DNA of 64,000 bases from Bacteroidota bacterium (GTDB lineage: Bacteria > Bacteroidota > Bacteroidia > Chitinophagales > Chitinophagaceae): contig CANGEP010000009.1 of NCBI GenBank assembly GCA_947452905.1, positions 33,935 to 97,934 on the forward strand, written 5' to 3'. The position numbers were made by a program, and so were the translations under genes. This document shows, piece by piece, positions 1 through 64,000 of this stretch (position 1 is the stretch's first letter; each line of letters begins with the position of its first letter). Below the pieces are notes generated by a model. It saw nothing but the letters and a program-made list of their open reading frames with translations, did no database searches and was not told the DNA's origin.

Positions 1-21
1 TTGATCAAAATATTAATTATT

Positions 22-1080
22 TTATTTATACATAAAGTATAGAATAGCAATAATTAATGACAATATTATGCCCATTAGTAACCCAGTATACCATTTTACC
101 TCCTCTCTTTCGAGGGGGAAAACCGGACTATCCACTATTTGCACCGTGGGGGTTTCTTGAATTAAGGAGGCTTTTGATACCTCAAGGTTTTTCATAAGCT
201 CGGCATATATAGTGCTTAACACCATCTTGTCGCGTTGTGAAATTTCAGAGTAAACAGGCGCATTAATATCGGCCGGATTTACATTTAACAACATTCGAGC
301 ATCTTCGGTGGCACTATAAGTACGCTTATTTAAGATAAATGAGATGCTATCGGTTCTCTTTTGTAAACGATCTACATTTTTTTGTAAGCGACTTGTTTTT
401 GCTTTCACATAAAAGTCGGTAGCAATTTTTAAAATGCGCTCAGTAATTAATTTGCTTAATAATTCGTCCTTGGTATTAATATTCACTTTAAAGAAGCCTA
501 ATTTTTTATCTGGCTTATCTACACCAAGTTCTTTTTCTTCGATGCGTTTTATAATCACTTTAAGCAAACTATCTTGTAATCGAAGGTCTTTATCGGGCTT
601 AGCAAAATATACAAGTCGTCCAATTTTTGAATTCCCTTCCCAACTAGTTCTTAATTTATACACATCGGCATACTTATCGGCTAAAGAATAATTACTATCT
701 GCACCATAAGGGGATTTTAAACAAATGGACATAAAGTTATTGCTCTTTAACAAAGCAAGTACATTATCGCCCGATAACACAGTATTACCTGCACCTGTAA
801 TACTAGCAATATCAATACCCAAAGAGCCGCCAAGTGAAGATAAAGCGCCACCACCACTCATTCCTTTTCCTTCCTCTACAATAAAAGTAATTTCGGATTT
901 ATAACGAACTGGTTTTAAATAACTATAACTTAAACCTAATAATGCGCCAACAACAGCTACTAAAATTAATATTTTTTGCTTTGCTTTGGCAATAGCAAAA
1001 ATTTTTATTGCCCAATCGCGTATCCAATTCGTAAACGAAAAAGGAGCTTCGTAAGGATAGGAAGAGTTATCGCTTTGCAT
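22..1080 (-). CDS. Wzz/chain-length-determinant family polysaccharide protein, no kinase domain
   Basis: ORF with N-terminal TM, 'PVRYKSEITFIVEE', and C-terminal 'SPVFPLEREEVKWYTGLLMGIILSLIIAILYF' typical of Wzz; ends shortly after the second TM without a BY-kinase domain. Confidence 0.85.
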   Translation of the reverse strand: MQSDNSSYPYEAPFSFTNWIRDWAIKIFAIAKAKQKILILVAVVGALLGLSYSYLKPVRYKSEITFIVEEGKGMSGGGALSSLGGSLGIDIASITGAGNTVLSGDNVLALLKSNNFMSICLKSPYGADSNYSLADKYADVYKLRTSWEGNSKIGRLVYFAKPDKDLRLQDSLLKVIIKRIEEKELGVDKPDKKLGFFKVNINTKDELLSKLITERILKIATDFYVKAKTSRLQKNVDRLQKRTDSISFILNKRTYSATEDARMLLNVNPADINAPVYSEISQRDKMVLSTIYAELMKNLEVSKASLIQETPTVQIVDSPVFPLEREEVKWYTGLLMGIILSLIIAILYFMYK

Positions 1081-1096
1081 GCTAAAGTTTTCTTTA

Positions 1097-3403
1097 TTAT
1101 AATTTTAAAATAGCTGCCATACTTACTAATGCAGATACGATGGTTGTAATTGCAGATAGTTCGGCAATCGACAACCCTTTTTGTCCCTCTGGCACTTCGG
1201 GTACAATAATTTTACTACCGGGTGTTACCGTTGGATAAAAACGTAAAAATAAAAAGCGTTTTTGTTTTTTATTAATACCATTCCCATACTGTATATAGGC
1301 TTTAGCCAAGCTAGCTCTATTTTTTAAACCACCGGCAGCTGAGATATAAGATTTAAAGCTACTCGACTCGTATCTAGTAATTTGAGGACTATATACGGCA
1401 CCAGTGATTTCCACAAATGGGTCGTTTCTTGAAATAAATAAACTATCCCCAGGTAATAAAGGAAGGGATAAATCACGTGAATTATTTTCATTTAAATTAA
1501 CACCAATCAAAACGCCTTTACGATAAACTTGTAAATCCTTTAAAGAGCCAAATTTAGTAAGCCCTCCAGCTCTTTGTAAAATATTTTCGATGGTTTCGTT
1601 TCTTTTTTCGATGGCATAATTACCTGGAAACAAAACCTCACCCGATACTTTGATATCCCCTAAAAAAACAGAGTTTAACAAACGTGGCACATAAATATAA
1701 TCCTGTGCTTGTAGTTTAAATTGATTATCGTTAGAACTTAAGTTAGAATCTAATTCAAGTTTAATAATATCTACCAATTGATTTTCTAAGGAGTCGGTTC
1801 TGCTTTTTTTGATTCTCGAAAGCTCTACTCTATGATAAGCAGCGTCTTTCATAAAACCACCACTCATGGCAATTACATCTTGAATTTGCATACCTTCTCT
1901 AAATACCATTCTACCTGGTGTACGCACATGTCCTTCGATATTAATATACTGTACCTCTTCTAAGTCTTGCTTGGCATATATTTGAACAGAATCTTCTCTT
2001 TCTAAAATAAAATCATTTCCTGCCATTACTTTATTTAAATCCACCGACAACATTTGTCTTTCTCTATTTGCAGTTAATCTTTTTACTGTTGCCCTTGCCA
2101 TAAAAGCATCAATTCTTAATCCATCCGCTTTTTTGATAACTGCAGCTAAGCTTAAACCTTTGGTAAATCCATAATCTCCAGGACGATATACAGCCCCATT
2201 AATACTTACCTTATTTTCAAATAAAGGCAATTGCTTTTCGGCATAAATTGAATCCGCTTGCATTGGTAAATAATTCGCAAAAACATTGGACTCTATATCT
2301 TTGTATGTTTTTTCACGTCCATTTCTTTGAACCACTTTTAAACGATCTGTAAAGGCTAAATCATTGAAACCTCCAGCAAATGCTAGCGCCTGTGCTAAGG
2401 TTTCATTTTGTTTTAGTTCATAAATTGCTGGTCTTTTAACTTGTCCCGAAAATTCAACTCTTTTAAAATATGGTGGATACACAATTACATCCTGATCCTC
2501 TAATCGAATATCCTCGGGCATTTTGCCAGTTTGTAAAAATTCATACAAGTCGATACTCGCAATTTGTTTGTTATTGCGCATTAATCTAATATCTCTCAAA
2601 GATCCATTTTCGGTTGGCCCTCCGGATGTATATAAGGCGTTAAAAATAGAAGATAATGCAGAAATCTGATAAGCACCAGGGCGCTCCGCCTCACCAATAA
2701 TAGTAACTCGAACAGTTCGATATGAGTTTAAAGTGATGCTTAAATGAGTTTGATTAGTTTTGAGTGCAGGATAAGATTTTGCCATTTTAGAAAAAATCCT
2801 TTCTCTAGCTTTTTCGATAGTCAACCCATTTATATTTACTAAACCAACATAGGGAATATTGATGTTTCCATCTGGACTCACTCTTGCGAGTATTTCGGTT
2901 TCATTTAATCCTGTGAGTGTAATATTTAATTGATCGTCCGGACCTAAAACATAAGTTTTAGGAGTTGCTATTCTTAAATTGGGTTCAAAACTTATATTAG
3001 GACTACTAAAAAAATCATAGCCGTATCGATTACTTAATTTTTTTAGCTCGGGTACTTCCAAAACCCAAGTGCTATCTCTCATAAAACCAGTAGTATCCTG
3101 TATTAAACTCGATTTAGAAAATTTTGATTTATTGGCTGTTTGTAATCCTACCAATCGCTTCTTAAATTGGCCTACTTCGCTGGGTTTAAGTCCTTTTTTA
3201 ACCAATAATTTCATCGCATCAGATTCAGAAAGCCCAGATTCGGCAGCTTGTTGCCATAATTGCATAATCTGCTGATCGGAATACTGATTAATTTTAGCAT
3301 TATTCATGTTTTGAGCGCGCAAAGGAGCACCCATGATTAAAAACACAATTAAAATGCCTATTATTTTTCCTATAAATTTGATCATTGTAATATACTTATA
3401 CAT
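1097..3403 (-). CDS. SLBB-domain polysaccharide export protein (Wza-like)
   Basis: 'YVLGPDDQLNITLTG...VSPDGNINIPYVGLVNINGLT' polysaccharide export motif plus repeated SLBB segments ('INGAVYRPGDYGF', 'IEGHVRTPGRMVF', 'VSGEVLFPGNYAI'). Confidence 0.93.
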   Translation of the reverse strand: MYKYITMIKFIGKIIGILIVFLIMGAPLRAQNMNNAKINQYSDQQIMQLWQQAAESGLSESDAMKLLVKKGLKPSEVGQFKKRLVGLQTANKSKFSKSSLIQDTTGFMRDSTWVLEVPELKKLSNRYGYDFFSSPNISFEPNLRIATPKTYVLGPDDQLNITLTGLNETEILARVSPDGNINIPYVGLVNINGLTIEKARERIFSKMAKSYPALKTNQTHLSITLNSYRTVRVTIIGEAERPGAYQISALSSIFNALYTSGGPTENGSLRDIRLMRNNKQIASIDLYEFLQTGKMPEDIRLEDQDVIVYPPYFKRVEFSGQVKRPAIYELKQNETLAQALAFAGGFNDLAFTDRLKVVQRNGREKTYKDIESNVFANYLPMQADSIYAEKQLPLFENKVSINGAVYRPGDYGFTKGLSLAAVIKKADGLRIDAFMARATVKRLTANRERQMLSVDLNKVMAGNDFILEREDSVQIYAKQDLEEVQYINIEGHVRTPGRMVFREGMQIQDVIAMSGGFMKDAAYHRVELSRIKKSRTDSLENQLVDIIKLELDSNLSSNDNQFKLQAQDYIYVPRLLNSVFLGDIKVSGEVLFPGNYAIEKRNETIENILQRAGGLTKFGSLKDLQVYRKGVLIGVNLNENNSRDLSLPLLPGDSLFISRNDPFVEITGAVYSPQITRYESSSFKSYISAAGGLKNRASLAKAYIQYGNGINKKQKRFLFLRFYPTVTPGSKIIVPEVPEGQKGLSIAELSAITTIVSALVSMAAILKL

Positions 3404-3441
3404 AGTAAAAATACAATAATTGACTCAAATAGGCTAATTGG

Positions 3442-5070
3442 CTAAAAGGCCGACCAACAAAAACCAAGGCTGGTGGTTGAATAAGAGCTTCCTTTTTGTA
3501 AATAGGGTAACTGAGCCGTTCTACTATGAATAAACTTAAAACTTACATTATTATACAACTGATAATACGCTTCCAGCCCCATTTGACTGTTTTTGTATAG
3601 TGGATCGATACCAAAACTAGGTTGAGGTTCGGCAAAATATTGATATTCAACACTGCGTTGCCCCCCTTTAAATTGATTTACATAATAGGCTTTTATCCCT
3701 GTTTTAACATTGGGTTTATAGCTAGCGCCAATATATAAGCGATCGGCGTTAGCTCCCATCCAATCGCCTAAACTATAATTAGCACTTAAATAATTTTGAG
3801 CTGGAATAAAATTGCGGTAAACGAAAGGATTTATTCGAGTATACTCTGCACTTAGCGTTAAACTAGGAAAATAAACATCGGTAATACTAGCTCCCAATTG
3901 ATACGCCCATTGATTTCTGGATTTACTTTCATTAAAAATAGACCCTACCCTTATTTCGTCTATAAAAACCTGTCCATACAAATGGGTTTTGGGTAATTGA
4001 TTACGGCTACTAAAACCCATAAATATTTGGCCATTGGCTCCCGATGAAATATTATCGCCAAACTTGCTATTGTCAAAAGCTTTAAAAAAACTTATAGGAA
4101 TTAAATAAGGCAGTTCCAACTTATCGGTATACACAATTGATTCCCCAGCATTTACTACTAAGCCCTTCATAATTTTTATTTGCACAAAATGAGTGGCTAA
4201 AAACTTAGGTATATATTGTTGCCTTTTACCTCCATAAACCGTATTGCCTAAAGAATAAGTTTGAGTAGAATCTAAAACTCCACTTTGTAACCAAGCATGC
4301 ATATAATTAAATTGCAACCACCTAGTAGGTTCATACATTAATTTTACAAACGGATAACTAGGTGCTTTATTACTTAATACAATATCACCCATTTTCCCAT
4401 ATCCTATAACATGTTGATCCTGACCCACACTCACCATGCCTTTATTAAGTTTATAATGTAGTGTTGCATTAAACTGTGCATAATTTAGTAAATTATTACT
4501 TGTAGTTTGTTTACGATTAATGCCAGGCAAAATATTATCCTGTCGCAATGAATCGTAAGCACCTGTTTCATTAACATCGCGATAATCAATTGCAAAACCC
4601 AATCGTTTTCCAGCATATCCCATTAATTGAAAACCAGATGAGAGTAAAGTACTTTTTTTATCGTACACACTTTTAGTAATTTCTATTTGCGGGTCGGCCA
4701 TGACTCTAAAGTCTTTATCTACATAAGCAAAAACTGGTGCTCCGTATTTTGGTAAATGGCCGGGGTAAGAAAAACCAGGCGCTGTTACTGTAGATTGTAA
4801 ATCATCAAAAGTATAAAGTTGAATATAAAATTCGACCTCCTTTTTTTCGAGACTACTTAGTTTTTGTTGCGATTGTAATTGAGTAAGTAAGGAATAAACT
4901 TTGGAACGTTCGAGTGGCTTTACCAAATCAAAAATCTCAATATTACCTTTTTGCGCCATTCTATTTAAAAACTCTACCACATTTTGCTGATGAGCATAAT
5001 TTTGTGCAAATAATCCTAGGCTTGCCAGTAAAGCAATAGTAAAAAAAGATATTTTAATTTTAGTAAGCAC
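3442..5070 (-). CDS. Wzi-family capsule assembly outer-membrane protein
   Basis: Signal peptide, beta-barrel-like alternating pattern, sits next to wza/wzz-like genes. Confidence 0.7.
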   Translation of the reverse strand: MLTKIKISFFTIALLASLGLFAQNYAHQQNVVEFLNRMAQKGNIEIFDLVKPLERSKVYSLLTQLQSQQKLSSLEKKEVEFYIQLYTFDDLQSTVTAPGFSYPGHLPKYGAPVFAYVDKDFRVMADPQIEITKSVYDKKSTLLSSGFQLMGYAGKRLGFAIDYRDVNETGAYDSLRQDNILPGINRKQTTSNNLLNYAQFNATLHYKLNKGMVSVGQDQHVIGYGKMGDIVLSNKAPSYPFVKLMYEPTRWLQFNYMHAWLQSGVLDSTQTYSLGNTVYGGKRQQYIPKFLATHFVQIKIMKGLVVNAGESIVYTDKLELPYLIPISFFKAFDNSKFGDNISSGANGQIFMGFSSRNQLPKTHLYGQVFIDEIRVGSIFNESKSRNQWAYQLGASITDVYFPSLTLSAEYTRINPFVYRNFIPAQNYLSANYSLGDWMGANADRLYIGASYKPNVKTGIKAYYVNQFKGGQRSVEYQYFAEPQPSFGIDPLYKNSQMGLEAYYQLYNNVSFKFIHSRTAQLPYLQKGSSYSTTSLGFCWSAF

Positions 5071-6445
5071 CCTGATCTCTTAACATTTTAACAATGGTCT
5101 GTAAAATAATTTGTAAGTCGAGTGTAAAGGACCAGCGATGTATATAGTATAAATCAAAATGCACTCTTTGCTCCATCTCTTCATGTGTGCGCACTTCGCC
5201 TCTGCAGCCGTTAATTTGTGCCCAGCCTGTAATACCAGGCTTAACCATATGACGTTTTAAATAATTATCTACACTCTTCATAGATGCTAAATTCATGGGC
5301 GTAGGATGGGGTCTTGGTCCTACCACCGACATTTCACCCTTTAATACATTCCAAAATTGAGGTAATTCGTCGATACTAAATTTTCTTAAAAACTTACCTA
5401 ATCTGGTAACCCTTGGATCGTTGCGGGAAGTTTGCTCGAACTGCTCCGATGCTTTTGCCAATTGCATGGTTCTAAACTTATAACAAATTATGGGTTTGTT
5501 ATTTACGCCCCATCTTTCTTGTGTATAAATGACCGAACCTCTGGAATCTAATTTAATAAGTAAGGCAATTATGGGAAATAACCACCAACCTATAAGTACA
5601 AAAAATAATAAAGAAAATAAAACATCAAAAAATGTTTTGAATAATTTGTTCTCCCATTTATCTAATGGAAGTTCATTTAAATTAATAACCGATACCAAAC
5701 CTAAATTATCTATCTCCTCTGTTTTTGTAGTTAAATCTTGTAAGGCAGGCATTAATCGCACACGCACATTAAGTTGATCACATATATCAATGCATTGTCT
5801 AATTTCAAAATTTTGCTCACTAGGTAAAGAAATAATTACTTCGTCGATAGGTTGCTTTTTTAATGCCCCCTCTAAATCAAGAATAGTACCCAACCAATGA
5901 ATAGCCGTATCCTCGATGCTTACTTCATGTATAAAACCTACACATTTATAACCATAATAAACATGTTCATTTAAAGTTTTGAAAAACTCTATCGAAGTTT
6001 TATTATAGCCCACAATTATTATAGTGTCATTTAATACACCCCCTGCAAAAGCCAAATGTTGTCTTTTACGAATAATATATTTTAAAGCAATAGATAAGCC
6101 AAAATTGAAGCTGATAAAATAACTAAACCTAAATAAATCACTATACCCCGACTTAGTTAAAAACAAAAAAGCACTTAATAAAATAACAAAAAGTGCATTG
6201 GTATAAATATTAAATAAAATTTCCTCGGGAAATTTTTTATAAATACGATTTCGATATAAACGACATTCATGAGCCGATAAAAACCAAACCCCTAATACTA
6301 ATACAATAAATAAAAAATCGGTAAGTGTTCTAGGAAAAACAAATGCATTGTGCTTTACAAAAACCGCCAACATAAGCGAAAAAAGCAAACTAAAGGCATC
6401 GATGCTTATTTGGGTTTTTTTATAATAACGTTGATTCCAATTCAT
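5060..6445 (-). CDS. Undecaprenyl-phosphate glucose/galactose phosphotransferase (WcaJ/WbaP-type)
   Basis: N-terminal TM bundle, then 'YKFRTM...NDPRVTRLGKFLRKFSIDELPQFWNVLKGEMSVVGPRPHP...KPGITGWAQINGCRGE' bacterial sugar transferase signature. Confidence 0.95.
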   Translation of the reverse strand: MNWNQRYYKKTQISIDAFSLLFSLMLAVFVKHNAFVFPRTLTDFLFIVLVLGVWFLSAHECRLYRNRIYKKFPEEILFNIYTNALFVILLSAFLFLTKSGYSDLFRFSYFISFNFGLSIALKYIIRKRQHLAFAGGVLNDTIIIVGYNKTSIEFFKTLNEHVYYGYKCVGFIHEVSIEDTAIHWLGTILDLEGALKKQPIDEVIISLPSEQNFEIRQCIDICDQLNVRVRLMPALQDLTTKTEEIDNLGLVSVINLNELPLDKWENKLFKTFFDVLFSLLFFVLIGWWLFPIIALLIKLDSRGSVIYTQERWGVNNKPIICYKFRTMQLAKASEQFEQTSRNDPRVTRLGKFLRKFSIDELPQFWNVLKGEMSVVGPRPHPTPMNLASMKSVDNYLKRHMVKPGITGWAQINGCRGEVRTHEEMEQRVHFDLYYIHRWSFTLDLQIILQTIVKMLRDQGAY

Positions 6446-6449
6446 TCAC

Positions 6450-7592
6450 CTAATTTTTACTCCTTTTACGGGCTATTTCTTTCAGATGATAAAGATATAA
6501 ATTGGTGACCGTATCCCAAGTGTATTTTTCGGTTATTCCATTGGTAATGAGTGCTCTTCTATGGCTAATGGCTTCTGTATTTAGTTCGGCCCAGTTAAAC
6601 CATTGGGTTATACTTGGTCCATTTTTTTGAAAATAATACCCCAATTGGTCGTTTTGTAAAACCTCCCTACTAAAAACGGTGTCTAAAGCGGCAATCGCAC
6701 AGCCATTGGCCATAGCTTTTAATAAAGTAGGATTGGTACCCCCAAACTCATGCCCATGTAAATAAGCATAACAATATTTATATAAACTTGCTAGTGTATG
6801 AGCGTTACGTACATAACCTGTAAAAATTAAACGGGGGTCGGACATGGCCCTAATTTTATCGGCATAGGCGTCAGCATAAGGTACATCGCCCACAATGACT
6901 AATTTTTTAGTACTATGGGATTGTATAAATCCTTCTATTAAAATATCGGCATTATTATCGGGAATCATTCTGCCCACAATTAAATAATAATCCCTTTCTT
7001 GTAAATGCCAATCTTGCAAATACGAAATTTGCGCACCCTCATTACTATCAGCACCATAGGTAATGACCACCGACTTGGCCCCAAATTCTTGTAAATAAAT
7101 GGCTTGCATGGCATCAGCGTCGGTAACTAAGACATCATTAAATTTTACCGCCATCTTTGCTGCCCATTTAAAATAACGGGCACCCAATCCTTTCCATTTG
7201 GGTCTTAACCATTCTAGCCCATCCACATTCATTAAGGTTGGCTTACCGAATATTTTAGTAATAAGGCCAAAAGGACCATTAGAAACATTTAATACTAATA
7301 CAGCATCAGCTTTTGAAAAAACTACATGCCAAAAAGCCATAAAAGAGTGTATGGGCTGGCTTAATACTTTTGATTTTATAGTGGGTATATACACCAAACG
7401 AATACCATTTATGATGGCAGGTTTTTGCGCAAACAAATAAGCATGACAATATACCGTTACCTGAACGCCCTGGGCGGAGAGTTTTTCGGCCAAAGCTTTT
7501 ACCAATGTTTCATAACCACTATACACATAGGGATAACCCCTGGATCCTATAATGGCAATTTTAAAGGGAGTAGCTTCAGTTTTCGAAGACAT
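6450..7592 (-). CDS. Glycosyltransferase with DUF1972-type N-terminus (GT4-like)
   Basis: 'IAIIGSRGYPYVYSGYETLVKALAEKL' N-terminus; start moved from 7622 to internal ATG at 7592 (MSSKTEATPFKIAIIG) to reduce overlap with upstream gene. Confidence 0.85.
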   Translation of the reverse strand: MSSKTEATPFKIAIIGSRGYPYVYSGYETLVKALAEKLSAQGVQVTVYCHAYLFAQKPAIINGIRLVYIPTIKSKVLSQPIHSFMAFWHVVFSKADAVLVLNVSNGPFGLITKIFGKPTLMNVDGLEWLRPKWKGLGARYFKWAAKMAVKFNDVLVTDADAMQAIYLQEFGAKSVVITYGADSNEGAQISYLQDWHLQERDYYLIVGRMIPDNNADILIEGFIQSHSTKKLVIVGDVPYADAYADKIRAMSDPRLIFTGYVRNAHTLASLYKYCYAYLHGHEFGGTNPTLLKAMANGCAIAALDTVFSREVLQNDQLGYYFQKNGPSITQWFNWAELNTEAISHRRALITNGITEKYTWDTVTNLYLYHLKEIARKRSKN

Positions 7593-8688
7593 GTAAAATA
7601 TTATTTTCAAAAGCAGCAGCACTAAAAAACGCTTGTACTCTTTTTTGTCCCGCTTGCCCTAATTTTTTTCTGGTTTCTAAAGGCAAGATACTACCAATTT
7701 TTGTAGCAGCTTCCTCCACATTGGATAAAGGTAAAAAAATACCATTATCGCTAATCATTTCAAGTGCGCCTCCTTGTGCAGTGGCAGCCACAGGAAGCCC
7801 ATACATCATAGCTTCTAGCACTACAGTGGGGAGTGGATCGGGTAATTGCGAAGGCAAAATTAACAGGTCGATAGACCTATAAAAAATATCCATTTCCTTT
7901 TCAAAACCAATATAAAATACACGTGTATGTAAATGATGTTCATTTATAAACGCTTTCATCTCCTCCAATAAATATTCATAGCCCGAAAATGGATCACCAC
8001 TTATGATAAAATAAAGAGGTGCATTTTGGTTTTCATTGGCAATTAAAGTTTTTGCTATTTGCAAAAAATATTGTTGGCCCTTCCAATAATGTATTCTTGC
8101 AGCCATTCCAATAATAATAGCATTATCAGCAATAGCATATTGCGCTCTATAATTTTGTTTATTACTTATCGCTAAAGGCTCAATGCCATTATATACTAAT
8201 ATTCCCATACCCCAATGTGTTTGCACTGACTTGGATACCACAATAATTTTTTGAGCCCAATTGCGCATACACCATTTTATGAGGGCATGTAAAAAAAAGG
8301 GCTTTTCGATTATTTCATGAATATGCCAAATATGTTTGATCTTATTTTTTTTAGCCAAATAACCGCCTATTAAAACTGCAGCCGTATTGGAATAGATACA
8401 ATCAATATTTTCATTTTGGAGTATGAATTGTAATTGCTTACTTGCTATACTCCATTTTTGAATTCTATTAATTATGCCAAGCGGGGTAAAATATTTACGC
8501 CTAAGAATACCCAAATTAACAATATGAACCGAAATATTATTTTGTGTTAAAGCCTCTGAAAGTGGACCTGCAGCCGAAAGTACTACAGTGCAATGATGTC
8601 CTTTTTGATGGAGTAATTGTACAGTTTGTAAAAATATTTTACTAGCCCCATACATGTCTGAGGAACCATGTAATAATAAAATACGCAT
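7576..8688 (-). CDS. Glycosyltransferase family 4
   Basis: 'GMAARIHYWKGQQYFLQIAKTL...LILPSQLPDPLPTVVLEAMMYGLPVAATAQGGALEMI' GT-B motif. Confidence 0.88.
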   Translation of the reverse strand: MRILLLHGSSDMYGASKIFLQTVQLLHQKGHHCTVVLSAAGPLSEALTQNNISVHIVNLGILRRKYFTPLGIINRIQKWSIASKQLQFILQNENIDCIYSNTAAVLIGGYLAKKNKIKHIWHIHEIIEKPFFLHALIKWCMRNWAQKIIVVSKSVQTHWGMGILVYNGIEPLAISNKQNYRAQYAIADNAIIIGMAARIHYWKGQQYFLQIAKTLIANENQNAPLYFIISGDPFSGYEYLLEEMKAFINEHHLHTRVFYIGFEKEMDIFYRSIDLLILPSQLPDPLPTVVLEAMMYGLPVAATAQGGALEMISDNGIFLPLSNVEEAATKIGSILPLETRKKLGQAGQKRVQAFFSAAAFENNILHVFEN

Positions 8689-9359
8689 TACCCTTTTCTT
8701 GATTTAATAAATTTTGCAGGTACCCCAGCCATTACAGAATAAGGAGCCACATCTTCATTCACCACCGATCCTGCGGCAATCACCGAACCTCTGCCAATAG
8801 TAACACCTGCAAGAATTACGGAGTTGGCAGCTATCCAACAATCATCCTCAATGACCACTTCTTTTTTAACCACACCTTGCGATTTAATAGTTATATCGGT
8901 ATTGGCAAACACATGGTTTTCTGCATATATACTTACCCTTGGCGCTAACATAACATTATTGCCAATAGTAATTTTTCCAGAACAACCTATATAATTATAA
9001 GGTCCAATATTAGAATGATTCCCTATTATTAATCCATCTCCAACAGGACCTCCATAAATATTGGAGGGTCTAATAATGGCATATTTTCCTATGGAAACTC
9101 TATCGCCTAAAACAATGCCATGAGTGGCCAAACAATTTATTTCGGCGCCATCCTCAATAATGGTATCAGCACCTACAAATAATTTGCTTGCATATAAAAT
9201 AGACACGTTTTTACCAATCAATAATTTTCCTTTTACCGATCCGATAAAAAAACGTTTACATAAGCCTCTCAAAAAAAAGAAGCTTACATAATAGTAGGTG
9301 CTAATTTTAGAAAAAAAAGAATAGCCTTGTTTAAATTTTTCGTTTTGCGAACTGCTCAT
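8688..9359 (-). CDS. Left-handed beta-helix (hexapeptide) acyltransferase
   Basis: Hexapeptide repeats 'IGNHSNIGPYNYIGCSGKITIGNNVMLAP...VTIGRGSVIAAGSVVNEDVAPYSVMAGVPAKFIK'. Confidence 0.9.
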   Translation of the reverse strand: MSSSQNEKFKQGYSFFSKISTYYYVSFFFLRGLCKRFFIGSVKGKLLIGKNVSILYASKLFVGADTIIEDGAEINCLATHGIVLGDRVSIGKYAIIRPSNIYGGPVGDGLIIGNHSNIGPYNYIGCSGKITIGNNVMLAPRVSIYAENHVFANTDITIKSQGVVKKEVVIEDDCWIAANSVILAGVTIGRGSVIAAGSVVNEDVAPYSVMAGVPAKFIKSRKG

Positions 9360-9376
9360 AGCAAGTCAAAAATAAC

Positions 9377-10483
9377 TTAAATATTTTTTATATGTTCATT
9401 AATTTGCAGCGCAGTTTGATGCCAACTAAAGGCTTTATTGCGCTCGATTCCTTTTTGAGCATATTTATTTCTGAGGGGTTCATTCTCAATTATAGTAACT
9501 ATAGCATTAGCCAAATTTTGCGTACTATTGGCCTCTTGTAAATCAAAAACTAGGGCAGCATCAGCTGCAATTTCGGGTAAAGCCCCTGCATTACTACAAA
9601 TTACGGGTAAGCCGTAGCTAAAAGCCTCTAAAAGGGGGAGCCCAAAGCCTTCGTTTTTTGAAGGAAGTATATAAGCAAATGCCTGCTCATACAAGTGTGC
9701 TGCTTGCACATCGGTAACATAGCCTAATAAATGAACATGGGCATTAAGGCCTAAATCTTGTATGGTGGCTTGTATTAATGGCGCATCATTTAATTGCTTT
9801 TTAACAGGTGTATTGCCAGCTAAATACAAATGGTACTCGGGATGCTTTTGTACCACTTGAGCAAATGCTTTAATAAGCTGAGGTAAATTTTTTCTTTTTT
9901 CTAATACTCCCATATGTAAAAAGTAAGGAGTAGCGCTAGGGTTATTGGTAGATGCATCCTGTGATTTAGAGGGCGCAAATGATTTTGCTGCCTCATGCAC
10001 TACAAGCATTTTATGCACATCTAATTTTTCAAAATGTAAGATGCGGTTTTTAGCATATTCACTGGGTACAATAATTAAATCGGCTTTTTTTGCAGCGGGC
10101 ACACCAATGATATGAAAAAGTTGTAACCATAATACATGATAATGCTCGGGGTTCTCCCAAAAAAAAGCATCATGTAAAACGGCGATGGTTTTTAATCCTT
10201 GTTTAAAAAAGGGCACAAAAAAATCGGAACAAAAAAGATGCGTACATCCGTCCTGTTTTGCTTTAAATGGTAATTGAATCTGCTTCCACCAAATAAAACG
10301 AATATGTTCAATTATTTTAAATACCGGATTCGTACCTCTATATACCTTTTTATTATTATCCAGTAAACAAATGGAGGCATCTGGTATTTGTTGCCAGGCT
10401 TCGATAAGAGATACTAAATAGGTTTTAGCCCCCGTTTGAGCAATTTTAAGATCTCTAATATCAATTCCAATTTTTACCGACAT
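9377..10483 (-). CDS. Glycosyltransferase family 4
   Basis: 'FLHMGVLEKRKNLPQLIKAFAQV...ILPSKNEGFGLPLLEAFSYGLPVICSNAGALPEIAADAA'. Confidence 0.92.
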   Translation of the reverse strand: MSVKIGIDIRDLKIAQTGAKTYLVSLIEAWQQIPDASICLLDNNKKVYRGTNPVFKIIEHIRFIWWKQIQLPFKAKQDGCTHLFCSDFFVPFFKQGLKTIAVLHDAFFWENPEHYHVLWLQLFHIIGVPAAKKADLIIVPSEYAKNRILHFEKLDVHKMLVVHEAAKSFAPSKSQDASTNNPSATPYFLHMGVLEKRKNLPQLIKAFAQVVQKHPEYHLYLAGNTPVKKQLNDAPLIQATIQDLGLNAHVHLLGYVTDVQAAHLYEQAFAYILPSKNEGFGLPLLEAFSYGLPVICSNAGALPEIAADAALVFDLQEANSTQNLANAIVTIIENEPLRNKYAQKGIERNKAFSWHQTALQINEHIKNI

Positions 10484-10518
10484 ACCACGAAGATAAAAAC
10501 ATAGTGAATAAAAATAGA

Positions 10519-10526
10519 TATATTTG
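10519..10526 (+). promoter_or_regulatory. Candidate Bacteroidota -7 element (TATATTTG) for the plus-strand polymerase gene
   Basis: Exact TAnnTTTG match 8 nt before the ATG; no clear -33 TTTG at the expected distance. Confidence 0.35.
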
Positions 10527-10534
10527 TTAGCGTC

Positions 10535-11908
10535 ATGCAGTTTTTATTATACTTATTCCCCTTATTGTTCCTAGGCAGCTTTATACTCTCCTTATATAAG
10601 ATAACAAAAGGGGATGCCAATGGGGTTTTTATCTTCTTAATTGGAGGCTTACCCTTTTATGCCATTAGCTTATCACTACTATTTATGGTGGTGGGAAAAA
10701 CTTGGATACCTTTATTACAATTTACTAAAGAGATAGTCATTATTGCCACACTTATTACTTTATGGTGGCAAAGAGAACATTTTAGGTTTAGCATTTTGGA
10801 TAAAATGGTTTTGGCTTTTTTTATATTTTCTTTTGTTTTTGTACCCCTGCCATTAGGCGACTTAGGAATTACTCAAAAATTAATTGCCTTTAAAAGTATT
10901 AGCTTTTTTGCATTAGTTTATTTTTGTGGCAGGTTATTTCCTTTGCATAAAACACATTTACACAAATACTTTAGTTTTGTTTTAGTACTTACCATTTTAG
11001 CGGCTGCACTATCCTTAGGAGAATATATTTTACAAACCCATTTACAAACCTATACTGGATATGCGGAGTTTAATTATCAAATATATAAACAAGAAGTAAG
11101 TGGCTCTTATGGGCTTAGTTGGACATTTGAAATTGAAAATAGAGTAAAACGTTTTGCAAGTTTTTTTTCTACACCGCTAGAACACGCTTCGGCCACTATT
11201 TTAGCAGTGGCTCTAATTGCAGGTTTGTATACCGAAAAAAATAATAAAATTTATTTACAAAAATTAGGATGGATTGCACTTATAGCGTCTATTATTTCTA
11301 TAACAGTTTCCCTATCCCGCGCCGCTTTACTAAGTTATTTTTTAATGATATTAATTTATAGTTTTTTAACTAAGCGAAAGGAAATCTTATCAATATTTTA
11401 TTTATCAGTGGTAAGTGCAATTATTTACTTATTTAGTTTTAGTAATAAAGAAGTGCAAGACTTTGTAATGGATAGTATTCAGTTTTCAAATAATTCCTCT
11501 TTGGGTCATGTAATAGAATGGGTAAATGGGGTAGATGCCATGACGGAGAAACCCTGGGGGATGGGTTTAGGCGCTTCGGGAAGGGTAACCGCTAACGAAG
11601 GAGAGGCAGTGGGTGGAGAAAACCAATTTATAATTGTAGGGGTACAAATTGGGGTAGCAGGATTGCTACTGTATTTAACCATCTATTTTTATTCGATGGT
11701 GCAAGCTTATAAAGCGTATTATAAATTATATGGGAAAGAACAGAAAATTGCTTTGATAGTTTTACTACTTAGGGTGGGCTTATTTTTACCTATGTTTACC
11801 TCCAACCTAGATTCCTATATTTATGTGAGTTATATGCTCTGGTTTTTGAATGGAATGTTAGGAACCGTTTTGGATAATTTATCGATAGCGAATCGTAAGC
11901 TTAATTAA
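10535..11908 (+). CDS. O-antigen polymerase/ligase-like multi-TM protein (Wzy candidate)
   Basis: Many predicted TMs, 'SITVSLSRAALLSYFLMIL' and 'GMGLGASGRV' loop typical of O-antigen ligase/polymerase family; located inside capsule locus. Confidence 0.8.
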   Translation: MQFLLYLFPLLFLGSFILSLYKITKGDANGVFIFLIGGLPFYAISLSLLFMVVGKTWIPLLQFTKEIVIIATLITLWWQREHFRFSILDKMVLAFFIFSFVFVPLPLGDLGITQKLIAFKSISFFALVYFCGRLFPLHKTHLHKYFSFVLVLTILAAALSLGEYILQTHLQTYTGYAEFNYQIYKQEVSGSYGLSWTFEIENRVKRFASFFSTPLEHASATILAVALIAGLYTEKNNKIYLQKLGWIALIASIISITVSLSRAALLSYFLMILIYSFLTKRKEILSIFYLSVVSAIIYLFSFSNKEVQDFVMDSIQFSNNSSLGHVIEWVNGVDAMTEKPWGMGLGASGRVTANEGEAVGGENQFIIVGVQIGVAGLLLYLTIYFYSMVQAYKAYYKLYGKEQKIALIVLLLRVGLFLPMFTSNLDSYIYVSYMLWFLNGMLGTVLDNLSIANRKLN

Positions 11909-13534
11909 ATAACTATCTACATCATTAGGATTGGCAATACCTAAGCCTGAAGCATTTAAGGGTTGGGAGAAATTATAATTAAACGATCTTTTGTAAGCAA
12001 GTGTTGCTGAAATTAAAAAATTTTGAAAAGGATAATCCATAAATATTCTACAACCATAATCCACCCACTTTGTAAGGCTTGGATTGGAAAAAGCTAAACC
12101 AGATCCTTCAAAATCATCTGCATTATGTGTGGTAGATTCTAATTGAGCGCCTAGCTGTTGCCATCCTTTAAATTTACTTACTCGAATCATTCCAAAATTA
12201 CCACCCATACCACTAGGGGCTCCCAATATTTGACCTTGTTGATCATAACCAGATAATCCACCATGCACATACCATGTACCTGCAGTTCTTACGGGGAAAG
12301 TAGAAGCTTGTTGTAGCCTGGTATACTCCGACATAAACTGCCAATACTCCTGATTATTTTTTTGCTTAAATATTTTTTTAAAACCGTAGGTATAAGCCCT
12401 GGAGTGTTCGGGTTGCTGTATAAAATCACGCATATTAAAAAAAGCATCATTACGCCCCCACTCGGTATAAAACTCGGCGTGCGCTGGTGCAAAAACATAT
12501 CTTAAAAATAAACTTGCATACTGATCACGATTATCTTCCACAGATCCCACTAATGAATTTACAAATTCGGGTTTATCTGTAGCCCTGGCAACATTTCTAA
12601 AAAGTAAATTCCACTCTTTATTATCTTGTAATAATACTTCTGGCTCTTGAACGATTCTAACAAGACCAACACTTAATCCCTTAATCCACTTGGGTTGATA
12701 AGCAGCTGCCATTCCATTTACGTATCTTCTTCTTTGATTCAGATAACCAGATGCAGAAAGTTCAACAGCATTATTAAATTTAGGATCAACATCATCCAAG
12801 TAACCTGCTACCCATTGCCATTCAAAATTTCCAATAAAAGTTTTTAAGGGGCGGCGGCTATTAAAACTTATATGTTCAAAGCCTGGTGCATGCGCACTCA
12901 TTAAAAGTGGATTTAGAATGCTCGGCCCCCAGGTAATATTTTCGGAACTTACACCTACGCTAAATGCACCTGCATTAAGTCGAATGCTTGAATTGCCCCA
13001 ATAAGTTTTTGTATAATTGGGGGTTTGTATACTGCCTCTAAAATTTTGATTGGCTGCATATACATACTGAGGTTGCAACTGAATACTTAAAGGACCCAAT
13101 CTTGCATACAAGCCAGCGCTCGCCATTAATTGATAACCACTACTTGCTAACATGGGCCCATCTAATTCCTGAAAAGGTTGTGCAGTAACCATTTGCTGCG
13201 TAAGCTGCACTGGTAATAAGGTTGCATAGCCCCATTTCCCTAAAAAATGTTTGTCTATTTTTTTGAAACCAAAACTATCATTGGCCTGCAAAGGACGTAA
13301 CATAAAAGATACCGAAGAGTCGTACCTACCTAATAATTGAGCACGACGCATTGCATCTTCGACAGGCTGCTGATCCATGCTAATAGTTTGTGCATGCAAA
13401 AGAGTTGCCGACAAAAGGCCAATAATGAATAAAAGTTTTTTCGTAAAATTAATTTGTAGAGTAATGCTATTTGTTTTTCCAAAAACTATAGATGCCTTTT
13501 TCAAGCTCATAAGTTTTCCAGGATTGTTGAGCAC
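11879..13534 (-). CDS. Wzi-family capsule assembly protein
   Basis: Shares 'T(W/Y)GFKKIF...YW(E/Q)...GQ(L/I)(I/L)GA..G.GG' pattern with 15409..17094; signal peptide 'LLFIIGLLSATLLHAQ'; start may be 13510 (MSLKK). Confidence 0.75.
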   Translation of the reverse strand: MLNNPGKLMSLKKASIVFGKTNSITLQINFTKKLLFIIGLLSATLLHAQTISMDQQPVEDAMRRAQLLGRYDSSVSFMLRPLQANDSFGFKKIDKHFLGKWGYATLLPVQLTQQMVTAQPFQELDGPMLASSGYQLMASAGLYARLGPLSIQLQPQYVYAANQNFRGSIQTPNYTKTYWGNSSIRLNAGAFSVGVSSENITWGPSILNPLLMSAHAPGFEHISFNSRRPLKTFIGNFEWQWVAGYLDDVDPKFNNAVELSASGYLNQRRRYVNGMAAAYQPKWIKGLSVGLVRIVQEPEVLLQDNKEWNLLFRNVARATDKPEFVNSLVGSVEDNRDQYASLFLRYVFAPAHAEFYTEWGRNDAFFNMRDFIQQPEHSRAYTYGFKKIFKQKNNQEYWQFMSEYTRLQQASTFPVRTAGTWYVHGGLSGYDQQGQILGAPSGMGGNFGMIRVSKFKGWQQLGAQLESTTHNADDFEGSGLAFSNPSLTKWVDYGCRIFMDYPFQNFLISATLAYKRSFNYNFSQPLNASGLGIANPNDVDSYLIKLTIRYR

Positions 13535-14456
13535 GCTTGGGCTGTTGTTGTGCCCAGTTCCACATATCTGTTAAACCAGCTTGAAGACTGGTTGTATCTT
13601 CGTAATCTAATAAGCTTACACTTAATTCATGTGAGGGTAAAGCGTCTTTAACTTCGTGTCTTGCCTCTTCGTGTTTAGTTTGGCCCGAGCCAATTACTTT
13701 TTTTAATACCTCAGAAGCTTCTTTAATAGTATAATATTTCCAAGAACCAATATTGATAATTTGTTTAGAAGCGCGAGCATCCGTGCCTGCTTTCCATAAA
13801 GGCAATAAACAATCATCGATACATGAAAAAGCTCTTTGTTGAGAGCCATCTCCAAAAATAGTAAACGGTAAACCATTAATATTTTGATACATCCAAATAC
13901 CTAACACATTGCGATAACGATCCCAAATATTTTGATTACGTCCGTACACATTATGTGGACGAATTATACACCAATCTAAACCATGTTGTTCTCCTGCAAT
14001 TTGAATATCCATCTCACAAGCATATTTGGCTACTCCATATGGATCGATAGGTGCAGGCGCATCCGACTCTTTAAAAGGGGGTTTACCTACTCCATAAACA
14101 GCCATGCTAGAAGTAAATACCAATCGGCCCACACTATGTTGTATACAAGCATTTACCACATTGGCGGTAGCTACTAAATTACAGTTGTAATTAAATTTTC
14201 GAATAAAAGGACTTAAACCTTCGGCCGCATAAGCAGCAAAATGATAGACGATTTGAGCGTCTTTGAAAAGTTCACTAATATCTCCTGTGCTAATATCAAT
14301 TTGATGAAAATTTACCCCCTTAGGCACCTGATCTAAATAACCACCAGATAAATCATCAATACCAACAATACTATATTCGGGATGATTCGCTAAAATCCAT
14401 TCGGCCATTCTTGAACCCAACAAACCTGCTACCCCTGTAATAACTATTTTTTTCAA
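13467..14456 (-). CDS. NAD-dependent epimerase/dehydratase (extended SDR)
   Basis: 'KKIVITGVAGLLGSRMAEWIL' Rossmann motif, 'SSMAVYG...DPYGVAKYACE' YxxxK. Confidence 0.93.
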   Translation of the reverse strand: MKKIVITGVAGLLGSRMAEWILANHPEYSIVGIDDLSGGYLDQVPKGVNFHQIDISTGDISELFKDAQIVYHFAAYAAEGLSPFIRKFNYNCNLVATANVVNACIQHSVGRLVFTSSMAVYGVGKPPFKESDAPAPIDPYGVAKYACEMDIQIAGEQHGLDWCIIRPHNVYGRNQNIWDRYRNVLGIWMYQNINGLPFTIFGDGSQQRAFSCIDDCLLPLWKAGTDARASKQIINIGSWKYYTIKEASEVLKKVIGSGQTKHEEARHEVKDALPSHELSVSLLDYEDTTSLQAGLTDMWNWAQQQPKRAQQSWKTYELEKGIYSFWKNK

Positions 14457-14485
14457 AATACTAATTTTTATACTTTTTAATACAC

Positions 14486-15397
14486 TTATACCGAAGCTAG
14501 TAAACCATCCTTAATACCTTTATTCCAAGCTTTTAGCTTTTGCCATCGGCGCCTAAAAATAAAATAGAAACTGATGCCAAAAAAATAAAATGTCTGATAC
14601 CCCAAAACAAAAGGCCAAGCCCATACAGGACTGTACTTTTTTAAGACCCATATACGGTTACGTGCATTTAAATAATGAACTTTGGCGCTAATATAACCTT
14701 CCTTGGTTTTTTGCTTGGATTTATGCGACATACCCGCAATATGATAAATAACCGAGCTTGGCACATAGGCCAACTGGTAGCCAGCTTTTTTTATTTTAAA
14801 GGATAAATCTACATCCTCGTAATAAATAAAGAAAGCCTCCGTTAAAAGACCCACTTCTTGTAATACAGCAGAACGTACCATAAAAGCGCAACCCGTAATC
14901 CAATCAATAGATTTTTGAATTTTTTTTTGCGTTTGCCCCTTATCTAATGTATTGTATCCCGGGGTACTACTAATACCTAATAAAGCATTGTATTTACTGC
15001 CTGCATTCCAAATAAGTTCGTGATTGTGATGAAAATAAATGAGCGGTTGTGCAGCCCCAATATTTTTGTTTTCAAATACACTTACTAATGGCGCTAAAAA
15101 ATCGGGTTCTACAGCAACATCATTATTTAAAAGCAGTTGTAATTCATAGCCTTTCTCGAGCGCATATTGCATACCAATATTATTACCACCAGTAAAACCC
15201 CTATTAGTGTCAGAACTTAAAAATATAATAGAAGTAAATTCATTCTTTAATTGTGTAACAGATTCATCCGTGGAAGCATTATCTACAACTATAATATCAT
15301 AATTAGTATAAGTAGTAGCTGCTAGTGAAAGTAAACTGTCTCTAGTTAGTTCGTAACTATTCCAATTCACTAATATAATGGCTAATTTTTTACTCAC
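14486..15397 (-). CDS. Glycosyltransferase family 2
   Basis: 'KLAIILVNWNSYELTRDSLLSL...IIVVDNASTDES...LLLNNDV...FFIYYEDVDLSFKIKKAGY'. Confidence 0.95.
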   Translation of the reverse strand: MSKKLAIILVNWNSYELTRDSLLSLAATTYTNYDIIVVDNASTDESVTQLKNEFTSIIFLSSDTNRGFTGGNNIGMQYALEKGYELQLLLNNDVAVEPDFLAPLVSVFENKNIGAAQPLIYFHHNHELIWNAGSKYNALLGISSTPGYNTLDKGQTQKKIQKSIDWITGCAFMVRSAVLQEVGLLTEAFFIYYEDVDLSFKIKKAGYQLAYVPSSVIYHIAGMSHKSKQKTKEGYISAKVHYLNARNRIWVLKKYSPVWAWPFVLGYQTFYFFGISFYFIFRRRWQKLKAWNKGIKDGLLASV

Positions 15398-15408
15398 TTA
15401 ACAATACA

Positions 15409-17094
15409 CTAAAAATGATACTGAATATTTAATTGCCCCATCCACTGTTGAACATCTCGCCCAGGAATAAAATAAGTATTCACTGTTTGATACAAATTCC
15501 ATTCGTAATTATTGGTTTGCATATATGAAATTCTTGGTCCTACAGTTATGTTTTTATATGTCCAATCGACTTTTAGGGTACTAACAAAGTCTACATAAAA
15601 ACGTCTAAAATCTTGTGAATTATAAAATGCAAATTCTAAAAAATCGGAATTATGCTCTCTACGTTCAAAACTAAATCCAATTCGATTTTTATTTTGACGC
15701 CAATTAAACTCAAGTGTTTGAGACGAGCCACCAGGGCCCACTCCAGCACCAATCAATTGTCCATCATGCGTATAGCCTTGACGAATATTGGAACCTAAAT
15801 ACCAACTAGGTGGTACATTAGCCGAAAACTGTTCGGCCCTTGTTAATAATTGAGTTTGTGTTAGCTCTCCTAATAATTCCCAATAATAATTATGTGCTGT
15901 TGTAAATATCTTTTTAAAACCCCAGGTACTAGCATATCCTTTATCTGGCTGCAATAGCCAATTTCTAAAACTTGTATTATTTAAATTCCAGCCCACCTCG
16001 CCATAAAAACTAGTTTGTGCCGCTGGCATTTCATAATTAAAATAAAAACCAGTTAAAATTATAGGTTGTTCAATTTTATTATTAGGTATACTTGTTACAA
16101 TATTTTTGATGGGTAAATAATCCTGCCATTGATTCATATCTTTTTGATACTGCATATAGGTTTGTTCGAAACCCAAGGTTAAATTATTTATCCATTTAGG
16201 TTGATAACTTATATTAATTCCACTTATAACTCTAGCTTTATTTTCAATAGCTTTATAGGTTTCATAAATGGTGATAGGTTGCCCAAGCGCATTCTTACCT
16301 AAATAACTTATGCTTTTCCATACCTGACTTTTGGGAACGTACAAAGGATTCCCTCTATAACTCATAAAACTACCAGGTGGTTCCCATCCCCCATTAGTGA
16401 CCTTACCCGCCATAATATCAATGCTTAATTTTCCTACTTTAGTTACTAAAGGTTGATCGGTAGCAATATTGATATGTGGGAAACCTGCAGCAGTACTAGA
16501 TAATAATAATGCATTACGCTGTGCAGGACCCCACCACTGATTTGCAGTAGATACTCCCAAAGACCATTTTTTATAATGCAGTTTTATAAACGATTGCCCC
16601 AACAACAATTGACTGTATTGTTTATCGCCCATGCGTTCGGGTAGTTCAATAAAATTATAAAATCGGTAATAGTCTCGCCAAATAACAGGATCGGCATCTA
16701 GTGGAAATGATTCAAATTGTTGATTTTGTGCATTCACCATTTCGGGTGCGAATTGTAATTCTATAAATTTCCATTGCGCATTAATGCCAACTCGTGCATA
16801 TTGTTGCCATCCCTTAGCAGGCACCATTGCACCATCATTCCAATTGTAGGGATGATTTTGTACCCACTGAACTTTAGTTGTTAGAGGTAATGCATAAAGT
16901 TTAACAGTAGGTAAAAGAGAAATATTTTTTTTAGTGCTATCCTTCCAATAATTATCGGTAAATATATAATTATCAGATTTAAAATCGGCTTGCGCTCTTA
17001 GCTTACTGGATGCTACTAATATAAGAAGAAACAATGCCAGATTAGCAATATAAAATAAATTTTTGCTACTGCGCATTTCTAAATTTTTGGACAA
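15409..17094 (-). CDS. Wzi-family capsule assembly protein
   Basis: Signal peptide 'ANLALFLLILVASSKLRAQ' and motif similarity to 11879..13534. Confidence 0.75.
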   Translation of the reverse strand: MSKNLEMRSSKNLFYIANLALFLLILVASSKLRAQADFKSDNYIFTDNYWKDSTKKNISLLPTVKLYALPLTTKVQWVQNHPYNWNDGAMVPAKGWQQYARVGINAQWKFIELQFAPEMVNAQNQQFESFPLDADPVIWRDYYRFYNFIELPERMGDKQYSQLLLGQSFIKLHYKKWSLGVSTANQWWGPAQRNALLLSSTAAGFPHINIATDQPLVTKVGKLSIDIMAGKVTNGGWEPPGSFMSYRGNPLYVPKSQVWKSISYLGKNALGQPITIYETYKAIENKARVISGINISYQPKWINNLTLGFEQTYMQYQKDMNQWQDYLPIKNIVTSIPNNKIEQPIILTGFYFNYEMPAAQTSFYGEVGWNLNNTSFRNWLLQPDKGYASTWGFKKIFTTAHNYYWELLGELTQTQLLTRAEQFSANVPPSWYLGSNIRQGYTHDGQLIGAGVGPGGSSQTLEFNWRQNKNRIGFSFERREHNSDFLEFAFYNSQDFRRFYVDFVSTLKVDWTYKNITVGPRISYMQTNNYEWNLYQTVNTYFIPGRDVQQWMGQLNIQYHF

Positions 17095-18307
17095 TCAAAT
17101 AATATAAACATAAACAAAAGCCTTCGATAAGTACAGGATAATATCCGGCGTAATAAGCAGGTAGCCCCAATTTTAATGCATCAATGCACAATAAAGAAAT
17201 TAATAATACTATTACCCCTGCACCAAAATAGGCCATGAATTTTTTTTCTAAAATAAGCTCTGCTACATTTAATACGTTAAGTGCAATTAATAAAGGTACT
17301 GGGCTAATAAGTTTTACCAAATGTGCCGCCTCATTAAAAAAGACAGCATTATTGTTTTTTCCTAAAAATAAAACAGTAAGTAATTGCTCTGGAAATAGAT
17401 ACATAATAGCACCTGCTGCTATACAAAGTAGCGCCATTATTTTATTTTGTTGTGCTTTTAGTTTTTTCCAAGCTGCAAAACCCTCGTTGTGCGTGCCAGC
17501 CGCATGGGGCATTACCGCTGCACTATATGCATTTACTAACATTCTAAAACTAGAAATTAATTTATCGATAAGGCCATAAGCGGATAAAAACAGAGGGCTC
17601 ACAAAACTAGGAAGCGCAAATAAAAACATAAATTGTTGTAAATGCACGGTAAGACCATTACCTGTTACTAATATATTGGTTTTTAAAAGTGTTTGTAAGC
17701 GATCAAGGCTGGGGATATGTTCGGTTACTCCTTTTTGGAAAAAAGTACTAGGTAAATACAATAAATGCAATATCAAAATAGACATGCTCATTAAGAACAA
17801 AGTAATTTCGATAAGTAAAGATTGGCTTCGTACTAAATAAATAATTACTAAAAGGCTAATACGTATTAATAAATTAAATACAGAGTAAAGATTTATTTTA
17901 TAAGTAGCAATTAAATAAAATTGAGGATTAATGCACTCGGCAATAATAATAGGAAGTACCAATAAATAATAGATTCCATTATTGGTAAGTATAGGCAATA
18001 TGCAAGAAACAACAATTGCTAAAAGCAATGGGATAAAACGAATTGATAAAGTTTCGGCTAAAATTATTTTTTTTTCTTTTTCACTATTGGCTTTTCTAAT
18101 TTCAACTACAGCGGTTTGAGAAGTACCAAAGTTTACTAGTATCGAAGCTAGCACCGAAAAAGACAAAGCTAAAAAGTAACTACCCAATTTTTCGGTGGCT
18201 GTATTATGAATTAGTATAGGTATAAGCAACAACTGAAAAACAGCATTGCTAATGTTTAACATCAATAGAGAGGCAAATTGACTTATAGTGGGTATATGCA
18301 ATTTCAT
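17066..18307 (-). CDS. Polysaccharide flippase (Wzx/MATE-like)
   Basis: Around 12 hydrophobic segments, position in the locus, 'GTSQTAVVEIRKA' and 'AYGLIDKLISSFRMLVNAYSAAVMPHAA' typical of O-unit flippases. Confidence 0.8.
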   Translation of the reverse strand: MKLHIPTISQFASLLMLNISNAVFQLLLIPILIHNTATEKLGSYFLALSFSVLASILVNFGTSQTAVVEIRKANSEKEKKIILAETLSIRFIPLLLAIVVSCILPILTNNGIYYLLVLPIIIAECINPQFYLIATYKINLYSVFNLLIRISLLVIIYLVRSQSLLIEITLFLMSMSILILHLLYLPSTFFQKGVTEHIPSLDRLQTLLKTNILVTGNGLTVHLQQFMFLFALPSFVSPLFLSAYGLIDKLISSFRMLVNAYSAAVMPHAAGTHNEGFAAWKKLKAQQNKIMALLCIAAGAIMYLFPEQLLTVLFLGKNNNAVFFNEAAHLVKLISPVPLLIALNVLNVAELILEKKFMAYFGAGVIVLLISLLCIDALKLGLPAYYAGYYPVLIEGFCLCLYYLIVQKFRNAQ

Positions 18308-18316
18308 GAAAGCTTA

Positions 18317-18988
18317 CTAAGGAGTATTGATTACTTTAACTACTAAGCCACCCAATGACCAGGATTCATCGCATTTTGGATCGGGTACATTGGTTTGCAC
18401 TAAATAATCTCTTAATGAGATAGTTGCTTTTGATCCAGTGTGTTGAATTGTTTTTTCGATTTTATACACCGAGGTTCTAAAATCATTACCACCACTACAA
18501 ATACTAGGCATATCTCCAAATGCGCCAGTGCGAGGTGGATTATTAATAATGCCTACATAATCGGCGGGATAGGATTGATATAAACAATAAAGTGCATTAC
18601 AAGGAGAGTTTGAAAAAGTAGAATGAATAATTCTATTGCCATCTAAAGTAACCTCCCAAATATCTGGACCATCAATCCCACCAAAATTATTATTACCATC
18701 CCAGGTATCATGCATATGAGGTTCAACAATAATCTGAATAGCTTTATGTGCTGGCAGATTATCTAAGTTAAGTGTAAAACCTCCATTATTATATCTTCCT
18801 AAATAGGTATCACCATTGTTTTTATATAAAATAGCACCTGTTAATTTTTCGGACGATCCCGACTTAAAATTATTATTATATACTACCGACTCGTTATATC
18901 CCGATTTCACACACCCGAACAACATCGTCATCCCCATAAAAAGGACAAAAAACTGCAGTTTGGAATGAAAAAATTTGCGCTCTAACAT
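18317..18988 (-). CDS. Uncharacterised secreted lipoprotein, beta-sandwich-like
   Basis: Lipobox-like 'MLFGC'; 'LPAHKAIQIIVEPHMHDTWDGN...GPDIWEVTLDGN' pattern; start moved from 19027 to ATG at 18988 (MLERKFF). Confidence 0.6.
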   Translation of the reverse strand: MLERKFFHSKLQFFVLFMGMTMLFGCVKSGYNESVVYNNNFKSGSSEKLTGAILYKNNGDTYLGRYNNGGFTLNLDNLPAHKAIQIIVEPHMHDTWDGNNNFGGIDGPDIWEVTLDGNRIIHSTFSNSPCNALYCLYQSYPADYVGIINNPPRTGAFGDMPSICSGGNDFRTSVYKIEKTIQHTGSKATISLRDYLVQTNVPDPKCDESWSLGGLVVKVINTP

Positions 18989-19145
18989 AGGTGATTTTTT
19001 AAAATGCTTCGCCGCTCTTAGTCCCATTTTTGATACACAAGTGACTAAAAAACAAAGGTTTATTTATATGGAAACAAAATTATTTAAAATAATCTAGACC
19101 ATGGCTTAAAAAACACCTAAATAAATGATAAATACGGGATTACCC

Positions 19146-19170
19146 CCAGATAAGGAGTGCCTTTATCTGG
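19146..19170 (-). terminator. Hairpin overlapping the M20 peptidase stop codon
   Basis: CCAGATAA...TTATCTGG 8-bp inverted repeat; no U-tract follows, so terminator function is uncertain. Confidence 0.35.
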
Positions 19171-20503
19171 TAAGCCTATACATTGTAAGTGCAGCACGTT
19201 TAATTAATATAGGGAACTCCTTTAAATTAATGGTTTCGCCAGGTGCATGCGCCCCTTTACCTGATGCCCCAAGGCCATCAATACAGTCTAAATATTGAGC
19301 TACATAAGAGATATCACCTGCCCCTCTGGATCCTGGATCGCCTGCAACAGTTTCACCTAGGCCCATATCGGTGCTTACTCCATTAATAATAGTTACTAGT
19401 TTTTCATTGCCTGCTGTGGGTGCCATACTTGGAATACCGTCCTGAAAATGAATAGTCGCTTTTGTGCCAGCCAAATTATGGCTCACTATTTTTTGCATGG
19501 TAGCTCTTGCTTTATCTTTTTGCGCTTCGGTTAAAAAACGTAAATCACCCACCACTTTAGCTGATGGTGAAATAATATTGGTTTTACCAATCGCTGAGCC
19601 AGTGCCTTTAGCATCGCTAAACTGCATATCAGATCCTCCTATAAAAATACCTGGATTAAAAGTTAAATATTTTTCGCTGCTCAATTGCTCTCTAAATTCA
19701 TTTACAATACGAGCTGCTTCATAAATAGCACCATAGCCAGCACTTTGTGTAAACACACCACTACTATGCCCTGTTTTAGCTGTTACCTCTAAACTCCATC
19801 CACTAGCACCTCTGCGAGCAGTAGCCACTGAGTGTAAACCATTCGCACCCTCAAATGCCAAAGCAATATCATGTTGTTTAGCCGTTTCTATAAAATCACC
19901 TCTAGTAATTTTTCTTGGATAACCCGCGTTCTCTTCATCGCCAGTGAAATAAGCAGTAATAGCTGCGTCATTTAATAATCCTTGTTCATGCAAAGCTTGC
20001 AAAGCAATTATCATAACAACATCGCCTCCTTTCATATCATTCGCTCCTTGCCCTGTGGCGGTTGAATCGTTTAAGATGGTAAAAGGATTGGCTGGCATAT
20101 CGGGTTCAAAAACAGTATCAAGATGACCAATTAAAAAAAGCTTTTTACCTTTTGGTTTTTTGTTGCTTAAACTACTGGCCACTAAATGCCCCGCACGCTT
20201 AATAGAATCGGGCATGGCTACCCAATGCGTTTGTAATCCTGCTGCTGCTAACTCTTTTGCAAATAAAGCGCCTACTTTTTTAACCCCTTCTACATTTAAA
20301 TTACCGCTATTAATATTCACCGACTCTTTTAATAATTCAATTGCCCTTGGCATATTCGCATCAATATAAGCAAGTATCGCTTGCTCTTCTTTATTTAATC
20401 CATTACTTATTAAACCACTCGTTTTCGCATTTTGTGCTTTTGCAATTTGAGGAGAAAAACTTAAGACTACACCCAGGAATAATACAAGTGAAAAACTTTT
20501 CAT
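19163..20503 (-). CDS. Secreted M20-family metallopeptidase (glutamate carboxypeptidase-like)
   Basis: 'LFLIGHLDTVFEPD...GQGANDMKGGDVVMI...FTGDEENAG' metal-binding motifs; signal peptide. Confidence 0.93.
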   Translation of the reverse strand: MKSFSLVLFLGVVLSFSPQIAKAQNAKTSGLISNGLNKEEQAILAYIDANMPRAIELLKESVNINSGNLNVEGVKKVGALFAKELAAAGLQTHWVAMPDSIKRAGHLVASSLSNKKPKGKKLFLIGHLDTVFEPDMPANPFTILNDSTATGQGANDMKGGDVVMIIALQALHEQGLLNDAAITAYFTGDEENAGYPRKITRGDFIETAKQHDIALAFEGANGLHSVATARRGASGWSLEVTAKTGHSSGVFTQSAGYGAIYEAARIVNEFREQLSSEKYLTFNPGIFIGGSDMQFSDAKGTGSAIGKTNIISPSAKVVGDLRFLTEAQKDKARATMQKIVSHNLAGTKATIHFQDGIPSMAPTAGNEKLVTIINGVSTDMGLGETVAGDPGSRGAGDISYVAQYLDCIDGLGASGKGAHAPGETINLKEFPILIKRAALTMYRLTR

Positions 20504-20629
20504 ATAAAAAATTTGAATGTTTTCTAATAATATTTACAAGATACAAAAAATAAATGTGTAGAAGCTATGCTAAATTTTAAATTATTACTAATCAAAGTGA
20601 TTACATTGTTTAACAATTAAACTTATTGT

Positions 20630-20818
20630 ATGCTAGTATTTTTTATTATGATTTTTATTTGGTTAGTAATTTTTAATATCATGATATGGATTTATGATGA
20701 CTCTAAACTATCCTCCTCCATTAAGAAAAGTAAAAAAATACTCAAAATTGGCGCTATTGCTACACTAATAATTAATTTATTAATAATAATTGGAACTTGG
20801 TTATATACAAAAATGTAA
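20630..20818 (+). CDS. Small two-TM membrane protein (62 aa)
   Basis: Two hydrophobic helices separated by a Lys/Ser-rich loop; followed directly by a hairpin. Confidence 0.5.
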   Translation: MLVFFIMIFIWLVIFNIMIWIYDDSKLSSSIKKSKKILKIGAIATLIINLLIIIGTWLYTKM

Positions 20819-20820
20819 AT

Positions 20821-20849
20821 TAGATGGGGTGCACTATGTATCCCATCTA
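20821..20849. terminator. Candidate bidirectional terminator between the 62-aa ORF and the TonB receptor
   Basis: TAGATGGG...CCCATCTA inverted repeat between convergent genes. Confidence 0.55.
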
Positions 20850-20855
20850 TTATTT

Positions 20856-23258
20856 TTAATCAAACTGTAAAGGCACATTCAATTTAAGACTAAAATTACG
20901 GCCCATATTATATACGCCCATACGGCCGGTAGCAAGGTTTTCGGCGGTGTACTTTAAACGACTTAAATGATTTTGATAAGCCACATCGCCTAAGTTTTGA
21001 GCAACTAAGGAAAGGCTGCATAATTGTTTGCCCTTTTTGGTAACCTGAGTGCCCACACCCAAATTTATTAAATGATAAGCGGGTGTCACAGTTTCGGTAT
21101 TATATCCTGTAAATGGATTGTCTTGTGCCGATACATTATCGATTTGTACACTTAGATAAGTATTTTTTAAATGATCGGCATTATTATCAAGCTCATATCT
21201 TAATTCAGAAATCCATCTAAGTGAAGGAATATTAGGCAAGTTATTACTGCCATCAATTGCCTTTGCAAATTGACCTCTCACATAAGAAAAAGTATTTTCG
21301 ATATGTAAGCCATCAATAGGATGTGGATGAATATCTACATTGAATTCGGCGCCAACTAAATGAGCGTTTTGTTGACGATAAGCAAAAGCAAAAAAGGGAT
21401 TATGGTTGGCATCTATTATAACAGAGTCGCCTCCTTTTTTAGCTTCCAATTTTTGATAAAAAATATAATCGGTTACTTGATTGTAAAAAACACTACCTGC
21501 AAAAGAAACATGCTCGTCGCTCCACTCGGCGCCTACATCAAATTGTAAACTTTTTTCGGATGCTAAATTTGCATTGCCATATTCATAACGATTAGTGCCT
21601 TCATGCGCACCATTGCTTCCTAGTTCGGAGAGATTGGGAGCGCGGTATCCGCGCGCAACATTAAACTTAATAACTAAATCCTTACCAGCTTCATAGGTAA
21701 GGCCAAAAGATCCTGCCATAGCACCATAATCCTTGGACACATGATTATTACTCAATAGTTGATTAAACTCAATGCCTTTTTTATCAATTCTTGCACCACC
21801 ACTCATGGTTAAAGCCCCAGCTCTTTTTTGCGTATAAAAAAACAAGCCTAATTCCACCGATTTATATTCGGGGATTAAAGCCTCTACTCCTCTATTTTTA
21901 TTTTCTTGTTGCATACCATTTACGCCAATAGTATGTTTCCAATTATTTTTTTCGGGTAATAAATATTGAAAGGAATAATTAAGTGTGCCTAAATCAAAGT
22001 ATAAACTTTTTTCGGAGGGCAAGTCGATATTACCAAACTCTTGTCGCTGATTTCTTTGATAAGCGATATTGGCTTTTAAGCGTCCCGTTCCCCAGTTAAT
22101 ACTATTGTCTAAAATATATTTTGTGTGTCGAATATATTGATAGGGAACAGTAGGGGTTGTGCTGCTAAAGTCGCTAGTAGTAGCTTCTACAGATGACTGT
22201 CCAGCTACTTGTTTAATAAATGCACCACTGGCATTGCGCTCTCCTTCGATCATTCCTAATTTTTGGGAAAACTGATTAATAATTAAATGAGAATAGCCCC
22301 ATTGCTTTTCAATACCTAAAAATCCACCCCCATTTAATTCATTAAACTTTGAATTAAACACATAGCCATCATATTTATTTTTATAATCACTAGCTTTTTT
22401 AGTAGAAGCATTTATGCCCCAAACAATACCATTTTTATTACCAGCAAGATCAAAGTGGGTACCTAATAAATTATTATTAGTTTGATAGTTACTAAAAACA
22501 TTCCCTCTTATTGCACCCTCTGCAACAGGTACATTAGACACTACATTAATCACTCCCGATAAAGCCTCACTACCATAAATAATAGAAGCAGGTACTTTTA
22601 AAACTTCGGTACGTGCTACATTGTATTCATCAATTTCAATACCATGCTCATCGCCCCATTGTTGCCCCTCTTGTCTTACTCCATCATTTAACATCACTAC
22701 TCTATTATAACCCAAGCCTCTGATAACAGGTTTTGAAATGGCAGGCCCAGTGCTTAATTGAGTAACTCCTGGTGTTTTGGATAAGGCATCTATAAAATTG
22801 GTGCTGGCCCCTTTAAATAAGTCCTCTTTCTTTAAAATGGTTATAGGAGTAGGCGTACGCTTAGCTGAAGTGGCTCTTAAAAAACTGGTAACCGTAACAT
22901 TTGTGCTTTCGACAGCCGTATGGTTTAAAGTAAAATTTTGTTCTTGATTCGATTTTAATTCGATGGTCTTAGTGCTAATAGCATAACCTATATAACTGGC
23001 TTCTACTAAATAATTAGCTGTTGGCAGTTCGATTTGATAAACTCCTTTATCATTGGTAACCACCCCTTTTTTTAGATCGGGAAAATAAATATTGGCCCCC
23101 TGCAAAACCTGTCCTGTTGCCTGATCGGTTACCCTTCCTTGTAAAATATACCTTGATTTAGTGCTCGAAACCTGCTTTGTATTTTGAGCAAAAATGGGTG
23201 ATAAAAACGACATCAAACAAATCCACCCCAACACTAGTATCGGTATCTTTTTGAACAT
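20856..23258 (-). CDS. TonB-dependent outer-membrane receptor with N-terminal carboxypeptidase-like domain
   Basis: 'LQGRVTDQATGQVLQGANIYFPDLKKGVVTNDKGVYQI', plug 'TPGVTQLSTGPAISKPVIRGLGYNRVVMLNDGVRQEGQQWGDEHG', C-terminal barrel. Confidence 0.95.
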   Translation of the reverse strand: MFKKIPILVLGWICLMSFLSPIFAQNTKQVSSTKSRYILQGRVTDQATGQVLQGANIYFPDLKKGVVTNDKGVYQIELPTANYLVEASYIGYAISTKTIELKSNQEQNFTLNHTAVESTNVTVTSFLRATSAKRTPTPITILKKEDLFKGASTNFIDALSKTPGVTQLSTGPAISKPVIRGLGYNRVVMLNDGVRQEGQQWGDEHGIEIDEYNVARTEVLKVPASIIYGSEALSGVINVVSNVPVAEGAIRGNVFSNYQTNNNLLGTHFDLAGNKNGIVWGINASTKKASDYKNKYDGYVFNSKFNELNGGGFLGIEKQWGYSHLIINQFSQKLGMIEGERNASGAFIKQVAGQSSVEATTSDFSSTTPTVPYQYIRHTKYILDNSINWGTGRLKANIAYQRNQRQEFGNIDLPSEKSLYFDLGTLNYSFQYLLPEKNNWKHTIGVNGMQQENKNRGVEALIPEYKSVELGLFFYTQKRAGALTMSGGARIDKKGIEFNQLLSNNHVSKDYGAMAGSFGLTYEAGKDLVIKFNVARGYRAPNLSELGSNGAHEGTNRYEYGNANLASEKSLQFDVGAEWSDEHVSFAGSVFYNQVTDYIFYQKLEAKKGGDSVIIDANHNPFFAFAYRQQNAHLVGAEFNVDIHPHPIDGLHIENTFSYVRGQFAKAIDGSNNLPNIPSLRWISELRYELDNNADHLKNTYLSVQIDNVSAQDNPFTGYNTETVTPAYHLINLGVGTQVTKKGKQLCSLSLVAQNLGDVAYQNHLSRLKYTAENLATGRMGVYNMGRNFSLKLNVPLQFD

Positions 23259-23309
23259 ACCATAAAGTTAGTTCAAAAGACTTACACAACAATAGAGATT
23301 AATTTTAGC

Positions 23310-23474
23310 TTAATTAGCTTTTTTTTGATTACCATATCTGAAATTTAATATCACGAGAATAATACTAATCAAAAAAAAGCCAATTAAACCAAAGTCGGTT
23401 TTACTTAATTTAGTAAAAAACACACCGAAAATAATAAGATAAATAATTGTCAAAAACTTTAGTGTGTTTTTCAT
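23310..23474 (-). CDS. Unannotated 54-aa two-TM small protein
   Basis: Read by hand on the minus strand: MKNTLKFLTIIYLIIFGVFFTKLSKTDFGLIGFFLISIILVILNFRYGNQKKAN*; starts 10 nt after the stop of 23485..24153; below the track's apparent length cutoff. Confidence 0.55.
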   Translation of the reverse strand: MKNTLKFLTIIYLIIFGVFFTKLSKTDFGLIGFFLISIILVILNFRYGNQKKAN

Positions 23475-23484
23475 ATAAGTGAAT

Positions 23485-24153
23485 TTAAGGTAATGGGCAA
23501 TAATTATCTATGCATGCAACCCCTGCTGCTGCTTCAATTGTTCCACATAGCAACACACAAACTGGTGTTCCAAGTCCAGCTGTTAAGCCAATACAATTGG
23601 CATGACACAAAATTCCAGTTGCAAGTGCTGCTGACGTGCATAATGAATATTTCCAACCACAATCATTAAGCATATTTATTTCTATTAATGAATTTGTTGC
23701 AATACGGTCAATAATTACAGACTTTAATAGTTGTGAATTTATTTCTTGAGATAAAACCTGATTACATGCTGTATCTATTTGCTGCATTGAAACATAATTA
23801 AATTTTCTATTTATTTGATTCCAATTATTACTATATTTTTTTGCATAATCTTTTAGAAAGCTTACATTTTCATTCCCTATAAACTCATCTACCAAATAGC
23901 TTGCATTACTTGAATTTAAGTCTTTGTCGTTTAAAGATTCAATTTTATTTTTTAATTCGACTAAAGTCATCCCTTTAGTGATAGCTAAATGCGAAATAAA
24001 TTTTAATAAATCTCTTTCTTGATTTACAACATTAATAAAATTTGTATCCTGTGAAAGTTTATTTGTTTTTATGGCCATTGGTTCAACAGAGGTCTTTGAA
24101 CAACTGCCTAAAATTGCACAAAATGCAAAAACACGAAAAAATTGATATTTCAT
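23485..24153 (-). CDS. Lipoprotein with C-terminal 8-Cys hydrophobic module
   Basis: Lipobox 'ILGSC'; C-terminus 'CGWKYSLCTSAALATGILCHANCIGLTAGLGTPVCVLLCGTIEAAAGVACIDNYCPLP'. Confidence 0.7.
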   Translation of the reverse strand: MKYQFFRVFAFCAILGSCSKTSVEPMAIKTNKLSQDTNFINVVNQERDLLKFISHLAITKGMTLVELKNKIESLNDKDLNSSNASYLVDEFIGNENVSFLKDYAKKYSNNWNQINRKFNYVSMQQIDTACNQVLSQEINSQLLKSVIIDRIATNSLIEINMLNDCGWKYSLCTSAALATGILCHANCIGLTAGLGTPVCVLLCGTIEAAAGVACIDNYCPLP

Positions 24154-24309
24154 AAAAATGGTTTTAATGAATAATGAAATTAACAGCCAGAAGAAACCAG
24201 ATTTATGTATTAATACTATTAGGAAATGTACTAAATAGTAATTTATCTATTGATTTTGAACCTTTTAAGCCATAATTGGTTATAAGAATAGGACTTTGAA
24301 GGAACATTA

Positions 24310-24341
24310 TTTGGTGAGAATCAAATAAGTATGTAATTTTG
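24310..24341 (+). promoter_or_regulatory. Bacteroidota-type promoter for the nitroreductase gene
   Basis: TTTG (24310-24313) - 20 nt - TAATTTTG (24334-24341), 36 nt before the ATG. Confidence 0.6.
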
Positions 24342-24377
24342 ATGTTCAAACATTAATTAAACTATAAAACAATAATT

Positions 24378-25007
24378 ATGAATTTATTAGATGCATTAAA
24401 ATGGCGTTATGCTGTTAAAAGAATGAATGGCGCTAAAATACCCGCACAAACTTTGGATAACATTTTGGAAGCTACTCGTTTAGCACCAAGCTCATTTGGT
24501 TTAACTCCCTATAGTATTTTGGTAATTGAAGACGAAGAAACAAGAAAAAAATTACAACCACATTTTTATAACCAACCTCAAATTGGTGAATCAAGTGCCG
24601 TAGTTATTTTTGCAGCACACACCACCATTAATGAAGCTAGTGTGGATGCCTACATGCAAGAAATTGCTGAACAAAGAGGCGTACCTGTGGATGCTTTAAA
24701 AGATTTTGCAGGATATGTAAAAGGAGCTATCGCGCATCAGTCTGCAGAGCAATTACAAATATGGGCTGCTAAACAAACTTATATCGCTTTAGGCTTTGCC
24801 TTAGTGGCAGCTGCTAGTGAACAAGTGGATGGTACACCTATGGAAGGTTTTGATCCTGCAGCAGTGGATGCTGAATTAGGATTAGCTGCTCAAGGTTTAC
24901 ATGCTACAGTAGCTTTAACATTAGGTTATAGAGATGCTGCAAATGATTATTTATCTGGTGCTTTAAAAGTTAGACGTACTGCTGATAAATTAATTATTAA
25001 AAAATAA
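24378..25007 (+). CDS. Nitroreductase-family NAD(P)H oxidoreductase
   Basis: 'ALKWRYAVKRMNG...ILEATRLAPSSFGLTPYSILVIED...AAKQTYIALGFALVAAASEQVDGTPMEGF'. Confidence 0.93.
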   Translation: MNLLDALKWRYAVKRMNGAKIPAQTLDNILEATRLAPSSFGLTPYSILVIEDEETRKKLQPHFYNQPQIGESSAVVIFAAHTTINEASVDAYMQEIAEQRGVPVDALKDFAGYVKGAIAHQSAEQLQIWAAKQTYIALGFALVAAASEQVDGTPMEGFDPAAVDAELGLAAQGLHATVALTLGYRDAANDYLSGALKVRRTADKLIIKK

Positions 25008-25052
25008 TTGTTTAAATCGTATAGCAAGTATACAGATTTGATTTTATAAAAA

Positions 25053-25078
25053 GGGCGACTCAAAGAGTCGCCCTTTTT
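25053..25078. terminator. Bidirectional intrinsic terminator
   Basis: GGGCGACTC-AAA-GAGTCGCCC perfect 9-bp stem flanked by A-run and T-run, between convergent nitroreductase and higA-like genes. Confidence 0.9.
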
Positions 25079-25080
25079 AT

Positions 25081-25437
25081 TTACACTTTTTTTAAAGCTT
25101 TACTTAATTTCCTTTTTTTATTTTGAGATTGTTTCTCATTTTTTTGTTTGATTCTTGCTAAGTCAAATTCATAAATCATTTGAGCTCTAGCCCAAATGAT
25201 AGCATCCATATTTAATGCAGGTCCTATTTTTAAAGCCATCTCAGCATTAATTCCTCTTTTTTTATTGATCACCTCATTTAGTTGTGAAGGAAGAATATTT
25301 GTTAATTCTGCAAAATATTTTTGTGTAAATCCCCTTTTTTTTAAAGCCTCTCTAAGCAGTTCTCCAGGATGAACTGCAACTGCGGGAACTAAATCATTAA
25401 TATTAATGCCCACTTCCAAATATTCACTTTTTTTCAT
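25081..25437 (-). CDS. higA: HigA-family antitoxin (HTH, XRE-type)
   Basis: 'VHPGELLREALKKRGFTQKYFAELTNILPSQLNEVINKKRGINAEMALKIGPALNMDAIIWARAQ' HigA/VapI motif; start moved to ATG at 25437. Confidence 0.88.
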   Translation of the reverse strand: MKKSEYLEVGININDLVPAVAVHPGELLREALKKRGFTQKYFAELTNILPSQLNEVINKKRGINAEMALKIGPALNMDAIIWARAQMIYEFDLARIKQKNEKQSQNKKRKLSKALKKV

Positions 25438-25447
25438 TGTAATTTTT

Positions 25448-25762
25448 TTAACTGTAATGGTTGCTAATTTCAATTATTTCTAAGGTATCTACAAAATCAA
25501 CTCTACTATAAACTTCTCTAAAAATTAAACGGTACTTTTTATTTAATCTAATAGAACTATACATAGCAAGGTTACCTTTTAATTTTTCATAATGAAAACC
25601 AGGATAAGTATTAATTTGACTTACTTTTTCAATTGACTTAATAAGCAATAGCACTATCTGATACTTTTTAATTAAAACCGGATTCGACCTAAATTGCTTA
25701 TTATTTATTCTTTTTCCATCATATAAATCAGCTAACATTTGATTCTTAAATACTATGTTCAC
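25448..25762 (-). CDS. higB: HigB/RelE-family toxin
   Basis: 'GNLAMYSSIRLNKKYRLIFREV' HigB-like C-terminus; GTG start at 25762 preceded by AAGGAAG preferred over the ATG at 25798, which lies in a palindrome. Confidence 0.8.
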   Translation of the reverse strand: MNIVFKNQMLADLYDGKRINNKQFRSNPVLIKKYQIVLLLIKSIEKVSQINTYPGFHYEKLKGNLAMYSSIRLNKKYRLIFREVYSRVDFVDTLEIIEISNHYS

Positions 25763-25783
25763 CTTCCTTATTTTATAAAGATA

Positions 25784-25819
25784 CTTCAATAAATTCACAA
25801 ATATGTGAATTTATTGAAG
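25784..25819. promoter_or_regulatory. Operator-like palindrome upstream of higBA
   Basis: CTTCAATAAATTCACA-AATA-TGTGAATTTATTGAAG: perfect 16-bp arms, 4-nt spacer. Confidence 0.7.
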
Positions 25820-25899
25820 ACCAGTTAATATACTGGTCGAGTGCTAGTTATTAAAGATAGAAGCTGAAATGCTAAGTATAAATACGCAAAAAGCGAATG

Positions 25900-27672
25900 T
25901 TAATCTGCCTTCTTGATCTCTGATCTTGGTCCTATACCATTTTCATTAAAGGCTTCAATCTGAAAATAATAAGGCTGATCTTTTTCGATAGCAGTTACAT
26001 AATATTCACTTACCCCATAAACTAAAATGCTATTGTATAATTTATGAGGGTCGCTGCCAAAATAAATATGATAGCCAGTGGCATTAGGATTAACCGCCCA
26101 CTTTAACCAAACATTGCGCCTTTCACTATCCCCTCTTAATGGTACAAAATTTTGAACTGCTCCTGGATGAGCACCTTGGCCTTTTCCAAAAACACGTAAA
26201 CCACTAATCGCAAATTTACCATCGGGTACATGAATATTTACCAGCTTTACATAACGTGCCTGTACTGGTTTTGGGAGAACTACATAATCATGAGGTACGT
26301 CGGTATTGTTTTTAGATTTATCAATGATTAGTTTCCATGTTAAAGCATCATTAGACGCATACAATTGGTATTGATGATAAATATTAGTGTACTTACCCAT
26401 AAGTTCAGCTCCTTCATCGGCGTAATTAATTTGAATTGCTTCAATGGTACTTATTTTACCTAAATCGGATTGTATCCACTCTCCTTTATTGCCAGTAACA
26501 GCCGACCAATAAGTTTTTAAATTTTCATCCACTGCATTATTCGCCGTAAATGCACTTAAGGTAGAAGATACTTGCACAGGTTTATTATAATTAAGTAGCA
26601 TCCATCCTGTAAACAAGGAATTGTTATGGTTTGCATTTTTATTGGGTAGATAATGAGGATAATCGCCATAAGAGGTATTGGAATATAAAACGCCTTCTTT
26701 ATCAATAGCTGCTGGCCAAATACCTAAACGTCTTTCAAAATTATTTTTTACACTAATTGCAATGGTTGAAATATGCCACCATTCATTATACACATCTTTA
26801 TACGTGGCCCCATGTCCTGCTCCACGTGCAAAGCCTCCCGGCTTATATGAAAATGGATTATGCTTTTGATACGTAAAAGGGCCCAAAGGTTTATCGCTGG
26901 TATACACACCATCACCATAGCCACTAAACTCCGTACCGGGTGCACCATATTGCAAATAATATTTACCGTTATGCTTATTCATCCAAGCCCCTTCCATAAA
27001 AGGTTTTAAAAAAGTATTGTCTTGATGCTCACCAAAACGTTCCCATCCATGAATGCTATCCACCAAATGAATCAAAGGAACATGCTCACCAATGGGTTCG
27101 AAAGTTTTAGCATCTAACTCTTGTCCATAAATAGGATATAAATTACTCGAGCCATGATATATATAAAAACGCTTATCATCGTCTAAAAACAAACCCGGAT
27201 CCCATGCACCCATTTTAAAACTATCTACGGCAATATGCCAATCGTCATGGGTAGGATTAGTACTGTACCAAAGTGTAAAATTTTTCTCGTAGGTAGAGCC
27301 TATGACAAATAAACTATCTCCTTTTACCAATGTAGCAGGAGCACATAATTCATCATACACATTATTCCAGGGTCTTAAAAATTTACGCGCCACAAAATGC
27401 CAATCCTTCATATCCTCACTCCACCAATAACCCCACTGATTTGTGCTAAACATAAAATATTTTCCGCCCATCACTGCCATTACTGGATCGGCTGTAGCTC
27501 TATGTTTTCCATTTTGCACAAAATTAGGAATAGGACAATAACCATAATCTATATTAATTGGATTGCAATAAGTAGCTTGTCTGTTGTTTGTAACAATTGA
27601 TGAAGTATTTGTTTGTGCGCTACTCATTTGCACAGTCATCACTAAAAATAAAAACAGGATTCCTCTTTTCAT
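25900..27672 (-). CDS. Glycoside hydrolase family 43-like enzyme with discoidin (F5/8C) and Fn3-like domains
   Basis: 'HRATADPVMAVMGGKYFMFSTNQWGYWWSEDMKDWHF', F5/8C-like 'YWSAVTGNKGEWIQSDLGKISTIEAIQINY', Fn3-like C-terminus; start moved to signal peptide MKRGILFLFLVMTVQMSSAQ. Confidence 0.85.
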   Translation of the reverse strand: MKRGILFLFLVMTVQMSSAQTNTSSIVTNNRQATYCNPINIDYGYCPIPNFVQNGKHRATADPVMAVMGGKYFMFSTNQWGYWWSEDMKDWHFVARKFLRPWNNVYDELCAPATLVKGDSLFVIGSTYEKNFTLWYSTNPTHDDWHIAVDSFKMGAWDPGLFLDDDKRFYIYHGSSNLYPIYGQELDAKTFEPIGEHVPLIHLVDSIHGWERFGEHQDNTFLKPFMEGAWMNKHNGKYYLQYGAPGTEFSGYGDGVYTSDKPLGPFTYQKHNPFSYKPGGFARGAGHGATYKDVYNEWWHISTIAISVKNNFERRLGIWPAAIDKEGVLYSNTSYGDYPHYLPNKNANHNNSLFTGWMLLNYNKPVQVSSTLSAFTANNAVDENLKTYWSAVTGNKGEWIQSDLGKISTIEAIQINYADEGAELMGKYTNIYHQYQLYASNDALTWKLIIDKSKNNTDVPHDYVVLPKPVQARYVKLVNIHVPDGKFAISGLRVFGKGQGAHPGAVQNFVPLRGDSERRNVWLKWAVNPNATGYHIYFGSDPHKLYNSILVYGVSEYYVTAIEKDQPYYFQIEAFNENGIGPRSEIKKAD

Positions 27673-27727
27673 AGGGCAAGTTTGTATCCTAAATATATTA
27701 AAAATGAAGCAAGCTTTATGAATTAAC

Positions 27728-29065
27728 CTAGGCTTTACCCAACATCCAAGATTTAAAAGCGTCAAAACTAGGCTGCATAGGAATAGATACTTTTTGCTTA
27801 TCTAATAAAAAAGCAACACTAGCTGGTATCTCTATTTTTTGCTCGATAGATTGCTCGACTACTTCGGGGAACTTTACGGGATGGGCAGTCTCTAAAATAA
27901 TAGCACGCGCAATATTGCCAGTACTGTTTGAATTTTCGGCCAAGTATTTTTCGGCCGCTAAAAAAGCAACAGCCCCGTGCGGATCTAATATATAGTTATG
28001 CGTTTTATATACACTATGAATGGTAGATGCTGTATGGGCATCATCAAAACTATAACTAGATAAGACTTTTGTTAAAGAAGCGAAATTGTTTTGCATGATT
28101 TCTAGGATACGTACAAAATTACTTGGATTACCTACATCCATGGCATTGGATACAGTAGCTACCGCTTTTCGAACTTCATATTTTTCACTCGCCAAATAAC
28201 GCGTTACCACATCATTGGCATTACATGCAGCTACAAAATGACCCAGGGGTAATCCACTGGCCTTAGCCATCATCCCTGCACAAATATTTCCGAAATTACC
28301 ACTAGGTACCACGATATGCATAGGTGTTGTATCGCCATAAAGTTTTATCCACTGCTGCCATGCAAAAAAATAATATAATTGCTGTGGCAACCATCTTGCA
28401 ACATTGATAGAATTTGCAGAAGTTAAATTATAAGATGCATTTAAATCGGCATCCATAAAAGCATCTTTTACCATCGCCTGACAATCGTCAAAACTTCCTT
28501 CCACTTCGAGTGCTGTTATATTTTGTCCGCAAGTAGTTAATTGCAATTCTTGAATAGGGCTCACTTTTCCTTTGGGGTATAAAATAATAACATCTACCCC
28601 CTGCACACCTAAAAACCCATTCGCTACGGCGCCGCCGGTGTCGCCACTAGTAGCCACTAACACAGTACTTGGTTTTTCGGCGCGCGCTTGTTTAGAAAAA
28701 TAACCCAAACATCTACTCATAAATCTGGCGCCCACATCTTTAAATGCTAAGGTAGGACCATGGAATAATTCGAGTGATAAAATAGTATCTGTAATGGGCA
28801 CTAAAGGAAAGTCAAAATGAATGGTCTCGGCACATATTTGTTGCAAACTTGCATCATCGATACATCCGCCCACATAAGGTTTCATGACTTCAAAAGCTAA
28901 ACTCGCTTTATCTAAAGTTTTAAAACGTTCTATTTGTTGGGCAGTAAATACCGGAATTTGCGTGGGAAAATACAATCCTTTATCGGGCGCTTGTCCAGTA
29001 ATGGCAGCAGTTTTAAAATCTACTTGAGGGGATTGTTTTGCTAAACTATAATATTGCATCTCCAT
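27728..29065 (-). CDS. thrC: Threonine synthase
   Basis: 'LFHGPTLAFKDVGARFMSR' PLP-lysine motif, 'VATSGDTGGAVANGF'. Confidence 0.96.
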   Translation of the reverse strand: MEMQYYSLAKQSPQVDFKTAAITGQAPDKGLYFPTQIPVFTAQQIERFKTLDKASLAFEVMKPYVGGCIDDASLQQICAETIHFDFPLVPITDTILSLELFHGPTLAFKDVGARFMSRCLGYFSKQARAEKPSTVLVATSGDTGGAVANGFLGVQGVDVIILYPKGKVSPIQELQLTTCGQNITALEVEGSFDDCQAMVKDAFMDADLNASYNLTSANSINVARWLPQQLYYFFAWQQWIKLYGDTTPMHIVVPSGNFGNICAGMMAKASGLPLGHFVAACNANDVVTRYLASEKYEVRKAVATVSNAMDVGNPSNFVRILEIMQNNFASLTKVLSSYSFDDAHTASTIHSVYKTHNYILDPHGAVAFLAAEKYLAENSNSTGNIARAIILETAHPVKFPEVVEQSIEQKIEIPASVAFLLDKQKVSIPMQPSFDAFKSWMLGKA

Positions 29066-29071
29066 TTTTTA

Positions 29072-30040
29072 TTAAGCTTCTATCTGAACACCTTGCTGGT
29101 TAATTGTTGTTACATAGGTATGATGCGCTAAGCCCAAACCCTCATATAAATTTTTCATTTCTTGCTCCACAGCTAAAGCAGTTTCTTTTTCTTTACTCAA
29201 CATAAATATAGAAGGGCCCGAACCAGATATACCCCCACCTAAAGCACCCGCATTTTTACAAGCTAATTTTAGGGCATCAAAACCTGGTATTAAAATAGAA
29301 CGAACAGGTTCAATAATAACATCTTCTAAAGATCGACCAATTAAATCGTAATCACTTTTCATAAGGCCCGCTACCAAACCTGCGATATTACCCCATTGCT
29401 TAATCGCATCTTTTAATTTTACATTTTGTTTTAAAATGCTTCTTGCATCCGACGTACGTACTTCAATTTGTGGATGCACAATGGTTACATATAAAGTGGG
29501 CGAAGGCAGTGCTATAATTTCGAGTGGAAAAATAGAACGCACTAAGGTGACGCCTCCAAAAATACAAGGCGCAATATTATCGGCATGCTTTACACCCGAA
29601 GCTACTTTTTCACCATTCATGGCAAAACGTACCAAATCGTCGTTACTAAAAATTTTACCTAATAAATAATTCGCTCCCACCACAGCACCCGCCGAACTCG
29701 CAGCGCTAGAACCCACACCCGAACCAGGTTTGATCAATTTATTAATTTTTACTTCAAAAGCAATTGAACTATTGGGATGACTCATTTCATATTCTTCTAT
29801 GAGTGCAATTAGGGCTGCGCCTGCTACATTTTTTTCGGGTTCGGTTGGCAAACCATAGGTATCCATATTTATAATAGTAATGGCCTCAACAGCAGTGCTA
29901 CCTGCAGAACGAGGCACCAAACGCATTTCCATTTCGTCGTATGGACTATTTACAGCAAAACCTAAAATATCAAAACCACATACCATATTGGCTACGGTAG
30001 CAGGGGCTTTAATTTTTATCCATTGATTAATAGGGATCAT
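29072..30040 (-). CDS. thrB: Homoserine kinase
   Basis: GHMP motif 'LIKPGSGVGSSAASSAGAVVGAN', 'GALGGGISGSGPSIFML'. Confidence 0.96.
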   Translation of the reverse strand: MIPINQWIKIKAPATVANMVCGFDILGFAVNSPYDEMEMRLVPRSAGSTAVEAITIINMDTYGLPTEPEKNVAGAALIALIEEYEMSHPNSSIAFEVKINKLIKPGSGVGSSAASSAGAVVGANYLLGKIFSNDDLVRFAMNGEKVASGVKHADNIAPCIFGGVTLVRSIFPLEIIALPSPTLYVTIVHPQIEVRTSDARSILKQNVKLKDAIKQWGNIAGLVAGLMKSDYDLIGRSLEDVIIEPVRSILIPGFDALKLACKNAGALGGGISGSGPSIFMLSKEKETALAVEQEMKNLYEGLGLAHHTYVTTINQQGVQIEA

Positions 30041-30049
30041 GTTTTTATT

Positions 30050-32527
30050 TTATACTCTTGCTGCTCTAATAATATCTGCAAATACACCCGAAGCTGTTAC
30101 GTCGGCACCTGCTCCTGCACCTTTAATCACCAATGGTAATTCAGGATAACGCATACTATAAAACAACACTAAATTATCCTTGCCATATAAATGATAAAAA
30201 TCGGAACTTGGCTGTATATGTTGTAAGCCCACTCTGGCGCTTGTTTTACCATCCTCCTCAATTTCATACTTGGCTACAAATTTTAATTTGCATCCCTTAG
30301 CAGCTGCTGCTTCAAATATTTTTTTGAAATGAGCTTCCTGTTTTTCCATCTCGGCGTAAAAATCATCAACCGATCCATCAAAACAACTAGCAGGTAAAAA
30401 TCCTTCATTCTCGATATCGGACATTTCTAATTTAGTACCCGCTTCACGAGCTAGTATCATAATTTTTCGCATTACATCGGTGCCTCCTAAATCCAAGCGT
30501 GGATCGGGTTCGGTATAACCTTCGTTTTGAGCTTGTCGAACCACTTGAGCAAATGATTTACCATCGGTACCGCCTGCATAATTATTAAATACAAAATTTA
30601 AAGTGCCAGATAAAACCGCTTCAATTTTATGAATACTATCGCCGCTACGAATTAAATCATTTAAAGTACCAATAATGGGTAAACTAGCACCTACATTTGT
30701 TTCAAATAAAAACGAAGCATTAAACTGACGTGCTAACGATTTTAATTTTGCATAATTCTCATAAGGGGAAGAACAAGCAATTTTATTACAAGCTACTACC
30801 GATACTGCTTTGCCAAGCAAACCTGCATACACATTGGCTACGGTATCATGTGCGGTTACATCAACAAAAATGCTATTACGTAAATTGTTGTCTACTATTT
30901 TTTGAACGTAATCGCTAATGCCTCCAGCAGGCGCAACTGCTAATTGCTCGCGCCAACTTGCTAGATCGATGCCATCTATATTAATTAATTGCTTTTTACT
31001 ATTGGCGATACCTACAATATTAATTTGTAAGCGTAAAGTTTTTTGTAAATAAGGAATTTGCTTTTTAATTTGTTCAATTAATTTTCCTCCTACATTACCT
31101 GCACCTGCCATATATACGTTTACTTGTTTGTAAGAAGTTTCAAAAAACTCTTCGTGTAAAACGTTAATCGCTTTTTTAACGTCTGCAGTAGCAATAACAG
31201 CCGTAATATTTTTTTCGGAGGATCCTTGAGCAATAGCGCGAACATTTATACCATTGCGTCCTAATACCCCAAACATTTTACCGCTTACCCCTGGGTGGTT
31301 TTTCATTTGTTCTCCCACCAAGGCTAAAATGGCAACGTCTTTTTCAACAATTAAAGGATCTACTTTTTGAGTAGCAATTTCCTGCGCAAACTCAGCATCC
31401 ACCGCTATCTTAGCCACATGCGCGTCCTGTGCATTTACACCTACACAAATAGAATGCTCCGATGAGGATTGCGTGATTAAAATAATATTGATTTGCTTTT
31501 TGGCTAAAGCGTCAAATAATCTTTTCGAAAAACCAGGAATACCTACCATTCCACTTCCTTCCAAACTAAGCAAACAAATATCTTTAATACTTGAAATACC
31601 TCTGATAAAATTAGTATCCCTAGGAGATTCGTTTTGAATAATTGTACCTGGATGATTGGCTTCGAAAGTATTTTTAATCCAAACAGGAATATTTTCCTGC
31701 ATTACTGGTTGAATGGTTGGAGGATAAATAACTTTAGCGCCAAAATGAGAAAGTTCCATTGCTTCTTGATAAGAAATTTGTGGAATCTCTTTGGCATTTT
31801 GAACCATACGAGGATCGGCTGTCATCATACCACTTACATCGGTCCATATTTCTAAAGCACTTGCTTTTAAAGCAGCAGCATAAATTGCTCCCGTATAATC
31901 GGAACCTCCTCTACCTAAGGTAGTGGTGTTATTGTCGGCATCTGAGGCAATAAAACCAGGTGCCATAAACACATCAAAGCCTTTATTTTCAGGTAAGGTA
32001 AAATAAGCTTGAATAGTTTTGGCAGTAAGTTCTTTATCTACCACTGCATTTAAAAAATTAGCATTGGTTTTAATAAGTAAACGAGAATCTACCCATTGTT
32101 GTTTAATTCCTTTGGAATCAAATGTAGCCGCTATTATTTTAGAAGATAAAATTTCACCATAGCTCACAATTTTATCTTGCATACGATTCGATAACTCTTT
32201 AAGCATAAACAAACCCTCGCAATTTGCTTCCAGCTCATTGATAATTTGTTTAACCATACTTAAAGTAGCCGATTGTGCTTGTATAGGAAGTAAAGCACGA
32301 ACCGCTTCGAGATGCTTTTGCTCGATGTTTTCGATAATGGTTTTATAGGCTTCATTACCCGTGGCCGCTGTTTGTGCCAACATTAATAATTGATCCGTTA
32401 CTCCACTCATCGCAGATACCACTACAATGGTAGGCTCTTTTTTAATCGTATCTGTAACTATTGCAATCACTTTCGAAATTGCATCGGCACTACCCACTGA
32501 ACTACCTCCAAATTTTAAAACCTGCAT
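30050..32527 (-). CDS. thrA: Bifunctional aspartokinase/homoserine dehydrogenase
   Basis: 'MQVLKFGGSSVGSADAI' plus C-terminal homoserine dehydrogenase 'GTLNFVFNNYAGGTDGKSFAQVVRQAQNEGYTEPDPRLDLGGTDVMRKI'. Confidence 0.97.
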   Translation of the reverse strand: MQVLKFGGSSVGSADAISKVIAIVTDTIKKEPTIVVVSAMSGVTDQLLMLAQTAATGNEAYKTIIENIEQKHLEAVRALLPIQAQSATLSMVKQIINELEANCEGLFMLKELSNRMQDKIVSYGEILSSKIIAATFDSKGIKQQWVDSRLLIKTNANFLNAVVDKELTAKTIQAYFTLPENKGFDVFMAPGFIASDADNNTTTLGRGGSDYTGAIYAAALKASALEIWTDVSGMMTADPRMVQNAKEIPQISYQEAMELSHFGAKVIYPPTIQPVMQENIPVWIKNTFEANHPGTIIQNESPRDTNFIRGISSIKDICLLSLEGSGMVGIPGFSKRLFDALAKKQINIILITQSSSEHSICVGVNAQDAHVAKIAVDAEFAQEIATQKVDPLIVEKDVAILALVGEQMKNHPGVSGKMFGVLGRNGINVRAIAQGSSEKNITAVIATADVKKAINVLHEEFFETSYKQVNVYMAGAGNVGGKLIEQIKKQIPYLQKTLRLQINIVGIANSKKQLINIDGIDLASWREQLAVAPAGGISDYVQKIVDNNLRNSIFVDVTAHDTVANVYAGLLGKAVSVVACNKIACSSPYENYAKLKSLARQFNASFLFETNVGASLPIIGTLNDLIRSGDSIHKIEAVLSGTLNFVFNNYAGGTDGKSFAQVVRQAQNEGYTEPDPRLDLGGTDVMRKIMILAREAGTKLEMSDIENEGFLPASCFDGSVDDFYAEMEKQEAHFKKIFEAAAAKGCKLKFVAKYEIEEDGKTSARVGLQHIQPSSDFYHLYGKDNLVLFYSMRYPELPLVIKGAGAGADVTASGVFADIIRAARV

Positions 32528-32549
32528 AACCCATTAATTTATGACGATA

Positions 32550-33824
32550 CTAGATAAGATATCCGTACATATTATCGTCTTTGTTTATTTCATTATAATT
32601 AATCTGATACTTTTTCATATTAACAATTAAAGTATCATAATCTTTTTTCGTTTTTAATTCTAAACCCACCAAAGCTGGACCCGCTTCTTTATTATGTTTT
32701 TGTATGTATTCGAATCTGGTGATATCATCACTAGGCCCCAAAACTTTGTTTACAAATTCTTTTAAAGCACCTGGTCTTTGTGCAAAGCGTATTAAGAAAT
32801 AATATTTAAGTCCTTCATAAATAAGAGATCTTTCTTTTATCTCTTGCATACGAGCTATATCATTATTGCTACCGCTAACAATACACACAATGGTCTTGTC
32901 TTTTATTTGATCGGCATAAGCATCTAATGCTGCAATACTCAATGCCCCTGCGGGTTCTACCACAATGGCTTCTTCGTTATACATTTGTAAAATAGTAGAA
33001 CATATTTTGCCCTCTGCTACTAAATGCATATCATCTAAGGCGTCTTTGCAAAAAGAAAAAGTTATATCCCCTACTCTTTTTACAGCAGCGCCATCAACAA
33101 ACTTGTCAATATTTTCTAGCTCCACAGGTGCACCCGATTTTAATGCCCAAAACATACTAGGTGCCCCTTCTGGTTCTAATCCAATAATTTTAGTACTAGG
33201 TGAATGCTGTTTAAAATACGTACCCACGCCAGCACTTAATCCACCGCCGCCAACCGGAATAAATAAATAATCGATGGGTCCTTGATCGAGTTTGTGATAG
33301 TCTTCGAGAATTTCTACACCTACTGTTGCTTGTCCCTCAATAATAGAAGGATGATCAAAAGGAGGAATAAAAGTCATACCATGCTCGGCTGTATAGGCCT
33401 TGGCAGCAATGGCGCAATCATCAAAAGTATCGCCTACTAAAATCACTTCTACAAAACTTTCTCCAAACATTTTAGTTTGGTTTACTTTTTGTTGAGGCGA
33501 AGGTATAGGCATAAATACAACCCCTTTAACGTTTAGTTTTTTACAACTATACGCAAAGCCTTGCGCATGATTACCCGCACTCGCACAAACCACCCCTTTC
33601 GATAATTGGTCGGCACTCAGTTGGCTCATCATATTATAAGCACCTCTTAATTTATAAGAACGTACAATTTGTAAGTCCTCTCTTTTTAAATAAACCCTGC
33701 ACTGATACTTTCGAGATAGGTTGGCATTAAACTGCAGCGGGGTATGGTTAACCACCGGCTTTAGTCTTGCATACGCACTCTCAATATCAAGTGCAGGCTT
33801 ATTTATTTTTGTAACATCACTCAT
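32550..33824 (-). CDS. ilvA: Threonine ammonia-lyase
   Basis: 'VYLKREDLQIVRSYKLRGAYNMMSQL', 'IPVGGGGLSAGVGTY'. Confidence 0.95.
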   Translation of the reverse strand: MSDVTKINKPALDIESAYARLKPVVNHTPLQFNANLSRKYQCRVYLKREDLQIVRSYKLRGAYNMMSQLSADQLSKGVVCASAGNHAQGFAYSCKKLNVKGVVFMPIPSPQQKVNQTKMFGESFVEVILVGDTFDDCAIAAKAYTAEHGMTFIPPFDHPSIIEGQATVGVEILEDYHKLDQGPIDYLFIPVGGGGLSAGVGTYFKQHSPSTKIIGLEPEGAPSMFWALKSGAPVELENIDKFVDGAAVKRVGDITFSFCKDALDDMHLVAEGKICSTILQMYNEEAIVVEPAGALSIAALDAYADQIKDKTIVCIVSGSNNDIARMQEIKERSLIYEGLKYYFLIRFAQRPGALKEFVNKVLGPSDDITRFEYIQKHNKEAGPALVGLELKTKKDYDTLIVNMKKYQINYNEINKDDNMYGYLI

Positions 33825-33833
33825 TCGAGTATA

Positions 33834-34889
33834 TTATTTTGCGGGTTGATTCTCTGGACGTAAACTTCTTACTGTACGACCAGCTTGCCACATTTCACTA
33901 TTATGTAATTCCGCTAACTCTACTTCTAATTTTTCACGGTAGTCGGCCTTGCTGTTTAAATCGATAGATCTTGCAGCTTCGGCACCTGTTGCTACACTAT
34001 TGTATAAGTCAGAGAATACAGGCAATGTAGCATCACGGAATTTTTTCCACCAATCTAAAGCACCTCTTTGCGCTGTAGTAGAACAGTTTGCGTACATCCA
34101 GTCCATACCATTTTCTGCTACTAAAGGCATTAATGATTGTGTTAACTCTTCTACTGTTTCATTGAAAGCTTCAGAAGGAGAGTGACCGTTGTTACGTAAC
34201 ACTTCATATTGGGCTGCAAATATACCTTGAATAGCGCCCATTAAAGTACCGCGCTCACCTGTTAAATCGGAATACACTTCTTTTTTGAAATCGGTCTCAA
34301 ATAAATAACCCGAACCTACTGCAATACCTAAGGCAATAACTCTGTCATGTGCTTTACCTGTAGCATCTTGGAAAATGGCGAAACTAGAGTTTAAGCCACG
34401 GCCTTGTAAAAACATTCTTCTTAAAGAAGTACCAGAACCTTTAGGCGCTACTAAAATAACATCCACATCGGCTGGAGGCACGATACCAGTTTGCTCTTTA
34501 TAAGTAATACCAAAACCATGAGAGAAATATAAAGCTTTACCAGGCGTTAAATGTTTTTTTACTGTTGGCCACATTGCGATTTGTGCAGCATCACTTAATA
34601 AATAACAAATAATAGTACCTTTTTCTAAAGCTTCTTCTATTTCAAATAAAGTTTGACCAGGTACAAAACCATCAGCTACTGCTTTATCCCAAGACTTTGA
34701 ATTTTTTCTTTGACCCACAATTACATTAACTCCATTTTCTTTTTGGTTTAATGCTTGACCAGGACCTTGAACGCCGTAACCAATAACAGCTACTACTTCG
34801 TTCTTTAAAACTTCCTGTGCTTTTGCTAATGGAAACTCTTCACGAGTAACCACGTTTTCTTCGGTACCTCCGAAATTTAACTTTGCCAT
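33834..34889 (-). CDS. ilvC: Ketol-acid reductoisomerase
   Basis: 'VAVIGYGVQGPGQALNQKENG', 'VAPKGSGTSLRR', 'SDLTGERGTLMGAIQGIF'. Confidence 0.95.
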   Translation of the reverse strand: MAKLNFGGTEENVVTREEFPLAKAQEVLKNEVVAVIGYGVQGPGQALNQKENGVNVIVGQRKNSKSWDKAVADGFVPGQTLFEIEEALEKGTIICYLLSDAAQIAMWPTVKKHLTPGKALYFSHGFGITYKEQTGIVPPADVDVILVAPKGSGTSLRRMFLQGRGLNSSFAIFQDATGKAHDRVIALGIAVGSGYLFETDFKKEVYSDLTGERGTLMGAIQGIFAAQYEVLRNNGHSPSEAFNETVEELTQSLMPLVAENGMDWMYANCSTTAQRGALDWWKKFRDATLPVFSDLYNSVATGAEAARSIDLNSKADYREKLEVELAELHNSEMWQAGRTVRSLRPENQPAK

Positions 34890-34951
34890 TTTACTTTGAT
34901 TTAATTGATTTTTATTTGTTTATTTTATTGATGCGTAGGGATACGCTTATT

Positions 34952-35554
34952 TTACATGGTAAATACAGTTTCTCTTTTTCCTAAATATTCATTTTCGATA
35001 ACTTCTTCGCCTGGCTCACGCTTTTCAAAATCTTTTAGTTTTTCATGAAAGCCCGCACTCTCTTTAATAATAGCCACTCTAGCGCTTCTTACAAATTCTA
35101 CTAATCCATAAGGCTCCAAGGCTTTCATTAACTTATTGGTTTCCTCTCTATGACCCGTAGTTTCAAAAACGATAAAATCTTTTCGAATAGCTACCGCACG
35201 TGCCCCAAACTCTCTAAGCAAACGCTCTACTTTTACTTTTTCGGTAATCTCTTCACTTAATACTTTATACAAAGCCAACTCCTGCCAAACAATTTCCTCA
35301 TTGGTATTAAAGTAAGCCTTTAATACCTCTACTTGTTTTTCAATTTGACGCACCACTTTTAAAACCACATCACGCGATTCCATTACTACAATGGTAAAAC
35401 GGTGAATACCTTGTACTTCGGAAGGCGATGTGTTTAAACTCTCTACATTAATTTTTCGACGAGAAAAAATAATGGCAATACGATTTAACAAACCCACTTG
35501 GTTTTCGGTGTACACCGTAATCGTGTATTCTTGTTTTTCGGTATTGTGATTCAT
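34952..35554 (-). CDS. ilvN: Acetolactate synthase small subunit
   Basis: ACT domain 'YTITVYTENQVGLLNRIAIIFSRRKINVESLNTSPSE'. Confidence 0.94.
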   Translation of the reverse strand: MNHNTEKQEYTITVYTENQVGLLNRIAIIFSRRKINVESLNTSPSEVQGIHRFTIVVMESRDVVLKVVRQIEKQVEVLKAYFNTNEEIVWQELALYKVLSEEITEKVKVERLLREFGARAVAIRKDFIVFETTGHREETNKLMKALEPYGLVEFVRSARVAIIKESAGFHEKLKDFEKREPGEEVIENEYLGKRETVFTM

Positions 35555-35560
35555 ATAAAA

Positions 35561-37258
35561 TTATTTAAGTCGTATTTCAGATACCGAACAACCCTGTGGC
35601 ACCATTGGAAATACATTGTTTTCTTTACCCACCATTACTTCTAATAAAAAAGATCCTTTATGTGATAACATTCTTTGTACCGCCGCTACTAAATCCTTAC
35701 GGTGTTCTACTTTCTCGCCTGCTACTCCATAAGATTTTGCCAACATAATATAGTCGGGACTTTGAATATCTACAAAAGAATATCTCTTATCATGAAATAA
35801 ATCCTGCCATTGACGAACCATGCCTAAAAACTGATTATTTAAAATAACAATTTTTACATCCACTCCAGTTTGCATGATAGTACCCAACTCTTGTAAAGTC
35901 ATTTGAAAACCACCATCTCCAATTACGGCTATCACGGTTCTATCTTGTGCTCCAAACTTAGCTCCAATAGCGGCTGGTAATCCAAAGCCCATGGTACCTA
36001 AGCCTCCCGAAGTAACATTACTACGAGATTCATTAAATTTTGCATAACGACAGGTAACCATTTGATGCTGGCCCACATCGGTAACCATAATTGCATTACC
36101 CTCAGTAATTTCATTAATATTTCGAATCACTTCGGCCATGGTCATTTCTTCAGAGCTAGGATACATTTCGGGTTGGATGCACTGCTCATATTCTTGTTTA
36201 GCATAATCTGCAAAAACAGCTAACCACTCGCTTCTGTCTTTTTGTTCAATACCTAAAGTAAGTAGGGGTAAGGTTTCTTTACAATCTCCCCAAACACCTA
36301 CAGTCGCTTTTACATTTTTATCAATCTCTGAAGGATCAATATCTAAATGAATAATTTTTGCTTGCTTCGCATATTTATCTAATCGGCCTGTAACACGATC
36401 ATCAAAACGCATACCCACTGCAATTAATACATCGCACTCGTTGGTTAATACATTAGGACCATAATTACCATGCATGCCAAGCATACCCACATTTTGTGGA
36501 TGATCGGTAGGAAGTGCACTTAAACCTAAAATGGTCCATGCAGCAGGCATTCCCGATTTTTCGATAAACTTTTTAAATTCTTTTTCGGCCTTTCCTAAAA
36601 TAACCCCCTGACCAAAAATCACTAAAGGCTTTTTAGCATTATTAATTAAACTCACCGCTTCGTCGATATATCCTTTTCGAATAACTGGTTTTGGACGGTA
36701 AGATCTGATATGTTGACAAGGTGTATACCCTTCGTAATTAAATTTTTGTAATTGTGCGTTTTTAGAAATATCAATTAACACTGGACCTGGACGACCACTT
36801 CTTGCTAAATAAAAAGCTTTGGCTAATACCGATGGAATTTCTTCGGCATCTGTAATTTGATAATTCCATTTTGTAACAGGCATGGTAATATTAATCACAT
36901 CTGTTTCCTGAAAAGCATCGGTTCCTAATAAATGAGCAAACACTTGTCCAGTAATACACACTAAAGGTGTACTATCAATCATTGCATCGGCAAGCCCTGT
37001 CACTAAATTGGTAGCCCCTGGACCACTGGTGGCAAATACTACACCTACTTTTCCAGAGCTACGCGCATAACCTTGCCCAGCATGGATTCCACCTTGCTCA
37101 TGACGCACTAATATATGCGAGAGTTTTTCTTTATAATCATACAAGGCATCATAAATAGGCATGATTGCACCCCCTGGATAACCAAAGATGGTACTCACTC
37201 CTTCGGCAATACATGCTTCTAATACTGCCTGTGATCCTGTTAATTGTTTTTGCTCCAT
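35561..37258 (-). CDS. ilvB: Acetolactate synthase large subunit
   Basis: 'IFGYPGGAIMPIYDALYD', ThDP motif 'IGDGGFQMTLQELGTIMQTGVDVKIVILNN'. Confidence 0.97.
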   Translation of the reverse strand: MEQKQLTGSQAVLEACIAEGVSTIFGYPGGAIMPIYDALYDYKEKLSHILVRHEQGGIHAGQGYARSSGKVGVVFATSGPGATNLVTGLADAMIDSTPLVCITGQVFAHLLGTDAFQETDVINITMPVTKWNYQITDAEEIPSVLAKAFYLARSGRPGPVLIDISKNAQLQKFNYEGYTPCQHIRSYRPKPVIRKGYIDEAVSLINNAKKPLVIFGQGVILGKAEKEFKKFIEKSGMPAAWTILGLSALPTDHPQNVGMLGMHGNYGPNVLTNECDVLIAVGMRFDDRVTGRLDKYAKQAKIIHLDIDPSEIDKNVKATVGVWGDCKETLPLLTLGIEQKDRSEWLAVFADYAKQEYEQCIQPEMYPSSEEMTMAEVIRNINEITEGNAIMVTDVGQHQMVTCRYAKFNESRSNVTSGGLGTMGFGLPAAIGAKFGAQDRTVIAVIGDGGFQMTLQELGTIMQTGVDVKIVILNNQFLGMVRQWQDLFHDKRYSFVDIQSPDYIMLAKSYGVAGEKVEHRKDLVAAVQRMLSHKGSFLLEVMVGKENNVFPMVPQGCSVSEIRLK

Positions 37259-37268
37259 AAATAATTTT

Positions 37269-38948
37269 TTAATCAGCGTCCGTTACACATCCTTCACTTG
37301 CGTCCTTTACCAACTTTGCATATTTATACAAAACACCATTACTTACTTTTAACTGAGGAGTAGGTTGCGCTGCTCTTCGTTTTGCAATGGTGGCTTCGTC
37401 TACTTTTAATGTCATGGTACGCTTAGGTACATTGAGTTCGATGATATCACCATCTTCTACCAATCCTATCAATCCTCCTTTATACGCTTCGGGTGTGATA
37501 TGTCCAATTACAAAACCATGTGTGCCTCCACTAAAACGACCATCGGTAATTAAGGCCACCGATTTACCCAATCCAGCACCAATAATGGCAGAGGTAGGTT
37601 TTAACATCTCTGGCATACCTGGTGCACCAACAGGTCCCACATTTTTTATAACCACCACGTCTCCTTCTTTTATTTTCTTGGAATTGATGCCTTCAATTAA
37701 TGCATGCTCACCATCAAATACTCTTGCTGGACCTTCGAACATATCACCTTCCTTACCCGAAATTTTAGCAACAGAACCTCCTGTAGCTAAATTGCCATAC
37801 ATAATTTGTAAATGGCCTGTAGCTTTTATTGGATTTTCTTTGGGAAGAATTATTTTTTGTTGATCAAAATTTAAATCGGGTGCAGCTGCTAAATTTTCGG
37901 CAATTGTTTTTCCTGTAACCGTTAAACAATCTCCATGCAACCAACCTTGTGCTAACATATATTTCATTACAGCTGGCACACCACCATATTGATGCAAGTC
38001 TTGCATTAAATATTTTCCAGAAGGTTTAAAATCGGCCAATACCGGAATCTTATCACTAATAGTTTGGAAATCGTCTTGTGTGATAGACACACCCACACTT
38101 TTTGCCATGGCAATCATATGTAATACCGCATTGGTGCTACCTCCTAAAACCATAATTACTGCAATTGCATTTTCGAAAGCCTTGCGTGTCATAATATCGC
38201 GAGGCTTAATATCTTTTTCTAATAATAGTCGAATAGCAGCACCCGCATCCTTACACTCTTGTTGTTTTTCGGCACTGAGTGCAGGGTTGGAAGAAGAATA
38301 AGGCAAACTCATACCTAAAGCTTCGATAGCAGAAGCCATGGTATTGGCAGTATACATACCACCACATGCACCTGCCCCCGGACAAGCATGTTGTACAATT
38401 CCTTTAAAATCGGTTTCGTCTAATTGCCCTGCAATTTTTTGACCTAGGGCTTCGAAAGCAGAAACAATATTTAAATCCTGTCCTTTATAATGACCAGGTG
38501 CAATCGTACCACCATATAACATTAAGGAAGGACGATTTAAACGACCCATCGCAATTAAAGAACCCGGCATATTTTTATCACAACCAGGAACCGTAATTAA
38601 AGCATCATAATATTGAGCACCACAAACTGTTTCGATACTATCTGCAATCACATCACGACTTACTAAAGAATAACGCATACCATCGGTACCATTACTCATA
38701 CCATCACTTACACCAATAGTATGAAAAGTAAGACCCACTAAATCATTTTCCCAAACACTTTTTTTAACCGTGTCGGCCAAGGCATTTAAATGCATATTAC
38801 AAGTATTGCCATCATAGCCCATACTCACTACACCCACTTGTGCTTTTTGTAAATCGGCATCGGTTAATCCTATCCCATAAAACATTGCCTGCGCAGCAGG
38901 TTGCGTAGGATCGAGGGTGATTGTTTTTGAATATTTATTTAATTCCAT
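37269..38948 (-). CDS. ilvD: Dihydroxy-acid dehydratase
   Basis: '[19 protein letters not shown]', '[15 protein letters not shown]'-type Cys motif, '[18 protein letters not shown]'. Confidence 0.97.
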
Positions 38949-38951
38949 AAT

Positions 38952-40067
38952 TTAAATGATAGTTGATTTATGTAAACGCTCATGAATAGGATGCATCTCG
39001 CCTTTGGCATGTCTCACAATAAATTCTGAAATCATATCGCCCATAGCAGTGGTGGTATAACTATTCATAGGATCAATATCTTTAGTCACAAAACCATTAT
39101 TTAAACACCAGCTTACGGCTTCTCTTACTAAACTCGCTTCTTGGGTTAAACCAAAATGATCTAATAACATTGCAGCCGATAAAATAGAACCCAATGGATT
39201 CGCAATATCTTTTCCCTTAGCTTGCGGATAAGAACCATGAATAGGTTCAAACAAGGCCACTGTGTTGCCTACGGAAGCAGAAGGTAATAATCCTAAAGAG
39301 CCTGCTAATACCGAAGCTTCGTCGCTAATGATATCGCCAAATAAATTTTCGGTTAACACAACATCAAACTGTGCTGGGTTTAAAATAATTTGCATAGCAG
39401 CATTATCTACAAATAAATAATCCACTGCAACATCACTATATTCTTTAGCAATAGCTTGCACTACTTTTCTCCACAAACGAGAGGTTTCTAAAACATTGGC
39501 TTTATCCACCAGCGTTAATTTTTTTCTTCTAATTTGTGCATGCTTAAAAGCCAAATGTGCAATGCGCTCAATTTCGTTTACCGAATAAGAACAATCGTCG
39601 CGAGCAATAGTACCATCCTCACTTAATGATTTGGCACCAAAATAAATACCTCCTGTTAATTCTCTATAAATAACAAAATCAACGTTCTCTAATAATTTTG
39701 GTTTTAAAGGAGTTAGATGTTGCAATGCCGCATAAGTAGTAACAGGGCGAATATTGGCAAACAATTGTAATTCCTTGCGCAATTTTAACAAGCCTTGCTC
39801 GGGTCTTACTTTAGCGCTAGGATCGTTATCATATTTAGGATCCCCAATGGCACCAAACAAAATAGCATCACTAGCTAAACAAATTTTAATGGTTTCATCC
39901 GGCAAAGGATTACCTGTTGCATCAATAGCGCAAGCGCCCATTAACGCATGCTCGTAGGTAAAAGTATGGTTAAAATGAGTGGCAATCGTATTTAATACTT
40001 TCATCGATTGCTCGGTTACTTCGGGTCCTATTCCATCTCCTAAGATGACAGCTATTTTCTTTTGCAT
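38952..40067 (-). CDS. leuB: 3-isopropylmalate dehydrogenase
   Basis: 'IAVILGDGIGPEVTEQSMKVL', 'DVVLTENLFGDIISDEASVLAGSLGLLPSAS'. Confidence 0.97.
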   Translation of the reverse strand: MQKKIAVILGDGIGPEVTEQSMKVLNTIATHFNHTFTYEHALMGACAIDATGNPLPDETIKICLASDAILFGAIGDPKYDNDPSAKVRPEQGLLKLRKELQLFANIRPVTTYAALQHLTPLKPKLLENVDFVIYRELTGGIYFGAKSLSEDGTIARDDCSYSVNEIERIAHLAFKHAQIRRKKLTLVDKANVLETSRLWRKVVQAIAKEYSDVAVDYLFVDNAAMQIILNPAQFDVVLTENLFGDIISDEASVLAGSLGLLPSASVGNTVALFEPIHGSYPQAKGKDIANPLGSILSAAMLLDHFGLTQEASLVREAVSWCLNNGFVTKDIDPMNSYTTTAMGDMISEFIVRHAKGEMHPIHERLHKSTII

Positions 40068-40079
40068 ACATTAATTTTA

Positions 40080-40664
40080 TTACTGATTGGCTTTTTCGTA
40101 AGCTTCAATTTCGGTTTTCATACTTAATAAATAATCGATATCATCATACCCATTTAACAAACAAGTTTTTTTATACGAGTTGATGTCGAATTTTTCGAAA
40201 GCGCCTGTAGCATCAATAGTAATAGTTTGCGCTTCTAAATCCACACTTAAAGTATCCTTAGCACCTTGTGCAAATATTTGTTGTAAAAATGCATCGCTCA
40301 CGGTTACAGGAAGTACGCCATTGTTTAATGCATTGTTTTTAAAAATGTCGGCGAAAAAACTAGATACTACTACTTTAAAACCATAATCCTGAATACTCCA
40401 AGCAGCATGTTCACGGGAAGAGCCACATCCAAAGTTTTTAGCAGCTACTAAAATCTCTCCACTATACTGTGATTGATTTAATACAAAATCGGCTTTGGGT
40501 TTTGTTTCGTCATCCTGCTCGTAACGCCAATCTCTAAACAAATTTTTACCAAAACCATCCTTAGTAGTTGCTTTTAAAAAACGTGCAGGAATAATTTGAT
40601 CCGTATCTACGTTTTCGATACGCAAGGGTATAAATCGACTGGTTATTTTTTGTAATGATTGCAT
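40080..40664 (-). CDS. leuD: 3-isopropylmalate dehydratase small subunit
   Basis: '[14 protein letters not shown]', '[23 protein letters not shown]'. Confidence 0.96.
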
Positions 40665-40668
40665 ACAA

Positions 40669-42072
40669 TTAATTTAAAATATCTCTGATATCTGTAATTT
40701 TTCCTGTTAACAATGCAGCGGCTGCTGTTAAGGGACTTGCTAATAATGTTCTGGCACCTGCCCCTTGACGTCCTTCAAAGTTTCGGTTGCTAGTACTAAT
40801 GCAATATTCGCCTGCAGGAATTTTATCCTCGTTCATGCCTAAGCAAGCACTACAACCTGCTTGTCTAATTTCAACACCTGCCTCTGCAAATATTTTATCT
40901 AAACCTTCGGCTTTAATTTGTTTAGCCACTTCTTGTGAACCAGGAACAATTAAAGTTTTAATGTTCGGGTCTTTTTGCTTGCCCTTAATAACACCTGCCA
41001 CCAATCTAAAATCTTCGATTCTTGAATTGGTGCAAGAGCCAATAAATACATTTTGTACTGGCATGCCTAATAAAGATTGACCCGCAGTTAAACCCATATA
41101 GGCTAAGGCTTTTTCATAGTTTTGTTTTTCGGTGGCATCGGTAAAACTTTCTACCGTAGGTAATTTGCCTGTAATGGATAAACCCATGCCCGGATTGGTA
41201 CCATAAGTAATCATGGGATCAATATCCTCCGCTTTAATATTTATCTCTACATCAAATTTTGCATCAGCATCGGTATATAACTCTTTCCACTGAGCAAGTT
41301 TTTTATCCCAGTCGGCGCCTTGTGGTGCAAATAATCTTCCTTTGATATAATCGAAAGTAGTTTGGTCGGGGGCAATCATACCACCTCTAGCACCCATCTC
41401 AATACTCATATTACAAATGGTCATACGCGCTTCCATACTTAAAGCACGAATCGCCGATCCTGCATATTCAACAAAATAACCGGTAGCACCACTCGCCGAA
41501 ATTTGTGCAATAATGTATAAGATAATATCTTTTGAAACCACCCCATTTTTTAAAGTTCCGTCAATATTAATGCGCATTACTTTGGGCTTGCTTTGCATAA
41601 TACATTGAGAAGCAAAAACCATTTCTACTTCGCTGGTACCAATACCAAAAGCAATAGAACCAAATGCACCATGTGTGGAAGTATGAGAGTCGCCACATAC
41701 AATGGTCATACCTGGTTGTGTGATACCCAACTCTGGCCCTATCACGTGCACGATACCTTGGTACTTATGTCCAAGACCATACAATTCAACATCATGCTTT
41801 TTACAATTCTCTATTAAAGTATCAACCTGAAATTTAGAGAGTGCATCTTTAATAGGAAGCTCTTGCTGCATCGTTGGTACATTATGATCCGCAGTAGCAA
41901 CAATTTGTTGGGGTCTAAAAATTTGGGCCCCTCTTTTTTCGATGCCGCTAAAAGCTTGTGGGCTGGTAACTTCATGAATAAAATGTTTATCGATATAAAC
42001 CACCGAAGGTCCATCCTCGATTTGCTTTACCACATGCTTATCCCAAATTTTTTCAAATAATGTTTTTCCCAT
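40669..42072 (-). CDS. leuC: 3-isopropylmalate dehydratase large subunit
   Basis: '[28 protein letters not shown]', '[15 protein letters not shown]', '[12 protein letters not shown]'. Confidence 0.97.
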
Positions 42073-42075
42073 AAT

Positions 42076-43227
42076 TTATTTTTTATAAGCAGTTGCCATT
42101 TCTTGTAAATCTGCTTCTAATACTTCTTTCTTTTTATCCGCTATCTCTAAAAACAAAGGATACAATTCGTCTATTTCGTTTCTGGTAAATTGATAGCCAA
42201 TTTTATGTAATCGATGTGCAAGTGCACTACGACCGCTGCGAGCAGTTAATACAATTTTACTTTCGTCAGCACCCACTTCAACAGGATTTATAATCTCATA
42301 GGTTTGTGCTTCTTTTAAAAATCCATCCTGATGAATTCCTGAGGAATGTGAAAAAGCGTTTGCACCCACAATGGCTTTATTAGGTTGTACCATCATTCGC
42401 ATAATGTCTGAAACCTCACGGCTAATGGGGTTTAAAAGCTTTGGATTGATGCTAGTGTAAAATCCTAAATCCTTATGTTGTTGTAAAATCATTACTACTT
42501 CTTCTAAAGCTGTATTTCCTGCACGCTCTCCTAATCCATTAATGGTACACTCAATTTGACGAGCACCCCCTATCACTCCAGCAATTGAATTAGCCGTAGC
42601 CAATCCTAAATCATTATGACAATGACAAGACAAAACTGCTTTATCAATATTGGGTACATGGTTAGTTAAGTAAGCCATTTTTTCTTGATACTGATGAGGC
42701 AAGCAATAACCAGTAGTATCTGGAATATTTAATGTAGTAGCGCCTGCTTTTACCACCGCTTCAATCACTCTTGCTAAATACTCATTATCGGTACGTCCTG
42801 CATCTTCGGCATAAAATTCAACATCATCGGTAAAGTTTCTGGCTAGGCTAACGGCTTTAACTGCACGCTCGATAATCTCTTCTCTGGTAGAATTAAATTT
42901 ATGTTTGATATGCAAATCCGAAGTACCAATACCAGTGTGAATTCTAAAACGCTTAGCAGGTTTTAAAGCAGCAGCAGCCACTTCGATATCATTAGGAACG
43001 GCACGAGACAATCCACATACCACCGTATTTTGTAAAGTTTTTGCAATCTGATTTACCGATTCAAAATCGCCAGGGCTAGAAACAGGGAAGCCCGCCTCTA
43101 AAATATCCACGCCTAAAGCTTCTAGTTTTACGGCTAGCTCTAGCTTTTCCTTGGTATTGAGTTTACAGCCCGGAACCTGTTCTCCGTCGCGTAAAGTGGT
43201 ATCAAAAATGAATACTTTTTGGCTCAT
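42076..43227 (-). CDS. leuA: 2-isopropylmalate synthase (short form)
   Basis: '[25 protein letters not shown]', '[18 protein letters not shown]'. Confidence 0.94.
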
Positions 43228-43239
43228 TAGTCATTGATT

Positions 43240-43269
43240 TTAAGCAAGTTGTAGATACAAAACGGGCAT
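43240..43269 (-). other. Candidate leucine-rich leader mini-ORF (MPVLYLQLA*) upstream of leuA
   Basis: ATG CCC GTT TTG TAT CTA CAA CTT GCT TAA on the minus strand, ends 12 nt before leuA ATG. Confidence 0.3.
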
Positions 43270-43280
43270 TAAGCCCGTTT
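43260..43280 (-). promoter_or_regulatory. 5'-UTR hairpin upstream of leuA
   Basis: AAACGGGC-TTAAT-GCCCGTTT perfect 8-bp stem; TAAATTTG (-7-like) at 43287-43294 places it at the transcript 5' end. Confidence 0.5.
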
Positions 43281-43407
43281 ATTGTTCAAATTTACCCTAT
43301 ATTAACAAGTAATTCACATCATTTTTATCGGTATTTTACAGTCTGTAAGGGGGTTAATATTTAAGTAATATATTGACAATCAATAATTTAAGTTAAAATC
43401 AGCTACG

Positions 43408-44955
43408 ATGCCCAATCTAAGCACCGACGCTTTATTTATTTTGGTAAAATCCCTGGAAAAGGGGGAGAAACGCAACTTCAAATTGTATGTGAAGCGTAAC
43501 TCTGCGTCGGCCGATTTAAAGATTATCCAACTTTTTGAGGCCCTCGACAAAATGAAGGACTATGACGAGGAGGAACTATTACGTAAAAACGAAACCCTTC
43601 AAAAACAACAATTGTCGAATTTAAAGGCACACTTATACGACCAAATTTTAGCCAGTTTACGAATTGTAAAACAAAATGAGAATATCGATTTACAAATTCA
43701 TGAGCAGCTCGATCATGCTAAAATTTTATACAATAAGGGACTCTACTTACAATCACTTCGCTTACTTGAAAAAATTAAAACGCTCACCAAACAAAATAAT
43801 CAGGTTACCTATTTATTACAAGTTTTGTTTTTAGAAAAAAAAATTGAAGCCTTGCATATAACTAGAAGCATGCAAGATCGTGCACAACAATTAAGCGAAG
43901 AAATTAATGAAGCTAATAAACGGCTTCGCTTAATAGCACAATGTTCTAATTTATCACTTCAATTATATAGTTGGTATATTCAACATGGACATGCAAGAGA
44001 CGAACAAGACCGAATTACATTAGAAGCGCTTATGCAAGATCCTGTTTTAGAAGAAGTAAAATCATCGGAAGGTTTTTATGAAAAATTATACCGTTATCAA
44101 TGTTATTGTTGGTATGGATTTATAAATCAAGATTTTTTAATGCATTATAGATATGCACAAAAATGGGTCGATCTTTTTGATAAGGAAGAGGGCATGAAAC
44201 AAATTGAAACAGCACAATATATTAAAGGCTTACACAATTTAATTAGTGCTCATTTTGATTTAAAAAATATTGATAAGTTTAAAGAAACAATCGCCGTTTT
44301 AGAACAGTATAGTAACACGAATATTGTACTTAATAACAAGAATAATTTAATACAGTCATTTGTTTATTTATACATTGCAAAAATAAATCAGCATTTTCTG
44401 GAAGGCACGTTTAGCGAGGGTTTGAAGATGATTCCTACTATGGAACAAAAACTAAAAGAGATTGAATTATACATGGATTCACATCGAGTTTTAGTTTTTT
44501 ATTATAAAATTGCTTGTTTGTATTTTGGAGCAGGTAATGCCGAAAAAACAATTGATTATTTAAATAGAATTATACATTGGAAAGTGAATTTACGCGACGA
44601 CTTACAATGTTATGCACGCTTACTACATTTAATTGCTCATTATGAGTTGGGGAATAACGAAGTGGTAGCCTATTTGTCGAAATCGGTATACCGTTTTATG
44701 GCTAAGATGAAAAATTTAGGAGCGGTAGAAGAAGTATTGTTTAACTTTTTAAGAAGCTCAATTCAATTGGGAGGCAAACCTGCTTTTGATAATTTATTGG
44801 CTACTTTACAACCACTCGAAAAAAATAAATTAGAGAGTCGTGCTTTTATGTATTTGGATATTATCTCTTGGTTAGAAAGTAAAATTCAAAACAAAGACGT
44901 ACAAACAGTTATTAAAGAAAAGTTTCTGGCAAAAAATAATCTTACAGCTTCTTAG
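43408..44955 (+). CDS. Uncharacterised helical-repeat protein (TPR-like)
   Basis: 515-aa helix-rich ORF, no catalytic motif recognised. Confidence 0.75.
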   Translation: MPNLSTDALFILVKSLEKGEKRNFKLYVKRNSASADLKIIQLFEALDKMKDYDEEELLRKNETLQKQQLSNLKAHLYDQILASLRIVKQNENIDLQIHEQLDHAKILYNKGLYLQSLRLLEKIKTLTKQNNQVTYLLQVLFLEKKIEALHITRSMQDRAQQLSEEINEANKRLRLIAQCSNLSLQLYSWYIQHGHARDEQDRITLEALMQDPVLEEVKSSEGFYEKLYRYQCYCWYGFINQDFLMHYRYAQKWVDLFDKEEGMKQIETAQYIKGLHNLISAHFDLKNIDKFKETIAVLEQYSNTNIVLNNKNNLIQSFVYLYIAKINQHFLEGTFSEGLKMIPTMEQKLKEIELYMDSHRVLVFYYKIACLYFGAGNAEKTIDYLNRIIHWKVNLRDDLQCYARLLHLIAHYELGNNEVVAYLSKSVYRFMAKMKNLGAVEEVLFNFLRSSIQLGGKPAFDNLLATLQPLEKNKLESRAFMYLDIISWLESKIQNKDVQTVIKEKFLAKNNLTAS

Positions 44956-44978
44956 TCTCTGTTTACAGAAAAGTTTAA

Positions 44979-46766
44979 TTAGATATACATCGCCTCTACC
45001 TCGCCAGCAAAATTTGCTAAAACATTTTTACGACGAATACTCAGTTTAGGCGTCATCTCCTGTTTATCAATGCTAAACTCACGAGATAATAAAGTGAATT
45101 TTTTTACCTGCTCCACCTGATTAAATAATTTATTGTACTCCTCTACAATATCGGCAATTAAAGCTATCACCATGGTGTTTTGTACAATCGCTTCGTTGCT
45201 GGTATATTTAATACCATGCTGCTTTGCCCACTCTTTTAATTTGGAAAATCCTGGCACAATTAAAGCACTCACAAATTTTTTATTGTCACCAATAAGTACA
45301 ATTTGTTCGATAAAAGGGCTCTCCTTCATTTTGTTTTCGATAGGTTGAGGGGCTACATATTTACCTCCACTGGTTTTAAAGAGTTCTTTTTTACGGTCGG
45401 TGATTTTTAAATATCTACCATCTACAATTTCTCCAATATCACCCGTATGCAACCAACCATCAATAATGGTTTCGGCGGTTAAATCGGGACGCTTATAATA
45501 ACCCAGCATTACGCTTGGCCCTGCCACACAAATTTCACCATCCGCTTCTAGTTTATACTCTACACCTTTAATCACCTGACCTACGGTACCAAACTTAGTA
45601 CCTCCAGGTGTTCTTAAATTAATACTTATTATAGGACTATTTTCGGTAGGTCCGTATCCTTCGTATACATTGATTTGTGCTGCATTAAAAATACGTAATA
45701 GTTTTACCTGACAAGCAGCACCACCAGTTACGATAAATTTTACATTGCCTCCTAAAGCTTCGCGCCACTTATTAAAGATTAATTTATTCGCAAGTTTTAA
45801 TTGAAGACGGTACCATAAAGAGCCAGGGATTAAATTATCATATTGCTCGCCTAAGGCAACTGCCCAGAAAAATAATTTTCGTTTAATACCTGTTAGTTCT
45901 TCTCCTTTGAGCATTATTTTTTCAAATACTTTTTCTAACAATCGAGGCACGGTTGAAAAAGCATCTGGTGAAATCTCTTTTAAGTTATCGCCAATGGTAT
46001 CAAGGCTTTCAGCATAATAAATGCTCATGCCACTATACATATAAATATAAGAAGCTACTTTTTCGAATATATGATTAAGCGGTAAAAAACTTAAAACTTT
46101 ATACGTTGGATTATCAGGAAAAGGGAAACTCTCTTTACCCATTTGCAAATTAAAGTAAATGCTTTTATGTGTTAACATCACCCCCTTGGGTGTACCTGTG
46201 GTGCCCGAAGTATAAATAAAGGTAGCTACCTGATCAACGGGTATTGTTTTTTTAATCTCCTCTACTTTAGCTAAAGTATCGGTATTGCTATCTAATAAAC
46301 TTGTCCAATGTTTAGCGCCTTGTATTGGATCAAAAGTGTATACTTCTTTTAAACAAGGTACTTGATCTTTGATAGACATTACTTTGTCATACAAGTCCTG
46401 ATTACTTGCAAACATATATTGAACCGAAGCGTCATTTAAAATAAAAACCAATTCTAATGGATTGGTGGTAGGATATACCGGCACCCAGATTAAACCAATT
46501 TGTTGGGCCGCCATATCTGATATTAACCACTCAGGTCGGTTACTCGAAATAATAGCTACTTTATCGCTTCCCTCTGCTGTAAAATTATGACCGGATAAGC
46601 CCAGGTTTAACAAACCTGCACTTAATTGATTAATGGTTCTTGCAATTTCTTGTGTTGAATACTTTCTCCATGCGCCATTTTCTTTGGCAGCCAACATATC
46701 CTCTTTAGGAAAATGTTTCAATTGATGATCGATACAATCAAAGAGTCGTTTACATTCCATGGTCAA
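44979..46766 (-). CDS. Long-chain acyl-CoA synthetase (AMP-binding)
   Basis: 'FIYTSGTTGTPKGVMLTHKS', 'YEGYGPTENSPIISIN', 'GWLHTGDIGEIVDGRYLKITDRKKELFKTSGGKYV'. Confidence 0.96.
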   Translation of the reverse strand: MTMECKRLFDCIDHQLKHFPKEDMLAAKENGAWRKYSTQEIARTINQLSAGLLNLGLSGHNFTAEGSDKVAIISSNRPEWLISDMAAQQIGLIWVPVYPTTNPLELVFILNDASVQYMFASNQDLYDKVMSIKDQVPCLKEVYTFDPIQGAKHWTSLLDSNTDTLAKVEEIKKTIPVDQVATFIYTSGTTGTPKGVMLTHKSIYFNLQMGKESFPFPDNPTYKVLSFLPLNHIFEKVASYIYMYSGMSIYYAESLDTIGDNLKEISPDAFSTVPRLLEKVFEKIMLKGEELTGIKRKLFFWAVALGEQYDNLIPGSLWYRLQLKLANKLIFNKWREALGGNVKFIVTGGAACQVKLLRIFNAAQINVYEGYGPTENSPIISINLRTPGGTKFGTVGQVIKGVEYKLEADGEICVAGPSVMLGYYKRPDLTAETIIDGWLHTGDIGEIVDGRYLKITDRKKELFKTSGGKYVAPQPIENKMKESPFIEQIVLIGDNKKFVSALIVPGFSKLKEWAKQHGIKYTSNEAIVQNTMVIALIADIVEEYNKLFNQVEQVKKFTLLSREFSIDKQEMTPKLSIRRKNVLANFAGEVEAMYI

Positions 46767-46823
46767 GCAATATTGTGTAACAAAATACTAAGAAAGAAGC
46801 AGAAAAAAAAGAGAATATTTTGT

Positions 46824-48056
46824 TTAATAAATTAAGTGGGTGAGTAGTCCATCTCTTAATTTAGGCTCGAACCATGTGCTTTTAGGTGGCATCACCTCGC
46901 CTGCATCGGCAATATTAAATAACTGATCGATAGTGACTGGATATAAACTAAAAGCAATAGCCATTTCTCCACTTTCTACTCTTTTTTCTAATTCGGCTAA
47001 ACCTCTAATGCCTCCTACAAAGTCGATACGCTTATCGGTTCTTTGATCTTGGATATTTAATAATTTGGCTAATACATTATTAGATAAAATAGTGACATCC
47101 AACACGCCAATAGGATCAGCGTCATTATAAGTACCCAATTTACTAGTTAGTGAATACCAAGTATTATTTAAATACATGCCAAAACTATGTAAGCCTGCTG
47201 GTTTAAAAGCGGCTTCTTGTTTTTGTATTTCAAATTCATTTTCAAGAGCTGCTAAAAAACTTTCGGGGGTATGACCATTCAAATCTTTCACTACACGGTT
47301 GTAATCCATAATGTGCAATTGATTGGAAGGAAATAAAGTAGTTAAAAAATAGTCGGCGGCGGGAGTAGCTTTTTCGCCTAAGGCTAATTTTACTTTAGCA
47401 GCTGAGGCAGCTCGGTGATGACCATCAGCGATATATGTGCAGGGCACTTGTGTCTCAAACAAATCGGTTATTTGCTGAATGGTTTCTGAATCACTTACTG
47501 CCCAAACGGTATGTTGAATACCATCTTCGGCGGTAAAATCGTAAACCGGGTTTTTAGTAGTCTTATGTTTATCAATAATAGCGTCAATACTGGTTTGATT
47601 GCGATACGCTAAAAACACATTTCCAGTTTGAGCACCCGATGTTTTAATATGATTAATACGATCCTGCTCTTTTTCGGGACGCGTAAATTCGTGTTTTTTA
47701 ATTATGTCATTATTATAATCATCAATACTACTTACACAAACCAAACCCGTTTGGGCACGGCCATCCATGATTAATTGATAAATATAATAACAAGGTTTTG
47801 ATTCCTTAAACAATACATCTCTTTGTACAAAAGCATTTAAATTTTCTAATGCTAAATCATACACTTGTTGTGCATGAATATCAACCGTTTCTGGTAAATC
47901 AATTTCACTTTTGGTGATATGTAAAAAAGAAAAAGCATTACCAACCGCTTCGGTTTTTGCTTCTGCACTATTTAAAACATCATAAGGTTTGCTGGCCACT
48001 TGCTTCGCTAATTGTGGTTGCGGACGAAGGGCTTCAAAGGGTCTAATTTTTGCCAT
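46824..48056 (-). CDS. DUF1015-family protein
   Basis: 'IRPFEALRPQPQLAKQVASKPYDVLN', 'CTYIADGHHRAASAAKV'. Confidence 0.9.
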   Translation of the reverse strand: MAKIRPFEALRPQPQLAKQVASKPYDVLNSAEAKTEAVGNAFSFLHITKSEIDLPETVDIHAQQVYDLALENLNAFVQRDVLFKESKPCYYIYQLIMDGRAQTGLVCVSSIDDYNNDIIKKHEFTRPEKEQDRINHIKTSGAQTGNVFLAYRNQTSIDAIIDKHKTTKNPVYDFTAEDGIQHTVWAVSDSETIQQITDLFETQVPCTYIADGHHRAASAAKVKLALGEKATPAADYFLTTLFPSNQLHIMDYNRVVKDLNGHTPESFLAALENEFEIQKQEAAFKPAGLHSFGMYLNNTWYSLTSKLGTYNDADPIGVLDVTILSNNVLAKLLNIQDQRTDKRIDFVGGIRGLAELEKRVESGEMAIAFSLYPVTIDQLFNIADAGEVMPPKSTWFEPKLRDGLLTHLIY

Positions 48057-48095
48057 GGGCGCAAATATCGTTCTTATTGTTGAGAAATAATTTTT

Positions 48096-49154
48096 TTAGG
48101 CAAAGCTTTTCATTAAATCACAAAAAGCTACCACACTAGATAATGGCATTGCATTATACATGCTTACTCTTATACCACCAACGGTGCGATATCCTTTTAC
48201 ACCAATCATTCCTTCTTTTTTACAGAGTTCTAAAAAGGCGGCCTCTTTACTACTATCATTTAAAAAGAAAACAGCATTCATAATGCTACGATCTTCTTGG
48301 GCAATGGGGCAATAAAATAAAGGATGTTCGTCGATGGTCTTGTATAGTAAATTTGCTTTTTCTAGATTGCGTTTTTCCATCTCCACTAAGCCTCCTTCTT
48401 TTTCGATCCAACGTAAAGTAAGTAAGCTCACATAAATCGAAAACACAGGAGGCGTATTTAATAATGAGCCTGCTTCGATATGTTTTTGATAATCTAAAAT
48501 TGCTGGAATTTTTCTGTTTACTTTTCCAAGCAAAGATTTTTTAACTACTACCATGGTTACTCCTGCAGCACCCATATTTTTTTGCGCACCTGCATAGATT
48601 AAATCAAATTTTGAAAAATCGGTAGGACGACAAAATATATCTGAACTCATGTCGCCCACCAAAGGCACCCCCAGCTGAGGATAGCTATGCCACTGCGTTC
48701 CCTCTACTGTATTGTTGGTAGTTATATGCAAATAAGTAGTGTCTGCAGGTAGGTTTAATTGCTTATGTAAATACGTATGTTTTTTATCTGAACTATCAGA
48801 TACCACTGTTACCGGTCCAAATAATTTAGCTTCTTTAACTGCTTTATTGCCCCAAACTCCATTATCACAAATAGCAGCCATCCCCGTTTCATCTAATAAA
48901 TTCATGGGCACTTGCATAAACTGCATCGTAGCGCCTCCTTGTAAAAAAAGAACCTCATACTCCTCTCCAATATTCATTAATCTTTTTACAATTGTCTTGG
49001 CTTCTTCTATCACTTCTACAAAATGAGAAGTTCGATGACCAATTTCTAAAATAGATAAACCCGTATTGTTAAAATTATGAATTGCTGCTGCCGCTTGATC
49101 TAAAACTTCTTGAGGTAATATAGCAGGGCCTGAATTAAAATTATGTAATTGCAT
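48096..49154 (-). CDS. serC: Phosphoserine aminotransferase
   Basis: 'NFNSGPAILPQEVLDQAA', 'GNKAVKEAKLFG', 'YAGAQKNMGAAGVTMVVV'. Confidence 0.97.
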   Translation of the reverse strand: MQLHNFNSGPAILPQEVLDQAAAAIHNFNNTGLSILEIGHRTSHFVEVIEEAKTIVKRLMNIGEEYEVLFLQGGATMQFMQVPMNLLDETGMAAICDNGVWGNKAVKEAKLFGPVTVVSDSSDKKHTYLHKQLNLPADTTYLHITTNNTVEGTQWHSYPQLGVPLVGDMSSDIFCRPTDFSKFDLIYAGAQKNMGAAGVTMVVVKKSLLGKVNRKIPAILDYQKHIEAGSLLNTPPVFSIYVSLLTLRWIEKEGGLVEMEKRNLEKANLLYKTIDEHPLFYCPIAQEDRSIMNAVFFLNDSSKEAAFLELCKKEGMIGVKGYRTVGGIRVSMYNAMPLSSVVAFCDLMKSFA

Positions 49155-49199
49155 TCGCTCGTTTTAAACTTTATATTCTATAAATGATTGCTTAAATAA

Positions 49200-49859
49200 T
49201 TAAGCCTCTTCGTTAATATCATCCATGGTAGTTACCCCACCCGACACCACATACTTCATTGCTTCGGCAGCACTAATACCACGTGGTAATTTTTTGATTT
49301 GTGTGTTTGGAACTATATAAGTAATTCCAGAAATCGCATAGGAGTGAGGAACATACACGGTTACATGATCGGCTAATCCAAAATGTGCATTGCTTTGTTG
49401 TGTAATAAAACCTACACGCCAAACATTTGCAGCATCTACATTTACTAAAACGGGTTGATCAAACTTTTTCTTGTTGCCTGCAAAGGCTTCTAAAAAATCT
49501 TTAACCGAAGAATAGATAATTTTTATACCAGGTGTTCTTTCTAATACTTTATCAAAAACCGATACCAATCTTTCGACAAAAAATAAAGAAGATAACCAAC
49601 CTACCACTAGTACAAGTCCAATAGCTACCACAAAGCCCAATCCCGTTACTTTGGGAATTTGACCATTGACTGCGGCAAAACGAATAGGAAATAAGCTGTT
49701 TAATAGATTGGGTAAGAAATTATCCACCCAATTAAATAAGCTAACCACTACCCAAATGGTTACCCCAATGGGCGCTAAAAGCACTACCCCTTGGAAAAAC
49801 AGCTGCGCAAGTGCCCCTAATATCTTTTTTCGGCGAAAATTATCCCTAATGGTGCGCAT
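49200..49859 (-). CDS. DUF502-family membrane protein
   Basis: 'FFQGVVLLAPIGVTIWVVVSLFNWVDNFL...PGIKIIYSSVKDFLEAF'; start moved from 49958 to ATG at 49859. Confidence 0.88.
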   Translation of the reverse strand: MRTIRDNFRRKKILGALAQLFFQGVVLLAPIGVTIWVVVSLFNWVDNFLPNLLNSLFPIRFAAVNGQIPKVTGLGFVVAIGLVLVVGWLSSLFFVERLVSVFDKVLERTPGIKIIYSSVKDFLEAFAGNKKKFDQPVLVNVDAANVWRVGFITQQSNAHFGLADHVTVYVPHSYAISGITYIVPNTQIKKLPRGISAAEAMKYVVSGGVTTMDDINEEA

Positions 49860-49928
49860 TTTGAGTGGTTTAAGGGTCAAATTTCCGTCATTTTTACCAT
49901 TCAACATAAAATACTTAGAATTCCAGTT

Positions 49929-49965
49929 GGAAACTTTGTAAACGAGAAAAGTTTCCATAGTTTTG
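49929..49965 (+). promoter_or_regulatory. tetR promoter with overlapping operator palindrome
   Basis: TTTG (49935-49938)-N19-TAGTTTTG (49958-49965); overlapping perfect IR GGAAACTTT-N10-AAAGTTTCC (49929-49956). Confidence 0.7.
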
Positions 49966-49982
49966 CGCCTTCAAATCAAGGT

Positions 49983-50627
49983 ATGGAAAACAGAATATTA
50001 TTGAAAGCCAGGGACTTAATGGTACTCAATGGCGTACGTTATGTGACAATGGACGACCTTGCTACCCAATTGGGTATTAGCAAAAAAACCATTTACCAGT
50101 TTTACAAGGATAAAGAAGCCTTGGTATTGGCGGTCGTGGAATTGGAACTAGATGAACAAAAAATAATGTGCCAAAGATCTCAGGCGACGGCTGATAACGC
50201 CCTGCATGAAATGTTTATGCTCTTGGCGGATATACAGGAAATGTTTAAAAAAATGAATCCATTAACAGTAATGGAAATTCATAAATATTTTCCTGAAGCC
50301 TTTAAAAAAATTCAGGAGCATAAAGATCGTTTCATGCACAATGTAGTTAAGACAAATTTATTAAAAGGTATTGAGCAAGGGGTTTATCGAAAGGATATCG
50401 ATCCTGAAATATTAACTATTTACCGTATCGAAACTAGCTTAATCACTTTTAATACTCAATTTTTCCCTTTGAGCAAATTTAATCTAGGGAATGTGAATGT
50501 TCAAATTATGGAACATTACATATATGGTATAGTATCTCCCGAAGGATTAAGATTACTCAATCAATATAAACATGAGGCAAGTAGCAAAAATGAATTAGTA
50601 GAAGATAATCAATTTATAAAAAATTAG
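49983..50627 (+). CDS. TetR/AcrR-family regulator
   Basis: N-terminal HTH 'ARDLMVLNGVRYVTMDDLATQLGISKKTIYQFYKDKEALVLAVV'. Confidence 0.95.
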   Translation: MENRILLKARDLMVLNGVRYVTMDDLATQLGISKKTIYQFYKDKEALVLAVVELELDEQKIMCQRSQATADNALHEMFMLLADIQEMFKKMNPLTVMEIHKYFPEAFKKIQEHKDRFMHNVVKTNLLKGIEQGVYRKDIDPEILTIYRIETSLITFNTQFFPLSKFNLGNVNVQIMEHYIYGIVSPEGLRLLNQYKHEASSKNELVEDNQFIKN

Positions 50628-50643
50628 CAAGCATATAAACAAC

Positions 50644-51984
50644 ATGAAAATGAAACATCTATTTTTAATCCTTATCAGTGTAGCTATCACGAGTCAATTG
50701 ATCGCTCAAGATAACAAACCTGTATACAATTTCTCATTACAGGAATGTGTAGCATTTGCACAAAAAAATAATGTGCAAGTAAAAAATGCATTATTAGCAA
50801 TTGAGGCACAGGTACAAACCAATCGAGAAATTGGAGCAGCGGCATTTCCCACCATTAATACCAATGTAGGGGGTACCGATTATACAAAAATTCCTACCTC
50901 TTTATTGCCTGGGCAAATATTTGGACAACCCGCTGGAACCTTTATCCCTGTTCAGTTTGGTACAAAATTTAATGCCAACTATGGAGCTAATATTCAACAA
51001 TTAATTTTTGATGGACAAGTATTTATAGCCTTACAAGCAAGAGCAACATCTATGGAGATGCAACGTAAAAATGCAGCACTCACCGAAGAAGCTATTAAAG
51101 CCAATATTTATAAAATTTATTATCAATTATCTGCTAGTAAAACACAGCTCAATATTTTAGATGCAAATATTGCCCGCTTAAACGCACTAGCACATGATGC
51201 CGAAATAATGTACAAAAATGGCTTCGCCGAAAAACTAGATGTAGATAAAGTAAATGTGCAGTTAAATAATTTACAAACCGAAAAATTAAAAGCCAACAAC
51301 AGTGTGGCTATTGGTTATATGGGTTTAAAAATGTTAATGGGCATGCCCGTTAAAGATAGTTTAGTGTTAACCGATGTAATCAATGAAAAAGATTTAACCA
51401 ACGATGTGTTAGTAGAAAATGATTTTCAGTACAATGTGCGTAAAGATTTTCAATACTTAAGTACTATTAAAAAATTAAATGAGTTTAATGTAAAGCGTTA
51501 TCAATTAAGCAATTTGCCAACTGTTAGTATGTCGGGTGCTTATTCTAAAAATGCACAAAGAAGCAAGTTCGACTTTTTCGAAGGGGGCAATTGGTTTACT
51601 ACAAGTTTAATAAGCTTAAACGTAAGCTTGCCAATATTTAATGGATTTGCTACAGATGCAAGAATTAAAAGAACAAGAATAGAATTAAAGCAAACTGAAA
51701 ATCAAATAGAGGCTTTAAAAAATAATATTGACAACGAGGTAACACAATCCAAGCTTAATTATATGTCATCGGTGGCAACGGTTCAGTTTCAGAAAAAGAA
51801 TATGCAACTTGCCGAAAACGTATATAGCCAAACTAAAAAGAAATTTGAAGCAGGTACTGGTTCAAATACCGAAATCTCTGCTGCCCAAGCCGATTTAGTG
51901 AGTGCACAAAACAATTTTATGAATGCTTTATATGCTGCTTTAATTGCTAAAGTAGATTTATTAAAAGCCACGGGTAAATTATAA
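50644..51984 (+). CDS. TolC-family outer-membrane efflux protein
   Basis: 'SLQECVAFAQKNNVQVKNALLAIEAQ' and two-repeat coiled-coil architecture. Confidence 0.93.
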   Translation: MKMKHLFLILISVAITSQLIAQDNKPVYNFSLQECVAFAQKNNVQVKNALLAIEAQVQTNREIGAAAFPTINTNVGGTDYTKIPTSLLPGQIFGQPAGTFIPVQFGTKFNANYGANIQQLIFDGQVFIALQARATSMEMQRKNAALTEEAIKANIYKIYYQLSASKTQLNILDANIARLNALAHDAEIMYKNGFAEKLDVDKVNVQLNNLQTEKLKANNSVAIGYMGLKMLMGMPVKDSLVLTDVINEKDLTNDVLVENDFQYNVRKDFQYLSTIKKLNEFNVKRYQLSNLPTVSMSGAYSKNAQRSKFDFFEGGNWFTTSLISLNVSLPIFNGFATDARIKRTRIELKQTENQIEALKNNIDNEVTQSKLNYMSSVATVQFQKKNMQLAENVYSQTKKKFEAGTGSNTEISAAQADLVSAQNNFMNALYAALIAKVDLLKATGKL

Positions 51985-52009
51985 TTAAACAACTTAACAA
52001 AATATACAA

Positions 52010-53182
52010 ATGAAAAATATAGCCACATTATTATTAGCCGTTTTGAGTGTAACCTTTATCGCCTGTGGTGGTGGAGCAGACAGCATAGAAGCTAAGCAAG
52101 CCAATTTAGAAAAATTAAAGAAACAAGCATTAAGCATTAATGCACAAATTGCAACACTAGAAGCGGATTTAAAAAAATCGGGGGCCAAAGAATCGGCTAA
52201 CGCTGTTTTAGTAGTTACTGCTCCCATCACAAGCGCCGACTTTAATCACTTTATTGAACTACAAGGTAAAGTAGAATCAGAGAGTGTTTCTTTTGTAACT
52301 CCAAGAGCTGGTGGTGGACAAGTAAAAGAGTTATTTATTAAAAGAGGAGACCGCGTTTCAAAAGGTCAGATCATTTTACAATTAGATAATAGCATAATTA
52401 AACAAAGCGCTGCAGCAGCTGCACAAAATATTGAAACAATTAAAGCACAAGCAGCTTTAGCAAAAGCGGTATATGAAAAACAAAAAAACTTATGGGAGCA
52501 AAATATTGGAAGCGAAATTCAATTAATGACTGCTAAAACCAATGCTGAAGCTTCGGCGAGTCAATTAAAAGCAGCTATGGAGCAGTTGGGTATGGCTAAA
52601 GATCAATTAGCTTATACTACTATTAGATCCGATGTGGATGGTGTTGCCGAAGAAGTAAATGTGAAAGTGGGAGAATTATTTGGAGGACCTGGACAAATTA
52701 AAATTGTAAATACTGATCATTTAAAATTAACCTCACAAGTACCAGAAAACTATGCAGGTAAAATTAAAGTAGGTACTGAAGTGAGTTTAAATTTCCCTGA
52801 TTTACAAAAAATAGTGGATGCCAAATTATCGGTGGTGGGTAATGTTATTGACCCATTAAGCAGAAGCTTTTATGTAGAAACAAAATTGCCAGTAGATAAA
52901 AACTTTCGCCCTAACCAATTAGTACAAGTAAAAATTAAAGATTACACCAAGAAAAATGCCATTAGTATTCCTATTAACTTAATTCAAAACGATGATAAAG
53001 GTAAATTTATCTATGTAGCTGTTACCGAAAACGGAAAATTAATAGCGCGTAAAAGAATTGTAACCGTGGGTGAGTTTTATGGTAATAATGTAGAAATTCT
53101 TTCTGGCTTAAATGCAGGTGAGCAAATGGTTACCGAAGGATATCAATCTTTATTTGATGGTCAAAATTTAACTACCAAATAA
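52010..53182 (+). CDS. RND efflux periplasmic adaptor (membrane-fusion) lipoprotein
   Basis: Lipobox 'FIACG', 'GGQVKELFIKRGDRVSKGQIILQLD', 'YTTIRSDVDGVAEEVNVKVGE'. Confidence 0.95.
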   Translation: MKNIATLLLAVLSVTFIACGGGADSIEAKQANLEKLKKQALSINAQIATLEADLKKSGAKESANAVLVVTAPITSADFNHFIELQGKVESESVSFVTPRAGGGQVKELFIKRGDRVSKGQIILQLDNSIIKQSAAAAAQNIETIKAQAALAKAVYEKQKNLWEQNIGSEIQLMTAKTNAEASASQLKAAMEQLGMAKDQLAYTTIRSDVDGVAEEVNVKVGELFGGPGQIKIVNTDHLKLTSQVPENYAGKIKVGTEVSLNFPDLQKIVDAKLSVVGNVIDPLSRSFYVETKLPVDKNFRPNQLVQVKIKDYTKKNAISIPINLIQNDDKGKFIYVAVTENGKLIARKRIVTVGEFYGNNVEILSGLNAGEQMVTEGYQSLFDGQNLTTK

Positions 53183-53222
53183 GCGTATCCAAAATTAATT
53201 ACAAATAAATATATTCGATAAC

Positions 53223-56200
53223 ATGTCGACAATAAATAAAATAAAAGAGAAGTTTAAGGAATTTGGACCCACCTCTTGGAGTATTACTAATAAAACATCT
53301 ATTTACTTACTTATGTTGTTTATTAGCTTAGGTGGTATTTTCCAGTTCCTAACCCTGCCTAAAGAGCAATTTCCTGAAGTAATTATTCCTACTATGTTTG
53401 TACAAACAGTATATGTAGGTAATTCACCAAAAGATATAGAGAACTTAGTTACTCGCCCTATCGAAAAGCAAATTAAAAGTATTAGTGGGGTAAAAATTAA
53501 TAAGTTTACCTCTTCTTCTCAACAAGATTTTTCGTTGATCACCGTTGAGTTTAGTACCGACGTAAAAACAGATATTGCTTTACAAAAAGTAAAAGATGCG
53601 GTAGATAAAGCTAAAGGAGAGTTGCCTAATGATTTAACACAGGAGCCAAGAGTAATGGAGTTAAACATTAGTGACCAGCCTATCATGTTTGTTAACATTA
53701 GTGGTAACTATAACACAGTACAACTTAAAAAATATGCCGACGATTTAAAAGATAAGTTAGAAGGTATTCCACAAATTAATAGAATTGATTTAGTAGGAGC
53801 TCCCGAAAGAGAGTTTCAAATTAATGTAGATAATTACCGCATGCAAACGGCGGGTATCACTTTTGATGATATTAGTGCTGCTATCCAAAGAGAGAACCTC
53901 GATTTATCGGGTGGTTTATTGGAAGTAGGAAATATGCAAAGAAACTTACAATTAAAAGGGCAACTAAAAAACGCCAACGATATTGCTAATATCATTGTAA
54001 GAAATAGCAACGGCGCACCTATCTATTTAAAAGACGTTGCTAAGATTACCGATACCATTAAAAACACAGCAAGCTTTGCACGTTTAAATGGAAAAAACGT
54101 ATTAACCTTAAATATTATTAAGCGTAACGGAGAAAATTTAATTGCCACATCGGATGCTGTTAAAGCAATGGTAGAAGATGCGAAACAAAGTAGCTTTCCT
54201 AAAGACTTAAGCGTGGTAATATCTGGCGATCAAAGTATTCGTACCAGAAGCTCCTTTACTGAATTAGTAAACTCAATTGTAATTGGATTTATCTTAGTAT
54301 TAGTAGTATTAATGTTCTTTATGGGTGTAACCAATGCCTTTTTTGTGGCCTTATCGGTACCCCTTAGTATGTTCGTAGCTTTTGTATTTTTACCTGCAGG
54401 TGATTTAGTGGTGGGCTCCCATATCACTTTAAACTTTATGGTACTATTTGCTTTATTGTTTGGCTTAGGTATTATTGTTGATGATGCTATTGTGGTAATC
54501 GAGAATACTCACCGAATTTTTATTCAAGGAAAAGGAAAACTAACAGCTACCACTTCGGCAAAGATGGCCGCAGGGGAGGTTTTTATTCCTGTATTAGCAG
54601 GAACAATAACCACGCTTGCTCCTTTTTTCCCCTTATTATTTTGGCCTGGTATCATTGGTAAATTCATGGTGTATTTACCAGCGATGTTAATATTTACATT
54701 AGCGGCTTCATTGGTAGTAGCGTTTATCATGAACCCCGTATTTGCCGTTGATTTTATGAATCATGAGGAAGATGCCATTATAGAAGAACCTAAATCGGCT
54801 ATATTTAAAAAGAAGTCTTTCTGGATTCCTATTGCTGTAGGAGCATTATTAGATGTAGCAGGTTTTACCTTCTTAGGTAATCTATTAATATTTATTATGA
54901 TCACAGTAGTGGCTAATAAATATTTCATTAATGATATGATTGTGAAGTTCCAAACTTCTACTTTACCAAGATTAATGAATTGGTATGAACGTTCTTTAAG
55001 AAGAGCTTTAGGTGGATGGAGACCTGTTAAATTATTAATAGGCACTTTTGTATTACTTATTTTCTCATTTATATTATTAGGTATTAGTGTGGCTACAGGC
55101 CGTGTGGGTATTGAGTTTTTCCCTAAAGCCGATCCTAACCAAGTATATGTTTATATAAAGCTTCCTTCTGGAACAAATGTTAATTATACCGACTCCGTAA
55201 CAAGAGCTTTAGAAGCCAAAGTAAATAAGGTTTTAGAAAATGATAAAACTAAAAATCCTTTGGTAGAAAGTATCATTAGTAATGTGGCAGTAGGTGCTGG
55301 CGATCCCATGAGAGGTGATCGTAGTACTCGTTCCGAATTAGGTCGTATACAAGTAAACTTTGTAGAGTTCGAAAAGCGTCATGGAAAATCGACAGAGCCT
55401 TATTTAGAGCATTTAAGAAATGAATTAAAAGGAGTGCCGGGTGCCGAAATTTCGGTTGACCAAGAATCTTCAGGCCCCCCAACAGAACCCCCTGTAAATA
55501 TTGAAATACAAGGTGAAGATTTTGATAAATTGATTAAAACAGCGGTGGATTTAAAGAATTATTTAGATGCTGCACAAATACCTGGTATTAATGTTTTAAA
55601 GATGGATGTGGATTTACAAAACCCTGAACTTACTTTAACCATTGACAGAGATCGTGCTTTAATTGAAGGTGTAAGTAGCGCTCAAGTAGGTATGCAAATT
55701 AGAACCGCTTTATTTGGTAAAGAAGTATCAAAAATAAAAGATGGTAAAGATGAATATAAAATACAATTAAGAAGCGAGGAGTTACAAAGAAATAACTTAG
55801 TTGACTTATTAAATATGCGTTTATCTTTTAGAGATATGGCCGCAGGAGGTATGGTTAAAAATATACCTATCAGTAGTTTAGTAAAGGTAGAACCCACTAG
55901 TACACTAGGAAGTATTAAAAGAAAGAATCAAAAAAGATTAATTCAATTAAGCTCGAATGTATTAATGGATAAGGGTTATAGCCCAACTACAGTAAACGCA
56001 GCTATTGCTCAGTATATATCTAATTTTAAAGGTATTGCTGATGGTGTAACCGTTAAACAAACTGGTGAAAATGAACAACAACTAGAAACCGTTGCCTTCT
56101 TAGGTAAAGCTTTAGTGATTGCTTTAATGTTAATTTTATTCACTTTAGTATTACAATTTAATTCGGTTTCTAAATCAGTAATTATATTAACAGAGATTTT

Positions 56201-56816
56201 ATTTAGTATCATAGGTGTATTCTTAGGCTTCTCTATATTTGGTATGAAAGTATCGGGAGTAATGACAGGCTTAGGTATTGTAGGATTAGCAGGTATTGTA
56301 GTAAAGAATGGTATCTTGGTAATTGAGTTTGCTGATGAATTAAGGGCGCGCGGTATGAAAACAAAAGAAGCTATTATTCAAGCAGGTAAAACAAGAATTA
56401 TTCCAGTTATGTTAACTGCCCTTGCTGCTATCTTAGGTTTTATCCCTATCGCCATTGGTTTTAACATCAACTTTGTAACTTTATTTAGTGAGTTAAATCC
56501 ACATATATTCTTTGGTGGCGATAACGTTGCTTTCTGGAAACCATTAAGCTGGACTTTAATATTTGGTTTAATCTTTGCTTTTTTTATGACCTTGTTTATT
56601 GTACCGGGCATGTATTTAATTGCCGAAAGATTAAAGCGTCCAATGCGTCGTCATTTTGGTGGCAAATGGATTAGTATGTTAGGAATACCTCCATTAACTT
56701 TTATTTTCTTACCTCTAGTATTCGTAACTGTATACTTGCATAAAAGAAATGTAAAACGCAGAAGAGCCAATAACAATGCTCAAGGAGATAGTACCATCAA
56801 TGGTTCTTGGTACTAG
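53223..56816 (+). CDS. RND efflux permease
   Basis: 'LPKEQFPEVIIPTMFVQTVYVGNSPKDIENLVTRPIE', 'FGLGIIVDDAIVVIENTHR', 'GIVGLAGIVVKNGILVIEFADELRARG'. Confidence 0.97.
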   Translation: MSTINKIKEKFKEFGPTSWSITNKTSIYLLMLFISLGGIFQFLTLPKEQFPEVIIPTMFVQTVYVGNSPKDIENLVTRPIEKQIKSISGVKINKFTSSSQQDFSLITVEFSTDVKTDIALQKVKDAVDKAKGELPNDLTQEPRVMELNISDQPIMFVNISGNYNTVQLKKYADDLKDKLEGIPQINRIDLVGAPEREFQINVDNYRMQTAGITFDDISAAIQRENLDLSGGLLEVGNMQRNLQLKGQLKNANDIANIIVRNSNGAPIYLKDVAKITDTIKNTASFARLNGKNVLTLNIIKRNGENLIATSDAVKAMVEDAKQSSFPKDLSVVISGDQSIRTRSSFTELVNSIVIGFILVLVVLMFFMGVTNAFFVALSVPLSMFVAFVFLPAGDLVVGSHITLNFMVLFALLFGLGIIVDDAIVVIENTHRIFIQGKGKLTATTSAKMAAGEVFIPVLAGTITTLAPFFPLLFWPGIIGKFMVYLPAMLIFTLAASLVVAFIMNPVFAVDFMNHEEDAIIEEPKSAIFKKKSFWIPIAVGALLDVAGFTFLGNLLIFIMITVVANKYFINDMIVKFQTSTLPRLMNWYERSLRRALGGWRPVKLLIGTFVLLIFSFILLGISVATGRVGIEFFPKADPNQVYVYIKLPSGTNVNYTDSVTRALEAKVNKVLENDKTKNPLVESIISNVAVGAGDPMRGDRSTRSELGRIQVNFVEFEKRHGKSTEPYLEHLRNELKGVPGAEISVDQESSGPPTEPPVNIEIQGEDFDKLIKTAVDLKNYLDAAQIPGINVLKMDVDLQNPELTLTIDRDRALIEGVSSAQVGMQIRTALFGKEVSKIKDGKDEYKIQLRSEELQRNNLVDLLNMRLSFRDMAAGGMVKNIPISSLVKVEPTSTLGSIKRKNQKRLIQLSSNVLMDKGYSPTTVNAAIAQYISNFKGIADGVTVKQTGENEQQLETVAFLGKALVIALMLILFTLVLQFNSVSKSVIILTEILFSIIGVFLGFSIFGMKVSGVMTGLGIVGLAGIVVKNGILVIEFADELRARGMKTKEAIIQAGKTRIIPVMLTALAAILGFIPIAIGFNINFVTLFSELNPHIFFGGDNVAFWKPLSWTLIFGLIFAFFMTLFIVPGMYLIAERLKRPMRRHFGGKWISMLGIPPLTFIFLPLVFVTVYLHKRNVKRRRANNNAQGDSTINGSWY

Positions 56817-56840
56817 TATCTAGTTATTAAAAATTCAAAA

Positions 56841-56867
56841 CCCTTCGATTTATCGAGGGGTTTTTTT
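56841..56867. terminator. Intrinsic terminator between RND permease and galK
   Basis: CCCTTCGA-TTTA-TCGAGGGG stem (one G.U) followed by TTTTTTT. Confidence 0.88.
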
Positions 56868-56881
56868 ATGGCTCAATTATT

Positions 56882-57988
56882 TTATAAAATATGGGCTCCT
56901 TCTTCGATGCTCACTAAGTAATGAAGCAATTTTTTACCCGTAGCTTCCTCATACTGTTGACTTACCAATTTTACTAAGTTTTCAGTGGCGGTTTTGTGCA
57001 CTAAATTAATAGTACAACCTCCAAAACCTCCTCCCATCATTCTTGCTCCCAACACCTTTTCGTTAGTACTTACCAGTTTAATTAGTAAATCTAATTCGGC
57101 GCAGCTTACTTCATATAAATTCGAAAGACCCTCATGTGTAGCAAACATTTTTTGACCAAAAGCCATTAAATTTCTTGCTTGTAAATCTTGGGTGGCTGCT
57201 ATGGTACGTTCTATTTCTTGAATCACATAACTGGCTCTGTTGTATACTTTTGGAAAAACAGATATATCTACCGATGCCTCTAGCATTGCTATAGTAGCTT
57301 GTCTTAAAGATGTTACATGAGCATATTTCTCTTGTATCATTGCTACTGCTTTTTCACACTCGGCTCTTCGGGTATTATACTCACTGCTCGCTAAAGCATG
57401 TTTTACTTGGGTATCCAATAAAACAATTTCATACTCACCTAATGACAAAGGAAAATATTGATAAGATAGGTTTTGACAATCTAATAAAACTACTTGATCT
57501 TTTTTACCAAATAAACTCGCAAACTGATCCATGATGCCACATTGTACGCCCGCAAATTCATGTTCTGCTTTTTGTGCCAATAAAGCCAATTCCATTTTAG
57601 TTAAACCAAATTCAAAAATCTCATTGATGGCAAAAGAAAGTGCACACTCTATAGCAGCAGAACTAGATAAGCCTGCACCTATAGGTACATTGCTTTGTAG
57701 CTGAATCGTAAAGCCAGTGGGAAAACTAAATTTTTTTTGAAACTGTGCGATAACACCTATTAAGTAATTGGCCCAATCTTTATTTTGTTTGGCTATTTTA
57801 TCTATGGGTATAATCAAATCATCTCCCATATCTAGTGCTATCATTTGTACTAAGTTGTCATCTCGAGTTTCCAAACTTACAATGGCTGCTTTTTGAATAG
57901 CTGCAGGTAAAACAAATCCATCATTATAATCGGTATGTTCTCCAATTAAATTAATTCTTCCTGGGGAGCTTACACGAATAGATCTCAT
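56882..57988 (-). CDS. galK: Galactokinase
   Basis: 'SPGRINLIGEHTDYNDGFVLPAAI', 'GAGLSSSAAIECALSFA', 'GARMMGGGFGGCTINLV'. Confidence 0.96.
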   Translation of the reverse strand: MRSIRVSSPGRINLIGEHTDYNDGFVLPAAIQKAAIVSLETRDDNLVQMIALDMGDDLIIPIDKIAKQNKDWANYLIGVIAQFQKKFSFPTGFTIQLQSNVPIGAGLSSSAAIECALSFAINEIFEFGLTKMELALLAQKAEHEFAGVQCGIMDQFASLFGKKDQVVLLDCQNLSYQYFPLSLGEYEIVLLDTQVKHALASSEYNTRRAECEKAVAMIQEKYAHVTSLRQATIAMLEASVDISVFPKVYNRASYVIQEIERTIAATQDLQARNLMAFGQKMFATHEGLSNLYEVSCAELDLLIKLVSTNEKVLGARMMGGGFGGCTINLVHKTATENLVKLVSQQYEEATGKKLLHYLVSIEEGAHIL

Positions 57989-57989
57989 C

Positions 57990-59132
57990 TTAACTATTTA
58001 ATTTTTGTAAGCAAGCTGCAGCGGCGTCAAGAGTAGCTTTTTGTTTGGCAAAACACAAACGGATTACTTTATGATCGGTAGCATCATGATAAAAAGCCGA
58101 CATAGGAATAACTGCTATTCCATAATTAGTTACTAGTTTTTCGGCAAAGGACTTATCCGACTCTTCCGATATTGCAGCATAACTATAGGATTCAAAATAA
58201 GAACCATGAGAATCCATTCTTACAAGTGGGGTATCTTTTAATAAGACTCTGAGATAGTCTCTTTTTTCTTGGTAAAAATTTCCCAAGGATAAATACGCTT
58301 CTTTATTAGACATATAATTTGCAATGCCTACTTGTTTTGGCGTATCACAACTAAAGGCATTAAACTGATGTACTTTTCTAAACTCCTTGCTTAACTGCTC
58401 GGGTGCTACACAATAACCTAATTTCCATCCGGTACAGTGATAAGTTTTGCCAAAGGAATAACAAATAAAAGTTCTTTGATAAAGCTCGGCGTATTTTAAA
58501 ACTGATTCATGTGGGATTTGATCATAAATTAAATGCTCATATACTTCATCGCTAATGAGGTATAATTGATTACGAACTACTATTTCTTGTAACTCTAACA
58601 TATCAGAAGCACTCATTACTTTGCCAGTGGGATTATGAGGTGTATTTACTAAAATAGCTTTTGTTTTATTCGTAATGGCTGCTTTTACTTTATCCCAGGG
58701 TATCGTATAATTTGGAAATTCTAAAGCAATAGGTACCACTATACCTCCATTGATAGTGATATTAGGTATATAACTATCATAGGCGGGTTCAAAAATAATT
58801 ATTTCATCGCCTGGCTCTATAATAGTTGAAAAAGCAGTGTAAATAGCATAAGTGCCACCCGGTGTAATTGTAATTTCGGTATCTGCATTAATAGTAGCAG
58901 CATATAAATCATGCATTTTTTGTGCTAACCCCTGTCTTAATGCAGGAAGGCCAAATGTATGTGCATACTGATTGTGCCCCTCTTTCATAGCCTGGTTGAC
59001 GGATTCAATAAGTTTGGCACTCATGGGAAAATCGGGAAAACCCTGCCCTAAATTGATAGCTCCATGCTTTACTGCTAATTGACTCATCACCGTAAAGATG
59101 CTGGTGCCAATATGAGGTAGCTTAGATTGCAT
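57990..59132 (-). CDS. PLP-dependent class I/II aminotransferase (methionine/kynurenine aminotransferase-like)
   Basis: 'INLGQGFPDFPMSAKLIESV', 'LVNTPHNPTGKVMS', 'SFGKTYHCTGWKLGYCV'. Confidence 0.93.
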   Translation of the reverse strand: MQSKLPHIGTSIFTVMSQLAVKHGAINLGQGFPDFPMSAKLIESVNQAMKEGHNQYAHTFGLPALRQGLAQKMHDLYAATINADTEITITPGGTYAIYTAFSTIIEPGDEIIIFEPAYDSYIPNITINGGIVVPIALEFPNYTIPWDKVKAAITNKTKAILVNTPHNPTGKVMSASDMLELQEIVVRNQLYLISDEVYEHLIYDQIPHESVLKYAELYQRTFICYSFGKTYHCTGWKLGYCVAPEQLSKEFRKVHQFNAFSCDTPKQVGIANYMSNKEAYLSLGNFYQEKRDYLRVLLKDTPLVRMDSHGSYFESYSYAAISEESDKSFAEKLVTNYGIAVIPMSAFYHDATDHKVIRLCFAKQKATLDAAAACLQKLNS

Positions 59133-59145
59133 GAATCAAAAATAT

Positions 59146-60456
59146 TTAGAAAGCTAACTGATTAGACAAACGCTTTAATTCAATCTCCGCTACTTTAGCT
59201 GTGTAGGCAATACTTACTAATCTAAAACCTGCAGCTTCAAAACTTTGTTGTGCTTGCTTTACATCTACAATCGTAGCTTGTCCTAACTGAAATTTTTGCA
59301 TTACTAAATTTAATAAAGCCTGAGACATTTGATAGTTCTCGGTTTCGATAGGTAATTGCTTGATATTATTTTGATAAGCCTGATAAGTTTTAACCACATT
59401 GGTTGATATATCAGTTAACGCATTTTGATATTGTAACTGTGCAGATGCACTATTAATTTGTGCATTTTTATAGGCTTTTTTGGAAGCACCCCCCACATAC
59501 AAAGGAATAGAAAGATTCACGCCTAAGAAAGGGCCGTAAGTTTCATTTAATAAACTAAAACCAGCAGCCGATTTATTACTATTAAAATTATACCCCGTTG
59601 TAGCTCTTAAAGTTGGATACATTAAAGCACGGGTTTCTTTTTCAATTAATTGACTTATTTTAATTTGTTGCTCAGTGGATTGTATACTTGGATTTTGTAC
59701 ACTTAATTTTTCGATGTCGGCTAATAATAATTTGGTATCAACAAAAATGCTATCTACTGTAGTGAACTGTGTATTGGAGGGGAGCACTAAATTATTTAAT
59801 AAGTCTTCTTTAGCTTGATCAATAATTAATTGCTGATTTTGTTTGGCTTGTACTAAAGCATTTAAATCTAAACTAGATTGTAATAAATCTGCATCGTTGG
59901 CCACCCCTACTTTTTGTTTGGTCTTTATAATATCAACTCTTTGTTGAGAAGCTTCAATAGATTTTTGAATAGTTGTTAAATAGGCTTGTTGACGAACAAT
60001 ATTATAATACTGTTGCATCACCGTTGCTGTAGTATTTTGAATTTGGTTTTGTAAAACCGAATTAGATTGATTCTCTAAAGCTGCTAAACGCTCTTTAGTT
60101 GTTTGTACACGATAGCCGTTAAATAAAATAACAGAAGCGGTAACCCCTGCAGTTACTGTAGTTCCATCAACAGCTGTTTTAGTGGTATTACGAGAAGGAT
60201 CTGCAAATTGTTGTTGAATAGTACTTGTGTTTTTGTTTTCATTGCCAGTAGCTGTTACAGAAGGCAAAGCACCTGCAACTCCATAATCGTTATTGTTTTT
60301 ACTTATGGCAACAGTGTTTTCCACAAGTTTAATATCATAACTATTTTTAAGCGCTGTTTGAATGGCTTCTTTTAAACTTAACTTTTGTTGAGCTTTAGTA
60401 GCAAGCGAAATAATAGTAAGAAATAAAATCGCAGTAAAAGAAAATGATTTTTGCAT
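59146..60456 (-). CDS. TolC-family outer-membrane protein
   Basis: 'LSLKEAIQTALKNSYDIKLVENTVAISKNN', 'VMQKFQLGQATIVDVKQAQQSFEAAGFRLV'. Confidence 0.92.
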   Translation of the reverse strand: MQKSFSFTAILFLTIISLATKAQQKLSLKEAIQTALKNSYDIKLVENTVAISKNNNDYGVAGALPSVTATGNENKNTSTIQQQFADPSRNTTKTAVDGTTVTAGVTASVILFNGYRVQTTKERLAALENQSNSVLQNQIQNTTATVMQQYYNIVRQQAYLTTIQKSIEASQQRVDIIKTKQKVGVANDADLLQSSLDLNALVQAKQNQQLIIDQAKEDLLNNLVLPSNTQFTTVDSIFVDTKLLLADIEKLSVQNPSIQSTEQQIKISQLIEKETRALMYPTLRATTGYNFNSNKSAAGFSLLNETYGPFLGVNLSIPLYVGGASKKAYKNAQINSASAQLQYQNALTDISTNVVKTYQAYQNNIKQLPIETENYQMSQALLNLVMQKFQLGQATIVDVKQAQQSFEAAGFRLVSIAYTAKVAEIELKRLSNQLAF

Positions 60457-60470
60457 AATTAATTTTTGTC

Positions 60471-61187
60471 TTATCCAACTAATGTTCCCACAGAAGCGCC
60501 TTTTACTACTTGTAATAAGTTGCCTGGTTTATTCATGTCAAATACGATAATAGGTAGTTTATTTTCCATGCATAAAGTAAATGCTGTCATGTCCATTACT
60601 TTTAAGTTTTGGGAAATACATTCCTGGAAACTAATGGTTTCAAATTTTTTAGCAGCAGGATTTGTTTCTGGATCAGCATCATACACGCCATCTACACGAG
60701 TGCCTTTTAAAATAACATCTGCTTTCATTTCAATGGCTCTTAATGATCCTGCCGTATCAGTAGTGAAATAAGGATTACCCGTTCCTGCTCCAAATATAAC
60801 CACACGTCCTTTCTCTAAATGTCTTAATGCTTTTCTTCTAATATAAGGTTCGGCTACTTGTTCCATATTTATGGCCGATTGTAATCGAGTGTACACACCA
60901 ATTTTTTCTAACATCGCCTGAATTGCCATCGCATTTATTACAGTTGCTAACATACCCATATAATCACCATGTGCTCTTTCGATACCACTATCTGCTTCGT
61001 TCATGCCACGGTAAATATTACCTCCTCCAATCACAATGGCCACTTCAACACCCAAGGCTACTACCTCTTTAATTTCATTGGCATATTGCTCAATTATTTT
61101 AGGATTAAAGGGGTCACCTGTTCTTTCGTTTCCCAATAAAGCTTCACCAGATAATTTTAATAATACGCGTTTGTATTTGGGCTGCAT
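60471..61187 (-). CDS. pyrH: UMP kinase
   Basis: '[15 protein letters not shown]', '[13 protein letters not shown]', '[21 protein letters not shown]'. Confidence 0.97.
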
Positions 61188-61263
61188 ACTTTGTTAGATT
61201 TATACTTGCAAGATAAGAATTTTGGGTAGCAATTAAAACCCTTTTATATAAACGTAAGAACAT

Positions 61264-61293
61264 AAAAAAGGGGCCTTTTGAGGGACCCCTTTA
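61264..61293 (-). terminator. Intrinsic terminator downstream of tsf
   Basis: Minus strand AAAGGGGTCCCTCAAAAGGCCCCTTTTTT. Confidence 0.85.
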
Positions 61294-61369
61294 TATCTTT
61301 ACCTATACTTTATTGTCTAGGAATTTGAATCATCTGTATTTTTTGAACTAAACAGTGTTGACTTGCGGT

Positions 61370-62203
61370 TTAACCCAATGCTACACGCTTAAATTCAGTT
61401 ACTTTTAAGTCACCGTCAACCGACTTAATGTATTCACCTACGGTTTTACCACCATCCTTAACGAAAGCTTGCGCCAATAATGTTTGCTCTTTAAAGAAGG
61501 CATTAATTTTTCCTTCTGCAATTTTAGCAATCATTTCTTCTGGCTTACCTGCCATCTTTGGATCTTCTTTCATTGTATCAATAATGATAGCTCTTTCACG
61601 TGCTACTGTTTCAGCTGGTACAGATTCTGGATCAACCGCTACTGGGTTCATCGCTGCAATTTGCATTGCCACATCTTTACCTACTTCTGCATTTGCACTT
61701 GTTAAGGCAACTAATACACCCATTCTGTAAGCACCATGAATATATGAAGCTACATAAGGAGCATCTACTCTTTCAAATTTAGCTACCCCAATTTTTTCAC
61801 CAATAGAAGCTAATTTATCATTAATTAAATCAGCCACTTTAGCACCGTTTACGGTTACTTCATTTAATTCTTCAGCTGATTTTACATTGTTCGCAACAGC
61901 AGCATCAGCAATGCTTTGAGCAAAAGCAACGAAATCGGCATTCTTAGAAACGAAATCTGTTTCACAAGAAATACAAACTACAAAACCAGTTTTATTATCT
62001 GCAGATGTTTTAGCAATAATCACCCCTTCTTTAGCTTCACGATCGCTACGCTTAGCGGCCACTTTTTGACCTTGCTTACGTAACCAGTCAATTGCTGCTT
62101 CAAAATCACCATTTGTTTCAGTCAACGCTTTACGACAATCCATCATACCGGCACCGGTAGCTTGACGTAACTTATTAATATCTTGTGCTGTTATAGCGCT
62201 CAT
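61370..62203 (-). CDS. tsf: Elongation factor Ts
   Basis: 'ITAQDINKLRQATGAGMMDCRKALTETNGDFEAAIDWLRKQGQK'; start moved from 62254 to MSAITAQ at 62203. Confidence 0.97.
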   Translation of the reverse strand: MSAITAQDINKLRQATGAGMMDCRKALTETNGDFEAAIDWLRKQGQKVAAKRSDREAKEGVIIAKTSADNKTGFVVCISCETDFVSKNADFVAFAQSIADAAVANNVKSAEELNEVTVNGAKVADLINDKLASIGEKIGVAKFERVDAPYVASYIHGAYRMGVLVALTSANAEVGKDVAMQIAAMNPVAVDPESVPAETVARERAIIIDTMKEDPKMAGKPEEMIAKIAEGKINAFFKEQTLLAQAFVKDGGKTVGEYIKSVDGDLKVTEFKRVALG

Positions 62204-62262
62204 AAAAATATTTTTAAATTTTTTTTTAAAATGTTGTTGCTCAAATACTATCAAAAAAATAC

Positions 62263-62309
62263 AATTGGGTCATTGGTGTCTACCTTACATAGAAACCAAT
62301 AACCCAATT
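62263..62309 (-). terminator. Strong hairpin plus U-run between rpsB and tsf
   Basis: Minus strand AATTGGGTTATTGGT...ACCAATGACCCAATT (15-bp stem, one G.U) followed by GTATTTTTTT. Confidence 0.8.
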
Positions 62310-62319
62310 GGGATAAGTA

Positions 62320-63201
62320 TTATTTACCTGCTGGACGACGTGTACCAGTAGTAGTACGACGCTTAGGAGCACCTGGAGCAGTAGTTCCTGCACCAGCACC
62401 ACGCTTAGCTCTTCCGCCTTCAGCATTTGCTTCGGCTTCCATTCTCTTCGCTTTTGCTTCTAATTCGTTGTTACCATCTTCAGTTGTTTCTTCATCATCT
62501 TTAGAAGCTTGACGCTCTGCTAAACCTTCAGCGATAGCTGCAGTGATATAGTTAGTGATGATAGCAATTGATTTTGTAGCATCGTCATTTGCTGGAATAG
62601 AGAAATCTACTTTGTTAGGATCACAGTTAGTATCTACCATACCAAATGTTTGGATACCTAAACGCTTAGCTTCTGCTAAAGCAATATGCTCGTGACCGAT
62701 ATCTACTAAGAATAAAGCAGCTGGTAAACGGCCCAATTGCGCGATACCACCTAATACTTTTTCCATTTTATCTTTATCACGTGCTAATGTTAAACGCTCT
62801 TTTTTAGTTAAGCTGTCTGCACTACCGTCGTTTAACATTTTTTCAATGCTTTGCATTTTTTTAACGCTCTTACGAACAGTATTAAAGTTAGTTAACATAC
62901 CACCTAACCAACGTTCTGTGGCATAAGGCATGTTTACTTTCTTTGCACACTCACTTACAATTTCTTTTGCTTGTTTCTTAGTAGCAACAAACATGATTTT
63001 TTTACCACTCTTAGCAATTTGCTTTAAAGCAGCAGCTGTTTCTTGTAAATGATCTACAGTCTTGTTTAAATCAATGATGTGGATACCTTTCTTCTCAGCG
63101 AAGATATAAGGTAACATCTTTGGGTTCCACTTCTTTTTAAGGTGACCAAAGTGTACGCCAGCTTCCAATAGTTGCTGTTGAAGTGAAGTATTATTTTCCA
63201 T
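62320..63201 (-). CDS. rpsB: 30S ribosomal protein S2 with long C-terminal tail
   Basis: 'LLEAGVHFGHLKKKWNPKMLPYIFAEKKGIHIIDLNKT', 'ERWLGGMLTNFNTVRKS'. Confidence 0.97.
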   Translation of the reverse strand: MENNTSLQQQLLEAGVHFGHLKKKWNPKMLPYIFAEKKGIHIIDLNKTVDHLQETAAALKQIAKSGKKIMFVATKKQAKEIVSECAKKVNMPYATERWLGGMLTNFNTVRKSVKKMQSIEKMLNDGSADSLTKKERLTLARDKDKMEKVLGGIAQLGRLPAALFLVDIGHEHIALAEAKRLGIQTFGMVDTNCDPNKVDFSIPANDDATKSIAIITNYITAAIAEGLAERQASKDDEETTEDGNNELEAKAKRMEAEANAEGGRAKRGAGAGTTAPGAPKRRTTTGTRRPAGK

Positions 63202-63240
63202 TTGTATAAGTTGTAATAATGAATTAAAAATTTGTATCGA

Positions 63241-63630
63241 TTAACGCTTGCTAAATTGGAAGCTTCTACGTGCCTTCTTGTGACCGAACTTCTTACGTTC
63301 AACACTTCTTGGATCACGCTTCAATTGTCCAGCAGCTTTTAATGTTGGACGAACTTCAGGATTCAATTCAACTAATACACGAGCAATACCTAATTTGGCT
63401 GCTTCTGCTTGTCCTTTCATACCACCACCTGTTGCGTTAATTACGATATCGTATTTACCTTCAACACCAGCAGCTTTTAAAGGAGCTTCAACTTGATTTT
63501 GTAAGTATACTAAAGGAAAGTACGCTTTGTAATCTTTATCGTTAACGGTAATTTTTCCAGTACCCTTGCTAACGAAGACACGCGTTACGGCTTCCTTACG
63601 ACGACCTACTGCATTTGTTTGCTTTTCCAT
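63241..63630 (-). CDS. rpsI: 30S ribosomal protein S9
   Basis: 'AVGRRKEAVTRVFVSKGTGKITVN', C-terminal 'RDPRSVERKKFGHKKARRSFQFSKR'. Confidence 0.97.
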   Translation of the reverse strand: MEKQTNAVGRRKEAVTRVFVSKGTGKITVNDKDYKAYFPLVYLQNQVEAPLKAAGVEGKYDIVINATGGGMKGQAEAAKLGIARVLVELNPEVRPTLKAAGQLKRDPRSVERKKFGHKKARRSFQFSKR

Positions 63631-63650
63631 TTATATTAATTTGGAATGAT

Positions 63651-64000
63651 TTAAAATTTAAATTCTTTTGGTTGTTGTGCAGTGTGTGGGTGATTAGGAC
63701 CAGCATACACAAATAATTTTTTAACCATCTTACGTCCTAAACGGTTTTTAGGTAACATACCTTTTACCGCTCTTTCCATAATTACTTCTGGACGACGCTT
63801 GATTAAATCTTCAGCAGCTTCTTCTTTTTTACCACCTGGGTAACCAGAGTAGTTTAAGTATTGCTTATCGTGGAATTTGTTTCCAGTCAATTGTACTTTT
63901 TCTGCGTTAATGATGATTACATAATCTCCACAATCAACGTGAGGAGTGTAATAAGCTTTGTTCTTACCACGTAGAACAGCTGCAATTTTTGAAGCAATAC
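63651..64000 (-). CDS. rplM: 50S ribosomal protein L13 (partial; N-terminus beyond window)
   Basis: Frame stays open past the track start to 64000: '[56 protein letters not shown]...'. Confidence 0.95.

Follow-up and report, generated by a model that had tools for sequence, protein, structure and literature searches.

The lipoprotein gene and its downstream neighbour

The window (the whole 64,000-nucleotide stretch of DNA analysed here) carries on its reverse strand a gene for a 222-aa lipoprotein with a cysteine-rich, hydrophobic end, followed at once by a gene for a small membrane protein. We consider the first as a candidate bacteriocin precursor and the second as a candidate immunity gene. 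The features of the locus are:

23485..24153, reverse strand: lipoprotein gene, 222 aa, candidate bacteriocin precursor (called from the open reading frame and homologs)
24100..24153, reverse strand: signal peptide, residues 1-17, and lipobox, with lipidation at Cys18 (Cys18 and Lys20 are invariant in the alignment)
23728..24057, reverse strand: N-terminal helical domain, residues ~33-142, which varies more than the C-terminus and belongs to no known family
23497..23661, reverse strand: hydrophobic C-terminal module with eight cysteines, residues 165-219, a predicted two-helix hairpin with mirror-symmetric cysteines
23593..23661, reverse strand: part of helix 1 with Cys 165, 172, 183 and 187, on one helix face
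23497..23559, reverse strand: part of helix 2 with Cys 199, 203, 214 and 219 (from Cys positions and the predicted helix)
23310..23474, reverse strand: gene for a 54-aa membrane protein with two hydrophobic segments and a basic tail, candidate immunity gene, 10 bp after the lipoprotein stop
24154..24377, no strand: intergenic region between the pair and a divergent nitroreductase gene, presumed promoter site

The lipobox reads ILGSC, with Cys18 as the lipidation residue, and the final 58 residues of the lipoprotein (23488-23661, followed by the stop codon) hold eight cysteines in a Gly/Ala/Leu-rich context, just where the initial annotation had placed them. This C-terminal module has a GRAVY of +1.08 and is preceded by a variable linker (residues ~143-164). 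The surface export signal described for C. canimorsus is C-X-K-(D/E)2 (PMC5080379); the corresponding residues of the lipoprotein, CSKTSVE, do not fit this Capnocytophaga-type signal, so surface display is at most putative. The Bacteroidetes-type promoter motif TTTG/TAnnTTTG was not found upstream of the pair in 24154..24377.

Conservation, distribution and orphan small genes

Intact homologous loci number ten, eight in the window's genus (the window itself, G006, G007, G028, G050, G077, G087 and the MAG of L002, taken as a member of the genus from ~50% identity and common neighbours) and two in other genera of the family (G295 and G516). All eight cysteines, on whose conservation the initial annotation had made its proposal depend, are invariant in 10 of 10 sequences, and their spacings are identical across the loci, save that two carry four extra residues in the central loop. 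Identity to the window copy is 51-68% over the C-terminal module, against 33-49% for the whole proteins, and in the C-terminal part dN is 0.014 with a dS of 0.23 (L002/L004) and 0.055 vs 0.91 (L008/L009). Because homologs at nine other intact loci share the Cys pattern and dN lies far below dS, the reading frame is, as judged by sequence comparison, a real gene whose conserved Cys pattern goes beyond chance. The same C-terminus on an unrelated N-terminus, for which the initial annotation had proposed to look, was not found among the homologs; their N-terminal parts are divergent forms of one domain.

The lipoprotein is patchily distributed: of the ~91 genomes of the genus covered by the search, only 7 gave strong matches (E < 1e-20). 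Two more genomes of the genus, G016 and G065, carry a diverged six-Cys version (E about 3e-7 with a profile built without their sequences), and six or four cysteines are found in a more distant group from a different family of the order (L011, E 6e-7, and L149-L155). No convincing homolog appeared outside the order in a 297-genome sample of the phylum; weak matches were mostly to signal peptides or out of frame, and those inspected were discarded. Plasmid, phage and viral-contig collections gave no match to the lipoprotein query (P0001), so nothing indicates that known plasmids or phages carry it. Nor did sequence searches of Pfam, PADLOC and PDB give a match, and the lipoprotein resembled no known toxin in sequence or fold in the databases searched. 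The neighbourhood of the pair is syntenic within the genus, the pair lies at unrelated loci in the two other genera, and across the loci compared it is not consistently accompanied by an exporter, protease or modification gene. At the G295 copy (L105:9100-10701), the lipoprotein gene, whose predicted start may be mis-set there, is directly adjoined on its upstream side by a transposase-like gene (IS3 type, by eye); this neighbour suggests mobility. The six-Cys symmetric lipoproteins of L011, L149 and L150 adjoin a MacB-like permease gene, which may reflect genus-level synteny or a link to export.

The downstream gene accompanies the lipoprotein closely. In 10 of 10 intact loci, including the unrelated loci of the two other genera, a same-strand ORF of 51-62 aa begins 3-12 bp past the lipoprotein stop, and its product has two hydrophobic segments and a basic tail. 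Downstream of the diverged lipoprotein of G065 and G016 there is likewise a related small ORF, with a 91-aa membrane protein between, and G006 has a second small gene upstream of the lipoprotein gene. No small gene stands beside the distant homologs L011 and L149-L155.

A profile search with the small protein also revealed orphan copies in near relatives. G1063 has a small gene right after a phosphatase-like gene, where G087 has both lipoprotein and small gene, and G020 has one between glycosidase-like and nitroreductase genes, where G050 has both. The lipoprotein was not found elsewhere in either assembly (drafts 84% and 89% complete, respectively), and these cases may reflect either a loss or a gain in one of the lineages. 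The G1063 orphan differs from the G087 gene by four synonymous changes and one nonsynonymous change, indicating that coding constraint is kept. The small proteins of G020 and G050 are 57% identical, compared with 98% for the adjacent nitroreductase. At the G269 locus, in a third genus, an in-frame TAG interrupts the lipoprotein frame, which also has fewer cysteines, and the small frame is open. The initial annotation had likened the architecture to precursors with an immunity part fused at the N-terminus; given the adjacency at all ten loci and the orphans, the separate downstream gene takes its place as the immunity candidate. Beside the small gene of G038 lies a divergent 232-aa lipoprotein gene (L116:606-1304) whose product has a hydrophobic C-terminus and no detectable similarity, possibly a different toxin occupying this locus.

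Toxicity is known among small hydrophobic proteins with basic tails, and on this general ground the roles might be reversed, with the small membrane protein as the toxic partner (a hydrophobic toxin-antitoxin peptide) and the lipoprotein counteracting it. We consider this highly improbable, since two relatives carry the small gene by itself, in one case under visible constraint, which is the opposite of what a toxin-antitoxin pair would lead one to expect. A more serious alternative is that the protein is an envelope lipoprotein whose disulfide-laddered hairpin is structural and non-toxic, and that it forms an envelope complex, or a stress or housekeeping pair, with the small membrane protein. 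Such a pair would be in keeping with the strong purifying selection acting on the C-terminal module, with the six- and four-Cys distant homologs lacking the small gene (some beside the MacB-like permease) and with the syntenic neighbourhood in the genus. However, the lipoprotein's presence is patchy, its repeated absence with the small partner kept would be odd for a complex, the small protein diverges fast and a transposase gene (by eye) sits directly beside the G295 copy, so that we rate this alternative as rather unlikely.

Cysteine symmetry and the predicted hairpin

The cysteines of the window protein (residues 165, 172, 183, 187, 199, 203, 214 and 219) include two CX3C pairs and follow the spacing C-x6-C-x10-C-x3-C-x11-C-x3-C-x10-C-x4-C. 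When they are paired from the outside in (165/219, 172/214, 183/203, 187/199), the residue numbers sum to 384, 386, 386 and 386, so the pattern is mirror-symmetric about residue 193. This symmetry, which the initial annotation had not described, is reached by eight randomly placed cysteines in 0.7-1.5% of cases and is therefore modest evidence alone. It is kept in the eight-Cys versions with a loop of 11 or 15 residues, in the six-Cys versions (pair sums 412/412/412 and 386/387/388) and in the four-Cys version (395/396). In the two genera with the longer loop, the four extra residues fall exactly within it (11 to 15) and the other Cys spacings are unchanged.

Residues 165, 172, 183 and 187 lie on one helix face (resultant 0.93, p 0.002), and residue 219 lies off the face of helix 2, at the helix end. 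For the module, AlphaFold with ten sequences predicted helices at residues 161-190 and 195-218 joined by a short turn (pLDDT 78, pTM 0.49); the model of the full-length lipoprotein was too poor for use (pLDDT 54.6). Foldseek with the module model returned no significant match. From the mirror-symmetric cysteines and the two modelled helices, we infer that the module would fold as a hairpin of helices, with as many as four disulfide rungs between them. Plant alpha-hairpinins, some of which are antimicrobial, are likewise built of two helices joined by disulfides between paired cysteines, for example Cys13-34 and Cys17-30 (PMC7191063). Those are short plant peptides with two rungs, whereas the module here is bacterial and hydrophobic with up to four predicted rungs, and the likeness is one of design only.

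The same arrangement could instead serve to bind metal, with the cysteines and His184, the residue after Cys183, holding a soft metal such as Cu(I), in the manner of four-helix copper storage proteins. The CX3C pairs on predicted helices, the eight cysteines on facing helix sides and the near invariance of His184 are consistent with this, as is a weak, non-significant Foldseek match (TM 0.70, E 9.1) to 7vw1, a periplasmic protein with bound Cu(I). Yet no Pfam or NCBIfam metal-binding model matched, no evident copper genes are adjacent (by eye), His184 is replaced by Gln in L084 and the orphan small genes would go unexplained, which together make metal binding improbable.

A possible pair of bacteriocin and immunity protein

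The initial annotation had likened the lipoprotein's end to halocin C8. Halocin C8-like proteins resemble it in carrying a C-terminal hydrophobic, Gly/Ala-rich and Cys-rich module in a longer secreted precursor; unlike it, they are archaeal, the three controls lack a lipobox, and the number and spacing of their cysteines differ (C-x2-C-x7-C-x3-C-x7-C and further cysteines, a pattern absent from the lipoprotein). The halocin C8-like domain model (TIGR04449, curated cut-off 24 bits) gave 46.7 bits with the haloarchaeal control L097 and no match at E<=10 in the lipoprotein or its own genome, and profile-profile comparison with the three precursors (hhalign, against fetched records annotated as halocin C8-like) returned a probability of 0.7%. 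Fulvocin C-related proteins are lipoproteins of ~215-230 aa from the same order with a Cys-rich C-terminal end, but that end is polar and its cysteines are differently spaced, and the genomic partners are others, with a DUF1573-like gene downstream in L064 and L065 (by eye). The corresponding model (NF033852, cut-off 35 bits) was passed by L063, L064 and L065, which are fulvocin-C-related lipoproteins in the genus and the order, and matched nothing in the lipoprotein or its own genome. In L065, genes resembling DUF1573 and an ABC transporter adjoin the fulvocin-C-related lipoprotein gene. Membership in the halocin C8 or fulvocin C family is thus refuted at the sensitivity of the models used. 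The similar broad layout, a longer N-terminal part with a short hydrophobic or Cys-rich end, and the fulvocin-related lipoproteins in the same genus leave a precursor of either family barely credible next to negative searches whose positive controls score, the negative halocin profile comparison and the differing cysteines.

What survives of the initial annotation is the plausibility of a bacteriocin precursor as such, given a peptide-like, hydrophobic eight-Cys end conserved above the rest of the protein; the kinship with halocin is lost. The evidence suggests an undescribed toxin-immunity pair rather than a relative of halocin C8, with the 54-aa downstream gene newly recognised as part of the unit. 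Because the module and the small protein are paired, presence is patchy and the small gene stands alone where the lipoprotein is missing, we lean slightly towards a two-gene bacteriocin-immunity unit. The lipoprotein would be lipidated at Cys18 and consist of a helical carrier domain and a hydrophobic C-terminal two-helix hairpin of ~55 residues, in which up to four disulfide rungs would form in the periplasm and hold the hairpin, presumably in the outside-in pairing. The hairpin would be the toxic part and would attack the envelope of related cells, with membrane insertion as the most likely mode of action, whether it stays anchored (at the cell or vesicle surface) or is set free by putative proteolysis at the linker (~143-164). 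The two-segment protein of ~54 aa, in the inner membrane, would protect the producer.

The nearest working precedent is BcpT of Phocaeicola vulgatus, a Bacteroidales SPII lipoprotein toxin of 499 aa whose C-terminal part, after cleavage, is probably the active one; the 57-aa immunity protein, BcpI, is encoded just downstream (PMC9308784). An SPII lipoprotein gene followed at once by a small immunity-type gene is also what all ten intact loci present here, and the pair may work like BcpT/BcpI, to which we liken it by layout rather than sequence. The two systems differ in that BcpT is far longer than our 222-aa protein and BcpI is a lipoprotein, not a two-segment membrane protein. Orphan immunity genes have also been documented in Bacteroidota (PMC12247911, PMC10470768).

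Several observations weigh against the bacteriocin-immunity reading. Among them are the absence of accompanying exporter, protease or modification genes, the mismatch with the Capnocytophaga-type export signal, the lack of resemblance to known toxins and the incompleteness of the G1063 and G020 drafts. Many bacteriocins diversify, whereas the C-terminal module evolves slowly. The main counter-evidence is the distant symmetric-Cys homologs with no adjacent small gene, so that the lipoprotein may have a function needing no immunity. More tentatively still, and with the balance somewhat against it, the pair could represent a new class of Gram-negative bacteriocin, with a lipid-anchored precursor, a disulfide-ladder hairpin that kills by membrane insertion and a dedicated two-segment membrane immunity protein, belonging to a wider superfamily of mirror-symmetric hairpins with eight, six or four cysteines across the order. 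To our knowledge, Bacteroidota from habitats other than the gut have yielded few peptide bacteriocins. If the bacteriocin-immunity reading is true, the natural orphan immunity-type genes in near relatives would allow competition between environmental Bacteroidota to be tested directly. The hairpin with its mirror-symmetric cysteines is simple in design and lends itself to pattern searches and to synthesis as a short peptide.

Elsewhere in the window, positions 25081-25798 hold what looks by eye like a HigBA-like toxin-antitoxin pair (HigB-like, 116 aa; XRE-like, 130 aa) between the nitroreductase and glycosidase-like genes. PIN-domain-like genes lie near the corresponding stretch in G050 and G077, so it looks like a hot spot for accessory genes. 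Beyond it, a long run (27728-43227) resembles genes for threonine and branched-chain amino-acid biosynthesis, and the genus as a whole keeps part of this run beside the pair.
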